The position numbers were made by a program, and so were the translations under genes. Below, in pieces: positions 1 to 64,000 of a stretch of 64,000 bases of DNA (positions within the stretch are counted from its first letter, which is position 1; every line of letters begins with the position of its first letter). The stretch covers positions 992,001 to 1,056,000 of the forward strand of contig JAJHTX010000009.1 in assembly GCA_032164295.1 (NCBI GenBank), in the 5' to 3' direction. This DNA is from Inonotus obliquus. Taxonomy: Eukaryota; Basidiomycota; Agaricomycetes; Hymenochaetales; Hymenochaetaceae. A model generated the notes under the pieces. The model did not search any database and was not told the origin of the DNA. It saw only the letters and a list, made by a program, of their open reading frames with translations.

Positions 1-706
1 CAGTGCGATGAGCATTCTCGACGGAGCATGAGCAGGATGAGCATGGCCGAAATTGACGCTCTCTGTTTGCGAGATTCGTTCCGCCGAAGTGGAATGTCTA
101 CTCGACGCAGTGAAAGCCATAGCATTCTTGACTTTGACGATCATCCTCCGCGCACTTATTTTTAAGGAGAGTGGATGTGCTCTATTTCCTTGTCTCCTAC
201 TCCAAGGGCATGCTCTTATTCTGCGAAAAGTGTTTTCCTGTCCTCTTTGCAATGAAGGACATTCCGAGCTGCTTGCGTGTGCTAACTCCTTTGCTAATTC
301 TGATGTATCCTGATTGAGCGCTGTCCAGATGCTATTCCGGGACCTCGCCGTGGCCCGATTCCGACTGCGAAGATAGCGAGACTTGCGGTAACTTCGGGGC
401 GACGAAGTTTCTTGAATGAAACCTTAGCCCAGTCCGCATCCTTGGCGAGGATGTTGTTGAACTTCATCTTGCAGAACTCAACTTACTGGACGGGAAGTCT
501 TCTTGAAGGAAGAAGGGCTTTCTGCCAGGATTTCGCGTCCATGGCGTTCTTTCCTCGACTTCGGTCTCGGCGCGCTTTCGTCGATTGTGCTTCCGTAGTC
601 AGACTCACAGGCGATGACCTTCGATATCCCCATTAAGCAGCAACTGATGAATTGTCACCGGACAACAGAATGCTTCGGCATGCCTTGCGAATTCTGAGTT
701 CGACAT
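1..706 (-). CDS. Unrecognised multi-exon protein, 5' part, cut by window edge
   Basis: I do not recognise this protein. The proposed start is the ATG at 706-704, opening MSNSEFARHAEAFCC. Three introns can be placed with consistent phase: a GTGAGT donor after the HRL-type end of exon 1, a GTAAGT donor with a 64-nt intron, and a 44-nt intron starting GTCCCG. Each join keeps the frame. The last visible exon (about 296 down to 1) is open for roughly 98 codons and leaves the window without a stop. The product is basic and Ser-rich with no visible membrane segment or known domain. It is divergent from the glycogen phosphorylase gene, with about 520 bp between start codons. The long open exon and three phase-compatible introns make coding likely, but the exact structure is uncertain. 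Confidence 0.5.
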
Positions 707-1227
707 GGTTTGTAGCCTGGGTTTCGTTGGTCGTGAACCACTGCTAATCCATGTAGCAACCTTTGTAGTAACAAAGGCCCACCGAAGGAGAAACGATTCT
801 CCTTTCGGTGAATGATTTCAAGTCCTATGGGCGGGATTGATATGGATAATGAGAAACTGATCACTGATCAGACCGCGTGAACGGATGTAATGGTGGAAGC
901 CGAGAAGTGAGCTCCAAGGAGGTTCTATCATGTAATAAGAATGAATTAACACGAACGGATGGTGGTCACAAGCCGTGGCGAGATGTTGAATCTTGTTTAC
1001 TCCTTACTAAATATAGAAGTACACTTACCCTCTATGGGGTTTCGAAATTTTCATCGCCACAGACCCTCAAAATATTAAATATTCTGGGCTCTTGACGCTC
1101 CGTGGCGTGGCATTGATAAATCGCGTACCTACTACTAGTACTAGTTCACCCTCTCTGAATCTTACCACCCCACTCTCTTCCTGAGAGTTACCAGACGCGT
1201 CGGCTCTTCCCTATCTACGCGTCGACG
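707..1227. promoter_or_regulatory. Divergent intergenic promoter region
   Basis: This is a 521-bp spacer between divergent start codons, so it should hold promoters for both the unrecognised minus-strand gene and glycogen phosphorylase. I see no open frame with coding character. The part just upstream of 1228 is pyrimidine-rich, as is usual for fungal 5' UTRs. Confidence 0.5.
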
Positions 1228-4200
1228 ATGACCTCCACGATCGACACTAAGCAGATCGGGCAGCCGAGGCCCCGTCCGCGCCGTCATGTCCGTAGTTTGA
1301 CCGGTAATACCTTTCGCCACACTCTGTGATCAGTGTTCGCGATTATCTGACGGCGTCATCCATCCAGGCTTCATTGGCGAAAAGGACGAAACGGGTAAAG
1401 AGATATGGCCTCGCGGCGACGAGAAAACGTGGAAGGAGAACCTGCGAGGTACTGATTCTGGTATGTTGACTTTGAGCGATTATTTTTGCTTGTTCGTCCT
1501 CTTAAATCACTACCCGCTGTAGATGTCAAATCCATCACGAAGTCGATCGTCCACCATGTCCAGACATCCCTCGCCCGCCAGGCATACAACATTGAGAATC
1601 CTGGCGCGTACCGTGCTGTCGCTCTGTCCGCTCGAGATGACCTCATTGTATGCCCAATTTCCCAAAAAAGGAAGTGCATATAGTCAACTAATATTAACCC
1701 CTACCTCTTGTCTCGTAGGTGAACTGGAATGATACGCAGCTTCAATACACGCGCACTGCGCCGAAGCGCGCCTATTATTTGTCTATGGAGTTCCTTATGG
1801 GCCGTGCCCTCGACAATGCGCTCCTCAACCTTGGACTCAAGAAGGAGTTTACAGACTCCGTTGACAAGCTGGGTTTCAACCTTGAAGACCTGATCGGTGA
1901 ACTTCCTAATTCTGATCCTTCATTGAAAATACCGTTCAACGCATACTGTTATAGATTGTGAGCGTGACGCAGGTTTGGGTAACGGTGGTCTCGGTCGCCT
2001 TGCTGCCTGCTACCTGGACTCTAGTGCGAGCACGGAACTTCCCGTGTGGGGCTATGGATTGCGTTACAAGTACGGTATTTTCCAGCAATTGATTGCCCCC
2101 GACGGATCGCAGCTCGAGGCTCCCGATCCATGGCTCAACTCCACAAACCCGTGGGAACTTGCGCGCCCTGATGTGACTGTGGAAATCCGCTTCTACGGAC
2201 ATGCTGAGCGCATTGACAACCATAAGGCTATCTGGAGTGGTGGTCAAGAAGTCATTGCCGTGGCTTACGATGCTCCGATTCCTGGTTACCACACGAAGAC
2301 AACAGTAATTTCAATTTTATAGATGTGCATCAGGCCGTATATTCATTCTCCGTTTACAGAACAACTTGCGTCTCTGGGAGAGCAGGCCCGTCCGAGGCTT
2401 CGATTTTAATTCATTCAATGCTGGTGACTATGAAAGGGCTGTTCAAGCGTCGAATGATGCGGAGACCATCACTTCGGTCCTGTATCCTAACGACAACACC
2501 ATGGTCGGTAAGGAACTGCGCCTTAAACAGCAGTACTTCTGGACGGCAGCCAGCTTGAGCGACATCCTCCGTCGCTTCAAGAACCTCGGCAAGCCATTTG
2601 AGCAGTTCCCCGACTATGTCGCGATCCAGCTGAACGATACGCACCCGACTCTGGCTATTCCGGAGCTGATGCGCCTTCTGGTTGATGAAGAGGATGTCCC
2701 GTGGGATACAGCGTGGAACATCACGATTAACACGTTCTTCTTCACGAACCACACAGTTTTGCCGGAGGCTTTGGAGAAATGGCCCGTCCCTCTTATCCAG
2801 CACCTTCTGCCCCGCCATATGCAGATAATCTTCGACATCAACATGTACTTCCTTCAGCAAGTCGAGAAGAAGTTCCCCGGTGACCGCGACAGACTTGCGC
2901 GCATGTCGCTCATCCAAGAGGGTGTGCCGCAGTACGTGCGCATGGCAAACCTCGCTTGCGTTGGTAGCCGCAAAGTCAATGGCGTGGCTGAGCTACACAG
3001 TGAGCTCGTGAGAACGACAATCATGAAAGATTTCGTAGAATTCTACGGTGTCAGCAAGTGAGTAGCGCCGTGTCGTGTGTGATACCACTTTCATTGACTG
3101 CCGGATTTCTTCAGGTTCTCGAATGTCACTAATGGCAGTAAGTTTGCTGTGCATATATCGAGTATCTTCCTCTCTAAGGAATATCTACTTGTCAGTTACT
3201 CCGCGCCGCTGGCTAGACCAGTGCAACCCTCTCCTTTCAGATCTCATTACCGAGACGCTGAAAATCAAGAAGGAGGTCTGGCTGAAGGATCTCTTCAAGC
3301 TTGAGGGATTGCTCAAGCATGTTGATGATCCCCAGTTCCAGAAGAGGTGGGCTGCAGTTAAGCAAAGCAACAAGGAGAAGCTTGGGCGCTATGTCGAAAG
3401 TACCTTGGGTGTAAGTCAATACCTTTTTTTGATCTCTGATATCTCATCTCAAGTCACTCGCGGGTTAGATTATTGTCAACACAAAAGCAATGTTCGACGT
3501 GCAGGTCAAGCGTCTACATGAATACAAGGTAAAGAGCTATTGGTTCATTGTCTGGTCGCTGTAGGGACCTGACATCCTTCCGTAGCGTCAAACCTTGAAC
3601 CTTCTCGGCGTCGTCCATGTAAGCTTGAGCATTGTCACCCTCTCTTACCATATTGACTTTCTGCCCTCCAAAAGCGCTACCTTGCTCTCAAAGCCATGAC
3701 CCCTGAGGAGAGGAAGAAGGTCAATCCACGTGTCGTGTTCTTTGCCGGCAAGGCTGCTCCGGGGTACTACATCGCCAAGTTGACTATCCGCCTGATCGTG
3801 AACGTTGCGCGTGTCATCAACGCTGATCCCGACACTAAAGAATACCTCGAGATGTTCTTCCTGCCCGACTACTCAGTCTCGCTTGCAGAGCTTCTCATCC
3901 CTGCTTCGGATCTTTCGCAGCACAGTAAGCATACTTTTTAGCTTTTCCGCTTCACCAAATCTCCAAAATGACCGTAACTGCTTTACAGTCAGTACAGCGG
4001 GAACTGAAGCATCCGGTACCAGTAACATGAAGTTTTGCTTGAATGGAGGCCTACTTCTTGGTACTGTCGACGGTGCCAATATTGAGATTGCAGAGGAAGT
4101 AGGCGAGAGCAACGTCTGTGAGTTGAGACTTCATAATGTGCATATTTCTGGCTCACATTTTGCATAGTCTTCTTCGGTCATTTGACACCGGCTGTCGAAG

Positions 4201-4784
4201 AGCTACGCTATCAGCACACCTACGTACGCATTCCGTCCTTTTCTTAAGGGTCTAAGTATTTATCCATCGTACCCGTAGCATCCTGTTCCAGTAGAACAGA
4301 AGTCTCCGGCCCTTGCCGCTGTCCTTGATGCGATTTCTTCGGGCCGTTTCGGTGATGCACATGTCTACGAACCGTCCGTGGCGTGGCCTCTCATTGGCCT
4401 AGTTGTATAGAGTACTAACAGACTTTTGTCCCCTATAGTCTCCTCAACACTATCAGGCAGGGCGACTACTACTTGATTACTGAAGACTTCGACTCTTGTG
4501 AGTCACTTTTTACGTGCCTTGAGAACAGTCGCACTGACAGTGGAATGTCCATTTCCCTAGATATACAAGCGTTGGCGATGGTTGATGAAGCATACCAAGA
4601 CCGTACGGAATGGATTAAGAAGAGCATCCGCACTAGCGCGAAGGTACGCATTCTCAATTCTGTGGGCGATGACTTTCGTATCGAAACATATTAATTCAAA
4701 CAGATGGGCAAGTTCAGCTCGGATCGTGCCATCATGAGCTATGCCGATGAATATTGGAACGTCGAGCCGTGCAAGGTCTCGTAA
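1228..4784 (+). CDS. GPH1: Glycogen phosphorylase
   Basis: Glycogen phosphorylase (GT35 family) releases glucose-1-phosphate from cytosolic glycogen using pyridoxal phosphate. Roughly sixteen short introns can be placed. Exons in order give RHVRSLTG, the [20 protein letters not shown] block, the [19 protein letters not shown] glycine-rich segment, [46 protein letters not shown], and the cofactor region [16 protein letters not shown], whose Lys carries PLP. All catalytic-core blocks are present at normal spacing, so the enzyme should be active. The ATG at 1228 directly starts the conserved N-terminus after a short Pro/Arg-rich leader. The stop follows [11 protein letters not shown], the expected C-terminus for the family. 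Product identity is secure; a few splice boundaries are inferred. Confidence 0.95.
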
Positions 4785-5290
4785 GTGCGAGGGACGCTGA
4801 CCATGCGGCTGAAGTTAGAGAACGCCCTGGGCCTCTTTCGCGCATACATGGAGGATAAAAGAACGCTTCTGGACAGTTTAAGCACGTATAAAAATGAAGG
4901 GTTTCCAGAAAGAAATAGCTTCAATAGCTACACTTGTGTAGAATGCATAAAACTTACATAGGGAATTGAATTGTATGCACTGCTCACTGAGTTGGGAAAG
5001 ATCGACGGAATCGCTGAGTTGACTTAGTCATCGGAAATGGAAATATGGAGATCTGCATTGGTCGTAAATGACAATCATTCTCAGTGATTTCTATAACCAG
5101 ATCGTGGTCGCACACAGTATCTGCCATTGTAGCGTGTTCTGCAGAGTCCGTGCTTAGACAATAAGCACGCCATATGCAACGAAGCATGTCGTGGGCGAAA
5201 TCGCTTTCCTCCATCTCCTGGGCTTTCCCTCAATAATGCCGTTGATCGAGCTACTAACGTCCCCTTACTTACGCAATACCGTTCGAAACG
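4785..5290. other. Intergenic spacer between GPH1 and the monooxygenase
   Basis: A 506-bp spacer that should hold the 3' UTR of glycogen phosphorylase and the promoter of the monooxygenase gene. Nothing else is visible; the short open frames here lack coding character. Confidence 0.4.
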
Positions 5291-7616
5291 ATGCTCAATC
5301 CGCGTCAAATAGCACTAAACTGGCTTACAAGCTTTTCTGATGCACTGGGGCGGAAAGATGTATTGGCCATTTGTGATCTCTTCCTCACCGACGGATGGCT
5401 ACGTGATGCCTTGGTTTTTAGCTGGGATGTCCGTTCCCTTGAAGGTCGCGAAAGGATCGGGAAGTACCTGAGTGAACGACTGTCTCGCTCGTCGATTGAT
5501 CCAGGGAGTATTAGGCTGGATGAAGGATTGGGTTTGGAGCCGGGGATGTTTGAGCTTGCGAGCGATGTGAAGGGCGTGGAAGCTGCGTTTGTTTTTGAGG
5601 CGCCGATGATAGTCGGTCGTGGATTCGTTCGTCTTCAGGTAGAGTCATCGTCGCACTCTGAACATTCGAGGGAGAACGGGCTTCTAGACGCGCGGGACCC
5701 TCGTTGGAAAGCATTATTGGTGTACATTGCTGTTGAAGATATCAAAGGCCACGAGGAGGCAGACCATGAATTAGGAATGTATTCTGGGCATACGAAAGCA
5801 TGGTCTGAAGTTGTTGCTGAGCGAAGAGCGGTGATAGAGGCAGACCCGCAGGTTCTCATTAGTACGTCGCTGCCGATGTTTGTTTAGAGAAAGTTATACT
5901 AACACTCTGTGCCTCTTCAGTTGGTGCTGGGCAGACTGGACTGCAAGTAGCAGCACGTTTCAAGCAAATGAATATCCGTACGATTGTGGTAGAACGAAAT
6001 GAGCGTGTTGGAGATAACTGGCGGAAGCGGTATCCGACCCTTAGTTTGAATACACCTAGGACACATCATGCGCGTACGTACCTACAGAACAAAAGACCTG
6101 CATCATTTAAAGAAGGTTCGGACTAGTACTATACGCTCCGTACCCGCGTACATGGCCCACCTTCACACCGCGGGATAAAATTGCCTCGTGGTTAGAACAT
6201 TATGCGGAATCGCAGGACCTGGTCGTCTGGACCTCGACTTTTCCTCTTCCAACCCCTCAGTATAACCATTCTTCGCGAAAATGGAGCATTACTCTTTCCA
6301 GGGATGGTTCACTCGTCACTGTGCATCCGAAGCATATTATCCTCGCAACAGGCACCCTCGGTGATCCATATACACCTTCAATCCCGACTTTGCAGTCATT
6401 CCGCGGCACGATGATGCATGCATCCGAGTATGCTGGTGGACGAACCTTCACGGGTAAGCGTGTCCTAATTGTAGGCGCCGGAACGACAGCTGCGGATATA
6501 GCACAAGACCTACACTCGAGCAGAGCCGCATCTATCACAATGCTACAGCGTCATCCGACATGTGTCGTTTCACGCAAGCTCGCAGACACGGAGTTCAGAG
6601 CATGGCCGGAAGGCGTACCTGTTGAAGTGAGCGATTTTAGAGTCGCGGCGACTCCGCTAGGGCTAGCGAGTAAAATCGCAAGATTGCCGAGCGAACAAGC
6701 GAAACGTGCGGGAATGGATGGAGAGTTGAGACGTGGTTTGGAAACTAGAGGTTTTAAGACGACGGATGGACGAAATGGTGGAGGGAGGAGAGAACTTGTT
6801 TATGAACGTCTTGGAGGTGAGGTGCTCCATGCCACTTTCTCGAGCAAGATACTAATTGACGAGCTAGGCTACTGTCCGTGATTGCATATTCATCTTTATT
6901 GACCAGGATAGTCACGGATGCTTCTCATCTAGGGATTGATGTCGGTGCATCTGCACTCATAATCGATGGCACTGTGGTAGTCAAGTCAGGCGTTGAGATC
7001 ACTCGGTTCGATGAAAATGGGACGACCATCCTATTTTCGGACGGTTCGTTGTTGGATGCCGATGTTGTCATCTTCGCGTATGCTGTGTTTTCATGCTTCT
7101 TGTTCAATACCACCTGTGACACCTCTGGTTTATGCGCTTTGACAGGACAGGATATAAAAACATTCGACCATCTATGGAAGCGTTATTCGGAAGAGATACG
7201 ATCGGAAAGACGAGTGAAGTGTGGGGACTTGATGACGAGGGAGAACTACGAGGTTGTTATCGACCCTCAGGACACCCTGGAGTACGTCTTTCTCACTTCA
7301 TACCTTTTAAATGCTCTGGCGACTAACCACTAGTTCCAAACCTTTTCATTCGCAGCTCTGGTATGCAGCTGGTGATTTCTACCATTCTCGATACATGTCA
7401 AAGCAGCTGGTGAGTCATTTACCTTCCTACGTGAAGATCCCCCCTCAAAATCACATGCTCGAACATACTTTTGCCTGTATTGTGTCTCCAAAACAAAACT
7501 TTTATCTAACTCTTGATTGCTAGGCGCTTCTGATCAAGGCGGATGAGCTAGGCTCGGTAGGATATGAGAATTTGGCGTCGAGACCTATGAATGAAGGTGC
7601 ACTTTCTCAAACATAG
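5291..7616 (+). CDS. FAD-dependent monooxygenase (FMO / YUCCA-like)
   Basis: Flavin-containing monooxygenases use FAD and NADPH to oxygenate soft nucleophiles or, in the YUCCA group, indole-3-pyruvate. An N-terminal extension of about 195 residues, perhaps NTF2-like, comes first. The FAD-binding motif VGAGQTGLQVAARF follows, with an acidic strand end (VVERN) and VGDNWRKRYPTLSLNTPR. The NADPH-binding motif is VLIVGAGTTAADIAQDLH. The family FATGYKN signature is created exactly by splicing the intron that starts GTATGC near 7079, which supports the gene model. Other introns interrupt I-VGAG, HHA-LLYAPYP, LGG-IDVG, the GHPG segment and the KQL segment. The stop is at 7614-7616. The natural substrate cannot be told from sequence. 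The ATG at 5291 is the first plausible start. Confidence 0.9.
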
Positions 7617-7809
7617 CATTACGGGCATGGATTGGTGAAGTTGAAGTATTCTTGGAGAATTTACTTTAGCTTAGTTCGCTGAGCGCCCTATATTACAAAT
7701 AGACACAAAGATACTCAAGGACTCTAACAAAGTGATGTTATGGCAGGGGCAATAGAACACTGTATTTATGGATGTGCACGAATAAAACATGGTCAAATCA
7801 AATATTATT

Positions 7810-7893
7810 GACTCAGTGGTCTAGCGGTTATGATCTCTGTCTAACAATAAATGTGAGCACAGAGGGTCCCTGGTTCGAGACCAGGCTGAGTCA
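7810..7893 (+). tRNA. tRNA-Val (anticodon AAC) with 11-nt intron
   Basis: A full cloverleaf can be drawn. The 7-bp acceptor stem pairs GACTCAG with CTGAGTC, followed by discriminator A. The D arm contains TAGCGGTTAT. The anticodon stem pairs TCTGT with ACAGA. The T arm pairs CCTGG with CCAGG around TTCGAGA. The 18-nt anticodon loop fits 7 nt plus an 11-nt intron (ATAAATGTGAG) after position 37, leaving anticodon AAC. The internal A box (TGGTCTAGCGG) and B box (GGTTCGAGACC) match the Pol III consensus. The mature length is 73 nt before CCA. Confidence 0.93.
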
Positions 7894-7908
7894 CTACGGA
7901 TGGATCCA

Positions 7909-7916
7909 TTTTTTTT
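7909..7916 (+). terminator. Pol III T-run terminator of tRNA-Val
   Basis: Eight consecutive T residues begin 15 nt after the discriminator base of the tRNA, the usual arrangement for RNA polymerase III termination. Confidence 0.8.
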
Positions 7917-8144
7917 GTCTGCATCGGATTTACATAGCAGATGAGAGTGATATTGTAACGGCTCTGAATGAATGGTTTGATTCTTATTTTCTTGTTGGTC
8001 AAGTCAATTTCTAGTCCGACAAGGCAGTCAACTGGAGAAGGATGCCACATGTTTTATCGTCAACGAGCGTACCGGCGGTGATGTAATGTAAATAGTCTAG
8101 TCTCATGTAATGCAGACTGAGAAAACTGGTTGGTCTCAGCCACG

Positions 8145-10502
8145 ATGCTCGATACCCTCAATCAAGACGTCCTTGAACACATTGCATACTATGCAAGTAC
8201 CCATGTCCTACTTGGTCCTCCATCAGATTTAGTTCCCTTGCTCGCAGTCTCTCGTTACACTAACGCAAGTCTTCATCGCTCAACTAACCCGCATCTGTAT
8301 GCTCGCATATTCGCCGCCAAGTTTGATCTCACCGCCCCACGACGGCGTCTCGCACGGCTGTACGGTTCAGACCCTCGCTCGGTACTTTCTGCGAATGCTC
8401 TCGCCGAAGAGCTTGTGCGCAGATTCGCGATCCTCAAGCGCCTGCGCGCTGAGTTGGACGCGCGTTCATCCGACCCCGAGTCAGACAGTGAGACAGATGA
8501 TGGAAGCTGTCTCATGTCCAATGAGGTGGATCCAGGTCTCGATGAGCTGATGTGGACCGCGTTTTTGATGGTACTTGAGGATGAGGGACGCAATACGGCA
8601 CAATTGCGAGATGCACGGATTGAAGCATGGCTTGCTGTTTATTGGTTTGATGCTCAGGGCGCATCAGGGGCGATACGCAGACTCGCCGTTGATCGCTGGC
8701 CGATTGATACGTATTCAAAGGACTTGGGCCATAAGATAAGGCTCGCGTTAGGAATGTGGTTGTTCTGGTTATTCCTCAATCCAGGTTTGTGCTCGAGCTT
8801 GAGCAGGGTCCAGAAGTAGGCTGATCGTTTGCTGGATAATGTGTAGCTGCGTATGTTGCGAATCCGGACTTGTATCGTCGCGCAGAGAGAATTCTTAAGC
8901 TTGTTGCACTCAATGCTCCTTTGGTACGTCCATTGCCCATGCTATTAGTGAACTATAACCAATGATTCGTTGATAGTATCCATTGTCTCACTTTGCTTGG
9001 ACATCCTTTCGACCAGAACCACCTCGAATTCACTTCGGTGTTCCAGGTATTCCTAGCAGCGAGCCCATAGATCCACGTTCGGTGGCGAGATCTCGTTCTC
9101 AAAAAACAAGCTCAAGTGCTCCACTTCGGTTTATGTACTTCGGCCGTGAGCTTCCTCCTTTGGCTCCCCTTCCACTTGCGGTACCTGCAAACCTTGCCTT
9201 GCTTTCCCTGCAAGCACGAAGTAGACGGAATGCGGATACTCTTGAGGGCGGGCTTGAGCTTCTCGAACTCATAGGTCCTTCACTTGCGGAACCATTCGTC
9301 GCGTTTCCTGAAAATTTGCCGAATGCTGAGGGAGGTGTGATGCAGAGATCTAATGGGGAAGAGATAAATGGAAAGAGTGATGTTTCTCTGTCGGGAATAA
9401 GCTCGAAAGACGAGTCTCAGGTACACGCGGACAGTTATCGCTGGGAGTTTGACTGGTTGCGTTGTGTGTATGCGGTGAGCCAAAACGGTGCATATCCCGA
9501 CGGTTCTATTGGTCAAGGCCTGGATCCTCCGAGGAGGATGGACACAAGAAGATACAAAACGTACCAGCTGGGCAGTCTTGAAGGTTCCTGGGAGGGACCT
9601 TTCACAGTGAGTTTTCAGATATCTGTATTTGAATTTTCTTCATCTAAAATACGCATCGATTTAACCCGCTCCAGTACACGGAATTTCATAGTTTCGCGAC
9701 ATTACTTTCGGGAGCTGGGCCGTCTAAACTTCAAGACTGCTTAATTGCCCAGCATAATCAGACGTGGCGCTTACGCGAGTATCATTTACTCTCACTGCCT
9801 TCGCCACGCTCGAAGTATCCTTCTGCTTCGCCATCTCGAAAAAACGGCGCCAACGATGAACCGATACCACTTCCCGTAGGCGATGCGATCTCCGCACATT
9901 TTCCTGATGGTGTCACGTCTGAGGACGATTCTGCAGCGTTGCATTTACGTCTGCCATCTTCTTTCTCCCCGCCACCTTCTTTATCATCCATGAATCCGGA
10001 CCTGTTACCAAGGACGTATTCTTACACGCGGTGTCGCGGTTATCATCCTTCGGTTTCTGGTGTAAGCACTAATGGGAAAAACGGGGAGGAAGAAGAAGAT
10101 GAGAAATCGTACGCATCTCGAGTGGTGGACATCCTCTTAAGTGGGGAAGGTCACTCCGGATGGGGTGAATTCACTCTCTTGGGTCGTGTGAGGCCAGCAG
10201 ACGGGTTCATATGCGTCATGAAAACATACGTGAGTCATTCACTACCAACTCGGTCCTTTGAAACCCGTGAATATTAATAAATTTTGTGTTGGATGTTTGA
10301 TGATTTGTAGACGGGTGGGGATCGCGGGCGGTGGCTCTACCGAGGATATCTCGTCGGTGATGGAACTGCTCACTCGATTAGCCCGCCTGAATTTAATGAA
10401 GGCGAGAGCAAAGGATATATTGCTGGTCGTTGGCGCGATATGCTTTCTGCAGCCGAGACGCATGGGTATGAGGGCGCTTTCGCAATGGCGCGTAGGCGAT
10501 AA
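8145..10502 (+). CDS. F-box-like hypothetical protein
   Basis: The N-terminus (MLDTLNQDVLEHIAYYA, then LVPLLAVSRYTNASLHRS and LYARIFAAKFD) looks like an F-box-type fold, which would bind Skp1 in an SCF ubiquitin ligase. The rest has no catalytic motif I recognise. Introns follow LFLNP, NAPL, EGPFT and CVMKT. Joining these exons gives a continuous protein of about 700 residues with an acidic, Ser-rich linker (EEEEDEKSYASR) and the C-terminal block TGGDRGRWLYRGYLVGDG. A 14-kDa-sized exon is the longest single open part. The start is the ATG at 8145; an upstream in-frame TTG is not a credible start. The gene is well supported; the F-box assignment is an inference from the first 70 residues. Confidence 0.8.
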
Positions 10503-11084
10503 AATATGCAAGAAATTGCATCTCGAAGGTTATGGAAGCGTGTTCTGTCTTTTCATTGTTTGAATAGTACTTGTATTTGCTTGGAGATCTACGTATGTCT
10601 GTATGTTAGTGTACTGTACTACGTATTTGGAGGTTATGATTACTGTACGTGTGTTTATCCCTGTATGTACATCTGTACTGTATGCCCTTGTTCAATTAGG
10701 AAATTTGGCATCGTTCAAATCTTATGAGTATCCAAACTAGTTTTGCTTTGTTGCGGGTAGTAATTTACAGTGGTGTGGTAGTGATATCGGACTACGGTGG
10801 TTTATAGCGACTGGTCCTTCTTCAAAGGAAAACCGATCATCACCCGCGTCAGCAATCTAAGTCACAAGCGAGCGGAGTAGAAAGAGACCTGTAGAAGTAG
10901 CATTGTACCACAAGCAAGAACAAACAGGCACAAGCAAACGCACACTACGACAGGCTGAGACACACTCCTCTCACACAAGCCAGCCACACAAAATCGCGGT
11001 AATACATGTCTCCCCTAAAGGCTTCTCGCGCGTATCTGATCGAGTATGCTATAGGAAGACCTGACTGTCAACCGCCCGTTCCTC
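10503..11084. other. Intergenic spacer upstream of the F-box pair
   Basis: A 582-bp spacer. The first half is T/GT-rich and probably holds the 3' UTR of the preceding gene; the second half is CA-rich (many ACA and CACA steps). No gene is visible. Confidence 0.4.
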
Positions 11085-12482
11085 ATGGAAAAAATACCGG
11101 ACGAAATCCTTCGGGACATCTTCCGCAACAGTTTGCCGGACATTGAGATGATGAGGGAGCCCCATTCGCTCGTCTCTGTAACGGCACCGATGGACATATC
11201 CCATGTTTGTCGTCGCTGGCGCAGCGTATCTCTTTCCTTCGGGGTGCTATGGTCTTTCCTTTCGATTTATTATGACTTTGAAGAGGATCCTCACGCCGAA
11301 GGATGGACCCATGGTGTCTTCTTCACGTGGCTTGAGAGGACGAACAAGTCACCGCTCAATTTTTCCATTGTTTGTGAGCCCTCACGCCTCCGGTTTCTTG
11401 AACGTGCTTGTACCGAGATGGAACCCCTTTTCTTGACCTTGCTTTCGCAACAACGACGATGGAGGGACGTCCGCTGCATATTTCGGTCTGTCGAGTACGC
11501 GGAAATGCTCAGGCCGAAGCTACGTCATATCGAGCTGAACGACATGCCACTGCTCGAGTCTTTGGAATTCCTCGCCATTTTTGCATCGGATGACAATAAA
11601 TTAGTGGTTCCGCGTATCGACATTGCGAAGTCCCCGCGCCTGGAATGGTTGAAGTTAGGTGGTGAATTCGTCCTCGAACGCGGGGATAATCCGTTACGCG
11701 CTCTGAGGGGTGTGATTTTTTCTGTATCTGTCATGCATTGGCGCGACTCGAGAACGGCGCGATTCTGTTTGGAGATCTTGTCAGCAAATCCGGACCTGGT
11801 TTGCTTGTCCGTTGGGTGGAAGCTTCACGTAGATTGTGCCTATGCTCCTGACACAGCGATGACGGACCATACCCCCTTAATTCACAATATCCAAGAACTA
11901 TCGTTCTCGACAGTAAGATCTCCCATGATACCGATTAGCGCATTTGGACCGCTCATCATGGAAAGATTAACAGCGCCTTGCTTGAAGGTTTTGAACATCG
12001 AAAACGATCAGTTTTCCAAATCAGGCCCTGTCCTCTACAACTTCATTCAGCGTTCCCTCCCACCTCTGGTTAAACTCACAGCGAGTGGCGGTTACACCAG
12101 TCAGGACACGTTACTTCCAACGCTTCGTCTATTGCCTTCTCTAAAGGAGCTCATTCTCGAGGGATGCAGACCACAAGCGTGGCCCTATCGAGAGCTTACC
12201 CTACATGAGGATAAGGACGTGCTATGCCCCGGGCTTAAAAGCGTTGCCTTAAAGTTTTTCGGTACTGGGGAGGAAGATGCTTGCGAGGCTCTATATGCCA
12301 TGTGTACCATGATTGAGTCGCGAAATACTGATTCGGCAACGGTAGCAGTCGAACAAATTCTTTTCTGCGGGGAGTATAGGATCGAGTGGCCAAATGGAAA
12401 AATACGTGAACTTTGCGATGAGATGGTGAAAGGGATTAGGTCTGGAAAACGTGGTACCCGCAATATATATGTTTCCTTTTAA
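11085..12482 (+). CDS. F-box protein (first of tandem pair)
   Basis: This single-exon gene of 465 codons starts MEKIPDEILRDIFRNSLP and continues ISHVCRRWRSVSLSFGVLWS, the N-terminal F-box form typical of mushroom-forming fungi. The remaining roughly 380 residues carry Leu-rich stretches such as LRLLPSLKELILEG, consistent with an irregular LRR-like substrate-binding region. By family it would act as the substrate receptor of an SCF E3 ubiquitin ligase; its target is unknown. It is closely related in layout to the next gene, 295 bp downstream on the same strand, including shared PVLYNFIQRS/PVLYEFVQRS and CTMIESR/CTMVESR blocks. That points to tandem duplication. Confidence 0.88.
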   Translation: MEKIPDEILRDIFRNSLPDIEMMREPHSLVSVTAPMDISHVCRRWRSVSLSFGVLWSFLSIYYDFEEDPHAEGWTHGVFFTWLERTNKSPLNFSIVCEPSRLRFLERACTEMEPLFLTLLSQQRRWRDVRCIFRSVEYAEMLRPKLRHIELNDMPLLESLEFLAIFASDDNKLVVPRIDIAKSPRLEWLKLGGEFVLERGDNPLRALRGVIFSVSVMHWRDSRTARFCLEILSANPDLVCLSVGWKLHVDCAYAPDTAMTDHTPLIHNIQELSFSTVRSPMIPISAFGPLIMERLTAPCLKVLNIENDQFSKSGPVLYNFIQRSLPPLVKLTASGGYTSQDTLLPTLRLLPSLKELILEGCRPQAWPYRELTLHEDKDVLCPGLKSVALKFFGTGEEDACEALYAMCTMIESRNTDSATVAVEQILFCGEYRIEWPNGKIRELCDEMVKGIRSGKRGTRNIYVSF

Positions 12483-12777
12483 AGGGCGTCCCTCATCGTT
12501 TCCGAGACGGCGATTGTTCGTATGATATTATCAAAATAGGAATCTCCATCAGTACTGCCGTACTGCCACAGTTTCTCATGGCAAAAATGTTGATTGCGCG
12601 CGACACGAAAAAGCGATCGTTCCCACCTCCTACCATCGGGCGTGTATCAGCTGTGTGGCAGCATTATCGCCATCGATCACGAGCTCGTAGTGCAGGCTCC
12701 TTCGTACGACGCTTCCTGTGGTGTTTATCGAGTGCTGCGTTCGAACTCTTAACCCAAAAATCAAATCACCAGACTAG

Positions 12778-14103
12778 ATGGACAAACTGCCTGTCGAAAT
12801 CCTCCGGGTTATCTTTCATAAGAGTTTACCAAGCGTAAAAACGCTGAGGACGACCCGCTCACCATCCGTGACGATCCCTCTGTACATTTCGCACGTTTGT
12901 CGTCGCTGGCGTGAAGTCGCTCTCTCATTTGGGATCCTATGGTCTTACCTCGCCATTGAATACGATGGAACGGATACGGAAGAAAGGCGAAAGGCGAAAC
13001 TCGAAATCTTCAATACGTGGCTTCAAAGAACGAAATTATCACCGCTCAACTTCTTCGTTATCCTCTGGCCGTACAAAGGCGAGGAGGAAAGTCGAGGCGT
13101 GGAGCTCATAACTAGGACATTGCTCTTGCATCAGCGTCGGTGGAGAGACCTCGTATGTGCATGGACACTTGAACACGTTCCCGGACTTTCGAGGATAAAA
13201 GCGACGGATATGCCTGCACTCACGGATTTAACGCTGAAATTTTACGACTGGAAATGCAAGGAACTCCCGCATGTTTGTATCGCCGAGTCATCCCATCTGG
13301 AAAGCTTGATGCTTTGCGGTAAATTTACGTTTGTATGCGGCGCCAATCTCAAATACGCTCTTAAAAGAGTGCAACTCTGCTTCAATGCGAGGGACGAAAG
13401 GGCGGTCGAATGTTGCCTGGACGTATTGAGCGCGTGCCCAAACCTCACTCACCTCTGGTTCGAAACTCATGATTCCAAAGACTCCCCTAAAACTACTCAG
13501 GAGACGGCTATAGATCGCCCTCCCTTCTCACGCGACATCCAGGAGCTTACGCTTTCGGAAACTTCCAGTGACTTCGCATCCGTGGTGATAAGCAAATTGA
13601 CGCTTCCCCTTTTGAAGGCTTTAGTCTTCAAGACGAACAACTTCCACTCCCGAAGCCCAGTGCTGTATGAATTCGTGCAGCGTTCTTGCCCTCCGCTGGA
13701 AAGGCTTGAAGTACAAGGTACTCATGCTCAGCAAGAATTATTGGCCCCGTTACTTCCTCTGCTACACTCGTTGAGGGATCTTGGCCTCCATGGTGTCAAG
13801 CCAGTTTGGTTGTTTCAAAAGTTTAGCCGCGAGGGATGCATGATATGCCCTGTACTGCGATGTATCCGTCTGACAAAGCTGATTTCCCCAGACGATGATG
13901 AACTCACGGAGTACCTGGACGCATTGTGCACTATGGTAGAGTCGCGAGGGAGCGATTCGGGTGTGGTATCTGTTGCAGACGGTCACCTGGGTTGTGGAGA
14001 GTTTTTGGCTTCGAACATCCGCCAACACTATGATGAAATGAAGGAGTCAATTCGATACGTGGACGGCGCATACGATTTGCGTATTGATCTTGAAGGACGC
14101 TAG
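12778..14103 (+). CDS. F-box protein (second of tandem pair)
   Basis: This single-exon gene of 441 codons starts MDKLPVEILRVIFHKSLPSV and continues YISHVCRRWREVALSFGILW. It matches the upstream neighbour block by block (TWLQRTKLSPLNF, LHQRRWRDL, SPVLYEFVQRSCPPLERL, LDALCTMVESRGSDSG). The arrangement is an N-terminal Skp1-binding F-box followed by a variable putative substrate-recognition region with Leu-rich segments. The start is unambiguous because the F-box begins at the first residue. It probably arose by tandem duplication and then diverged, since only patches are identical. No defect is visible, so both copies appear functional. Confidence 0.88.
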   Translation: MDKLPVEILRVIFHKSLPSVKTLRTTRSPSVTIPLYISHVCRRWREVALSFGILWSYLAIEYDGTDTEERRKAKLEIFNTWLQRTKLSPLNFFVILWPYKGEEESRGVELITRTLLLHQRRWRDLVCAWTLEHVPGLSRIKATDMPALTDLTLKFYDWKCKELPHVCIAESSHLESLMLCGKFTFVCGANLKYALKRVQLCFNARDERAVECCLDVLSACPNLTHLWFETHDSKDSPKTTQETAIDRPPFSRDIQELTLSETSSDFASVVISKLTLPLLKALVFKTNNFHSRSPVLYEFVQRSCPPLERLEVQGTHAQQELLAPLLPLLHSLRDLGLHGVKPVWLFQKFSREGCMICPVLRCIRLTKLISPDDDELTEYLDALCTMVESRGSDSGVVSVADGHLGCGEFLASNIRQHYDEMKESIRYVDGAYDLRIDLEGR

Positions 14104-14726
14104 CTATTCATAGTTTTTATTGCCCTTGTCACTTCCTGACTTTCTTTCCTACCGTCGTATGCTTATTGAGGCAAGATGCATTGGACTTGGAGACTATTCC
14201 TGCCGTTACGGTTTTACAATTCTTGCTGAGACTTCGACAGCGAGGACATGTGTCGAAGTTTTGGCATCATGGACTACTTCCACATCGCGCAGTCCTTTCA
14301 AATCTATATCTATGACAGCTGTATTGTCCGGCCATTTAGAAAAATCAGTATAGGTCATGAAGTTACGATTCAAATTCGTTTTCTCACACCTTTTTGCTCA
14401 TTCTTGTTATGTATAAATGTCCACTGACTTCTCTGCGAGCCTGGCATCGATACCGGCGGGATCAATAGGAAGTCAGTGTAACGTGTACTGAATGGTACGT
14501 TAGTTTACGAGTGTATGAAGAGTGAGAGAGTGGTAATTAGTCGGAGAAGTGCCGGAGACCCATGCGGTAATTGTAGTAGTATCCATTCTCATGAAGTGAA
14601 AGGTCGGGCCCTGTTATTATTAACATGGAATGAGAGAATATTGAGAAATCATCGGTCACAATCCGTTCATTCCATTTCCCATCAGCCTCAACAAGTAATA
14701 CACAAATAATATTTGCTTTCACGGAG
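14104..14726. other. Convergent intergenic region
   Basis: A 623-bp tail-to-tail spacer between the second F-box gene (+) and the HD-domain gene (-). It should contain both 3' UTRs. No gene is visible; short open frames here lack coding signals. Confidence 0.4.
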
Positions 14727-15810
14727 TCAATTGTCGTATTTTTCCATGACACTGTTGTTCCGTACGTCCGTCGCGAAATTGCTTGGGACACCTTCAACCC
14801 AATTGGGGCTTTCGAACGTCGTAGTGTGGCACCATGGTTTGAGAGCAAGCTCCTTCTCAATGGTACGCGCGAAGCATCTAGACCAGCCCTTGCGGGGAAA
14901 GGCCGCACATGTCGTTTCAATAAGGTCTGGATGAATCAAGTTTGCGCGACTTAAAAGGACACGTGAGTAATTGTAGCAATAGGGGAAAGAGCAATAGCAG
15001 ATCGGTCTAGAGAAGCATACTCACATCCCCACGTTGTCTTTGAAGGAACATGAGCCACAAGAAGTTGGGAATAAGGGAAGTACTTACCAAGGACGGTAGC
15101 TAGTTGGATGATCTGTCCAATCATCGTGATATTCCCGCTGAATACGAGCGCGCAATCAGAACCGGGATTCCGCGAGCAGCGGGGGAAGACAAAAAGAGAA
15201 GGGGAAAGGAAAACGAACCCTTTGACAAAGATATCCTGGTGCCGAATTATAGCCTCACATACTCCATCCGCTTGATCCTCGACGCCGCCGTTCGCGAGGA
15301 TCAGCTCACGCGCGACAATCGCACCCTTGAACTCAAAGGACATTTTGGTCGTTGCAAGAAAGGCGTCTGCTGTACCGATGTCGTGAAGTAGACATGTGAG
15401 ATAGTAAGTCTCAGAGTCGTATGACCAGTCTGGAAAATGCGTCTTGACAAGAGCAGTTCCTTAAATGAATGATAAGTCGACTATACATGCATACCCAAGA
15501 AGGTATAAGAGCCCGGTACCATATATGTAGACACGGTTGCTATGATTGAATGTTTGTTCATTGAGCTTTGACTATTTGGTAGGCATTCGTAAGTTATCAA
15601 AGGAGTTTATTCGGCCAGTCAAGAGCTCACTTTCACAAATTCCTTGACCTTCTGGACGAGGGGAGAATCCGGAAGAGGGAAGTCCTGGAACTTGAACGAA
15701 TCCTGTTGTGGATTCTTCCCATTGGCAGTAGGATGATCCTTGAAGAGCACTTCTGGGTCCCTTACGACGGGAGTGTACCCGTAGAACTTGACTTGTTGCT
15801 CGAAAGACAT
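14727..15810 (-). CDS. HD-domain protein, cyanamide hydratase-like
   Basis: This gene is read from 15810 down to 14727 and assembled from about six exons. It starts MSFEQQVKFYGYTPVV. Exon joins give TFNHSNRVYIYGTALVK, then TCLLHDIGTADAF with the metal-binding HD pair, then AIIRHQDIF and NITMIGQIIQLATVLDNVG, then the C-terminal block AFPRKGWSRCFARTIEKE and KPWCHTT. These blocks occur in the same order in fungal cyanamide hydratases (Ddi2/Ddi3, Myrothecium enzyme), Zn-dependent HD proteins that hydrate cyanamide to urea. The true substrate is not certain, because many fungal homologues are uncharacterised. Every intron join is phase-consistent. The gene shares a 365-bp divergent promoter with OXA1. 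Confidence 0.88.
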
Positions 15811-16175
15811 TGCCAATACTTTTAAATTTTTTGCTCAGATCGTAGTTCTCCGTCAGTTTCGTTCTTCTAGCGGCTCGGGCGAGATACTGCGAGTCCGCGA
15901 CTCACCTCGTTCACTTCGAGGGTCGACGAGGTAGGAGAAGCCAACTGATATGAGTCGCTTTCAGACAATGCGGAGGTTGTGACACATGATCAGGCGAGTA
16001 ACACAGATGCTCCGTCAGATTACTCATGAGAGCTTCTGAAATACACTGAGGCACTTGAAGCCCAAAACGCTCATGATAGCCTCCTTTCCTTCGGCTTCGG
16101 TAGCCTAAATAGGTAGTAATCTTCGCTTCGCTTTGTAATGCGACACGTGACATTTTTTTCCTCTGCCACTCATTC
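15811..16175. promoter_or_regulatory. Bidirectional promoter between HD gene and OXA1
   Basis: A 365-bp region between divergent start codons must hold both promoters. It contains an inverted segment around 15885-15905 (CGAGATACTGCGAG and nearby CGCGACTCACCTCG). No specific factor site can be assigned. Confidence 0.4.
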
Positions 16176-17769
16176 ATGCCGTGCTTTTCCAGGTCGCTGA
16201 AGGCAACGATGAACGCCTCTTTGGTGGCATGTCTAGCTCGCCCAGCTCGTCATGCAGTTAGCCGGTATGTCGTATAGGCGTACACTGCAAACTTAGTACT
16301 AAGAAAGGGTTTCACTGCAGAAGTGCTTTCTTACCTTCACGTTCGCTGACACGCCTTCAGGTGAGTTGAGAGCCTGCTTCGAAGGAAATGTCTAAAATAG
16401 CTATAGCGGAGTAGGTCGTTGCTTCTCCCTAGTCCACTGGTATGGACGCTTGGGTCGTCGAGGAACTTTTCTTGGAATCCGTTCGGAGGTGCATCGTCCC
16501 CAAGTCCAACGCAAAGTCAGTCTCTTCCTTTTCTGAATATCGGTGTCCGATTGAATCGTTTCTATTGCTGAACAGCCCCTGCATCTGAAGCCCCTCCTCC
16601 ACCTCCTGCGGTATTGGAAGAGCCATCAGCGGCATCGGCGCAGACGAGCTCACAACTTCCCAGCGATAGCTCGTCACTACCACTAGCCGATGCTGACTTC
16701 GGTATAACAGACACTTTGTCGAGCGCTGTAGCAGAACTGGCCGCGCGACCCCCTCCACTACAGTATGGAGACATGGCAGCTCTCGGTCTTGCTAGTTGGT
16801 CCCCAGCAGGGTTTTTTCCTTGGCTTCTTGAGACGGTTCAGGTTTCGACCGGTTTACCTTGGTGGGAGGTCATCGTTCTGACGACCATCGGGGCGCGTCT
16901 TGCGTTGCTTCCCCTTATCATCCGTACCACTCGTTCGCAAGCCATCATGGCTCCATTGCAGAAGCAAATTCAGGAGTTTAACCAGCGCTCTTTGAAAATG
17001 CGCCAGGCGGGAGATATATTCGGCGCAAGACAGGTGATTCAGCAACAGCAAATGCTGATAAGGAAAGCCGGGGTCAACCCTTTTGAATCGTTGCTCACCG
17101 CAGCAACGCAAGCGACTGTACAAATCGGGTTTTTCCTCGGATTGCGTCGAATGTGTACAGCCCCAGTGGAACAGCTTAAAGATGGTGGTTTTGGGTGGAT
17201 TACAGACCTAACCGCTGCGGACCCGACCTATATCCTACCTCTTGCCAACTTCATCTTTGCCAATATACAACTATCGGTGGGTCCTCACTATTGGAGATTC
17301 AATGTGTGTGAAGAAGACTTAATTGGTTTTGACTTTCGTAGCTAAGTAAACGTGACATGCTTGCTTCCGGATCACCAAACGCGGGCCATATTGTTAATGG
17401 CATGCGATTGTTCACAGTCATTGCATGCTACTTCGTCGTTTACTTCCCAGCCGTATGTGTTCAAAATTCCTTACGATTGTAAACAAAGAGAGCCTAACAA
17501 TATTCCATTAGGGATTAAATATCCACCTTATCACCTCCATCGCAGTCATGTCGGTACAGACGCTTTTACTCCGCATACCCGCATTGCGCAAAGCGTTTTC
17601 GCTCCCTATGCTTCCGCCCATCCCTGGAACAAAACCGCCAAGCTTCAAGGACACGTTAAATAGTTTCAAGGCATGGTACAAGCGTAGAATGGACGATTCA
17701 GCAATAAAACACGCAGAACGCCAACGCAAGATTCGTATGGCAGTTCAAAAGCAGCGACCGCGATTATGA
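16176..17769 (+). CDS. OXA1: Mitochondrial inner-membrane insertase Oxa1 (YidC/Oxa1 family)
   Basis: Oxa1 inserts mitochondrially encoded and conservatively sorted proteins into the inner membrane. The first exons encode an Arg/Ser-rich presequence without acidic residues (ATMNASLVACLARPARHA, then SLTRLQRSRS and SSRNFSWNPFGGA), as expected for matrix import. The conserved core starts LPWWEVIVLTTIGARLALLP and includes RSQAIMAPLQKQIQEFNQR, FESLLTAATQATVQIGFFLG, NAGHIVNGMRLFTVIACYFV and GLNIHLITSIAVMSVQTLLL. That gives the usual five hydrophobic segments. The C-terminal tail (KAWYKRRMDDS onward) is basic and would face matrix ribosomes. Six exons join in frame, including one intron with donor GTCAGT. 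Two in-frame ATGs, 16176 and 16209, could start it; I use the first. Confidence 0.92.
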
Positions 17770-20700
17770 TTCGATTCATTCTCGTCAAACCTTGTCAAAC
17801 GTTTGGGTATGGGGAATACCCTCAAATAATGCATATTCCATTGGTTGTATCCCCTTGCATTAAGTAGCAATTGATCTTACCCGATAATTGATAAATCTTC
17901 ACCGTTCACACGCTGGTATTGAGGGACTTCATGGGAGAATGGGAGAGAATAGGAGAATGAGAATGAGGGACTCGCAGGAACTTTTCATCGTGTCTCGAGG
18001 GAACCCGTCAAGACCCCGTCGCTATATAAAATCATGGATATTTCGCGGTACCCCGCTTCTGGTTTCCTCCCCACCCCTACTCTATGGACCAGGCACTTCT
18101 TATTCATGAAGGGGAAGAACAACGCGCTATATTACTCGTCCGTCGCACAGAAATAGATCCTTCTTTATTCGTGTGTTCCCTCGCCTCAAATGTCGACTAC
18201 CTCTTCCCGTTCCCTTAATGGCTTGACGAGGAAGTTCTCAAGCTTGAGAGGCTTCACAGGGATTCAAAAAAAGAGATAAAGATGAAAAGTCTATTTGACA
18301 GCGTGTATCTTTGCTTGGTGGTACGTCAGACTTGGATGACCACCGTTGACTGACTGTGGTGTGCGTTTTAACCACCCGATCCTGGACACCGCAAGGTAGC
18401 TTCAGAGGGAAACAGATAGTGCGGACAGCGAGGAGAGAGTTTGTTAGAATCCACGGACATTGAGCATTACTAATGACTATCAGTAGAATCTATTCCTGCT
18501 AAGCATGGCAAGAAGTGGGAAGTCAGAACTGGAAGGTGAGAGGTGAGAGCCGTAAGGACCTAGCCTTCAGAAGGCCCGGAAGCTGCTCCAGCTCTGGTCT
18601 CCAGATGTAGATGCAGATAGGGATGGAGATGCAAACCTTGAATGAAGATGCGGATAGATGGGTATAAGACCGCGTGAGTGTATGTAAGTTTAGAAGATAC
18701 GGTCCGCAGGATTGTACTAGTCGCGATCCTAATCCAATCGATGAGAGAAGAGACGAGAGATGGTAGATACGTAAGTACTGTAGAAGGTGCCTCGAAAGGA
18801 TAGATATGGTGCGCGGGTGCGAGTACAGTTTGGAGCCTCTTTTGGTATTCTCACCTAGCCGCGCCTCATTTCTTCTTATCACTATATTTATGCATTTCAT
18901 TTTTTTTAACTTTTTTTACGTTCGACTCTGATTTCTTCTATTCGCCTCATCTCACTGACCGTTCTCAACACTTGGTCACAACACACTATGTAGCACTATC
19001 CCAACAACCATCAACCCACGTTTCACTCACCCTCTTACTACTCGTGGTTCGCGGTGCACGTTGGTGCGGTACGTGGTGCATACGTGCCATCGTGGCGTCC
19101 CCCAGGCCTTCTTCGCGAACAGATGCTCAAGAAGATGATAAACTTCATCGACTATTAGATTGCTTCACAGCTACATACTGTGCAATCGCCGCCGCCGCCA
19201 TGGTTTCCTACACGCGCGCTAATTCGTAACTAACTCGATTAGAATCTTAATTGAGACGCGAGTTGAGTACGGGGTAGTAGCCACCTTCTTTACAAGCGAG
19301 CAAGAGAAATATACACCTTAGCGTTACTTTACAGTGTCATATTCAAGTTACCTGCCAGAAGGAAAGAATATAAGGCTCCGATTTTGAATCATACAACTCA
19401 GGCCGTTCAAACCAGTGTATGTATTTGGGAGAATCCTTTTCCCCATCCTCCCCCTGCCCCTTTTCTCTTTTCCGGTCCATGATGATCATCGCAAAACCGT
19501 CAAACAGAATATCTCAGATTCTACCGATCTCTAAAGTTCCTGAAAGAAGTGTTAGGATTTTCAGTTTCGTAATGAGAAAGACTTCATCCCACCGCGGAAA
19601 GAAATAAAATAAAGTCCTTTCCAGTCCAGCAAAGCCTCCAATCGGAGCACACCGGATCAATGGTCGACGATCGATTTCACCATCATGCGTACGGATGAAT
19701 CCACCACCCACAAGAGAATAAACATTTACCATATGTCTAGATTTGAAAGGACCAGAGTCAAATTTGACAAAGTTCCATTCCAACGAAAAGGACTATGAAC
19801 GGGAGAAAAGAAGAGACAAGAGTCATAATATATTCACCCTGATCAGATGACAAGGATGAAAAAACAAGCCGTTCACGTTCACCCTCTGTTCCTGGCCACC
19901 TTGTAGCCATCGTGGCGTTCCACGTGCACCGCATTCCCCCCCGCCCCCCGCTCTCTCTACTGGCACCCCTGTGTGTCCAGTGGTCAAGCTTCTACGGCCT
20001 ACTTTTGTTCTTGGCCACCCCAAAACCGTCTTTGAATTCGATTGATCGAGTTTGACACGATCGAATTAGCTATCAAACTGTCAACCACGTCGAAGCCAAT
20101 CAAATGCGTAAAAGCTTGAAGAAGGAGACATACCATAGTCTACCTCAAAAACCAAAAGCAATCCTAACATGAGTCAATGATAATTATAGCAAATGACAAC
20201 ATTAGGCGAAAGATGATCATGAGGGATGGCAACTTACGAGATGAAAGAAACGCCGCCGCACGGCGGCGGCCGCCAAAGCAGGAACCAAGTACGAACCCGG
20301 AGCAGCGTGCTGAAGAAGCGACGATATGGACGCCCCAATCGGTTCAAACCGCAGGGCGTTCACAGACTTCAGGAACTACGCAGAGAAAAGGACAGAGAGG
20401 CAGAGATAGAGCCTCAGTCTATACCGCAGTACGGCACGGCTTGAGTTCGTCAGTCACAGTTCCCATAATAGGGTTTCCAAGGGGAAGATATGCATGCATG
20501 CGTTGTTAGGTGCGTGATACGATAGAACGGCAACATGCTACTGAGCCACAATTAGCTGGTTCCAGAACATAGGCTCTAGTCCTGCTTTCTGATCTTGCAC
20601 CGCATATAGTGCAAGAGACGGTGAATATCAGAAGTCACCCAACCAAATTGTGGATAGATAAATTGCGGAAGGCCCGGTTTAGAATCACGACGCAACGCCG

Positions 20701-23700
20701 CCGCTCGAGTTACCGACCAGCCGCGATGCAGACTGCAACAAACTCAAACGTAGTCCAATTCGCCGAGCTTATCTACCCTTGGAGAAGGAGCTCCAAAGAA
20801 GGCCTCATGAGCACGATCGACCGGTGAACCCGTTCCCCCTCCAGTTCGCTCCAGATCCGAGATTCGAATGCATAGCTGAATCGCTTAATAAGGCTGGTAG
20901 AGGCGTTACAGAGGATGCGATCATGGCTTCGGTGGCGAGCTGAATAAAGGAGCCAAGCAGGCGTCACCTCTGCTGAATCGCCGCATCGAGTGTATTATAA
21001 CTCGCGTGAAGCAGAAGTGTTGGGCCTTCCACTGTGGGAGACTGCGATGGACGTGTCCCGCCCACCGCACAGCGTGGTCTTATCCTAGAAGCAGAACTCT
21101 GCCGGCGCATAAGTTGGAGATGAGCGGAGTGACAACGAAATACGGAGCTTGAAGAGTCGATGTCGTACTATACGTTGCTTTCCATAGAACAACGGTGATT
21201 TAATAATGGTTAAAATTATAACCGCATTAAATCGCCATGCGACATGCCGTGTAAGGTATCGAAGACTTGAACGGAAGATGGAAGAAGGCGCATAGGAGGA
21301 CACAAGGACAAAAATAGCACAGGGGAGACGAGTTGGACTAAGGCGATCACGAGAGTTTATCCGCTTACACTTCTGTTCGCCGTCGCTGCGTTTGAGTGGC
21401 GTTTGTCTTTCTGGATGTTCATATCGATTCTTCGTTTCTTCACGGAAAGAAGCACGCGAATTTGGATTTGGCCCGTGTCATGAAGTGCTCCATGTGAAGG
21501 AAGCGGCGCAGTTTATCACTGAAAACGCATATCAACTCCCGGGGCGCTCCACTGTCCGATGTCCACAGTGAAGTTTGTAGCTGTTACACGCATACGTGTG
21601 AGTGTATGCGTTGAGAAAACTGTAAACAGCTAGCGAGCCGGGGTTGTCAAATTTGAATGAACGATCATCATTCTGTCCGAGTGCCCCGACCTCTCCGGAA
21701 TGGTAATGGGAATGCCTCGGGTGTAGTCGCACGGAATAACTTCCGTTGTGGTAATGAGTCCATGGATCACGAAAGATTTGAGCGATGGTGTGCCTGTATT
21801 GTCGCCGGTTTTGGTCATCCGACGCATTAAACCTGTTCGATGTCGCGGTAGCTTGCGTCGCAGCAGCTTGTTAATGACATCGTATGAGTATACAGATAAA
21901 TTGCTTTACCAGAGATTATTCATCTTGGTCTGATTGATCATGAAAGGTAGCTGTCGAACTCTCCAATAAGATGCCTTTGTCCCATCTGACAAGAACGTGA
22001 ACGCGTGAGCTGGAAGAAGAGTGGATATTATGTGAGGATGTCTGATCATTTTCTATCCACGTTCAAAATGACCGCCTTTAGCCGCTCCCCGAGGGACGAA
22101 GGAGCACTAGCCAACAGCTTTACGCCAATCTGAACTTCAGAACCACGCAACTTGGAAGATGCACATATTGGCGAGTTCGGAAAGTCACTTGAAACACTAA
22201 GCGGGAGACGATGAGAAACCGTATACAGAGAAGGTTAAAGATATCCCGAGGGATACAAGGAGATGAAACACCCTTACCTCTTGAGAAGAGTAGTTTGGGG
22301 TCTGGAGAGTTAGATATGCATACGGATCTCCATTTTCCCCGTTTGCGGTATTCGGTACATGGATTTCGGAAGGTGGGATCCGGTAGTAAGGGCGCTCATG
22401 GTGGTATACTAAGTGCGAATGGATGGAAAGGCCGTTATGTGGCCAAATGGAACATATTGTAATGTCAGGATAGCACTAGAAGGCTTTCCGAGGAGCAGTA
22501 TGAGTGGCTTATGACCTCGTGCATCCGAAAAGATGATTCATCTTAGCGGGAGATGCGCTTAATGATCACCATTCATAAAGCAATTCGGTTTGCTTCATCT
22601 CCTTGCTGCCTTGCTGAGAAAAAGGTGACGAATAGCCGCGCCGCGGGTGGATCTTGCAAGAGCATCTCTATATCCTTTCTTTATCCTCATCCTATCGAGA
22701 TCCCATCATTCGGGGCCAAATGAAGGACCGCAGAGAGAAATAGTGCCGTAATTGTTGAATATTAAGTTAACGCATCGTTGCCACCGTAGTGGAAGCGCTA
22801 GGTAAGCTTGGTGGCACGAATCATCGTTTGAGTAAGCGATGTGGTTACCCTTGCCCTGGGTTAATTCAATACTGTCGGCGTTAACCACAAGTCGTACTTC
22901 ACCTGGATGTTTTCAAGGCGTAAAGTGCTCTTCGAAATGGGTGTCGATGGAAGTGTGTTGGAAGGCGTTAGTGTCGTCCGCCGTGACGATGCGCTATGTG
23001 CTATTGTTGCTGCTGACTCAGCATCCAGTAGATGTGAATGTCCATATATAGAATGTTCGGAGATCTGCGCCAGAGTCCAGATGGCGTTGATGAGCAGAGT
23101 ATGAAGTCTACCGTAACTCAAACAGCCACCGGAAGCTGAGTCTGTCCTTTTTAATTTCTCTTGATCTGTCTATTGCGCTCCCATAGACTCTCACGCGGCG
23201 AAGAACCCGCATGGAGACCTGTAATCCGACTCTCCCGCAGCTGTTCCCTTCACAGGGTATTAAATCAGAAAATCCATCGTGGGCACCATGTTCTTCGTAC
23301 ATAATGGCCCGTACCATCGCGACAAGAGGACAGATGACACTGACTGGCTACGGGAATATTTCCGGTCTCATAGGAGGAGTGAGCTACTAGTGCCTTTCTA
23401 TTTTCCACGAGCGAGCCAGATGCAGATGACACGAGTTCTTATTAAAATTCGTGTGTTCTTCGAAGAGGTAGATGAAGTGCGATCTACTCTGTCGATATCT
23501 TGCCGAGATGCTGGCATATTCCCGCCGAGCACAAGCAAAGAGCAGGTTAGTGTGCAGGTTGGGCAGGAAGGGATACCGTAATCGTATCAATTGCGGTGCC
23601 CTCGAGGCAAGGATCGGTCACGTTGGCCGGTTACCTGATCGGGACAAGAGAAGCTTGATGGGTAAAGCTTACCGCGGAGTTCCGTGGGGATGGGAAAAGG

Positions 23701-24164
23701 AAATATGCGCACTGGGAGCGCGGACTGCAGCGACAGTTTCGGAGATGGCCTATCCATTCCAAAATTTAAAAACAGAAAATATATGCTAAATTCCCGCGGG
23801 TTTACTATGGTTTATACAAGCCATGACAAGTCGCCTCTCTCCTCGTCGGTATCCTACTAGCCTCTTCTTCCCTCTCCTACCATCTCAGTCCGACTATCAC
23901 GGCTCCTTCTCCCTCATAATACGTACCTCACCGCTTGTTGCTTCCTGCTTCTTCTGCTTTCTCAGCTGCCTTCCGGACGTAGCGCTATTCACTTAAGATT
24001 CCCTACATTTCTTTCCAGATTTCCTTCATCTGCCCTCTAGAAGTATTGCATTCATCGCGTCCTTTCGGCCTCCTCCCCCCTTCTGCTGGCCTATACTATA
24101 TATTATCCTCCCTGCCACCTATCATTCATCATTCCCAGTCCCTCCCGCCCATCTCCTGCCGTTC
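17770..24164. other. 6.4-kb stretch without a convincing gene
   Basis: I find no recognisable protein on either strand. There is a TATATAAA box near 18021 upstream of a 44-codon open frame (about 18084-18218), a C-rich tract at 19936-19950, a CGG-rich stretch near 20250-20270, and a possible isolated exon at 20683-20943 listed separately. About 23830-24160 is strongly pyrimidine-rich and looks like the promoter and 5' UTR of the transporter that follows. The rest could be long regulatory DNA, non-coding transcripts or decayed transposon sequence; I cannot tell which. Confidence 0.35.
20683..20943 (+). other. Possible isolated coding exon
   Basis: A good splice acceptor (CCGGTTTAG) at 20682 is followed by 87 open codons ending in TGA at 20941. 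The frame gives a Pro-rich, charged peptide containing LEKELQRRPHEHDRPVNPF and ESLNKAGRGVTEDAI. It has no ATG of its own. An upstream ATG frame at 20226-20444, very basic (KKRRYGRPNRFKPQGVHR), might be an earlier exon, but I cannot join the two with a convincing donor. An open run of this length can occur by chance in 6 kb of sequence. Confidence 0.15.
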
Positions 24165-26337
24165 ATGTCAATGTCAACATCGAGTGGCACGAGCAGAACA
24201 ACGTCGCTGGACGAATTTGCAATGTCCGACAAACCACGGAAACTCAGTCAGGACATCTCCCCCGCTTCTGCGTCCAGCCAGTCCATTGTATACGACGGAG
24301 AAGTAAGTAATTACGATATGCCGTTTGTACCCTCTCTAATAATTTTCCGATCATTTTAGCAAATAGGCGTTGTTCCTGCCAAGGCCAACGAGCGGTTTGG
24401 CGCTGCAGACGTGGATCCCGAAAAGTTGGAGGATCTCGAAAATGGTCGGCGAACTCAAGAGGAACGAAACCCTCAGCCAGAATTGACGTGGCCCGACGGA
24501 GGCTGGAAGGTACAACGCCTCCAACGCACTTCCACACTCTGTTCTAATCTTGTCCGTAATTTCAGGCATGGGGGAACATTTTGGGCTGCACGCTGATCAG
24601 TTTGACCGCTTTTGGTCAGTCCAAATCGAAATCATTCTTCTATCGCTAGTATGCAGCATCAAAACTGATGGAATTGGTCTCCAGGTCAGGTAAATTCGTT
24701 CGGTGTCTTCCAGACACAATACGCGAACGATCAACTACACCATCGGACGGCATCTGATATTTCCTGGATCGGGAGCGTACAGGTCACCATACTCTATATT
24801 TCTGGTTTATTCCTGGGTCGAGTCCTTGATATCTACGGGGCAAGGGTACGAGGAGCATCTCTTCCCTCCCGAAAGGATTCCCACTCATTTTGGTTTTAAT
24901 ATAGGGCCTTCTAATCTCGGGATGCTTACTCTCGACCTTTAGCGTTGTAATGCTCTCACTCTCGAAGACCTATTACCAAATATTCTTATCGCAAGCAGTT
25001 GGCCTGGGCCTCGGAGTTGCCTTACAGTGCGTCTATTCGCTCTTCGTGTATATCAAGGGCAGTTCCCTAACTCGTCTCTCGCGAATCGCGTGTAGATTCT
25101 ATCCGTTGGTCAGCTCCTTTGTCGGATCAACTCTCTCACTCCTCCATAAATTGACGCCTTCTCTATTCATTTGTAGCTCGTTGTTCCTGCTCATTGGTTC
25201 CGCGCAAAGCGGGCCGCTGCAGTCGGTATCGTCGTTGCCGGTTCATCGCTCGGTGGCATCATCTTTCCTATAATGCTTTCAAATCTATTTGAGAGCATTG
25301 GATTCGCGTGGTCGGTTCGCGCAATGGCTCTCCTGATGTTCGTAGTGCAGGCGATCAGCATCCCGCTCATTAAGGAACGCCTTCCGCCGCTGAAGAATAA
25401 ACAGGTATTTGACTTTGGGGCACTGAAAGAGATCCCGTTCCTCCTTCATTCGCTAAGCGGGTTCTTCTCTGCATTTGGTGAGAAATGAGTCTCTTCATGC
25501 GCATTGCTGATCATTGGGTCACGCTAATGCCGTATGAATTTGCTTTCTTTTCTTTCTCCTAGGAATTTTCACTCCATTCTGGTACATTCAGCTGTTTATG
25601 CAGAGTCGAGGATCAAGTGAGAGCTTGTCGTTCTACTCCATTGCAATTATGAACGCCGCGGGTATGGTCGGAAGAGTAATAAGTGGTTATATGGGGGATA
25701 ACGTACGTTATTGATCTTAATCCATCTTCAAGAAGCATTCCCTAACCGGATCCGTACAGCTCGGCCGCTTCAATACCCTCGTGCCGTTGGCTGCCTTGCA
25801 AGCCATTGCAGTCTTCGCGATATGGACTACTTCGATGCAGGTACCACAAACCTTAGTATTCGGAGTCATGTAAGTTATCCCTCTTCCTATTCCTTTGACG
25901 TGTCTCGTGATGATATCCACTCACAGATTCGGTTTTGCGAGTGCCTCTTACCTCTCGGTGGCATCCTCCTGCGTTGCACAAATCACGAAGGACCAATCAC
26001 GGATTGGAACTCGTACAGGAATGTTCATGGCCGCTATGGCACCGGGTAAGAAGCTTCTTCCCTTCTTCCGCCCCGTTCGCTCCGCACATTCCTAGTCACA
26101 TGGAACTCACTCCTTTAATGCTTCTATCTGTTTCTAGGTATACTTGCAGGACCTCCGATATCCGGCGCGTTACTATCGCTGAGGTCAAACCAATCACCAA
26201 ATGCGAGTGGAGGTGGCGCGGGTGACTTTCGATATCTTTGGGCACAGTTCTTCGGCGGTTCCATGCTCGTCGTCGGGGCGTGCTTCGCATTCGCCGCTCG
26301 TGTGGCGTGCAGTCGCAAGCTTCGCACGAAGGTGTGA
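24165..26337 (+). CDS. MFS monocarboxylate-transporter-like protein
   Basis: Plasma-membrane or vacuolar MFS transporter of the fungal MCT (Mch) type. A cytosolic N-terminus of about 90 residues, Ser/Thr-rich and acidic, precedes the family signature PDGGWKAWGNILGC. The usual MCT motifs follow: NSFGVFQTQYAND, DISWIGSVQVTILYISGLFLG, LVVPAHWFRAKRAAAVGIVVAGSS, GIFTPFWYIQLFMQS, NAAGMVGRVISGYMGD and GTRTGMFMAAMAPGILAGPP. About twelve hydrophobic segments can be counted over roughly eleven exons. The last exon ends FAARVACSRKLRTKV. Substrate cannot be assigned; S. cerevisiae Mch proteins do not all carry monocarboxylates. The start ATG at 24165 lies after a long CT-rich leader. All exon joins are in phase. 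Confidence 0.92.
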
Positions 26338-29300
26338 GTTTGCTTGTACACGCGTACAGGTTTCACGCGCGCACGTAAGTTGTCGGCCACCTGTACGCGT
26401 TCTATTTTTTCCTCGCATGGAGGATCAAGTTCGTAAATATGGCGACCAGTCTTTTGCCGACCCACACAGTGATTTCCTATGCCCCTTTACCTCACGACGC
26501 GTGGATAATGGATACGAATTGGACACGGTTATCTGATAGGGAACGGTGCTTGTAAGATCGCGTCGCACGACTCGGGGAGCCGGGAAGATCGATATGGAGA
26601 TGTGGTGGTTCTTTGGTCTTCGTGCTCTTTCCAATGCGGAAAGTACTACGGAGGGCCGAGAAACCATCTCGCGTCTACATTTGGACGGACGACTTTAGAT
26701 TCTGTCCCTGTGTACTGAGGGACGGAATGCGAGGTGTTCGGCCGACTTGGATTGTCTCATAGTCATAACGAACGAAGAACGAGGAATATAATTTCGGTGT
26801 CGTCATGTCCTGTTGTTGGTATGAATTGATGACCCCAGCCGAAGATTTCCTCCACGGAGTTGGTTCAGTTTCGTTATCCTACGTCTCATTCGCATGCTCT
26901 TCCTTATCCGTTTCAGACTGCCTCCTAATTTTTTTCACGACGCTTTTTTGGATACTGTTTCGTGATACTCATGATCCACTACTCACGATCCATGATAGTT
27001 GTTTATTCTTGCACGATGCAATACTGTTTCTACAGTCGCCTATTTCACTAGTCCCGTCCCATCTTCACCATTTGCATTATCAGCTTCGTTTCTTTCTACG
27101 CACGCTCCCGCATCTGCATATGATACGAACCTTGTATTTGTATTCAAATCTTTTCTTGTCCCTCCAGTCCCTCCCAACTCCCAGATGGCCATCTTAGTTC
27201 CTCGGACCTCCTTTCCCCATTTTTCCCAATCACTCACACCAACACAGCATTTCGTGATGATGAAGGACGAAGGCATCGCAGTTCGCAATTCATTGTTCGT
27301 TACTTGTTACCACATCTGTTTCAAAGTTTTTACGATGATCTTCGCATCTGACTCGATTCCGATTTTCTCTCCATCTTGTTCTCCCAACCCGACGAGAAAA
27401 ATTTGTACTGCAACGTACTCCCCATCATTGTCCGTAGCCAATGGACAGCTTCCTTTTATGCTCATTTCTCATTAATCGCATCCATGTAAATCCTTTCGAT
27501 CGCCACAAACACCGACTTCTGCTTGGTGTTTTCCAACTTCTTTCTTAGTAATAACCCCTCTTTTCTTCTCCTTTCTTTCTCCTTCATGTCAATTTGGTTA
27601 ACGTTCGCCCCTCTGAAACGCCGGTAACGACGCACATGTAACATATAATTCGGTTCTTGAGTAGATATACTTGATGGTTCGATGGTTTCATTTCGTCAGG
27701 ACTTTGTACATAAATACATACGCACATACATGCAAGCACGGATACATTCTCTTTGTTACTTCCTTTTTCAATAGTCACGGATCAATGTTCGCAACCAACT
27801 GACCAACTCATCTCAGTTTCGTCTTCGTCTCTCGTTTCTAGTCCGGTGTGCTAGCAGAAGCCGGACTATTTTGGTGGTGGTGTGGCGGTAATAGTGATTT
27901 GATATCTACTGCCAGTAGGTCATTGGTGGTTAGTCATAGTCATAGTTAGGCATTCCTTAGTGAAAGAATTCGTGGGTGAGACGCATGTTGATATGTTATC
28001 TATTGCTGTCGATGTCGTTATCCAAAGATGGTCTAAAAAATAAATGTTCTGCATCTCGCTTCCCGCTTCTCAAGGAAGACAGAAGGCATTGGAGACCCAG
28101 GACTCGCGGAAGTTATGTAACAAATCAACACAAGCTTGTACTTCGAAGTTCGAATATTCTGATGATAGATTAAAACGAAAAAAAGGACGCTAGATGCATA
28201 GATGCAGAGATGCAGTAGTAAAGTTATCACCGTATGTAGTGAATTGGAGTGATGATAGTCGCTTAGTAGTACTTGTACTAGTAGTAGAGCCAAGTTCTCT
28301 TGAAATATCGAAGTATCGAAGTATCGGTAGAAGAGAGTTCCCACAGGGGTTGGATAGCAAGCTAGAACTTTGAAGGAAATGCCGCGGACTGATTGTTTTA
28401 TTTTGTTTTGTTGTTAGGGGTAGGACTCAGAGGCGCACCAGAGGTTTCTGTTGGACCTTCGACCTTCGAAGGATCTAACTTATTCCGGGGATATGGGAGA
28501 ACGCTACTGAACTGACAACTGGCAACCTAGACCTAAGACCCAGATTATACGTCAACTCTGGACTCTCGCTTAAGTTGAAGAAATACGCATCGGCATCCTG
28601 GTGGTGTTAAAGCTCTTGTACTAAGAGGATCGCAAGGCCCAAGGCCCAAGTTCCGACGTATGTAGATCTAAACGAAGTAATTAAAGAAAAAAAACCGCAT
28701 GTAAAAGATACGCAAAAACGAAAAAAGCTACCTGGTGGAACGCCGTGAAGATGAAGATGAATAACCGGTGTACCTAGACGCTCTTGTATCTCTTGTGCCT
28801 TCTGGGCCGCAGTTGCTTCCTCAGTTAGCACCGGCATGTAGTATTAGCGGTGAATGCGCAGGTTGTTGTGTATACGTTATACGTCGACACGTTTGCGGCT
28901 AGTCCCGAAGAGTTACATAGGTGGCACGTAACGATGCCAAAATCAGCATCAACTGAATGCTGAGTGTCGTTAGTGATGAGTGATGACGCCCGGGATCGGA
29001 GTGAAAGATATTTACCTCCGTGTATAGAGCTAGTGGCTGAGATTGAACGGAAATAGAGAATAGAGAATTAGGGCAAGTTCCGCACATCCGTACTCCGTAG
29101 TCCGGCATTGCCTAGGAGGCGATCTTCCCTAAGACCTCGGAGGATGCGCTCTTCAGATCTAGTGAAGGCAAAGAGGATCGACTGTAAATACGCTAGCTCT
29201 GAAGTGGGTAAGACCTAATCAGGTTTGGTCCTTCCTCGCTCCTAAGTTCACCTGAAAAGATTATTCACCTTTCGTAAATCTTTTCCCTTCCAAATACACG

Positions 29301-30158
29301 CTGCTCCCAAGCTGGTCATTGCTTAAAAAAGCAAGAAATGTAAATCCGACGAGAACGGTGGGGTTGGGGAAGAAATTAAGATTTTTTGACCCACGTGTGT
29401 ACGATCCCGGACAGTAAGATTGGCGATATAGGGCGAGTGAATTGCTCCACGTTTGCCAAGACGGGATGGAAGTTTGGTCCGCAGATTTGGCTATTCAAAC
29501 GGTTTTATTTGACGTGAGAGTTGACCAAGGGTAAGCAACCACAGGCAACCACCATTGAAAAATAACACAACACATACCGAGGATTCACACGTACTTTTTC
29601 CGCGGGATCAATAGACCAAGGAGTGCTTTCCGGCTAAGTGGCACGTAAGAGTTAAAATGTCAGAACGAGAGGATTGTATACGAGGCGGTGAGAGATGCGT
29701 TCTTTGCTTCTAGCACCTTTCACCACGCTCTATCTTGGCGGCCTCGTTGATATTCCTCCATTCTACGACCGGCATCCACCATTGCACGATGTCGAGAAGA
29801 ACACGGAACATATCACTTATCATAGTACCTATATGAACCAATTTCTTGTGAATAGTTTCTTGAACAAGACAGTCGTGTGGTGTGCATCCATGAGGATGGT
29901 TGATGTCCGATCGTATGCATCCAGATGAATTATACGACAAAGGAGAGCATTGCGACTCCGATAGTTTTCCGCGAAGCCTGCGCATCAATTCATCATGACG
30001 AGAGTTAAGCAACGATGCATCCTGATTCACACCATGACTCCCCACAATCCTGCAGTTTGGCGACATCGTTGGCTAGGTAAGGAATTAGTTGATCAAGAGA
30101 CTCGGCTCGTGTGAAAGCGTCGTCCATTGATATTGACTAAGCGCTGACTTAGTCTATT
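26338..30158. other. 3.8-kb gene-poor stretch
   Basis: No recognisable gene apart from the weak candidate at 28621-28837. Between about 26830 and 27600 the plus strand is strikingly pyrimidine-rich (long runs of TTC, TCC and CTT), as in fungal promoters or untranslated leaders, but no good gene follows it. A 7-bp-arm inverted repeat (GACTAAG..CTTAGTC) sits near 30134-30153 just before the helicase gene. The remaining sequence shows short open frames only. Confidence 0.35.
28621..28837 (-). CDS. Possible short two-exon gene
   Basis: The ATG at 28837-28835 opens MPVLTEEATAAQKAQEIQER and continues to HLHLHGVPP. A 64-nt intron with GTAGCT donor, T-rich body and TTCGTTTAG acceptor then gives a 50-residue product ending SELGPWALRSS. 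Read unspliced, the same frame runs 26 codons further and ends in a hydrophobic stretch (TWALGLAILLVQEL) that could be a tail anchor, with its stop at 28607-28609. No family is recognised. Support is the intron-like sequence and the non-random amphipathic N-terminus only. Confidence 0.22.
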
Positions 30159-33100
30159 ATGTCATCCGTTTTTTTTAGCTTTTCGATATCGTCGACGAAA
30201 GGTCCTACACTTGACCGCACACAAATCAAACCTATACCAATCTGGCGCTGTGTTCGTCATCAGCAAACGCTGCTATTGTCTCATTCGCTTGCCAAAGGTC
30301 TAGATCCAGCGCTAGGAATGCAAATAATGTCAGTTCACGACTTCGAGCATTCATAACGCGTCCACCAACATGTCTGAGCAATCGCGCTCAATCCACAGCG
30401 ACTGCTCTCAAACCACGCAAACTCAGTCGGGAGCAGAAAGAGTGGATCCTCCAGGATGAGCTTGAAGAAACGCGAGCGACGAGAAATGACGCACCTCCGA
30501 GATTCGACTGGAGAGAACGAGCTCGTTCTCGAACAGACAGAGGAAAGGACTATTCGCACGAGTACAAATGGAGAGTTGACTATCCTGCGCAGCTCGCTGG
30601 AAGCAGAAAGCTTGCGCAACAGGTGGAAGCTTATAAGAAGAGGTGAGGGAACATCATTCGTTCTTCTCTATTAAAAACATTTTTATTCAGGAACAACGCA
30701 GATTTCTACCACTAATTACTGCAGAGCAAGAGGCGGAGGACGATCTTATAAAACGGCGACTATCAAAATGGCCACTTGAACGGCTGAAGAGCGAAGGATA
30801 TTGCTTGACGGATCTCAAAGGCTTTTGGCTTCGGAAATCAGATAAATCGAAAGACGACCGCTATATTGCAGGTTTTAGGGTAGCTCCAGGTATCCACCTT
30901 CCGCATCATGTCTTTGCGTGAGTTTTTACCCCTGCACCGTGTTTTCCGTACTCAGATACCGTGTAGCTATGGCTCTCAAGTATTCGTTTCCCGCCTTGAT
31001 CCTTTGAAGACTGAAGTTCCGCTGAAAGGAAGCGTTGTAAGGGTCAGATCGGAGCAGATTGACCTAGCATTCAGCAAGGAAGTCAAGGGCTTAGATGGTG
31101 ATTCTTGGAGGTCTGTCCTACTTACCACTCTGAAGGGAATGGATGCTGAACCAAACGAAGACTGGACCTTGGAAGTTCCATCATTGCTTTTCAACGAATG
31201 CAGGAAGCGATCGAACGCCTTGCTAAGGATCCCGACATCATCGAGAAACATCCTGAGAACATTTCAGGTGATAGAGAATATAAGTTGGAAGGCACAAAGC
31301 TTAGCGATGTTCTGTTGAAATCTTTCTCCGTGCCCGAGGAACAGCAACCCCCGTCACGTCACCTCCAGGATCCCGCAGAGCCACATTATCTCAGTCATGA
31401 AAAGCTCGAACATGAAAGCAGGCTTAACTCGCGCGGTAATCTACTAGATGGAAGTGCCTTCAGTGATAACCAGCTCATCCAAAGCTGGGCACGGCGGTAC
31501 CGAAGCCCTAACCCTGTTGTGGTCGAGGGTGATCCTCCGCTCGGTCATCTCAACTCATCGCAGATCCGGGCGATGGCAATGATGACTGGTGAAAGGATCA
31601 GTCTCATTCAAGGGCCTCCTGGAACAGGAAAGACGAAAACTATTGTGGAGACTATCAAGTTGTTAAAGGGCCATTTTGAGGTCCCGCACCCGATCCTCGT
31701 TTCGACTTTCACTAATGTCGCTATTGATAATCTGCTCGAGGGTTTCGCGGCCGGGGGCTTGAATCCTTTGCGCGTAGGAACCGACAACACGACAAAGGAG
31801 GAACTCGCAGAATTCATGTTTGACTACCAGTTCGACCGGCATCCGAGGAAGCCCGAACTTCATCCTCTTGTCCAGGAACTCGAAATTCTAGAGAAAGAAA
31901 AGCGTGATCTCAGAAGTAAGATAATGCTTCTTTTCGATACGAAACCTCGCAGTTGGTTGGAAACATCTAGTGGGCAATAGTTTGTTCTTGTATCGTATTT
32001 GGAACATTCTAACGCAAATTTTAGAAAACATGAGAGCGCATTACCAGATGAAGGACCGCAGGAGCAATGCCTTGAAGAAACAGATTCGCTTTCTTCGAGA
32101 ATCTATCTTTTATGATATTTGCACCAAGGCGGATGTAGTGAGTGGTTTGAGAGCGGCGTCGCTGGCGCGAGTTTTCGTACTTACATACATATGAAAATAG
32201 ATCTGCACGACTTGTATCAGGTCGGCTTCCTACTATCTTCAGGTTATTGACTTTCCCGTGGTTTTCTTGGACGAGGCATCGATGTCGACGGAACCCGCTT
32301 CATTGATTCCTCTCACGAAAGGAGTGCGTGTAGTGTCTCATTGGGAAGTGGCCGTGTCTGATTAATCCCTCTACAGTGCAAGCACCTAGCGCTAATTGGC
32401 GATCACAAGCAGCTACCGCCTGTCGTGGTTAGTGATGCGGCGAAGAAGGGCGAACTGGATGTCAGTCTTTTTGAGCGACTGATCTCGGAAGGAGGTACGC
32501 AATACCTTTCCTTATCTTCAGTCCCTTAACTCAAGTCTGGTCTCGTGAAGACGTGCCTTCGACAATGTTGGATATACAGTATCGTATGCATCCCAACATC
32601 TCGAAGTTTCCCTCCATGGAATTCTATGACATGATGTTGCTCGATGGGACGGTTCAGGGTGATTCTCTTTCACCACTTTCGTCATCACACCTTGTCGAAC
32701 ACCCGGAGACGGGAGACCGCCCATCTGTAATCTTCATTGATCATCAAGGTCCCGAAGCAACGAAGAGCAGAAGTAGGGTGAATTGGACAGAAGGGTACAT
32801 CATCTGCAGTATCGTTGAGGATCTGCTCCGGTTGAACCCAGTGCGTAGCCTTTATCGGCGATCTGCCTCGACTGATTGACCGATCTATCATCCTAGGATC
32901 TTCGGGGCGAAGATATAGGCGTTATTGCCCCTTACAAGTCCCAGATTAATCTTTTAACACGTTTGATGAGGAAGGATGACGAGGTCCGCAATCATTTTGT
33001 GGAACACCTAAAAGAAAGAGCGCTGGAAGTTCCGAATATAGAGATTAAAACTGTAGACGGGTTTGAAGGCCGAGAGAAGCAGGCGATAATCTTCTCGACG

Positions 33101-33424
33101 GTTCGAAACAACGACAGTGGCTACATCGGATTTCTTGCAGACCGGCGACGGCTTAATGTCGGGCTAACACGCGCAAAACGTGCCCTCTTCGTCGTGGGCA
33201 GCATGAGTACACTAGAGAGGGGGAGATATGGGAGCCGCTCAGCATTAGATGATGAGCTGGGATTAGATACTTCCCACGTCAGCAGGGGCGCTTTGGCATG
33301 GCGAAACTATGCACATCATCTTGTTCAGCAGAACTTGGTTATCAGGATGAGGGGCTACGATCTCGCCAGAGCGCTCAAACCTTATGCGTCCTTTGCTGAC
33401 CGCGCTTTGGAATACTTTCGCTAG
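30159..33424 (+). CDS. SF1 helicase, Upf1/IGHMBP2-like, probably mitochondrial
   Basis: Superfamily 1B helicase that would unwind RNA or DNA with ATP. Motifs in order: Q-type segment LNSSQIRAMAMM, motif I GPPGTGKTKT, motif II VFLDEASMSTEPAS, motif III LIGDHKQLPPVV, motif IV DIQYRMHPNISKFP, motif V IKTVDGFEGREKQAIIFST and motif VI LNVGLTRAKRALFVVGS. All are intact. Upstream come a beta-barrel-like segment (YGSQVFVSRLDPL) and an Arg/Ser-rich, acid-free N-terminus (SSRLRAFITRPP, LSNRAQSTATALKPRK) that resembles a mitochondrial presequence. The N-terminal exon is the weak point. The coding frame has no in-frame ATG after a stop near 30212, so I place the start at the ATG at 30159 with a 62-nt intron. 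One intron pair around 31917-32020 is also ambiguous. Confidence 0.9.
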
Positions 33425-33641
33425 TACTATCTTCTATTTACTACATAGTGTAATCTCTATCGTACTGTTGCGCTGTGGCTTTCTTTCTTTCTTGGTTGCC
33501 TTGTTCTAAGTCCTGACATCAGCACGTTCAGTATTGCCTGATTTGGAAGGTACCCTCCTCCTCCTCTTTGCTTCAGCCTCATCAGCCCCTCTGCAAACCT
33601 GAGGTCCAGAGGCGGCAACTCACTCCTGTACTACTTAAACC

Positions 33642-35468
33642 ATGGCAAAGAAACATGCTCGCCATATTGCACAATCCGTTAGACAGAGTGAGTACCATAG
33701 CTCATCCCCAGCCATGCTGGTTGCTCACTCTTTGATGATCACGACGTTGCCACGACTCCAGCACGTACGCGAACTAGACAGAACAAGGGTACAGCAGTCA
33801 GTAGATATCTCCCAAATATTTTTCTCTGTTATCTGACAATGTGATGAAAATGTTTCTTGCGATGTAGTTGGTTTCCGACCCGATTCAGAACACCCACCAA
33901 TTGAACGATCAGCTGCGCGCGCTTGGCTTATACCCCGCGCCCACGCTGGGGGACGGCAACTGTCTTTTCCGCGCGCTATCTGACCAATATCATGGATCAC
34001 CCTCGCAGCATCTTAAGCTTCGACAGGAGATCTGTGACTGGATGGAAGCGCACAAGACACGATATGCCCCGTTCGTCGATGATGAACGTGGCTTGGACGT
34101 GCATCTCAGATGTATGCGGCAGCCAGGTAGTGCATCATCAAATTTATTCAGTATTACACTATAGCTAAGTATAAATATTCGGTTTCTATTTTTTCCTCGT
34201 ATATAATGCAGGTACCTACGGCGGTCATTTAGAGCTCACTGCCTTTGCTCATCTGAAGCGGCGGGACGTCAAAGTGATCCAACCAGGGCTAGTTTATGTT
34301 ATTGAGTGGAGGTCGGGGGCCGACTTGTCACCTGAGTCATCTGATGAACTGGCAGATGAACTAAATGAACCATCTTCACCGACGCCGGTTAAAGAGCGTG
34401 ATGCACGCCGAACGCGGCGTGAGAAGAAGAAAGAACTGAAAGAGAGAGTGGCTAAGGTGAAGCAGGCATCTCGCATGTCTCGCAGCGAAGACGACAGCGA
34501 CGATGAAGATGAATCGCTAGGCCCAGTTTATGTCGCGTAAGTCAAGTTCCTTTTGTCCTTTCAGAACACGTGTTGAAATCGCCTTTAGATACCATGACTG
34601 GGAACATTTTTCTTCTGTTCGAAACTTAATTGGACCTCATAGCGGGATACCCTATGTCATGGAGAAACCTGCCACTACAACGCAGGCCGCAAAGCAGGCG
34701 TCTTTAGCAAAGAAATCTTGGAATGAAGCGGTATCACCCGAATCTTCGTTGAGTTCCACGGAAAGTTCTGCGGAGGAGGATGACGCGGAAGAACCTGAGG
34801 TCTCCCCTTCCACCTTTCCACTTCCTGCATCCCGCACGCCTTCTCCACCTCCATCTTCTGACGCTTCAGCATCCGGGTCTTCCTTGTCAGTTCCTCCCGT
34901 TCCCGGTTACAACGCCCCCCAGGAGTCGGCCTTACGTACGAAGCTGAGTCTACGTATCAAGCGCTCGCCAAAGCGTGCTTTAGACGGCGCGGATGAAGCT
35001 GCAGAAGACTCCCAGGGAGAGGCGAAACGGTCGCGACGAAACTCTGAGCACCGTCAAACAAGGGCTGTGTTAGAGAAGACCAAATTGGAGACTGAGATTG
35101 ATCCTGATGCGGACACTCCTGAACTCCTCTCATCAGAGGAGTCGAGCTCGGGATCATCGTCCGCGGCAGCCACGCCGCCACCATCCATGGTTGTAGTCCC
35201 TCCCTCGCCAGCTGTTCCCGAAAAGCCCTTAACACGACGACAGCGAAAGGCTCTGGGCATGCCGAAGCCTCGGCCGAACCTCAATCCTGCTAGTCATAGA
35301 AAGGAACGCAAAGCTAGCGCGGGGAAGATTGTTGTCCCAGGTGGTAGATATATGAGGGGCACGTCAACACCCGCAACGTCCAAACCTGACTCGACTTCGT
35401 CTGAGGATTGGGTCAAGAATGGCTCAGGGAGAGTCGACGTACGTGGATTTAAGGAACTCAAGATCTAA
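33642..35468 (+). CDS. OTU-family deubiquitinase (OTUD3/Otu2-like)
   Basis: OTU cysteine proteases cleave ubiquitin chains. After a short basic N-terminus (MAKKHARHIAQS) the catalytic block LGDGNCLFRALSDQ supplies the Asp and the nucleophile Cys. RQEICDWMEAH, MRQPGTYGGHLELTAFAHL and VIQPGLVYVIEW follow in the normal order. The catalytic His lies in the final OTU block, YHDWEHFSSVRNL, after an acidic and basic insertion of about 75 residues (ERDARRTRREKKKELKER, then EDDSDDEDE). The C-terminal roughly 250 residues are Ser/Pro/Glu-rich and probably disordered, with basic patches (KRSPKRALDG, RRQRKALGMPKPRP) that could be nuclear signals. Four introns join in phase. The triad appears intact, so activity is likely. 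Confidence 0.92.
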
Positions 35469-36133
35469 TTTTCCTCGTGGATACGAAAGCTGGATTTTTG
35501 TCGTTCACGGGTCGCTCTCGATTTTTATTTCCTTTCTCCGACCGCAACCATTGGACTTTCCGCACATCTAACGCAAGTATCAGTATCTATACTCCATCGC
35601 TGCAATGACCTGCATTTTTCAATTTCCTCTTCTAATCGCAATGTTTCCATTCATCCGAACGCCTCGTCCTATGGTGATCGTTACCTCGATATGATGCGCG
35701 CTCGACGATGTAGCAGTTACGGGTGCGCCTTGGATATGTCGAGCTTTCGCCATCGATTGTATCAACTTTTCGGCGAAACCTTCATGTTCATCCCCTTACC
35801 AACCACTCTCGCCTTTTCTGGTAATGATTCACCTTCACTACACCCGCGCACACATGGGACATACACAGTGCTGCAGTTGCAATATTCATTCTTCATGTAG
35901 ACGAGTGGACTGTATTTGTATCATCGGAACAAACAAACTGAATTCAATGCCAATGAATATGAATATACACATATGATAATGATGCGTACTGATCGACATG
36001 ATTGACACCACCAAACATGAGCAAATAAGCTATAAAGAAATGGATGGAGTGTTTCGGTTGTTTCAGCAGGTCACTCTAGTGCGCTTGTGCGCGTAGGTCC
36101 TCGCTCATTCTTTCCTTTTCTGCCACTTTGACG
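35469..36133. other. Intergenic spacer
   Basis: A 665-bp spacer with the OTU gene 3' UTR and the promoter of the CNOT11-like gene. It is T-rich at first and AT-rich around 35930-36030. No gene seen. Confidence 0.4.
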
Positions 36134-37890
36134 ATGCAGACAGTCGCCTATCGCCCGTCTCCGATGCTTTCTGCGCCGTCAACACCTACTGGTGATCCCG
36201 TGCGGACATCCGTGGCGCACTTGCTGGCCAGAGCTCACGGCATCCCGTGCTCGGCGGCAGCCCAAGCATTCGCGCAGCTCGTACAGCCTGCGGGTCGCTT
36301 CGGCATTGCTCTAGACGTTCTACTACCTCTGCTTTCGGATCATTCTGAGGTATGGTAGCGTCTCGCGTTGCTTCCATTGCTGAGGGTGTTGAAATGGGCA
36401 ATGATGTGGCTAATGGACTGACCCCGCTCTACTTCATCACGTATGCAGGTGCCTCGGCGTATATGCGCTGCATACATATTGTACTACATGTATGCTGCAC
36501 ATCCTGTAGCGATGAACCCATTCCGTAGTGCTTTCGTGGAGGTATTTTTGCGCGAGCGTGAAGTATCCCGCATTGAAGCTGAGCGCGGTGGCGTTAATGA
36601 AAATGAACAACTCGTATGGGTCATTTGGAAAGTCCTGAAAGGTGATGGAAACGATGTGAGTAGTCCTTCATAGCTGTCTGGCTGGTGCTGGATTTCATTC
36701 CGACGTTTACTAGCTCGGCCCTTATTCTCCTGCCACTCTCGCCAATTCACCTCTCCCTCCAAAGCTACGCGCAGCTCAACTTGCAATTGATGACGCACTT
36801 ACAAAACAAGACGAAGAATTGCTTGAGATGTGGGAATTATTCCTATATCATTTCACTGTGGTACCTCTGTCTAATATATATCTCATCGAATTTAGGCAAA
36901 AAGGTGAAGAACTAAACATCAGGACCGAGGGATTCTCTTCAGCTTCCACTGTTACATCTACTCCGGTTGAAAGTTGGAGCGAAATGAGGAGCTCTCCTTT
37001 GCCACCAGGTGACGACTCCAAAGCTGAGCTCATGGAACGTGGAATGCGTCTCCTGCTTACCGCATGTCAGCGGGTCTTGTCGCTGTCGGAGCAACGGGTA
37101 CGTGCATGCTCAATTGTGTTGGCTTTGGGTTTATCCCAGAATAAGCGGGCTATTCCTATTCTGCTTCGGCTAGCTTCTTTTGTTCCGGACTAATGTCAGC
37201 TTTGCCTCCTCGTAGATGGTGGTCCTTGCACTGCCGCACTTCGCGCCTCACACCATTGTACCCTTTCACTCGCTTCCGCCCCTCCTTTCCCTCAATCCTG
37301 CCCTAGGTCACCCTCTCATCATATCACTACTCAATAGTTCGTCGAATGGTTCTATAAACACTTCTACTAGTCGCTCCGATATCCTTGATATCCTCCGTCA
37401 GTTGCCCCCCACGTTGCCTTCTTTCGACATTCTCGGGCGTCTGCTTCGCGATCCCACATTGATACCTGCCGGTGAAAGAATGGAAGAGAACCCTGTGAGT
37501 AGTGAAGAAAGACAGGAAATGAATGGCGGTGTTCCGAAGACCACTATCGCCGACCTTACACGTTCCGAGGTTCTTGGGGCATTTATCCTCAACTCAATTG
37601 CATGGGTGGAGCGATTCGAGTCACAAGCAAAAGAAGGCCTGATCAGTGATGATAGAGCTGCCAAAGGCGTGCAGAATGTATGTATACTTGGCTATTCATA
37701 TCCCATTCGACGCGCTGTTCATCCTTCTACCTTTCAGCTGTGCCGGTTCTATAACTCATTAATAAAACTTGGTCTCATCGACCCCAGTTCAGACGTCGAG
37801 TCGGCTGAGATGGCTCATTTTGCGCTCGCTCACGCTCACTTCGAAGATGCCAATGCACTCTATCGCGTTCTCGTTATGGGGAAGTTCTAA
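36134..37890 (+). CDS. CCR4-NOT complex subunit 11-like protein (CNOT11/C2orf29)
   Basis: CNOT11 binds the N-terminus of NOT1 in the CCR4-NOT deadenylase. The N-terminal part (SVAHLLARAHGIPCSAAAQA, YILYYMYAAHPVAMNPF, ENEQLVWVIWKVLKGDG) is helical, as in the family's NOT1-binding domain. The C-terminal DUF2363-like block is clear: MVVLALPHFAPHTIVPFHSL, DILRQLPPTLPSFDILGRL, LCRFYNSLIKLGLID and AMAHFALAH-type sequence ending FEDANALYRVL. Animal CNOT11 has the same order. S. cerevisiae lacks this subunit, so its presence is informative about fungal CCR4-NOT. Five exons join in phase. The ATG at 36134 starts the protein; the last few residues (VMGKF) may differ if a small 3' intron was missed. Confidence 0.82.
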
Positions 37891-38873
37891 CTGCCGACGC
37901 TCATATCTTGGTTCCCCCGCGATACCAGCATCAATAATGATCAACACTCCCGACTTGAACGCATGGTTTGAATCCCCTTAGACGCTTTGCAAGTATTTTT
38001 TCTTCGTCCTGATTCCTGATTATTGTAACGGATCGCTCTCGGCACTTTTTATCTTCGAGTCTTTATTATAGAGATGCATATTCTTCTTCGCCTTCTGGGA
38101 CACAGCAAAGTCTTGTGTGTATGTACTATGCACCCACTCTCTCTCAGGCCTCGTTTATCTCTTTCGTACTTGTTCTGCTTATTGAGGGTATTCTGATCTT
38201 TCGACTCTTACTGGTCGGCCTTGAGCACGTCCCCTGCAGCTATATGGAACGTTCGAGTTGTATGCTTCCGCTGTTCGCTTACTACTCCTATTCATGTTGC
38301 CTTTTGAGTCCATGCTCTTCGGTGTACGCATGCCTCTCCTCACATATGTTCGTATGAATTATGGTTGCAGGCTTGAAATAAACGGATTTTATGTCGTTTT
38401 GGAGCTTACCTGCATGAGGCATCAGTTGTGTATGTTCATGTGGTCGAAGTTTGATACTGGCTTTCCCATCCGCTTTGGAAGGTTGATTGCTGGCATGCCC
38501 TGTGGCCGGCGTGCTATGGCTTGCCATATTTGTTGGATTCAGGACCCAGAGTCGCGTCCATGGATGAGACACCTGATGGGAAAATTGGAGGAAATTTCTG
38601 CACAATAACTCTTGTTCTCACTATGATATACTTCGTGTCATGAAACACGCAAAGAGACTATGCCGTGCCGTGAATGAGTTCAATCAGTATGAACGTGGCA
38701 GCAGTTTGTGAACAATCGAGTTAAAGCTCAGCTCGGCAATTTCCCGCATAATGCACTTTGAAACTCCGATTTTCACCGTTTCTCCTCCCGCATCAGTAGA
38801 ACCGTAATGCAGACGACCCAACAGCTATGCAAGTTGTTACTGCTTTCCTGTGCACCACCCACTTTCTACCGCC
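37891..38873. other. Intergenic spacer before the kinase cluster
   Basis: A 983-bp spacer. Plus-strand open frames here, such as 38258-38608, are Cys- and Met-rich and overlap others in a way typical of non-coding DNA. No motif is recognised. The part from 38640 on should contain the promoter of the first cluster kinase. Confidence 0.4.
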
Positions 38874-41295
38874 ATGAGCCTCATGCAGCGTGATGGCCAC
38901 CTGGCTGCTCTCGAAGAGATACTTGCTGACTTCAAGCATCTTGACCTCACTGGACGCGTTGAATTCGACCATCCAAAGGTTCCGGTTGCCCAGGGTGGAT
39001 TCGGCGAGGTTTACAAGGGACGCTATAGGCACCCAGATGGCTCGGAAACTGCCGTAGCGATCAAGTGTCTAACAGTCTATTTGGATGGAAGGCGAGACGT
39101 GATAAAGGTGAAGTATCGAAACATTTGAAAGATGAATAATATATTTCAAACTCACCTTAATTGCAGATATTCAGGCGCGAGATCAAGGCGTGGAGTATAC
39201 TGCAGCACCAGAACATCCTCCCACTACTAGGATATATCTTTGAAGGCACTGAGCACGAGCCGCTGAACGTACCATCTCTCGTCTCGAAATGGATGCCCAA
39301 TGGAGGCATTGCGGACTTCATGAAAGCATCGGGTGATAGCTACACCAAATTGGATGGCCTTGTACGCCAGAGACTTTTTACGAAGTTTTCGTGTTTGTGA
39401 CATCGACCGTGCCGGAAAGGCGCTAGACATGGCCCAAGGTCTTGCACATCTTCACGAGAATAATGTAGTTCATGCTGACTTCAAACCAGTGAGTTCTGAG
39501 CATCGGATGTGATGGTGGCTGACAATGATATCACAGGCAAACGTACTTGTCTCCGAGGACGGCAGAGCACTCATATCTGATTTCGGATCTGCACATGTCC
39601 GTTCTGATGATGATTTTGGCTCAGTCTCGAGTGACGTGTCGGGACTACGAGGCACTTCCAGGTGGCTGGCCTACGAACTCCTCGTCCCCAGTGAACGAGA
39701 TCCCAAACCCACAAAAGCATCGGATGTCTGGGCATTTGGGATGGCCCTATATGTAGGAATTTCTTCCTCTCCACTCAGAGACGGAACATTCATCAGATCG
39801 TCTCTTTCAGGAGCTGATAACAAATGACCATCCGTATGCGGATTGTCTAATCGACGCACAGGTCCTTATCTCAGTCATGAACCGCGAACTCCCCGCGTGT
39901 CCAAGTATGCTTGATTTCCGTGAGAAACAGCTTTGGGACATTTGTGTGTCTTGCTGGAAATGCAGTCCTGTTGAGCGACCGTCAATGTCCGACATCTGCA
40001 GGACAATCAAGTTCACCATAGATATTGCGAGCTCAGGATCTGCGATGGTGTCTGACTCATCTCAACTTGATGACAGACCTACTTCATCGTCGAAGTTATC
40101 CGGGCCTTTGAAAGTGAGGTCGCAGTCAGTGGCAGATTTCTCATCGTCATTTTTTAGTTCTCTCCTTTCGAAAGTGGAAAAAAAGGAACATCGTCTTCCA
40201 CCGGGATTTTTAAGGTTCCTTCCGTCTTGTCTGCATGAAGAGCTCCTGCAACGGCACATCGGCATCAGCGACATACAGATCCCACATGACGTTAGGAATG
40301 GTGGCTCTAGCGACTATTTTGTTGGTACTCACAAAGGAGACCGAATTCTTGTCAAGAGGGTTAATCCACCCAGTTTTAATGAGCGGGAAGTGCGCTTGCC
40401 ACAATTCCGTTCTACTCAATCCGTGCCCTGACTGTAAGAGTTTCAGGTATTCTTGAAGGAGATCGAGATTCTACTTGCAATCCCACCACACCCAAATGTG
40501 CAAACTCTTCTGGGCTATACGGAATACCCATACGGGCTCCCGCCGGCGCTGGTGTACGGTCATGTTGGTGGTGACGACATCTTGTCTTTTCTCAAAGAAC
40601 GTCCAGAATCCGATATCCTGGCACTTGTTCGTATTCTTGTCTTTCCTCGCGCTCGTACGGACTAATGATTTCTACTGCAATGGCAGATGGTAGGAATTGC
40701 CGAAGGACTAGTGCATATCCACAGCCAGGACGTCGTACATGGTAACTTGAGAGCCGTGAGCCGTATTCTCTTGCTCATTAAATAGACTGCAATCCTCATT
40801 ATCCACATAGTCGAATATCTTTGTCGAGAGCGATGGGCAACCATTCATTACGGGATTTGCCTGTGCACGCAAGCTGCCGTGCGATAATGGCAAACGGAAT
40901 GTACAGGGCTCACTAAGATGGATGGCACCCGAAGTGATGAATACGGAGCACAAAAACTCGGAAATCATAAGGAAGGAGCGGGATGTATGGGCATTTGGTA
41001 TGACAATATATGTACGTCTCTTCCATTCTGATTTTGCAAGCTGAGTCCAACGTCGTTGCCTCACAAGGAACTATTATCCGGGGACATTCCCTACGCCGAA
41101 GAGAAGTATGACGCACTTGTTGTGCTCGATATTACAGAGGGGCGGCTCCCGATCTGTCCGTTGACATTTTGGAGCTGGTCTCCAGTTCGTCAAGGGATAT
41201 GGTCCATTTGTCTGGCTTGCTGGAATATGCGCCCAGAAGCACGTCTGCCGATGCACAAGTTAGTCGGTGCAATTAGAGGACTGTCTGTTCTATAG
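38874..41295 (+). CDS. TKL-like protein kinase with tandem pseudokinase domain (cluster kinase A)
   Basis: Domain 1 (about residues 40-310) has the P loop VAQGGFGEVYKGRY, the ATP-binding Lys in AIKCL, the catalytic loop VVHADFKPANVLV and the metal-binding SDFGSAH, followed by SDVWAFGMALYELIT; it should be active. A Ser-rich linker of about 90 residues leads to a second kinase-shaped domain. That domain has Lys in RILVKRV, but its catalytic loop reads VVHGNLRASNIFV, with Asn for the catalytic Asp, and the DFG position reads TGFACAR. It then continues RWMAPEVMN and ERDVWAFGMTIYELLSG. This is an active-kinase/pseudokinase tandem, in the opposite order to JAKs. About eight introns join in phase, several at the same positions as in the other cluster kinases. 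Substrate and role are unknown. Confidence 0.87.
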
Positions 41296-41737
41296 AGTGC
41301 TATGGTAAATTTTACATTTCTGATCACCCACCAAAAATACATTCCGGACCCTAGAAATTTGGGAAAGTTGGGTCGGAACGTGAAAGCTCACTTGATTGGT
41401 GTGATCATTATCATTCTAGGTATGATTTTTCCCGACATGACACGAGCAATACATACTACTTCTTCCATATTTACTTGAGATCGACGCCAGATCTCTAAAC
41501 TATCCAGCACTATCCTCTTTGTTCCCTTTGTCCAAAGCCCTCGATAGCATGGTACGAAGGTAGCTTGAAGGTAACAAGCGCTCGACACATCGATATCAGA
41601 TCTATATTCGATTATGTTATCCGCCGAAGGGTGTACTTATTGGGTGTGTACCGCCAATGTCGGCTGATTATATTTTTTATACAGCTGCAGGTTCTTGGCT
41701 CGCGTTTGCACAGCACATTGGTTGCCCTTAGTCCACG
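41296..41737. other. Intergenic spacer, promoter of cluster kinase B
   Basis: A 442-bp spacer. Its distal half contains a 77-bp segment (41568-41644) nearly identical to one upstream of kinase C. The proximal half has a TATA-like stretch (TATATTTTTTATA near 41670) and TTGGTTGCCCTTAGTCCA just before the ATG, which is also duplicated at kinase C. Confidence 0.55.
41568..41644. repeat. Duplicated upstream segment, copy 1
   Basis: 77 bp matching 44348-44424 at 76 of 77 positions; the mismatch is G at 41623 against T at 44403. It lies the same distance upstream of kinase gene B as copy 2 lies upstream of C, showing that the promoter was duplicated together with the gene. Its identity is higher than that of the coding regions, hinting at constraint or recent conversion. 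Confidence 0.9.
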
Positions 41738-43627
41738 ATGAGCTCGACAGCCCCTCCCACGCATGATGACATCGTCGAACTGCTTAACGATATCCAACAT
41801 CTCAATCTTTCAGGATCAGTTGTGTACGAATCGAAAAGGGCCGTTGCTCGAGGCGGGTATGGCTCCGTTTTCAAGGGGAATTTCCGAGATGACGTAGAGA
41901 GAGAGGTCGCTGTAAAGCGACATACTGTCTATGAGAATGGCGGCGATCGTCGCGCTATCGCAGTGAGCGGTACTTCGCTCATACCCGTGTATGACTAAGT
42001 TAGATCGACCTGCAGACCTTCATCCGTGAGATCAAGGCTTGGAGTAGACTGAACCATCCGAATAACCTTCCGCTCCTGGGCTATACTCTGGACGGCGATG
42101 GAGAAGAGGTGCTTACTATACCTGCGCTCGTCTCAAAATGGATGGACAATGGGAACATTTTGGGATTCGTAAAACGCAATCCGGATTGTGATATACCGAT
42201 GCTGGTATGTAGTCTTGCCGATACTGAAATTTCCTGTATATATATTCATTCATACCATTATAGGCTCTTGGTATGGCAAACGGTCTTGCGTATCTGCACC
42301 GGATGGATATTGTGCATTCTGATATAAAATCCGTGAGACTTGGTTCTCTTCTGGCATTAGTACTTACTCATAAATTCGAAGGCGAACGTTCTCGTTTCGC
42401 CTCAGGAAGAAGCTGTGATCTGTGACTTTGGCTGTGCGAGCGTAACTCACGGTCCCGGCTCCGCTAACGAAACAGCCAAACTGAGGGGCAGTACTAGATG
42501 GTTGGCCCACGAACTCATCGCTTACTCAGACAAGTATAAGAGTGCCACGAAGGAATCGGATGTATGGGCATACGCAATGACCGTTTACGTGAGTTGTCTT
42601 TAAAGCCTACTGGTAGGAAGCTACACGGTATCACTATCCCACAGGAAATGTTGACAAAGGGACCACCATATGCAGACTTATCTAACGATCAACAAGTTGA
42701 GGTGGCAATCGCTAAGGAACGCCTTCCCTATGCCCCACCTGGTCACCTAGAACCGGGAGAGTCCCTGCACCAGAGAGAACTTACCGCCATTTGCGTGTCG
42801 TGTTGGAGATGTGAACCTAATATCCGTTTCACCATGCTCGATGTTTGTTATCACGTAGCGGACGTCGTTCAAAGGACTCGAAACTATTTCCCTTCGCGTT
42901 CTGGTCATAGCTCTGAGGGAGATGGACAATCTGTAATGGCGGCTACCCAAAACTCGATAACTCAACTGCCGACCCAAACGAACGATGTTTCTTCTACGTC
43001 ATCCAGCGCTTCACTAACTACTTTCGTGAGTGCCGCAGGAAAACATTCCGAATGTGATTGTAAGTCGAGAATTGGTTGTTCTCCAATATGGAAAACAGTA
43101 CCCCGCGTCCTTGTTATCGAGGAAGATATCGGAGTTCAGAGCTTCTTGGACAGGCTCTTGAATCTCTTTGGTTGTGATGTGGAAATGTGTCCTATTGACA
43201 AGATCGCCGACAAACTTACCCGCGCGAAGTACGAGCTTGTGTTAATGGCACGGTATCTCATCTTGCCCACTTTACTGCCGTATTCTGATGAGAATATCTA
43301 GGGTAAGGCCATCAATAACCAGGAAGCTTTACAAGCAATCAAGAATATCCTGAATACGACGCCAGTAATTGCAATGGTAAATAGCACGAACCGGTTTGAG
43401 GCTACGAATTATTATAGGCGCGGTACAGAGCCCTGGCTAGGACATCATTCACTTGGCTATCAACTGACCTGAGGTTTAGGTTTAGGAATCAATAGATTCC
43501 TGGTGAAGCCTCCCACAATACAGAGCGTAATAGAGATGGTTAAGGTGCGTAAGAGACGTTTCCGGCTGGTGCAACGCAACTAAATCCGGACTGTTAGAGG
43601 AATCTTGGTCACCTCACGGTTCACTAG
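41738..43627 (+). CDS. TKL-like protein kinase fused to degenerate receiver domain (cluster kinase B)
   Basis: The kinase domain has the P loop VARGGYGSVFKGNF, Lys in VAVKRH, the loop IVHSDIKSANVLV, CDFGCAS and SDVWAYAMTVYEMLT. A Ser/Thr-rich linker follows, then a receiver-like domain beginning PRVLVIEEDIGVQSFL, with FGCDVEMC and YELVLM. The next exon, by alignment with gene C, starts at 43302 with GGT, so Gly replaces the phospho-acceptor Asp. The later Thr position reads PVIAMVNS, but the Lys-Pro motif remains (FLVKPPT). The tail ends KRNLGHLTVH. The intron at 43248-43301 would have a GC donor (GCACGG) and a TAG acceptor. If unspliced, the frame hits a stop at 43299 inside the receiver. 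All later exons stay open, arguing against simple decay. Confidence 0.8.
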
Positions 43628-44520
43628 TGTACTCCTAAGGCTACGAACCGGATCTATGGTCGAGTGATTGCCACGATAAATATGACTGTACTAAAGCCAT
43701 TTGCTCGATTAGAAACTTGCTTCCCTCCAAGCTCTTTACCATTACGTGCATCTAAGAATCTCATGCTCACTTCCAGTCCCGAGACCATGCTTTTTACATA
43801 TCTTTGTAACAGTAGCGTACCGCTGATCACTGATGCCTTCCCTCTTTTTCGTAATATATCTCGACCCTTCTATCCTGTAAATGATGAATCCCGTTCGCGA
43901 AAGCACAATAATCAGACTTGAATCGAGTTTGTGTATCAATGAAACGCGCATAGAAAGCTCAATAACTTTCAACTGTGGTACTGACTTCGTCCAGCCAGAA
44001 CAAGCGCAGATCTTTTGTTGAGCGGAGCGGAGATCCGAAGTTTTTACCGTATTGAGAAAGTCACACCGTATATGGAATTTTTCTCGGCTGTGGGAATGTG
44101 AACTGGGATTGGCGCTCGTATCATATCCCTTTGTTCCTTCCCTTTGTCCCCCTCTGCTATGATGCCAAGGCATTTTCTATAATACGTATTTACTACACGC
44201 GTCAATATCCCGAGTACAAATGCACGGCATTCAAACTAAACCTAAGCGTGTTGTGTGCTCCTATAGGTGCTGTGTAAATAGGGGTAGAGGGAGAGGAGGT
44301 TTCATGGTACAACTTGAATCACGACCGGGAACGCGGACTGCTGTACAAAGGTAACAAGCGCTCGACACATCGATATCAGATCTATATTCGATTATGTTAT
44401 CCTCCGAAGGGTGTACTTATTGGGGCGAGCACACCCAGCGTCGGATCCGATCATATTTCTCATAAAGCAACAGGATCTTGGCCCATGCTTTCACAGCGCA
44501 TTGGTTGCCCTTAGTCCACA
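43628..44520. other. Intergenic spacer, promoter of cluster kinase C
   Basis: An 893-bp spacer between the duplicated kinase genes. The last 170 bp are the duplicated promoter described separately. A 143-codon minus-strand open frame at 43742-44173 shows no family motif and is not annotated. Confidence 0.45.
44348..44424. repeat. Duplicated upstream segment, copy 2
   Basis: Second copy of the 77-bp segment at 41568-41644, offset by 2780 bp, with one mismatch. It is followed by diverged but alignable promoter sequence down to the shared TTGGTTGCCCTTAGTCCA just before the start codon of kinase C. Confidence 0.9.
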
Positions 44521-46247
44521 ATGAGCTCAACAGCCCTACCCACGCATGATGACATCGTCGAACTGCTTAACGATATCCAGGATCTCAATCTTTCTGGATT
44601 AGTTGTATACAATCCGAATCGCCCCGTTGCTGAAGGTGGTTTTGGCACGGTTTACAAGGGGACGTGCAGGAGCTCTGGCGTGGAGAAGGAGAAAACGGTC
44701 GCTGTAAAGCAACTCAGATTTTTTGAGAACGCCAGCAAACAAGTTGTTTTCACTAAAGTAAGTGATACTTTGCACTTGCCTGTGTAAGTAAATAAGCTTC
44801 GATCGACCTGCAGACCTTCATCCGTGAGATCAAGGCTTGGAGCAGACTGAACCATCCAAATGTCCTTCCGCTCCTGGGCTATACTCTGAACGGCGATGGA
44901 GAAAACACACTTACTATACCTGCGCTCGTCTCAGAATGGATGGACAATGGGAACATTTTAGGATTCGTACAACGTAACCCGGATTGCAATGTACCAATGC
45001 TGGTACGTAGTCTTGCCTACAATTCAATTCCCCGTGTACATATTCATTCCTTTTAAGGCTCTTGGTATGGCAAGCGGTCTCGCGTATCTTCATGATGAGA
45101 AAGTCGTGCACTCTGATATGAAATCTGTGAGACTTGGTTCTCTGCTGGCATTCAAGTTAGTACTTACTCATAACTCCGAAGGCGAACGTTCTCGTTTCGC
45201 CTCAGGAAGAAGCCGTGATCTGCGATTTTGGAAGTGCACATGTTTCACATAGTCTCAACTCGGCTAACAAATCGAGTTCTGTGACCAACCTGAGGGGCAC
45301 TGAGAGATGGTTTGCCTACGAGCTCTTAGCTCTCTCTCAGAAGTATCCGATTTGTACGAAGGAATCGGATGTATGGGCATATGGGATGACTGTTTACGTG
45401 AGTTGTCTTGAGTGCCTTCTGGTTGTGGGCTACACAGGATCACTATCCCACAGGAACTATTGACATTGGACAATCCATACGCACATAAGATTGAGGCCCA
45501 GGTTTCGTTGTCGATTATCGGTAAAGAGCTTCCGCATGGCCCACCGGGTTATATAGAACCAGGAGAGCCAGGGTACCATGAACAACTTTACGATATTTGC
45601 AAATTATGTTGGGAGTTTGAGCCCGAGAAACGTCCCACTATGGCCGAGATTTCTCGACGATTAGCGATCCTCGCTACAGGACCCTCCGATTCTGAGTATT
45701 CTCCGGGATGGAAAATATTCCCCCGTGTCCTTCTTATCGAGGGTGATACCGAAGCTCAGGCGTTTTTGATCAAGCACTTGAAACCCTTTGGCTGCGATGT
45801 AGAAGTGCACCCTGATGACAAGATCGCTGAGAGGCTTAACCGCGTGAAGTACGAGCTTATATTAATGGCATGTCTCTCATTTTTCTCACAGCACTTTCGT
45901 ATGCTGATGAGGATATTCAGGATATGGTCACGCCTAAGCAGGAAGCTTTACAAGCAATCGTGGATTTCCGGAAATTTGATGATACGACGCCAATTATTGC
46001 TATGACAAATGGCGCGGGCCTGAATGAGGTTGATAATCGTTATAGGCGTGGTACGGAAATCTGGCGAGGGATTCCTTTACTCGAATATCGACTGACAAAG
46101 TTTTAGTAATGAATGGCGTCCTAATGAAGCCTCTCACCATAAGAAAGGTAGTGCAGATGCTTGAGGTGCGTGATAACTGTCCAACTGAAGCCATTTTACT
46201 AATTCGTACCGTCAAAGAAACATCTTGGTCGCCTCAAGGCCAACTAG
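44521..46247 (+). CDS. TKL-like protein kinase fused to Skn7-like receiver domain (cluster kinase C)
   Basis: Eight exons give a 447-residue protein. The kinase domain (about 30-300) has P loop VAEGGFGTVYKGTC, Lys in VAVKQL, loop VVHSDMKSANVLV, CDFGSAH and SDVWAYGMTVYELLT, all intact. The last 119 residues (329-447) form a response-regulator receiver: RVLLIEGDTEAQAFL with acidic residues, FGCDVEVH, YELILM, then Asp376 in DMVTPKQEAL, PIIAMTNG (Thr404), VLMKPLTI (Lys426) and MLEKHLGRL. Asp-Thr spacing is 28 and Asp-Lys 50, close to CheY (30 and 52), and the sequence is closest to the Skn7 receiver. The intron at 45868-45920 lies directly before Asp376 and needs a GC donor (GCATGT). A kinase-receiver fusion suggests a link between phosphorelay signalling and a Ser/Thr kinase. 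Confidence 0.87.
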
Positions 46248-46925
46248 TATACTCCATGTGCTAAGCCTGTTGGCCCAAGTGGAAGTTTCTGTCCCGACTC
46301 TTTCCCGTTGAATTGTATGCGCAACTATGAATCCCATGTTCTCGTCCAGACCTGATATCACTTGTATCTTTGCTGCTATCCACCGACCACTAATACCTTC
46401 CACCTTCCCCTACCCCTAAACATCTCTTGGTTTGCTATTCTGAGCATCCATAGAAGATTGCGATATTGTGAAAATGTTAACTTGACTTAAAGCGACGATC
46501 GAGCGGAGCCCCGATGACTGACGATTACTAGACGGAAGACAAGACCCAACGCCTACTGTTCAGAGTGTGGCTGTTAAGTTACTTACTAGACTGATTTTGT
46601 GAGATTCGGAGCTCTGAGTCTATTGATAAGTCCAAGTTAATCTTCAAAAAAGTAAAAACGCGCGTTTTTGTGCGAGAGCTTCAAGAGTAAAGGAAGGCAT
46701 GGTTATTCTTCCATTCTTAAAATGTGTGGTATGAACCTTCCGTCGATAACACCGATCCGTATTGAATATGTTTTGGCGTCGCTCTTCTTGAGTACTACCT
46801 GTGCCTGTGCAAGCTGTGCAAGACCGCTTGATGACAAACTATGGCCAAAGTAGGAAATAAATGAAAATCCTTAGTGCTGGTCTTGTTACTTGTACTCTGA
46901 GGAGAAGTGGCCGCCAAACGACGCA
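46248..46925. other. Intergenic spacer before uS19m
   Basis: A 678-bp spacer holding the kinase C 3' UTR and the uS19m promoter. No gene recognised. Confidence 0.4.
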
Positions 46926-47412
46926 ATGCGACCGACTCTCCCTGCTCTAGGTGGCAGATCCGCATGGAAAGGTGGGCTTGCTTTCACAATACGGAGTATT
47001 TGTGAGATGATATTGAATGTACTTGCAGGGCCATACTTCGTGTCGTTTCCTAACCTTCGGGAAGCTCTGAGCAATCGAGTGCCCATCCAGACGGATGCTC
47101 GTTCTTGCACGATTCTGCCTAACTTCGTAGGGTGCGTACTGATTCACTTGCTTTGCAGAGCCATGTGAGAGAAACGTTGGGTTGACGAACTTGTGATGTT
47201 ATGGACAGGATTCGGTTTATGGTACACAACGGAAAGACATACGTCCCGGTGACGGTGACGCAGGATATGGTTGGGCATAAGTTAGGCGAGTTTGCGCCAA
47301 CGAGGAAGAGGTTCACTTTTAGGTGCGTAGACGACTTTGTCTACTTGTCTGTGTTGGTTCTGGGACTAATGGAGGTGTATTACTTTTTTGCAGAGCTACG
47401 AAGAACAAGTAA
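46926..47412 (+). CDS. RSM19: Mitochondrial small-subunit ribosomal protein uS19m
   Basis: uS19 sits in the head of the small ribosomal subunit near the A site. The product is about 92 residues over four exons. It starts [16 protein letters not shown], then [70 protein letters not shown] and the short last exon ATKNK. These match uS19 along its full length, including the near-universal HNGK and GHKLGEF(A/S)PTR motifs. The N-terminal form is the mitochondrial one of fungi. Introns split the WKG-PYF glycine codon, the VG-IRF join and the last Arg codon, all in phase. Confidence 0.95.
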
Positions 47413-48217
47413 TCTATATATGTCTAACTATTTGCATTGGTAATCCACCCCCTTGCTTTCGTTTTCTTCATGCCATGAGAACTCGGAAACACTTGCTCCT
47501 TTTTTCGACTGTGCTGCATTAATGGATCGGACAGTCATCGGATTATTAAGGTCGCAACCATCAGCAACTTTGATTCACCACGCTGAGCATCAGCCAACAT
47601 CAAAGCTTCTCGACTATTGGATTATAGGTGAAGATAGGCTGTGGGCGCCAGTACTGCTTTATCTCGGCACTTTGAGTTTTCCTACGAAGACGTGAGCTAT
47701 GGAGAGTGAACTCGCTCGCAGCATTGAAAAATGCTTATTTACGACTGCCTTCGAAGTGATCGATGTAAGAAGAGGGAGCTGTCTAGTAGATTTTCTGAGA
47801 ATTTATTTTGTTCCGAATTATTGAAATAATTATGGATGGTCACGTTCAGGTTGGGACGAGACGCGGGACTTGTACTAGTAACAACGCCTACTGCCCCCCA
47901 TCCTTCACGACGTCCACGACTATCCCGTCTTCGACGTACAATTGTCCAACACGCATCTCCCTTGCCACGTCGTTGCTGGCAGTGTTGAGTAGCATACACC
48001 CATAGTCATCTGTTGTTGTGTCCATCACGCGTCTTCCTTGGCACACCTCTGCCGCCATTCGCCATTCTTTTCTCTTTACAATCGCATCTCACTGACGACG
48101 GCAGGTAGCACATATTTAGCCGTGGTGCCCTCGCTTTCAAACGACCCCTCGTCTTTCCGTGCCTTCGCTACCGATAGCCGATCGCGGCTTGTTACATACT
48201 GTACATAATCAACAAGG
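47413..48217. other. Intergenic spacer, promoter of CLA4
   Basis: An 805-bp spacer. From about 47880 on it is C/T-rich, typical of a fungal promoter and 5' UTR before a signalling kinase gene. The open frame 47453-47695 lacks any recognisable feature. Confidence 0.4.
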
Positions 48218-51049
48218 ATGGCCTTTCACCAGGTAACAGCGACGTCGCTAACTCCCTCCCGTCCCGCCCCCCAGGCGCCAATCCGTCGCGACACAGAGTC
48301 CGGCAGTTTCGCTAGCTCTAGCACCCTCGTCTCCGTCGGATACAAGACATCCTTCCAGTTTAACCAGCCATCAGGCGCGGGTTCGTCCTACGCCACGTCC
48401 TACTCTGGCATCGGTGCTTCTCCCATCCGCCAAAGCCCTCCCAAAATGAATAGCGAAATCATCCGCACGGGCTCGGCGAGCATAAAAGAGGAGGGTTTTG
48501 CGAGCATATTCTGGGTGCGCAAATGGCTTGTGTTGAAGGAACATGCACTCTCTTTCCACAAGAACGAGGTATGCGACAACTCTGTCGCTTCATCTCTTAG
48601 TCACTGATCTAAGTCCACATCGAACACAGGGCGCTCCGCAACAAAGCATAATCAAACTCAATGATGTCACGAACGTCGAGCGCGTAGATGTCAAACCATA
48701 CTGCCTTGTTATCGAGACACCGGATAGGAAAGTCTACCTATCTCTCAAGAGCGATGAAGAGGTTTATGCGTGGCAGGACGATATCTACTGCCGCAGCCCT
48801 CTACAAAGCGTTGGCCAACCAACGAACTTTGTGCACAAGGTACATGTTGGCTTTGATCCTGTCTCAGGAGGGTTCACCGTGAGTGTCGCAGTATGAGGTG
48901 TTTTAATCAGGATATCACTCAGAATCCTTCTCGTTACCCAGGGGTTGCCTGAGCAATGGAGCAAACTACTGACACGATCGGCGATCACACGCGAAGACTA
49001 TGCCAAAGACCCACAGGCGGTACTGGAAGTACTGGAATTCTATACAGATCGCCAGAAGCACGAGGAGGAGATGGCGGGATTGTCGCCGGGTATCTCGCGC
49101 AGCGGCTCCTCTGCCAACGCCACGCTCTCACCGTACTCAGAGACTCCGTCTGCACCCCGTTTCAACGCTGGTACTGGATTAGCAGGTTCAGGCAAACCCG
49201 GCCCGGTACAAGCGCTCGCCTCTGATCGTCCAGGGCTTGCCCGCCAGGATTCCGCACCTTCGGGACTCAATGGAAAATCATCCACGGCCATCGCAGCGGC
49301 TCGTGCGGCTGAAATCGTCAACGGCGCGCACGCACAACACGCCAATACAATCGGTGCCGCTCCTCAGGGTCGTATGCCACTCTCGCCAGGGGCGCTTCAA
49401 GCAACGCGACCCGCACCTCCTGCTCCCCAGCGTCCCTTGCTCACAGCTCAACGCCCAGCCCCGCAAGCTCCGAAGCCCGGAATTCCAGATCATACACCGA
49501 ACAGCCAAGACTTACGAGCCCGCGCGAAGGCACAAGGACCACAAGATCGCACAGATGTTCGGCCACCCGGACTTGACCATGACCATATTCCGCAGCGCAA
49601 GGACTCTATCCCGATGCGTGAACAGGATCGCGAGCGGGATGAACGTCGTCCGCAAATGCCGCCGTCCAAGTCTTCGCCTGCAGTTTCTGCACCCGGTACA
49701 CACCCTGCACCTGGCGCGGCTGGCGCGATCGTCGGCCCACCACCTGTGAAGCCATTGCAAACGACGAAGAAGCTCCCGAAGGAGCAACCTGCTGCCGTAA
49801 CTATCACTGCTCCCGCAGACGAGCCTGTCAATGGAAGTGTAGCCGCTGCCGCGGCAGCTTTGGAAAAACCAAAGGAGAAGGAGAGGAGAATTAGCACCAT
49901 GACGGAAGCGCAGATCATGGAAAAGCTACGTAGCGTCGTTCACCAGGATGACCCGAAGGTCATTTACAGCAAAATCAAGAAGATCGGACAAGGGTGCGAG
50001 TTTTCTCTTTACTATTCGGTATCGTCCTCAATAATGTTTATAATTTCTTCGAATCCATAGTGCCTCGGGACATGTCTATGTTGCCAAAATGCTTGCCACG
50101 GGCAAGAAAGTCGCGATCAAAGAGATGGACCTTTCACGCCAGCCGCGCATAGAACTCATTGTCAACGAAATTCTCGTAATGAAGGAATCTCAACATCCGA
50201 ATATCGTCAACTTCCTTGAGAGTTATCTTGTACGGAATAATGAATTATGGGTCGTCATGGAGTACATGGAAGGCGGGGCTCTCACGGATATCATAGAGAA
50301 CAACACCCTTGAGGAGGAACAGATCGCTAGCATCTGCTTTGAGGTCAATCCTCCGTTTCCGGATTCAGGCTAGAAAACTGATGGCAACTCTTTGAACTTT
50401 CCAGACCTGCAAGGGCCTCAGACATCTTCACGAACAACATATCATCCATCGAGACATCAAATCGGACAACGTCCTTCTTGATTCTCAAGGACGTGTAAAA
50501 ATAAGTAAGCCTTGTCACCATCTCATTCATCACTCGGTTTCATCAAACTTACTATGCTTCCTCTTCCCTTTTCTCTCACACAGCTGACTTCGGCTTCTGC
50601 GCAAAGCTGACGGATCAGAAGTCCAAGCGAGCGACCATGGTTGGGACACCGTACTGGATGGCTCCTGAGGTCGTCAAACAGAAGGAATACGGCGCGAAGG
50701 TGGATATATGGTCACTTGGTATTATGGCGATTGAAATGATCGAGAACGAACCGCCATACCTTGATGAAGAACCGCTTAAGGCACTATACCTCATTGCCAC
50801 GAATGGCACGCCCACTCTTAAGAAGCCGGATGCCCTTAGTCGCGAACTGAAGAGCTTCTTGAGTGTGTGCCTCTGCGTAGACGTAAAGAGTCGTGCGTCG
50901 GCGAATGAACTCCTTGAGGTATGGCTTTTCGTTTTGGAAAATACTAGCTATTGGTACTTACTCATTTCCAGCACGAATTCTTGAAGAAGGCATGCACTCC
51001 TTCGGGCTTGGCACCATTATTACTCTTCAAGAGCCGGCCAGCAAACTAG
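48218..51049 (+). CDS. CLA4: PAK-family Ser/Thr kinase Cla4 (PH, CRIB, kinase)
   Basis: Cla4 is a Cdc42/Rac effector controlling polarity, septation and septin assembly at the plasma membrane. A Ser-rich N-terminus is followed by a PH domain (about 95-205: [20 protein letters not shown], then [19 protein letters not shown] and [11 protein letters not shown]). A CRIB motif starts [21 protein letters not shown] Pro/Ala/Ser-rich linker of about 280 residues leads to the kinase domain: the P-loop glycine run split by an intron (KIGQG, then SGHVYVAKM), [43 protein letters not shown] and [16 protein letters not shown]. The last exon gives [20 protein letters not shown], the expected C-terminus. Domain order fits Cla4 rather than Ste20, which lacks PH. 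Confidence 0.95.
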
Positions 51050-51964
51050 ACACTTTCTTCTTTACCACTCTCGATCCACCTTCCTCCACACTTTAGTTAG
51101 TAATCCATCTCCGTTTGGGCTTGTGTCGCTTTTCGAGATTTGTTACCTCGACACGTTGCTTCACTGCTCAGTCTCGGCAAGAACAACAATAATACGGATT
51201 CTTTTTTGTCACATCCAGTCGGTCTCCCTTTTCCCTCGTACTCGTAGTCGCAATCTTCCCATATCCGGCTTTCATCTGCCAACTTTTTCATTAGTCCTCG
51301 TATTGATGATTTTTTGTCCTCTCGTCTCTTGCGCTGCCAACACCCCGTCCGACGAGCCCTTTTACTTCGTTCTTGCCAGTTTCGCCTTTTCTTCCCTTAT
51401 TCTCCTTCCTAGTTCCTTTTCATCACTCCGATTCTTACGATACAATGTGCTGTGGTTACGAATTTGTGTAATGCTACGACCCGGAGTCTCATTTTCTTTT
51501 TTCTTTTTAGATGCATTCATGTGTGCGTCTGACGTCCGGTCTCCGTCTCTCCCCCCGGTCATCTTATTACGAAAGTATAAGTGAGGTGATTGTGATTATA
51601 TTGGAAGTAGATCTGGATTGAATTGCTCATACTCACCAGTTAGGTTCGTATTTCGCTTCGTCGTAGATTAAAGAATACTTTTATTATGAGGAAGTCCCTC
51701 ATTCATCTTTCCGTATCAAAGCAGAATAGTTCACCTCATTTACGGGTACAATACACTCCGAAGAGCAGGGTGGTAGGGAATACTGAATTTTGTAATTGTA
51801 CTGCTGATTACAGTAAAAGCATACTATAGAGCAAAAGATCGAGAAAAAGCATGATTTTACTGGACCAGTACGATACGTCCTTTCTTAGCTCCGATATTGT
51901 GTGGTCAAGAATATAAAGATGACAAGTCGTGATAAATGGTGCATATCATATGCCGTGAAGTAAA
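51050..51964. other. Convergent intergenic region
   Basis: A 915-bp tail-to-tail spacer between CLA4 and kinase D. It is T/C-rich on the plus strand for the first 500 bp (probable CLA4 3' UTR). No gene recognised. Confidence 0.4.
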
Positions 51965-54312
51965 TCACATATCTACAACATTCTGCATAGCCAGTAAACC
52001 TTCCAGCGCTGTAACGAGTTTATCCATGGACGGACGTGTGCTTGGTTCCTTATTCCAACACTTTTGGCAGATTTCCCAAAGTGTCTTCTGACTGAATGGC
52101 CACGCTTCATACGATGCGGGACAACGAGGGAGCTCTCCCTTCGTAATAGCGCTCGCAACTTGGATATCGAGTTTGTAGTATACATAAGGTTTGTTTCCCG
52201 ATAGCAGTTCCTGTGTAATGCGGTGAAGTTAACATCGTATCGCGCTTGTCGCTGAAGGTAAACTAGAAGGCTAGATACGCACGTATATCGTCATTCCGAA
52301 CGCCCAGATATCTCGCTCTTTTTGCGTGTTCCCGACTGGGTTCAGCTAGGGCGTTTGAACCTATGAGGGGAAAGCATTCGATGGCTGTCCATCGCGCATA
52401 AGACATTCCGCTCCCGAAGCGTAGTAGATTGTTCCATGAGTACAGTTCTGTGATGACCGGATGCCCTCTTTCGTTAATGATGATTACTGACTATATGATC
52501 AAGTTCTAGTATCAGCACTGTGCAAGGGAAAGGAAAAAGTAGGTCGGAAAGGAAAGAGTAGGCCTAGGAGACGACACGTACTGCTCTTATTCCCGCATGC
52601 ACGAAGTCGTGATCGTGTAAATATGCAAGTCCTTGAGCGACTCCCAGTATCTGCTTTCTATCAGTTCACCTGGAGTCGTAAGGATATTGGCGAACAAACC
52701 ATGTTCACAATGTTACACTGCGGGTTGTGTTTGAAATAGGTTAGTATATCTTCGTTGCCGACAAAGCGAAAGACGGGCATCGGAGCAAGTGAGACTTCCT
52801 CCTTCCAGACGTATCCTACTAACTCTTCCACGTTTAAATGGGCAGACATGCTTGTTAGGGATCGTAAACATTCCATCACAACCACCTTCCACTAGAAGTA
52901 TCTTGTAGCGGGATCACCGATGATTGTCAAAGAATGACTCACCTTTGGATCACCCATCCAGAAATACTGTACTCGCCGTAATGTCACTTTAGATCCAACG
53001 TGATCTACGATGAAACGATCTGAGATATATCCCATCTTGAGATGGATCGACTCGTCCAAGTTGACCTCCGCAAGTTCGAGATGAGGGAATTCGGAGCGCA
53101 ATTCATTTATGATACTTCTTGGATCTCCGTCACGATTCTCTTGAGGGGGCTCGGAGGGAAGGGGCATTGCAACTGTGAGGGTAGATTCCACAATGTTTCC
53201 GACAATAGTAGAGATCTCGGCCATGGTAGGTCGATCATCAGGATCCCAAGCCCAGCATGAAGCGCAGACGTCCCAAATCTGCTTTTTATACCCTTCTCGA
53301 ATCCCTGTTGGTAGTGAAGGGAGCTCGCGGTTAAGGATTGACATCATAACTTGCACTTCATAGTACAGGTGTGCATACGGAGGGCCATTTGTTAAGAGTT
53401 CCTGTAACTCTCGTTGAGTGTACCATTTACCTACCCAGTAGTATAGAAGACTGACATAAACGGTCATACCGAATGCCCACGTATCCGAAGCCTTCGAGGC
53501 CTTTGGATCTTCTTCTGAACCTATAAGAAGCTCGTAGGCCCACCATCTGGTCGTCCCCCTTAGTCCAGTGGCTTCGCTTGACTTTGCGGTGGAAAAGACG
53601 TTGTGTGAGATATGTGAGGATCCGAAGTCGCAAATAACGGCTTCTTGAGCAGTCGAGACAAGTACGTTTGCCTTTATGTCAATGAGCGAGAGTACTTGTG
53701 AAAGGTGCCGATACTCACGGACTTAAAATCCGAATGCACGATGTTCTTTTCATGAAGATATGCGAGGCCTCGAGACATACCGAGTATCTAAGCGACCCGT
53801 TAAATGATTTCGTGTGCAGTGATTAAGAAAGAGACGTACAAGCTTTGCTATGTTACAATTCGGATTTTGTATGACGAACTCCAATACGTTTCCATTATCC
53901 ATCCATTCCGAGATAAGCGAAGGAGAGACATGAGATCCACTCTCTTCAAGAGTGTATCCTAGAAACGGTAGGACATTTGGATGACGCAGTCCACTCCAGG
54001 CTTTGATTTCACGCTTGAAGATCTGAAAGAAGGCAAAAGGTGAGTTGAATAATCCAACTCTAGACATAATCAACTCACTTTCATAGCATCACGACTACCA
54101 TCTAGATAAACTGTCAGGCACTTGAGGGCGACCTTCAACTCAGTGTCGCCGGCCTTCTTGTATCGGCCCTTGTAAACCTCGCCAAATCCACCGCGAGCAA
54201 CAGGTCTTCTCGGTGACTCGTATTCCACTGATCCAGTCAAATCAAGATGCTTAAGATCGGCAAGAGCTTGATAGACATTGTTTCGCGAATAGGACTGTGA
54301 TGCTGGACGCAT
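51965..54312 (-). CDS. TKL-like protein kinase with tandem pseudokinase domain, one frameshift (cluster kinase D)
   Basis: Read from 54312 to 51965, this has the same layout as kinase A. The first kinase domain is intact: VARGGFGEVYKGRY, VALKCL, IVHSDFKSANVLV, CDFGSSH and SDTWAFGMTVYELLT. The second domain is degenerate: the catalytic loop reads FVHAGIRASVIII, without the HRD Asp, and the DFG position reads VITELYSW. Between WTAIECFPLIGSN and ERDIWAFGMTIY the frame shifts by one. Removing a single base from the T5 run at 52319-52323 would restore it, so this is either an assembly error or a real lesion. The C-terminus (TLWEICQKCWNKEPSTRPSM) is otherwise complete. The ATG at 54312 is the first in frame with the domain; a non-ATG frame continues upstream. 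Confidence 0.8.
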
Positions 54313-54780
54313 GCCGAAGTTTAGCAGGGATACAAAGTCGTCGACAGTGCCAAGAGATGCATGAGGCAGAATAAGAATCAAGATACAAATCAGATATATC
54401 TGTCCCGAAGATCAGATCTAGCGCAAGTATTGACTTTCCCGAGTCTTTTGCATGTTATTAGCTGCTTTCTCGGGGCGAGTGGAAGGTACAGAGGATCTGT
54501 GACGACGAACAAACAGCAAATGCGAGAATCGTCCGTCGATCGCATGAATAGCGGCGGTGGCAAGTTTTATTTAGAGGTACTTTGCGGCGGAGCTTAAATA
54601 AGTCAATCCCTAAGAGGATCGACAGCGATCGCCTCGTGCGATGACATAATTCAGAATGGATACTCTTGCTTGCTTGCTCACCTCCTGTGGGATCCTAACC
54701 CAATAGCAACCTTGTTCAATGACCTCTGAGTTCTCGTTACTCGCGTTGGCACTCGACCACACAACTATACCCAGTTTACC
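54313..54780. promoter_or_regulatory. Divergent promoter between kinase D and PPxY membrane protein
   Basis: A 468-bp region between divergent start codons. It must contain both promoters; no specific site can be named. Confidence 0.4.
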
Positions 54781-55983
54781 ATGTGCAATAGGCCTTCACC
54801 GCTCTTAATAGCTCTGGTGTCTGCGTTGAGCTCACAACGGATGTATGCTTTAACCATGCGCGACGTAACCTCCACCCCTGTTAGTCTTGCCGCAGAAAGT
54901 GACAGTAGCACAACAACAACTGCTTCAGATCAACCTTTCTTCACAAGTGGGACTATTAGCGGTCAGCCGGGCACTGGTCAGGAGCCTGATACCGAAACGA
55001 GGGATGTAACAAAGGTGTCGTTCTTGCTTTCCATCAAAACCTTGTCGACTAATGTTCGAGATTCTTCCGTGTTGCATAGACGGCTTTAGAATGGCTGTTT
55101 ACTATCATCGTGATTGTTGCCGTTGTCTCGATAGCTACATGGAGGTACTGTTTTACAGCACCAACTTTCCTCGTTCTCCTTTCTCTAACATACAACAAAT
55201 AGATGCGCACAGCTCCGGCAGAGAAACAATACAACGCGTTCGATCTTTCCGGGAGCCCGCATTAGCAATCGTTCTGAATCCAGAGATGAGATTCTTAACC
55301 CCCGAGAAATACGACAACCCCTTCCCCGCACAACAGGCCTTCCAAGAGCACGTACACTCAGCGGCGCTTCAATACCTGCTGGTACCTCCATTGTCTACCC
55401 TCAACTTCCATGGGAGCTGCACGGACGCTATCCTGAACCTTTCGAACCAGCACCAGCACACTTAGCACTCCCGATTCACCTCCCCGTTGGCGACAGAGCA
55501 GTGATTAGGGATGTAGTCAGGAATGGGATTGAGAGAGGGAGAAGTGAACGACGAAGTCGGCGAGCTGCTAGAGGTGCCGACATTGATGAATTCGGACGTC
55601 GTGGTGGGAGACCCGATTCGGATGATTGGGATGATGACAAAGAAGAGGAATTACCGGCCTACGAAAGTGTTGCCGTTGCTGGACCCCCGCAATATACAGA
55701 TACGGATGTGCGATATGTTGGAGGTATTCCGCTGCGGGTTGCGACATTACCGGTGATGGATTCCGAACCAACTCGAGAGGCAACAACTTCGACGGGAATG
55801 GATCGACCTCCTGATCGAGAATTGTGTCCTGAATTGCTCAGAGAATCACCTGAGGAGCCTCCTCCGCATCAACAGCGATCTTCTGAGTCGGCTACTTTAT
55901 CTGGTGCCCCATCAGAGTCGTCACCTCCGGGCCCAGACTCCGCTGACGCGAACACTGGTCTTGCTAATTCCGGGGCAGTCTAA
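54781..55983 (+). CDS. Single-pass membrane protein with PPxY motifs
   Basis: Exon 1 begins MCNRPSPLLIALVSALSS, a likely signal peptide, followed by a Ser/Thr-rich segment of about 60 residues (SDSSTTTTASDQPFFTSGTI) that could be O-glycosylated. Exon 2 encodes one hydrophobic helix (EWLFTIIVIVAVVSIATW). Exon 3 encodes a long, basic-then-acidic tail with LPAYESV and PPQYTD, the PY motifs bound by WW domains of Nedd4/Rsp5 ubiquitin ligases. This layout (signal peptide, Ser/Thr-rich ectodomain, helix, PY-bearing tail) is common in basidiomycete surface proteins of unknown function. A receptor, adhesin or Rsp5 adaptor role is possible but unproved. Both introns are short and join in phase. Confidence 0.78.
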
Positions 55984-56653
55984 TCTTCCCTGAGCCAGCG
56001 GACCTTGCTGATGAGTCTTTCGTACACGTTCGCTTTCACTTCTGTACCAACACTGACACTCGCTTACTTTCGGATATATCATACTTTCACAACTACACAC
56101 GATTCAAGTTCATTTTGTATTTCTCCGGCCTCTCGTTGTATTCATAAATCCCCTTTATTCTCATTTTTTGTGGTCGACTCGCTTTCGATGCTGCTTTCTC
56201 TATCCTTCTTTGCGTGTGTAAGCGTCCTCCTTGCATAGGAATTGTAAGAACGCCTCTCATTATCATGCTTTTTCGCTCGTTCATTCAGCTTTGGTACACT
56301 TCTGTCTTGCTTGACGGCTGAAAATACCGCATTGTATATAGCGATCACGGGTAGGCGCTACACAGAAAATAGCGTATCCGAGCTGCTCTTCAGTTCTTGG
56401 TGCGCATGTAGTGGGAATCACTAGTTTTTCATCTGAAATTCGTCCTACCACTAGTATACTATTCACATAAGTAATGGCCCTTGACATTTTCTGCCAAGAC
56501 ACCTTCAAAAAAAACCTCGTACGACCCGATAGTCATAAAGCGCGACTTTTCCGAAGAAGCGACAGTGATTAAGGTGGAAAGAGAACACCGAGAACACTCT
56601 GAAGGCCCTCCTCAAACACCAGATGAGTTATCCTCTAACAAGTAATCAACGTT
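55984..56653. other. Intergenic spacer
   Basis: A 670-bp convergent spacer with the 3' UTR of the membrane-protein gene, T-rich on the plus strand. No gene seen. Confidence 0.4.
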
Positions 56654-56965
56654 TCAAAAGTCGTCCAAAACTTGCTCTATCCTCCTCCTCTTCGCTGCTA
56701 ATCGTGCTGACCTTCGGACATCGGTCTCTTGACCAGGATCAGATTCCGTTTCCCACTTTCTCACCAGGGACCGGGTCGGAAGATCCTTGGAAGAAACCCG
56801 AGGTGGCTTAACCATGGAAATCTTAGGGCAGAATTTCCAAAACTCTCCATCCTTCGCCAAGCAAGGTGTCATGCGTTGCAGAGAGGGCGACGATCCAACT
56901 GGTTGAGACTTGGGGGAAGATTTATTTATTTCTCGATCCTCAGGGGGAGGGAGAGGGAGGAAGTA
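56654..56965 (-). pseudogene. Displaced 3' end of the NTPase gene, cut off by a transposable element
   Basis: Minus-strand open sequence lies immediately beyond the element and ends in TGA at 56654. It encodes a Ser/Pro-rich stretch, then ISMVKPPRVSSKDLPTRS and a very basic end, RRSARLAAKRRRIEQ, that looks like a nuclear localisation signal. Taking out the element and one copy of the TA duplication puts this sequence in the same frame as the NTPase coding region across the junction, about 104 codons with no stop. The segment is therefore best read as the former C-terminus of that gene. It retains a 72-codon ATG frame but is unlikely to be expressed as a separate gene. Confidence 0.65.
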
Positions 56966-56996
56966 AGGTAGGGGAAGTATAAACTCGACTAGGTGT
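56966..56996. repeat. Left terminal inverted repeat of the MITE
   Basis: 31 bp, the exact reverse complement of 57587-57617. Confidence 0.9.
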
Positions 56997-57586
56997 GACG
57001 CGCGTCATGCGACCCTGACTTGGCCTGACTTGCCTCATCCGGTGACTCTGGACCCTTTCTTAACTGCAACTTCCACTCAACACAAACTCGAATTTGGTTC
57101 CCATAGATCTCTTCTAATAAAAATTACAAGCAGATGTATGTTTTTAAAATTAAAAAATATGGACCCCTGACCTTCCGATTAAGGGATGAACCTTTTTTGT
57201 GTCAAATGGCTCAGAATTCATTTTCCAGCATTCTGGTAAGCTTTTCGTAAATTTCGAAAATTTCGACCGCAGAATTTTTGCCGCTCTTGGCGGGCACAGG
57301 ATGACAAATACTGTCCAAATATAGTAGTTTACTTATGACTCATATCTATTACTAATATTTGACTAATACACATTTATAACACGTATCCTGACGGCTGAGG
57401 GAGGTTCAGGAGAGCTGGCTATTGGTGAAACAAGCTTTGTTTTGATGTTTTGTTGAAGTACAAATGGGATTCTGGCTGCTCTTCTGCTGGCTACTACTGT
57501 CCTGAAATCCGACCTCGAGATTTTTGCCTCAGGGTCCTTCCAAATCGGGTAAGCTCAGGGTGCTCAGGGTCATCAGTCACATTGTG

Positions 57587-57617
57587 ACACCTAGTCGAGT
57601 TTATACTTCCCCTACCT
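57587..57617. repeat. Right terminal inverted repeat of the MITE
   Basis: 31 bp, the exact reverse complement of 56966-56996. Its outer end abuts TA, and the stop codon of the NTPase gene (57619-57617 on the minus strand) spans this junction. Confidence 0.9.
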
Positions 57618-60546
57618 TATTTGCTCTTCCACCCCTTCGATCGATCGATCAATGCATCCCACAGAGTCTTCTCCACCGTCCCTGCAATACAGGGCAAGAT
57701 ATCTTCTGAGACGCTGTCGCACCATATATCGATGGCGTCGTAACACCTTCCATCTTTCAGGGTAACTCTAGTGTCCCTGGCCCTAACGGAATTCTGTTCG
57801 GACCCCAATGAAAATACGATCCTGACAATAGGAGGAGGGTTTCGCGCAGTCCCTTCAACAAAACCAAGTCTGCACGGGCACATGCGATCGTTATACTCCC
57901 ATTCGTTCTCTGCGTTGAGGATGAGATTGATGCGAAGCTTTATCTGAATGAAGACGCCAGAAAGATTCGATCGATCTATCTTATCCTCTCCGGGCAATAG
58001 GAATGGAATAATCGCATCGATGCTTTCTTGGCAGTTAGCGCAGAGGAGGGCGGCGCCGCGCATGAGTAATCCAGCTAGATACTGACGTTGCGCAATACAC
58101 TGTTCGTAACTCTTGATAAAGTGGTTGAAGTGCATCTTTGCGCCTCCAAATAGCTTATCGATATGATGCTTTACGGCTGGAATTTCTCCAAACAGGCTAT
58201 GCAGGAACTCAGGGACGGTAAACACGCGGTTCCACTCCAGCAGGTCGGGCTCTTCAGGATGCGGAAGATTGTCGGAAACTCCGCGCGTATTTGCGCCACG
58301 TTCCCGCATACAAGCAGATTGCCACATCCGCGAGGTATTCTTCTCGCGAACCGTCTCATCCCTTGCGAGTAGTAGAATCAATAGTGCAACCAGCTCTCCC
58401 TTATCTCCCCTATGCACAGAGAAGCCGCTGAGAATTTCTCTCAAGGCATTTATAATCCCACTTTTCTGGTTCATCATTGCGACCGATGCGGCTTCCGCAA
58501 GAATGGGCTCTGACGAAGACATCGTCAGTATCGTTTCCTCGTCAGGATCTAGCCGCAGACAGATACGCATGTGGTTTTCCACAAATTTATACTGAAACGA
58601 GGAGCTGCTCTGGAACTCGATGGGTAGCCTGTGACACAAACAAGCTATGGCCTGATCAACGGATAAATTCCAGTCCAATTTTGCGACATTGAGCAGCTTC
58701 CCAACTACATGGCTCATCGCATCGCGACGCATTGTGTAGTACATTGCCTTGTCGGTGTTCGCGGTTGACGCAATCGATGATCCCGAGTCGCTAGTACTGA
58801 GAGCATTCGGTTCGCTGGACGGGATATCAACACGTGTAGCCCATCTGTAGCGAGTCATCAGTAAGTATAACTCGCCAATAATGACAAAGCATGGTCATAC
58901 AGAGGACGACCTAGGTGCATCATTGTCCATTCAGATGCTGCTTGCTGTATTGTCAATTCCCCTTCCTTGAGTTCATCCAACCCGAATTCGTCGAAAGAGC
59001 AGAGAGTAAATGCAGGGTTTAGCTTCAGCTGCCGGTTGAAAACCCTCCGAGATGAGTCCGGCAGACTGGACGGAGATAAAAATGGTGCAATGTATCCGGT
59101 CGTCGACAAGAACAAGGTGAAAAGCTGCCACTTATTTAGATCGTGAAGACACCCGCGAAGTGTGTTAAGAACAGGAGGCGCATCTTCCCGACCAGGAGGC
59201 GGGATGGTGAGTCCACCGGATTCATCAAATGCGATAGTCACGAGTGGCTCCTTTGGAGAACCCGTAGGTAACAGCTTATCGAGATAGGAGGTGAGAGCTT
59301 CGCATGACCCTTTTAGTCGAAGTTTTATTTCATCGCCCGTAGCTTCCTAAATCTAATTCAGGTGAATCCTTATGCAAGAGGAAGGACAAGACGAACTTTG
59401 CAGAGTTTCTTAGCTTCACTGACGACTCTCTCGTATAAATCCGCGCGATACTGTGTGTATTTCTTATACATCTTAGTGGTCGACATGAGTCTTCTGAACC
59501 GCCGCGACACGTCCACGTACTTGCTCGAGTTTTCACTATCTCCATCAGTTGTACTAGTATCGATAATCTTTTCCGCCTCGTTTTTCACTTCTTGGAATAT
59601 TGCATGGAGCAGCGCTTCGATTTTAGGTTTCGGGTCAACACATTCCATTGACTTCAGGAGGTACTCGCGAACATCACTGTCGGACGGCGGGAATCCTGTG
59701 AGAAGAGTTGAGAACGTGCTTATGTTAAAATCGGTTCAACTAACATACCAGTTGACGTCGGTTCCCTCAGGCAGATAGGGATCACGAAATGTCCCTTGCT
59801 CAGTTCATCGACTGTGCGAGACTTGCCTGTCCCAGACGATTGGATAATTGGGCACATATTAGCATAGCGGTCTTCATGGACTTCACGAATCTTATAAAGA
59901 GCACAAATGTGATGCCAGAGTTCCTCATGCAAGTTCCCCTTGTACGGAGTCGTCCATGCAGCCACAGTTACTATGGGGGAATCAGCTTCTCAGCAGCCTG
60001 GGGTATCATGAACATCCTTGTACCTTTCTCCTGCACGGTTTCCTCCTCTCGTTGGCTGTTATTCGTAGGGTGAGCGGTCACAGCTCTCGTCGCACGGAAC
60101 AGTGCTGGAGCAGAATGGATTAGCACAGGGCGAGAACTGAATAAGCTTAACTTACGATGTTGAAAGAGCGTATTGAGCTTCAGTATCCAATCATCCTGAT
60201 TGATGGTGTCGTCGACCATCAGCGCCTCCAACTGTAACAGGAAATTGCCGCGCAGCTCGGGAGCCAAGTTCCCCAACACCTCTCCAACGCCTTCCCAGTG
60301 CAAAAGTCGCTCGTCCAGTGCCAAATCCATACCCTTCTCTTTACACGTTCCCAGGAATCTTAATATAGGGTCGGCAATAGCGCCATATACACCATCATTC
60401 CCATTATGTAGCAACAGGTAGAGAGCGTTGAACGTCTCGCGCCAACCTGGCTTTCCTTCCCGGATCATCTTAAAGACCCTGTATTGCCAGGAATTTGTTT
60501 CATGAGCTGCCGTATCGTCGTTGTCGACATCCATGCGTTCGTCCAT
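57617..60546 (-). CDS. Crinkler-like P-loop NTPase with nuclease-like C-terminal region, 3' truncated
   Basis: Read from 60546, about six exons encode roughly 880 residues. The acidic start MDERMDVDNDDTAAHE is followed by a helical region. The Walker A segment is CPIIQSSGTGKSRTVDELSK and Walker B is LVTIAFDES, with a sensor-like LFTLFLSTTG. These mark a STAND/AAA-like ATPase. The C-terminal half contains RGAALLCANCQESIDAIIPF and SGVFIQIKLR, spaced like the D...(E/Q)xK core of a PD-(D/E)XK nuclease. This NTPase plus nuclease-like combination is seen in Crinkler-RHS-type proteins; no N-terminal secretion or LFLAK-type segment is visible, so a host-internal role is likelier. The stop TAA is formed at the junction with the adjacent transposable element. 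An in-frame ATG at 60597 could add 17 residues. Confidence 0.78.
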
Positions 60547-60976
60547 AATGAATGTTGCTGTTGTCTGACGATGAGTGTGAGTGGCATGCAATGCCATGCC
60601 ATGTGATAATCTAGTATCTCACGGTCCATGCCAGGTTGGGCAATATTTCGAGACATCAGTGAATTTTCGATCTCGACGCAAATAAGTAATCACAAATGGA
60701 TTTCGATACCTGGCTTTGCCACGGCTATGTATTCCATGAGGGCTTTTCGAGCTCACCCGTAGCAGATGGTCCGTCGTTCTGACTGGACCACGTCGGGATA
60801 CAAGTATGAGACAACGAGCGGACTGACACAAGGCTCACGAGACTTGGTTCCTATTACGACAGTGTGCATTCAATTCAATATTGGGAAATAGAATACTCGA
60901 ACTTCTGTCTTAAGCATCCTCCGAAGGAAGAGATTCGACGTTCATTCAATCCAACGGCTGCTTGAAGTGATTCACT
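60547..60976. other. Spacer between DML1 and the NTPase gene
   Basis: 430 bp holding the DML1 3' UTR and the NTPase promoter, both on the minus strand. No further gene is seen. Confidence 0.4.
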
Positions 60977-63087
60977 TCAATCAACAGTGTCACTAATCTG
61001 ATCATCATCCAAACTCTCCTCCGCTTCCTTCTCGTTCTCTACATCATAGGCCTCTGCCATCAACGTGAACTTCTCAACCATATCGCGCAACTCGTCCGAT
61101 ACTAACCCTGCTACATCCGCTCCTCCATATCGTCGCGTTACACAGGTCTGCAAGAGTCTTGCATAGCTTCCAAGCGTGTCACCCGTTGTGGTGGTTGTAA
61201 ATATCGTGGAGAGTAAGGTTGTGCTTCTTCTGGTTGCGCCGTAAAGATTCCCAGATGATTTGGGTGGCTGGGTCATAGTAATAGAGTGATGGATACCACC
61301 CGGTCGGATGATATTAGGGAAGGACGTAGGCAGAGGGTAGAGTGGAGCATGGTAGCTATAGTGATGATTGCGTTTGTCAATTTTATCATGGATTCACAAA
61401 CGACATCTGAGTAACCTTCTGAGGTACGGATCCTCCAGTCCCGTACGAGAAGTAAAGTACGCATCAACTTTATGTGCGTTGCCAATATCGAGACCTCGAG
61501 AGACAATGCGTTGCGCGAGGTAATGGCCACGTTTCTGCGACTTCAGATTCAGCAAAAGAGCATTTGATGTAAAACGAGGAAGCAAGGATATACCCTTGAC
61601 GCTTGTTCAAAGGTCGTGGAGAAGTTGAATTTGATGGTATCGAGATCATCGTCATCTCTGAATGGCAGAATTCCCGCAAGTTGAGATATCGGAGTGTTTT
61701 GTGACCAGTTGAGTTGCGCGCAGAAGTCGGAGAGTTCCTCATTTCTGCCTTTTGTTCTGTGTAAAAGAATAATCTCTGTGAGAGGGACCTTGATTCGCCA
61801 ACGAATATAACCAACCTACCGGAGTGGACATGTCGCATTCTCCATGTGAGCAGATAACAGAGCCGAGGTTCGATACAGGCTACTCTTCTGCAGTTCCTGT
61901 CAGTATACTTTCATGAGGGCAAGTATCGTCTACGCACGTCAAGCGCAAGTAACTCCGACCATCTCCCGAGCCTCCAGGAATCGGGATTCCGTAATGGTAT
62001 GCTCTGCGTTTCAAGCTCGTGTAATGAAAATAAGCACGCAGCATCTTGCAGTGCTAGTTTTCGTGCCAGGATCTGGAGCAGGCTGTGAATGACGTTTCCG
62101 GTTAAGACGATAGCAAGCCCCACGAACATGACCGACATCAAGTCTCGAAGGATCGATTCCAGAAAGGACGGGAAATGTGAGTATCGGGACTTTGGGAAAA
62201 TCGTCTCTAATATTTTCAAGGAGACTGATAGTGAACCCGCCAAACGAAGAATTGTCGAAAGATATCTGAAACCCCTGGAAGTGATTGCACTCTTCTATAA
62301 ATTGTCGAAGAGATTCTTCGACAAGCGAGTTATCCTATAATTGTTTGCCTGCTGAGGGCTGGGAAGATAGATGGTAAAATCTTGTGGGCTGACTAGATTG
62401 TATCTTTCATAGACCCCTCTGCCATGGTTCCAGTCACCGCTATTAGCTTGCCAATCAGGCAAATCCGGCACTTGTTGTATGGACCTTGGAATATAGTAGA
62501 CGCGGTTGACGTCTGACCAGAATCTCACCCTTGAAGATTCGCTACTTTCACCATAGTCCTCTTCAACTTCTCCTTCATCGAGCCTTCGTTGATATTCGCT
62601 CCTGGATATACCTTCCTGTCGGTGTTCGGAGATTGGTCCATTCCTGCAAAGCGTTAGCCGCCGAGTACCAAGGTAAAATAACGATACCGACCAGAGACCT
62701 TTCAGAAAGGGCTGCTCCGGATCGCGTACTTCAGGATAGAGCTCGTTATACTTGCTCAGCGGACCAAAGTTCGCTAGTTCCAATATCAGATGCACATCTT
62801 GAGTTAAGATTCACAAAGTTTTCGCACATTTGTGATCAAATATGAGTACTCTCGGGCAAAATGTCGGCTCATTCTAGATTCCACTGTGGTTGTGAGAGGT
62901 CTACATACAAGACCGAAGGGGGGAAGTGACTTACTTGGTCAGAAAGACCTTCTCGGAATGAGATATCGTGATCAATCAGAGGTTCAGATGCACCATCGTA
63001 GGTGAAATAACTCTCTTGTGTGTTCCAGAAGTGAGTCCCTATATAATTGGAGATGTTCCCTGCTTGAATGTAAACTATCTCCTTCAT
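60977..63087 (-). CDS. DML1: Misato/Dml1 tubulin-like protein (mitochondrial inheritance)
   Basis: Dml1/Misato is a tubulin/FtsZ-related protein needed for mitochondrial DNA partitioning and morphology. The N-terminus MKEIVYIQAGNISNYIGTHF then WNTQESYF and LIDHDISFREG is the Misato segment II signature. Further blocks are RFWSDVNRVYYIPRSI, RYNLVSPQDF, the tubulin-like EECNHFQGFQIS with SFGGFTISLLE, VPILTFPVLSG, and LFSLHELETQSIPLRN with PDSW. The C-terminal exon contains TQPPKSSGNLYGATRRS and ends acidic (EKEAEESLDDDQISDTVD). I choose the ATG at 63087 because family members begin M(K/R)EI; an in-frame ATG at 63135 would add 16 unusual residues. About eight introns are present and some boundaries in the C-terminal third are uncertain. 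Confidence 0.88.
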
Positions 63088-63202
63088 GGTTGGAAGCAAG
63101 TTGTGATGGATCGACGTCGAGCTCATTCCGTCCATTCCTTATTGGGACCAAGAGTCACATTTGCTCCTACGCTCAGTATACCAATCGTTCTGAAATACTT
63201 TG
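63088..63202. promoter_or_regulatory. Compact bidirectional promoter
   Basis: Only 115 bp separate the divergent start codons of DML1 (-) and the RGG-rich gene (+), so their promoters and leaders must overlap. Confidence 0.5.
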
Positions 63203-64000
63203 ATGTCCTCAGAGCAAGAAAGCTCGTCGCCGGGTCCTTCACCTCGCAGTCGTGGGCGAGGTAAGTCTCGTGGCGGCCTTGGGAAGTACCTTCGAGCCCG
63301 AGGTCGAGGTCGTGGCGGCGGGCGACCAGCAGAGTTTCACAAGAGGCTTGTGCTTGAAGATGAGGAGATTGTTGAGCTTGAACCCGATTCTGAAGAAGCG
63401 AAGGAACTAGCAAGAAAGTATGAAAAGAGACGTCTGGGAAGTAACGCGGATAGGTATGTTGAGCCTAAAGCAGCCTTGAACTCTGATGGTGAGTGGTAAC
63501 ACCACATTTACTGCCAATAGAAGCTGATAATTCTTATGTGCTCGGAATGTTCAAGGAGAGGAAGAGGTCGAGCCTGAAGTCGATTTATCGTCCTTCTTAG
63601 CGCGTCAGCGCCTTGAAGACATGGAGTCGCCATCAAACGCTCTCCCGCTCGCTAAAGATGTCGAGGACGATTCTGATGTGGACCAATCGCTCATTCATCT
63701 CGTACAAAACTCATCTGCGCCGGCGAAAAGTCATAAAGGAAAGGTGCAAGCAGTTGAATGGGATGAGGGGCTTGAGGAGATACGACGGGAGATGGAAATC
63801 GCAAACGCCAATCGCGGTAGGTTGAGACTTGGGTATTCTTTATATTCTCAATCGATTAAGAAATCCATCATAGAGTTAAAGAATCGATTCAAGGTTACCG
63901 CCGAGAGGCAAAAGAGTAGACAGGCTCGTGGTGGAATCACTTCCCAGGTAAAGGATAGGAGGAGAGAAAAGGGTAAGTTTCGCTGTTCTATGAACAAGAT
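63203..64000 (+). CDS. RGG-rich hypothetical protein, 5' part, cut by window edge
   Basis: I do not recognise the family. The N-terminus is MSSEQESSSPGPSPRSRGRG followed by an Arg/Gly-rich tract (GKYLRARGRGRGGGRPAEF) that resembles RNA-binding RGG boxes. It is followed by acidic segments (VLEDEEIVELEPDSEEAKEL) and, after two introns (from about 63491 and 63816), a charged, helical region (WDEGLEEIRREMEIANANRE, then NRFKVTAERQKSRQARGG) that could be coiled coil. The ATG at 63203 is the first in frame. The gene continues beyond the window. A nuclear or RNA-related role is an inference from composition only. Confidence 0.7.

Follow-up and report, generated by a model that had tools for sequence, protein, structure and literature searches.

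A Skn7-derived receiver joined to a TKL-like kinase in a tandem gene pair of Inonotus obliquus

Can a fungal gene join a eukaryotic-type protein kinase directly to a phosphorelay receiver and, if so, where did the receiver come from and what could it do there? The question was raised by a first-pass annotation of the window (the whole 64,000-nucleotide stretch of DNA analysed here, G000:C9:992001-1056000), which had proposed that one gene, hereafter gene B, encodes a TKL-like kinase followed by a Skn7-like receiver. We examined this gene model, the neighbouring genes and the whole genome (36.07 Mb, 30 contigs).

Results

Once its eight exons are joined, gene B (44521-46247, plus strand) gives a product of 447 residues with a single stop, at its end. 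The seven introns measure 52-56 nt; six of them are GT-AG and the remaining one is GC-AG. The features of the gene are as follows.

44521-44757, plus strand: exon 1, start codon and kinase N-lobe with the glycine-rich loop EGGFGTVYKG and the VAVK lysine
44814-45002, plus strand: exon 2, kinase alpha-C region to hinge, inside a block 88% identical to the neighbouring gene A
45058-45126, plus strand: exon 3, catalytic loop HSDMKS, with AN supplied by exon 4
45182-45397, plus strand: exon 4, catalytic-loop N, DFG, activation segment and VWAYGMTVY
45454-45867, plus strand: exon 5, end of the kinase domain with CW(X)6RP, short linker, and first half of the receiver (from 45697) to LILM
45868-45920, plus strand: GC-AG intron of 53 nt, coinciding in position and phase with the first intron of the skn7 receiver; its predicted removal joins LILM to D376
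45921-46050, plus strand: exon 6, receiver residues D376, P380 and Thr404
46107-46165, plus strand: exon 7, receiver stretch MNGVLMKPL including Lys426, to MLE
46218-46247, plus strand: exon 8, KHLGRLKAN and the stop TAG
45697-46244, plus strand: Skn7-derived receiver, residues 319-447, with three introns common to skn7

Both parts of the proposed fusion were recovered by Pfam profiles in this one spliced protein. The kinase domain (about residues 34-307) matched PF07714 at 4.6e-44 and PF00069 at 3.5e-40, and the receiver (residues 329-437) matched PF00072 at 3.9e-8 in the whole protein (33.9 bits, for a curated cut-off of 30.2 bits) and at 2.4e-9 when taken alone (37.8 bits). The positions assigned earlier to Asp376, Thr404, Lys426, the last residue (447) and the end of the gene (46247) all agree with the exon chain. 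Neither a histidine-kinase domain nor the HSF DNA-binding domain PF00447 was found by Pfam in the 447-residue product, the latter being present in a separate skn7 gene. The catalytic Lys, Asp and Asn and the DFG are in place (VAVK, HSDMKSAN, DFG) and, judging from these motifs, the kinase is probably active.

Without the GC-AG splice the receiver would stop after its third strand, and its C-terminal half would be lost. Introns of this type amount to about 1% in fungi, according to a passage of PMC7072748. Two other excisions were rejected. A 20-nt intron (45872-45891) is too short and gives a lower Pfam score (0.00015), and a 44-nt GC-AG intron (45868-45911) leaves the receiver at 2.3e-7 and 31.4 bits alone, and at 27.5 bits, below the cut-off, in the whole protein. 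Because the 44-nt version scores lower against PF00072, the 53-nt intron is the supported one, and we infer that 45868-45920 is spliced out.

Gene A adjoins gene B directly upstream. The two genes have a common exon plan and both are open from start to stop.

41738-43627, plus strand: gene A, tandem paralogue of 500 residues with the same plan, kinase then receiver, and a longer linker; exons 41738-41962, 42016-42204, 42264-42332, 42382-42588, 42645-43247, 43302-43422, 43486-43544 and 43598-43627
43248-43301, plus strand: GC-AG intron of gene A, 54 nt, homologous to 45868-45920 of gene B
44348-44424, plus strand: 77-nt block upstream of gene B, 99% identical to 41568-41644 upstream of gene A

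A reading in which a stop beyond the receiver junction interrupts gene A was rejected, the gene being open with the homologous 54-nt intron. Its kinase motifs are kept (VAVK, HSDIKSAN, DFG), and its receiver reached 3.8e-8 and 33.9 bits against PF00072 alone, and 30.1 bits, just below the 30.2 cut-off, in the whole protein. Since the whole gene recurs upstream, and since the receiver introns match those of skn7 (see below), the fusion seen in gene B is more than chance.

The 77-nt block precedes each start codon by about 95-170 bp, and the larger repeat blocks shared by A and B are only 71-88% identical. A genome search found two copies of it only. Its near-identity may reflect a shared promoter or a recent gene conversion.

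The receiver had been called Skn7-like, and the likeness turned out to be one of descent. The genome's own skn7, on contig C2 (L043), has a receiver matching PF00072 at 7.5e-27 and, 1.7 kb upstream on the same strand, an HSF domain matching PF00447 at 1.6e-14. When the genome was searched at E<=10, the receiver of gene B (in its 44-nt-intron version) returned five stretches, three in gene B, one in gene A and one on C2 (8.2e-12), and that of gene A returned six, confined to the B, A and Skn7 loci. The Skn7 receiver retrieved itself, then gene B (3.5e-7), gene A (2.7e-5), and other receivers from 2.9e-4. Its exons break between LVLM and D, within the Gly before MNDIL, and between MLE and K, in phases 0, 1 and 0. 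All three receiver introns of A and of B fall at these same positions and in these same phases; by simple arithmetic, random placement over about 387 sites would produce this with a chance near 1e-7. The alignment also revealed the Skn7 lead-in P.W..PRVL and a Cys at DD+17 in A, B and Skn7, a Cys found in 98% of Skn7s (section 6 of PMC8510515). The shared introns, together with the lead-in and the Cys, indicate that the A/B receiver is descended from skn7 through a copy made at the DNA level. Thus gene B is like Skn7 in its receiver sequence, lead-in, Cys and intron positions and phases, and both marks of a Skn7-type receiver, the Cys at DD+17 and the shared introns, are found in it. Unlike Skn7, which has an HSF domain and a DDD/D/T/K pocket, it has a kinase instead and an altered pocket. 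The capture looks old, because pS between Skn7 and the gene B receiver is 0.62. Copies in sister species may either exist and have been missed by annotation, or have been lost.

As for the kinase, the TKL label of the first-pass annotation is fair, but the nearest match in the literature is FslK, a lineage of fungal kinases close to the tyrosine kinases that forms an expanded family, with Fomitiporia mediterranea as a named case (PMC3937382). The best 60 of 1208 solved matches are, by name, tyrosine kinases and TNNI3K. Where true tyrosine kinases have DL(R/A)A(A/R)N and XP(I/V)(K/R)W, as defined in the same article, gene B reads HSDMKSAN and ERWFAYELL. Like FslK and the fungal TKL kinases of Agaricomycetes, it has CW(X)6RP and no DLAARN. 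It differs from them in its receiver, none of its best 120 relatives having matched the receiver profile; members with extra domains make up only 16 of the 241 FslK described there.

Coniferiporia, Phellinidium, Fomitiporia and Sanghuangporus supply the best-scoring relatives of the kinase (best 120 of 507). A and B grouped together (support 99/99) in a tree that took in 23 kinase domains, drawn only from relatives found here and not including P0006. Together with two kinase genes of the local cluster, a Fomitiporia protein and a Sanghuangporus protein, they formed a clade supported at 93/87. The two cluster genes, at 38800-41300 (plus strand) and 54300-52000 (minus strand), each appear to encode a kinase domain with a second, degenerate one behind it, in which HRD/DFG has become HGN/TGF or HAG/TEL; an open frame leads from the end of the first domain towards the second (read by eye). 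This kinase-pseudokinase order resembles that of JAK kinases. Two kinase-like domains, the second without catalytic Asp or DFG, were also found in nine of the nine outside proteins P0001-P0009, from Coniferiporia and Phellinidium. The cluster genes thus belong to the same kinase clade as A and B, and P0001-P0009 fall outside the 93/87 clade where placed, but in both groups the second domain is kinase-like, whereas in A and B it is a receiver. It is plausible that the receiver replaced a pseudokinase; one-domain relatives exist as well, and the tree is no proof of such a replacement.

The genome gave 104 exon-level matches to the kinase query at E<=0.001, other kinase groups included, and the TKL-like family looks expanded. 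In the window, 50414-50759 holds fragments of another protein kinase, which by motif we take to be of the STE20/PAK kind. An inverted repeat with 43-nt arms (56957-56999 and 57584-57626, 93% complementary and 584 nt apart) might be a small mobile element.

The receiver of gene B had been described as intact in every key feature, and this does not hold. Its pocket reads E333-G334-D335, D376, T404 and K426, with Pro at D+4. The phospho-accepting Asp, the Ser/Thr and the Lys are all present, but the pair of metal-binding acids, D-D in Skn7 and E-E in gene A, has become E-G, and the Gly at D+8 and the Ser at D+10 are lost: aligned with Skn7, gene B has Ala384 at D+8, Gln at D+10 and Ile at K+4. 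In gene A, the phospho-accepting Asp is replaced by Gly and the Thr by Val; the Lys is kept. According to the residue rules of PMC8510515 (section 3 part 1 and section 4), the gene B receiver counts as atypical, a class that takes up about 3% of fungal receivers, Rim15 aside, in that article. The Asp at DD+1 might partly stand in for the lost metal-binding acid.

We then compared the two copies for traces of selection. Between A and B, dN/dS is 0.57 (0.42-0.78) in the kinase, 0.98 (0.58-1.64) in the receiver and 1.28 (0.75-2.69) after the GC-AG intron; a receiver ratio of about 1 gives, taken alone, no sign of constraint. With Skn7 used to polarise the changes (123 aligned codons, 27 amino-acid differences assignable), the receiver has 5 amino-acid changes in B and 22 in A (p 0.0015), next to 5 and 4 silent ones, counts that are small and use only sites where one copy still matches Skn7, 34 columns differing in all three. 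After the GC-AG intron there are 3 changes in B and 16 in A, before it 2 and 6, and in the kinase 19 and 36. Asp, the D+4 Pro and Thr are among the residues altered in the gene A receiver. Across Skn7, A and B, 32 of 130 columns are invariant. The smaller number of polarised changes in B than in A means, therefore, that the B receiver kept Skn7-like residues, including in the part that depends on the GC-AG splice. It is from these polarised counts, not from the pairwise dN/dS, that we infer selection on the gene B receiver, which is probably made and used.

No stop is present in the 129 (B) and 126 (A) receiver codons. Simulated neutral drift leaves none with a probability of 0.05-0.07, and of 0.23-0.25 for the C-terminal half of the receiver alone, so that open frames by themselves are modest evidence. 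The alignment of the two receivers has one gap, of 9 nt, and that of the seven introns has eight gaps, six of them not multiples of three (by eye). The absence of frame-shifting gaps from the receivers strengthens the evidence of the open frames.

We looked for the same arrangement elsewhere. Among 41 candidates, the gene B receiver (44-nt version) had no outside relative at E<=0.001, and the gene A receiver had none at E<=10 among 146 candidates. A whole-protein search scored 7997 proteins, 507 of them significantly, and the receiver profile was not found in the best 120 of these 507 (best E 1.4). The search for the same two-domain order, suggested at the outset, returned no case outside this genome, which holds only for the relatives listed, since the best 120 of 507 were examined. 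Gene callers may truncate such genes at the GC-AG intron and so hide relatives. A TKL-kinase/receiver fusion was not found in the literature searched; two supplementary tables that possibly hold one lay outside that search.

Discussion

A pairing of kinase and receiver is already known from Rim15, whose kinase is of the AGC group, and a TKL-type kinase with a Skn7 receiver would be a new version of it. Gene B is like Rim15 in having a eukaryotic-type kinase with one C-terminal receiver, which in some species is atypical and Asp-less (PMC8510515 section 7). Unlike Rim15, its kinase falls outside the AGC group, in line with the earlier statement that the gene is not of the Rim15 kind: PF07714 outscores PF00069 in gene B, and the reverse is seen in a separate Rim15-like gene of the same genome (L046, G000:C4:2689500-2695500), with 5.3e-26 for PF00069, on one exon frame, and 7.9e-14 for PF07714. 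The receiver of that gene, above cut-off at C4:2692732, has its intron elsewhere than the A/B receiver introns (by eye). The Rim15-like receiver (L046, L001) has EDN and LMD, as described for Basidiomycota in PMC8510515.

Protein-kinase-type and phosphorelay domains also occur together in Candida albicans CHK1, which carries a receiver, and in some hybrid histidine kinases of Physarum. Both have a Ser/Thr-kinase-like domain, which for Physarum is stated in PMC4758236. These proteins are histidine kinases, whereas gene B has no histidine-kinase domain and its receiver comes right after the kinase.

We favour, at a probability of about 45%, a reading in which the product of gene B is a TKL/FslK-type kinase, probably active, carrying an atypical, captured Skn7 receiver that has been kept by selection and would act mainly by contact. 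The skn7 receiver segment, introns included, would have been copied behind a kinase gene of the local TKL cluster, and a later tandem duplication of this fusion would have produced A and B. In gene B the receiver would be a contact or docking module, for Ypd1, Skn7 partners or its own kinase domain, and would depend little or not at all on phosphorylation of the Asp; in gene A it would be a pseudo-receiver under relaxed constraint. The loss of the second metal-binding acid, together with the Asp-less precedent of Rim15, makes such contact-based regulation the favoured mode. In S. cerevisiae and C. albicans, Ala or Gly replaces the Asp of the Rim15 receiver (PMC8510515 section 7), and some Rim15 receivers may likewise work by contact. 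Counted against docking is the fact that gene B keeps the Asp, Thr and Lys, which would be dispensable in a pure docking domain.

These same residues, with the Pro at D+4, would be in place if Ypd1 passed phosphate to Asp376 and so switched the attached kinase, a direct route from the His-Asp relay to Ser/Thr phosphorylation. Such a relay would also fit with the smaller change of the receiver in gene B than in gene A, with the retained DD+1 Asp, credited in Skn7 with helping to bind the metal (PMC8510515 section 6), and with the genome's Hpt protein (PF01627 1.3e-7, HFLKGSSAALG, translated by eye), intact-looking Skn7 and loci resembling hybrid histidine kinases (by eye). However, the second metal-binding acid is Gly, and bacterial receivers cannot carry out phosphotransfer without the metal (PMC8510515 section 4); gene B also lacks the D+8 Gly, the D+10 Ser and the basic K+4 residue, and the sister copy lost both Asp and Thr. 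We regard this relay as unlikely, though still in contention. That the receiver is unmade or dead, whether through retention or mis-splicing of the GC-AG intron, leaving a kinase with half a receiver, or through decay of both genes into pseudogenes, seems to us improbable as well. It would agree with the GC donor in both copies, where the nearest GT donors with the same acceptors give a frame shift and a stop (by eye), with the A-B receiver dN/dS near 1, and with the residues lost from gene A. It is at odds with receiver exons that are open in both copies with their sole gap in frame, with the 3 changes against 16 in the C-terminal half, and with the kinase dN/dS of 0.57.

We consider it very unlikely that gene B encodes a redox-sensing kinase in which the Skn7-signature Cys C351 (DD+17), not the Asp, carries the signal, as proposed for the Asp-independent oxidative branch of Skn7. 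That Cys is among the 32 invariant columns, the oxidative response of Skn7 needs the receiver and not Asp phosphorylation, and a role for the Cys is a published hypothesis (PMC8510515 section 6). Yet Phe-Gly-Cys may be structural, and both A and B have Gln at D+10, where a Ser/Thr is phosphorylated in the Yap1 branch. More broadly, a TKL/FslK kinase could be wired through its captured Skn7 receiver either into the Ypd1 relay or into the Skn7 redox branch, so that one protein would lead from His-Asp or redox signals to Ser/Thr phosphorylation without a MAP-kinase cascade; we hold this wider proposal to be doubtful.

Gene B is a clear, intron-backed case of a receiver moving by DNA capture from a response regulator to a eukaryotic kinase, and it widens the pairing of receiver and kinase beyond Rim15. 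What a receiver with an altered pocket does on a kinase is unstudied for Rim15 too (PMC8510515 section 7). The A/B pair, with one receiver drifted and the other still Skn7-like, provides a natural comparison for the role of a receiver on a kinase when its phosphorylation pocket is altered.
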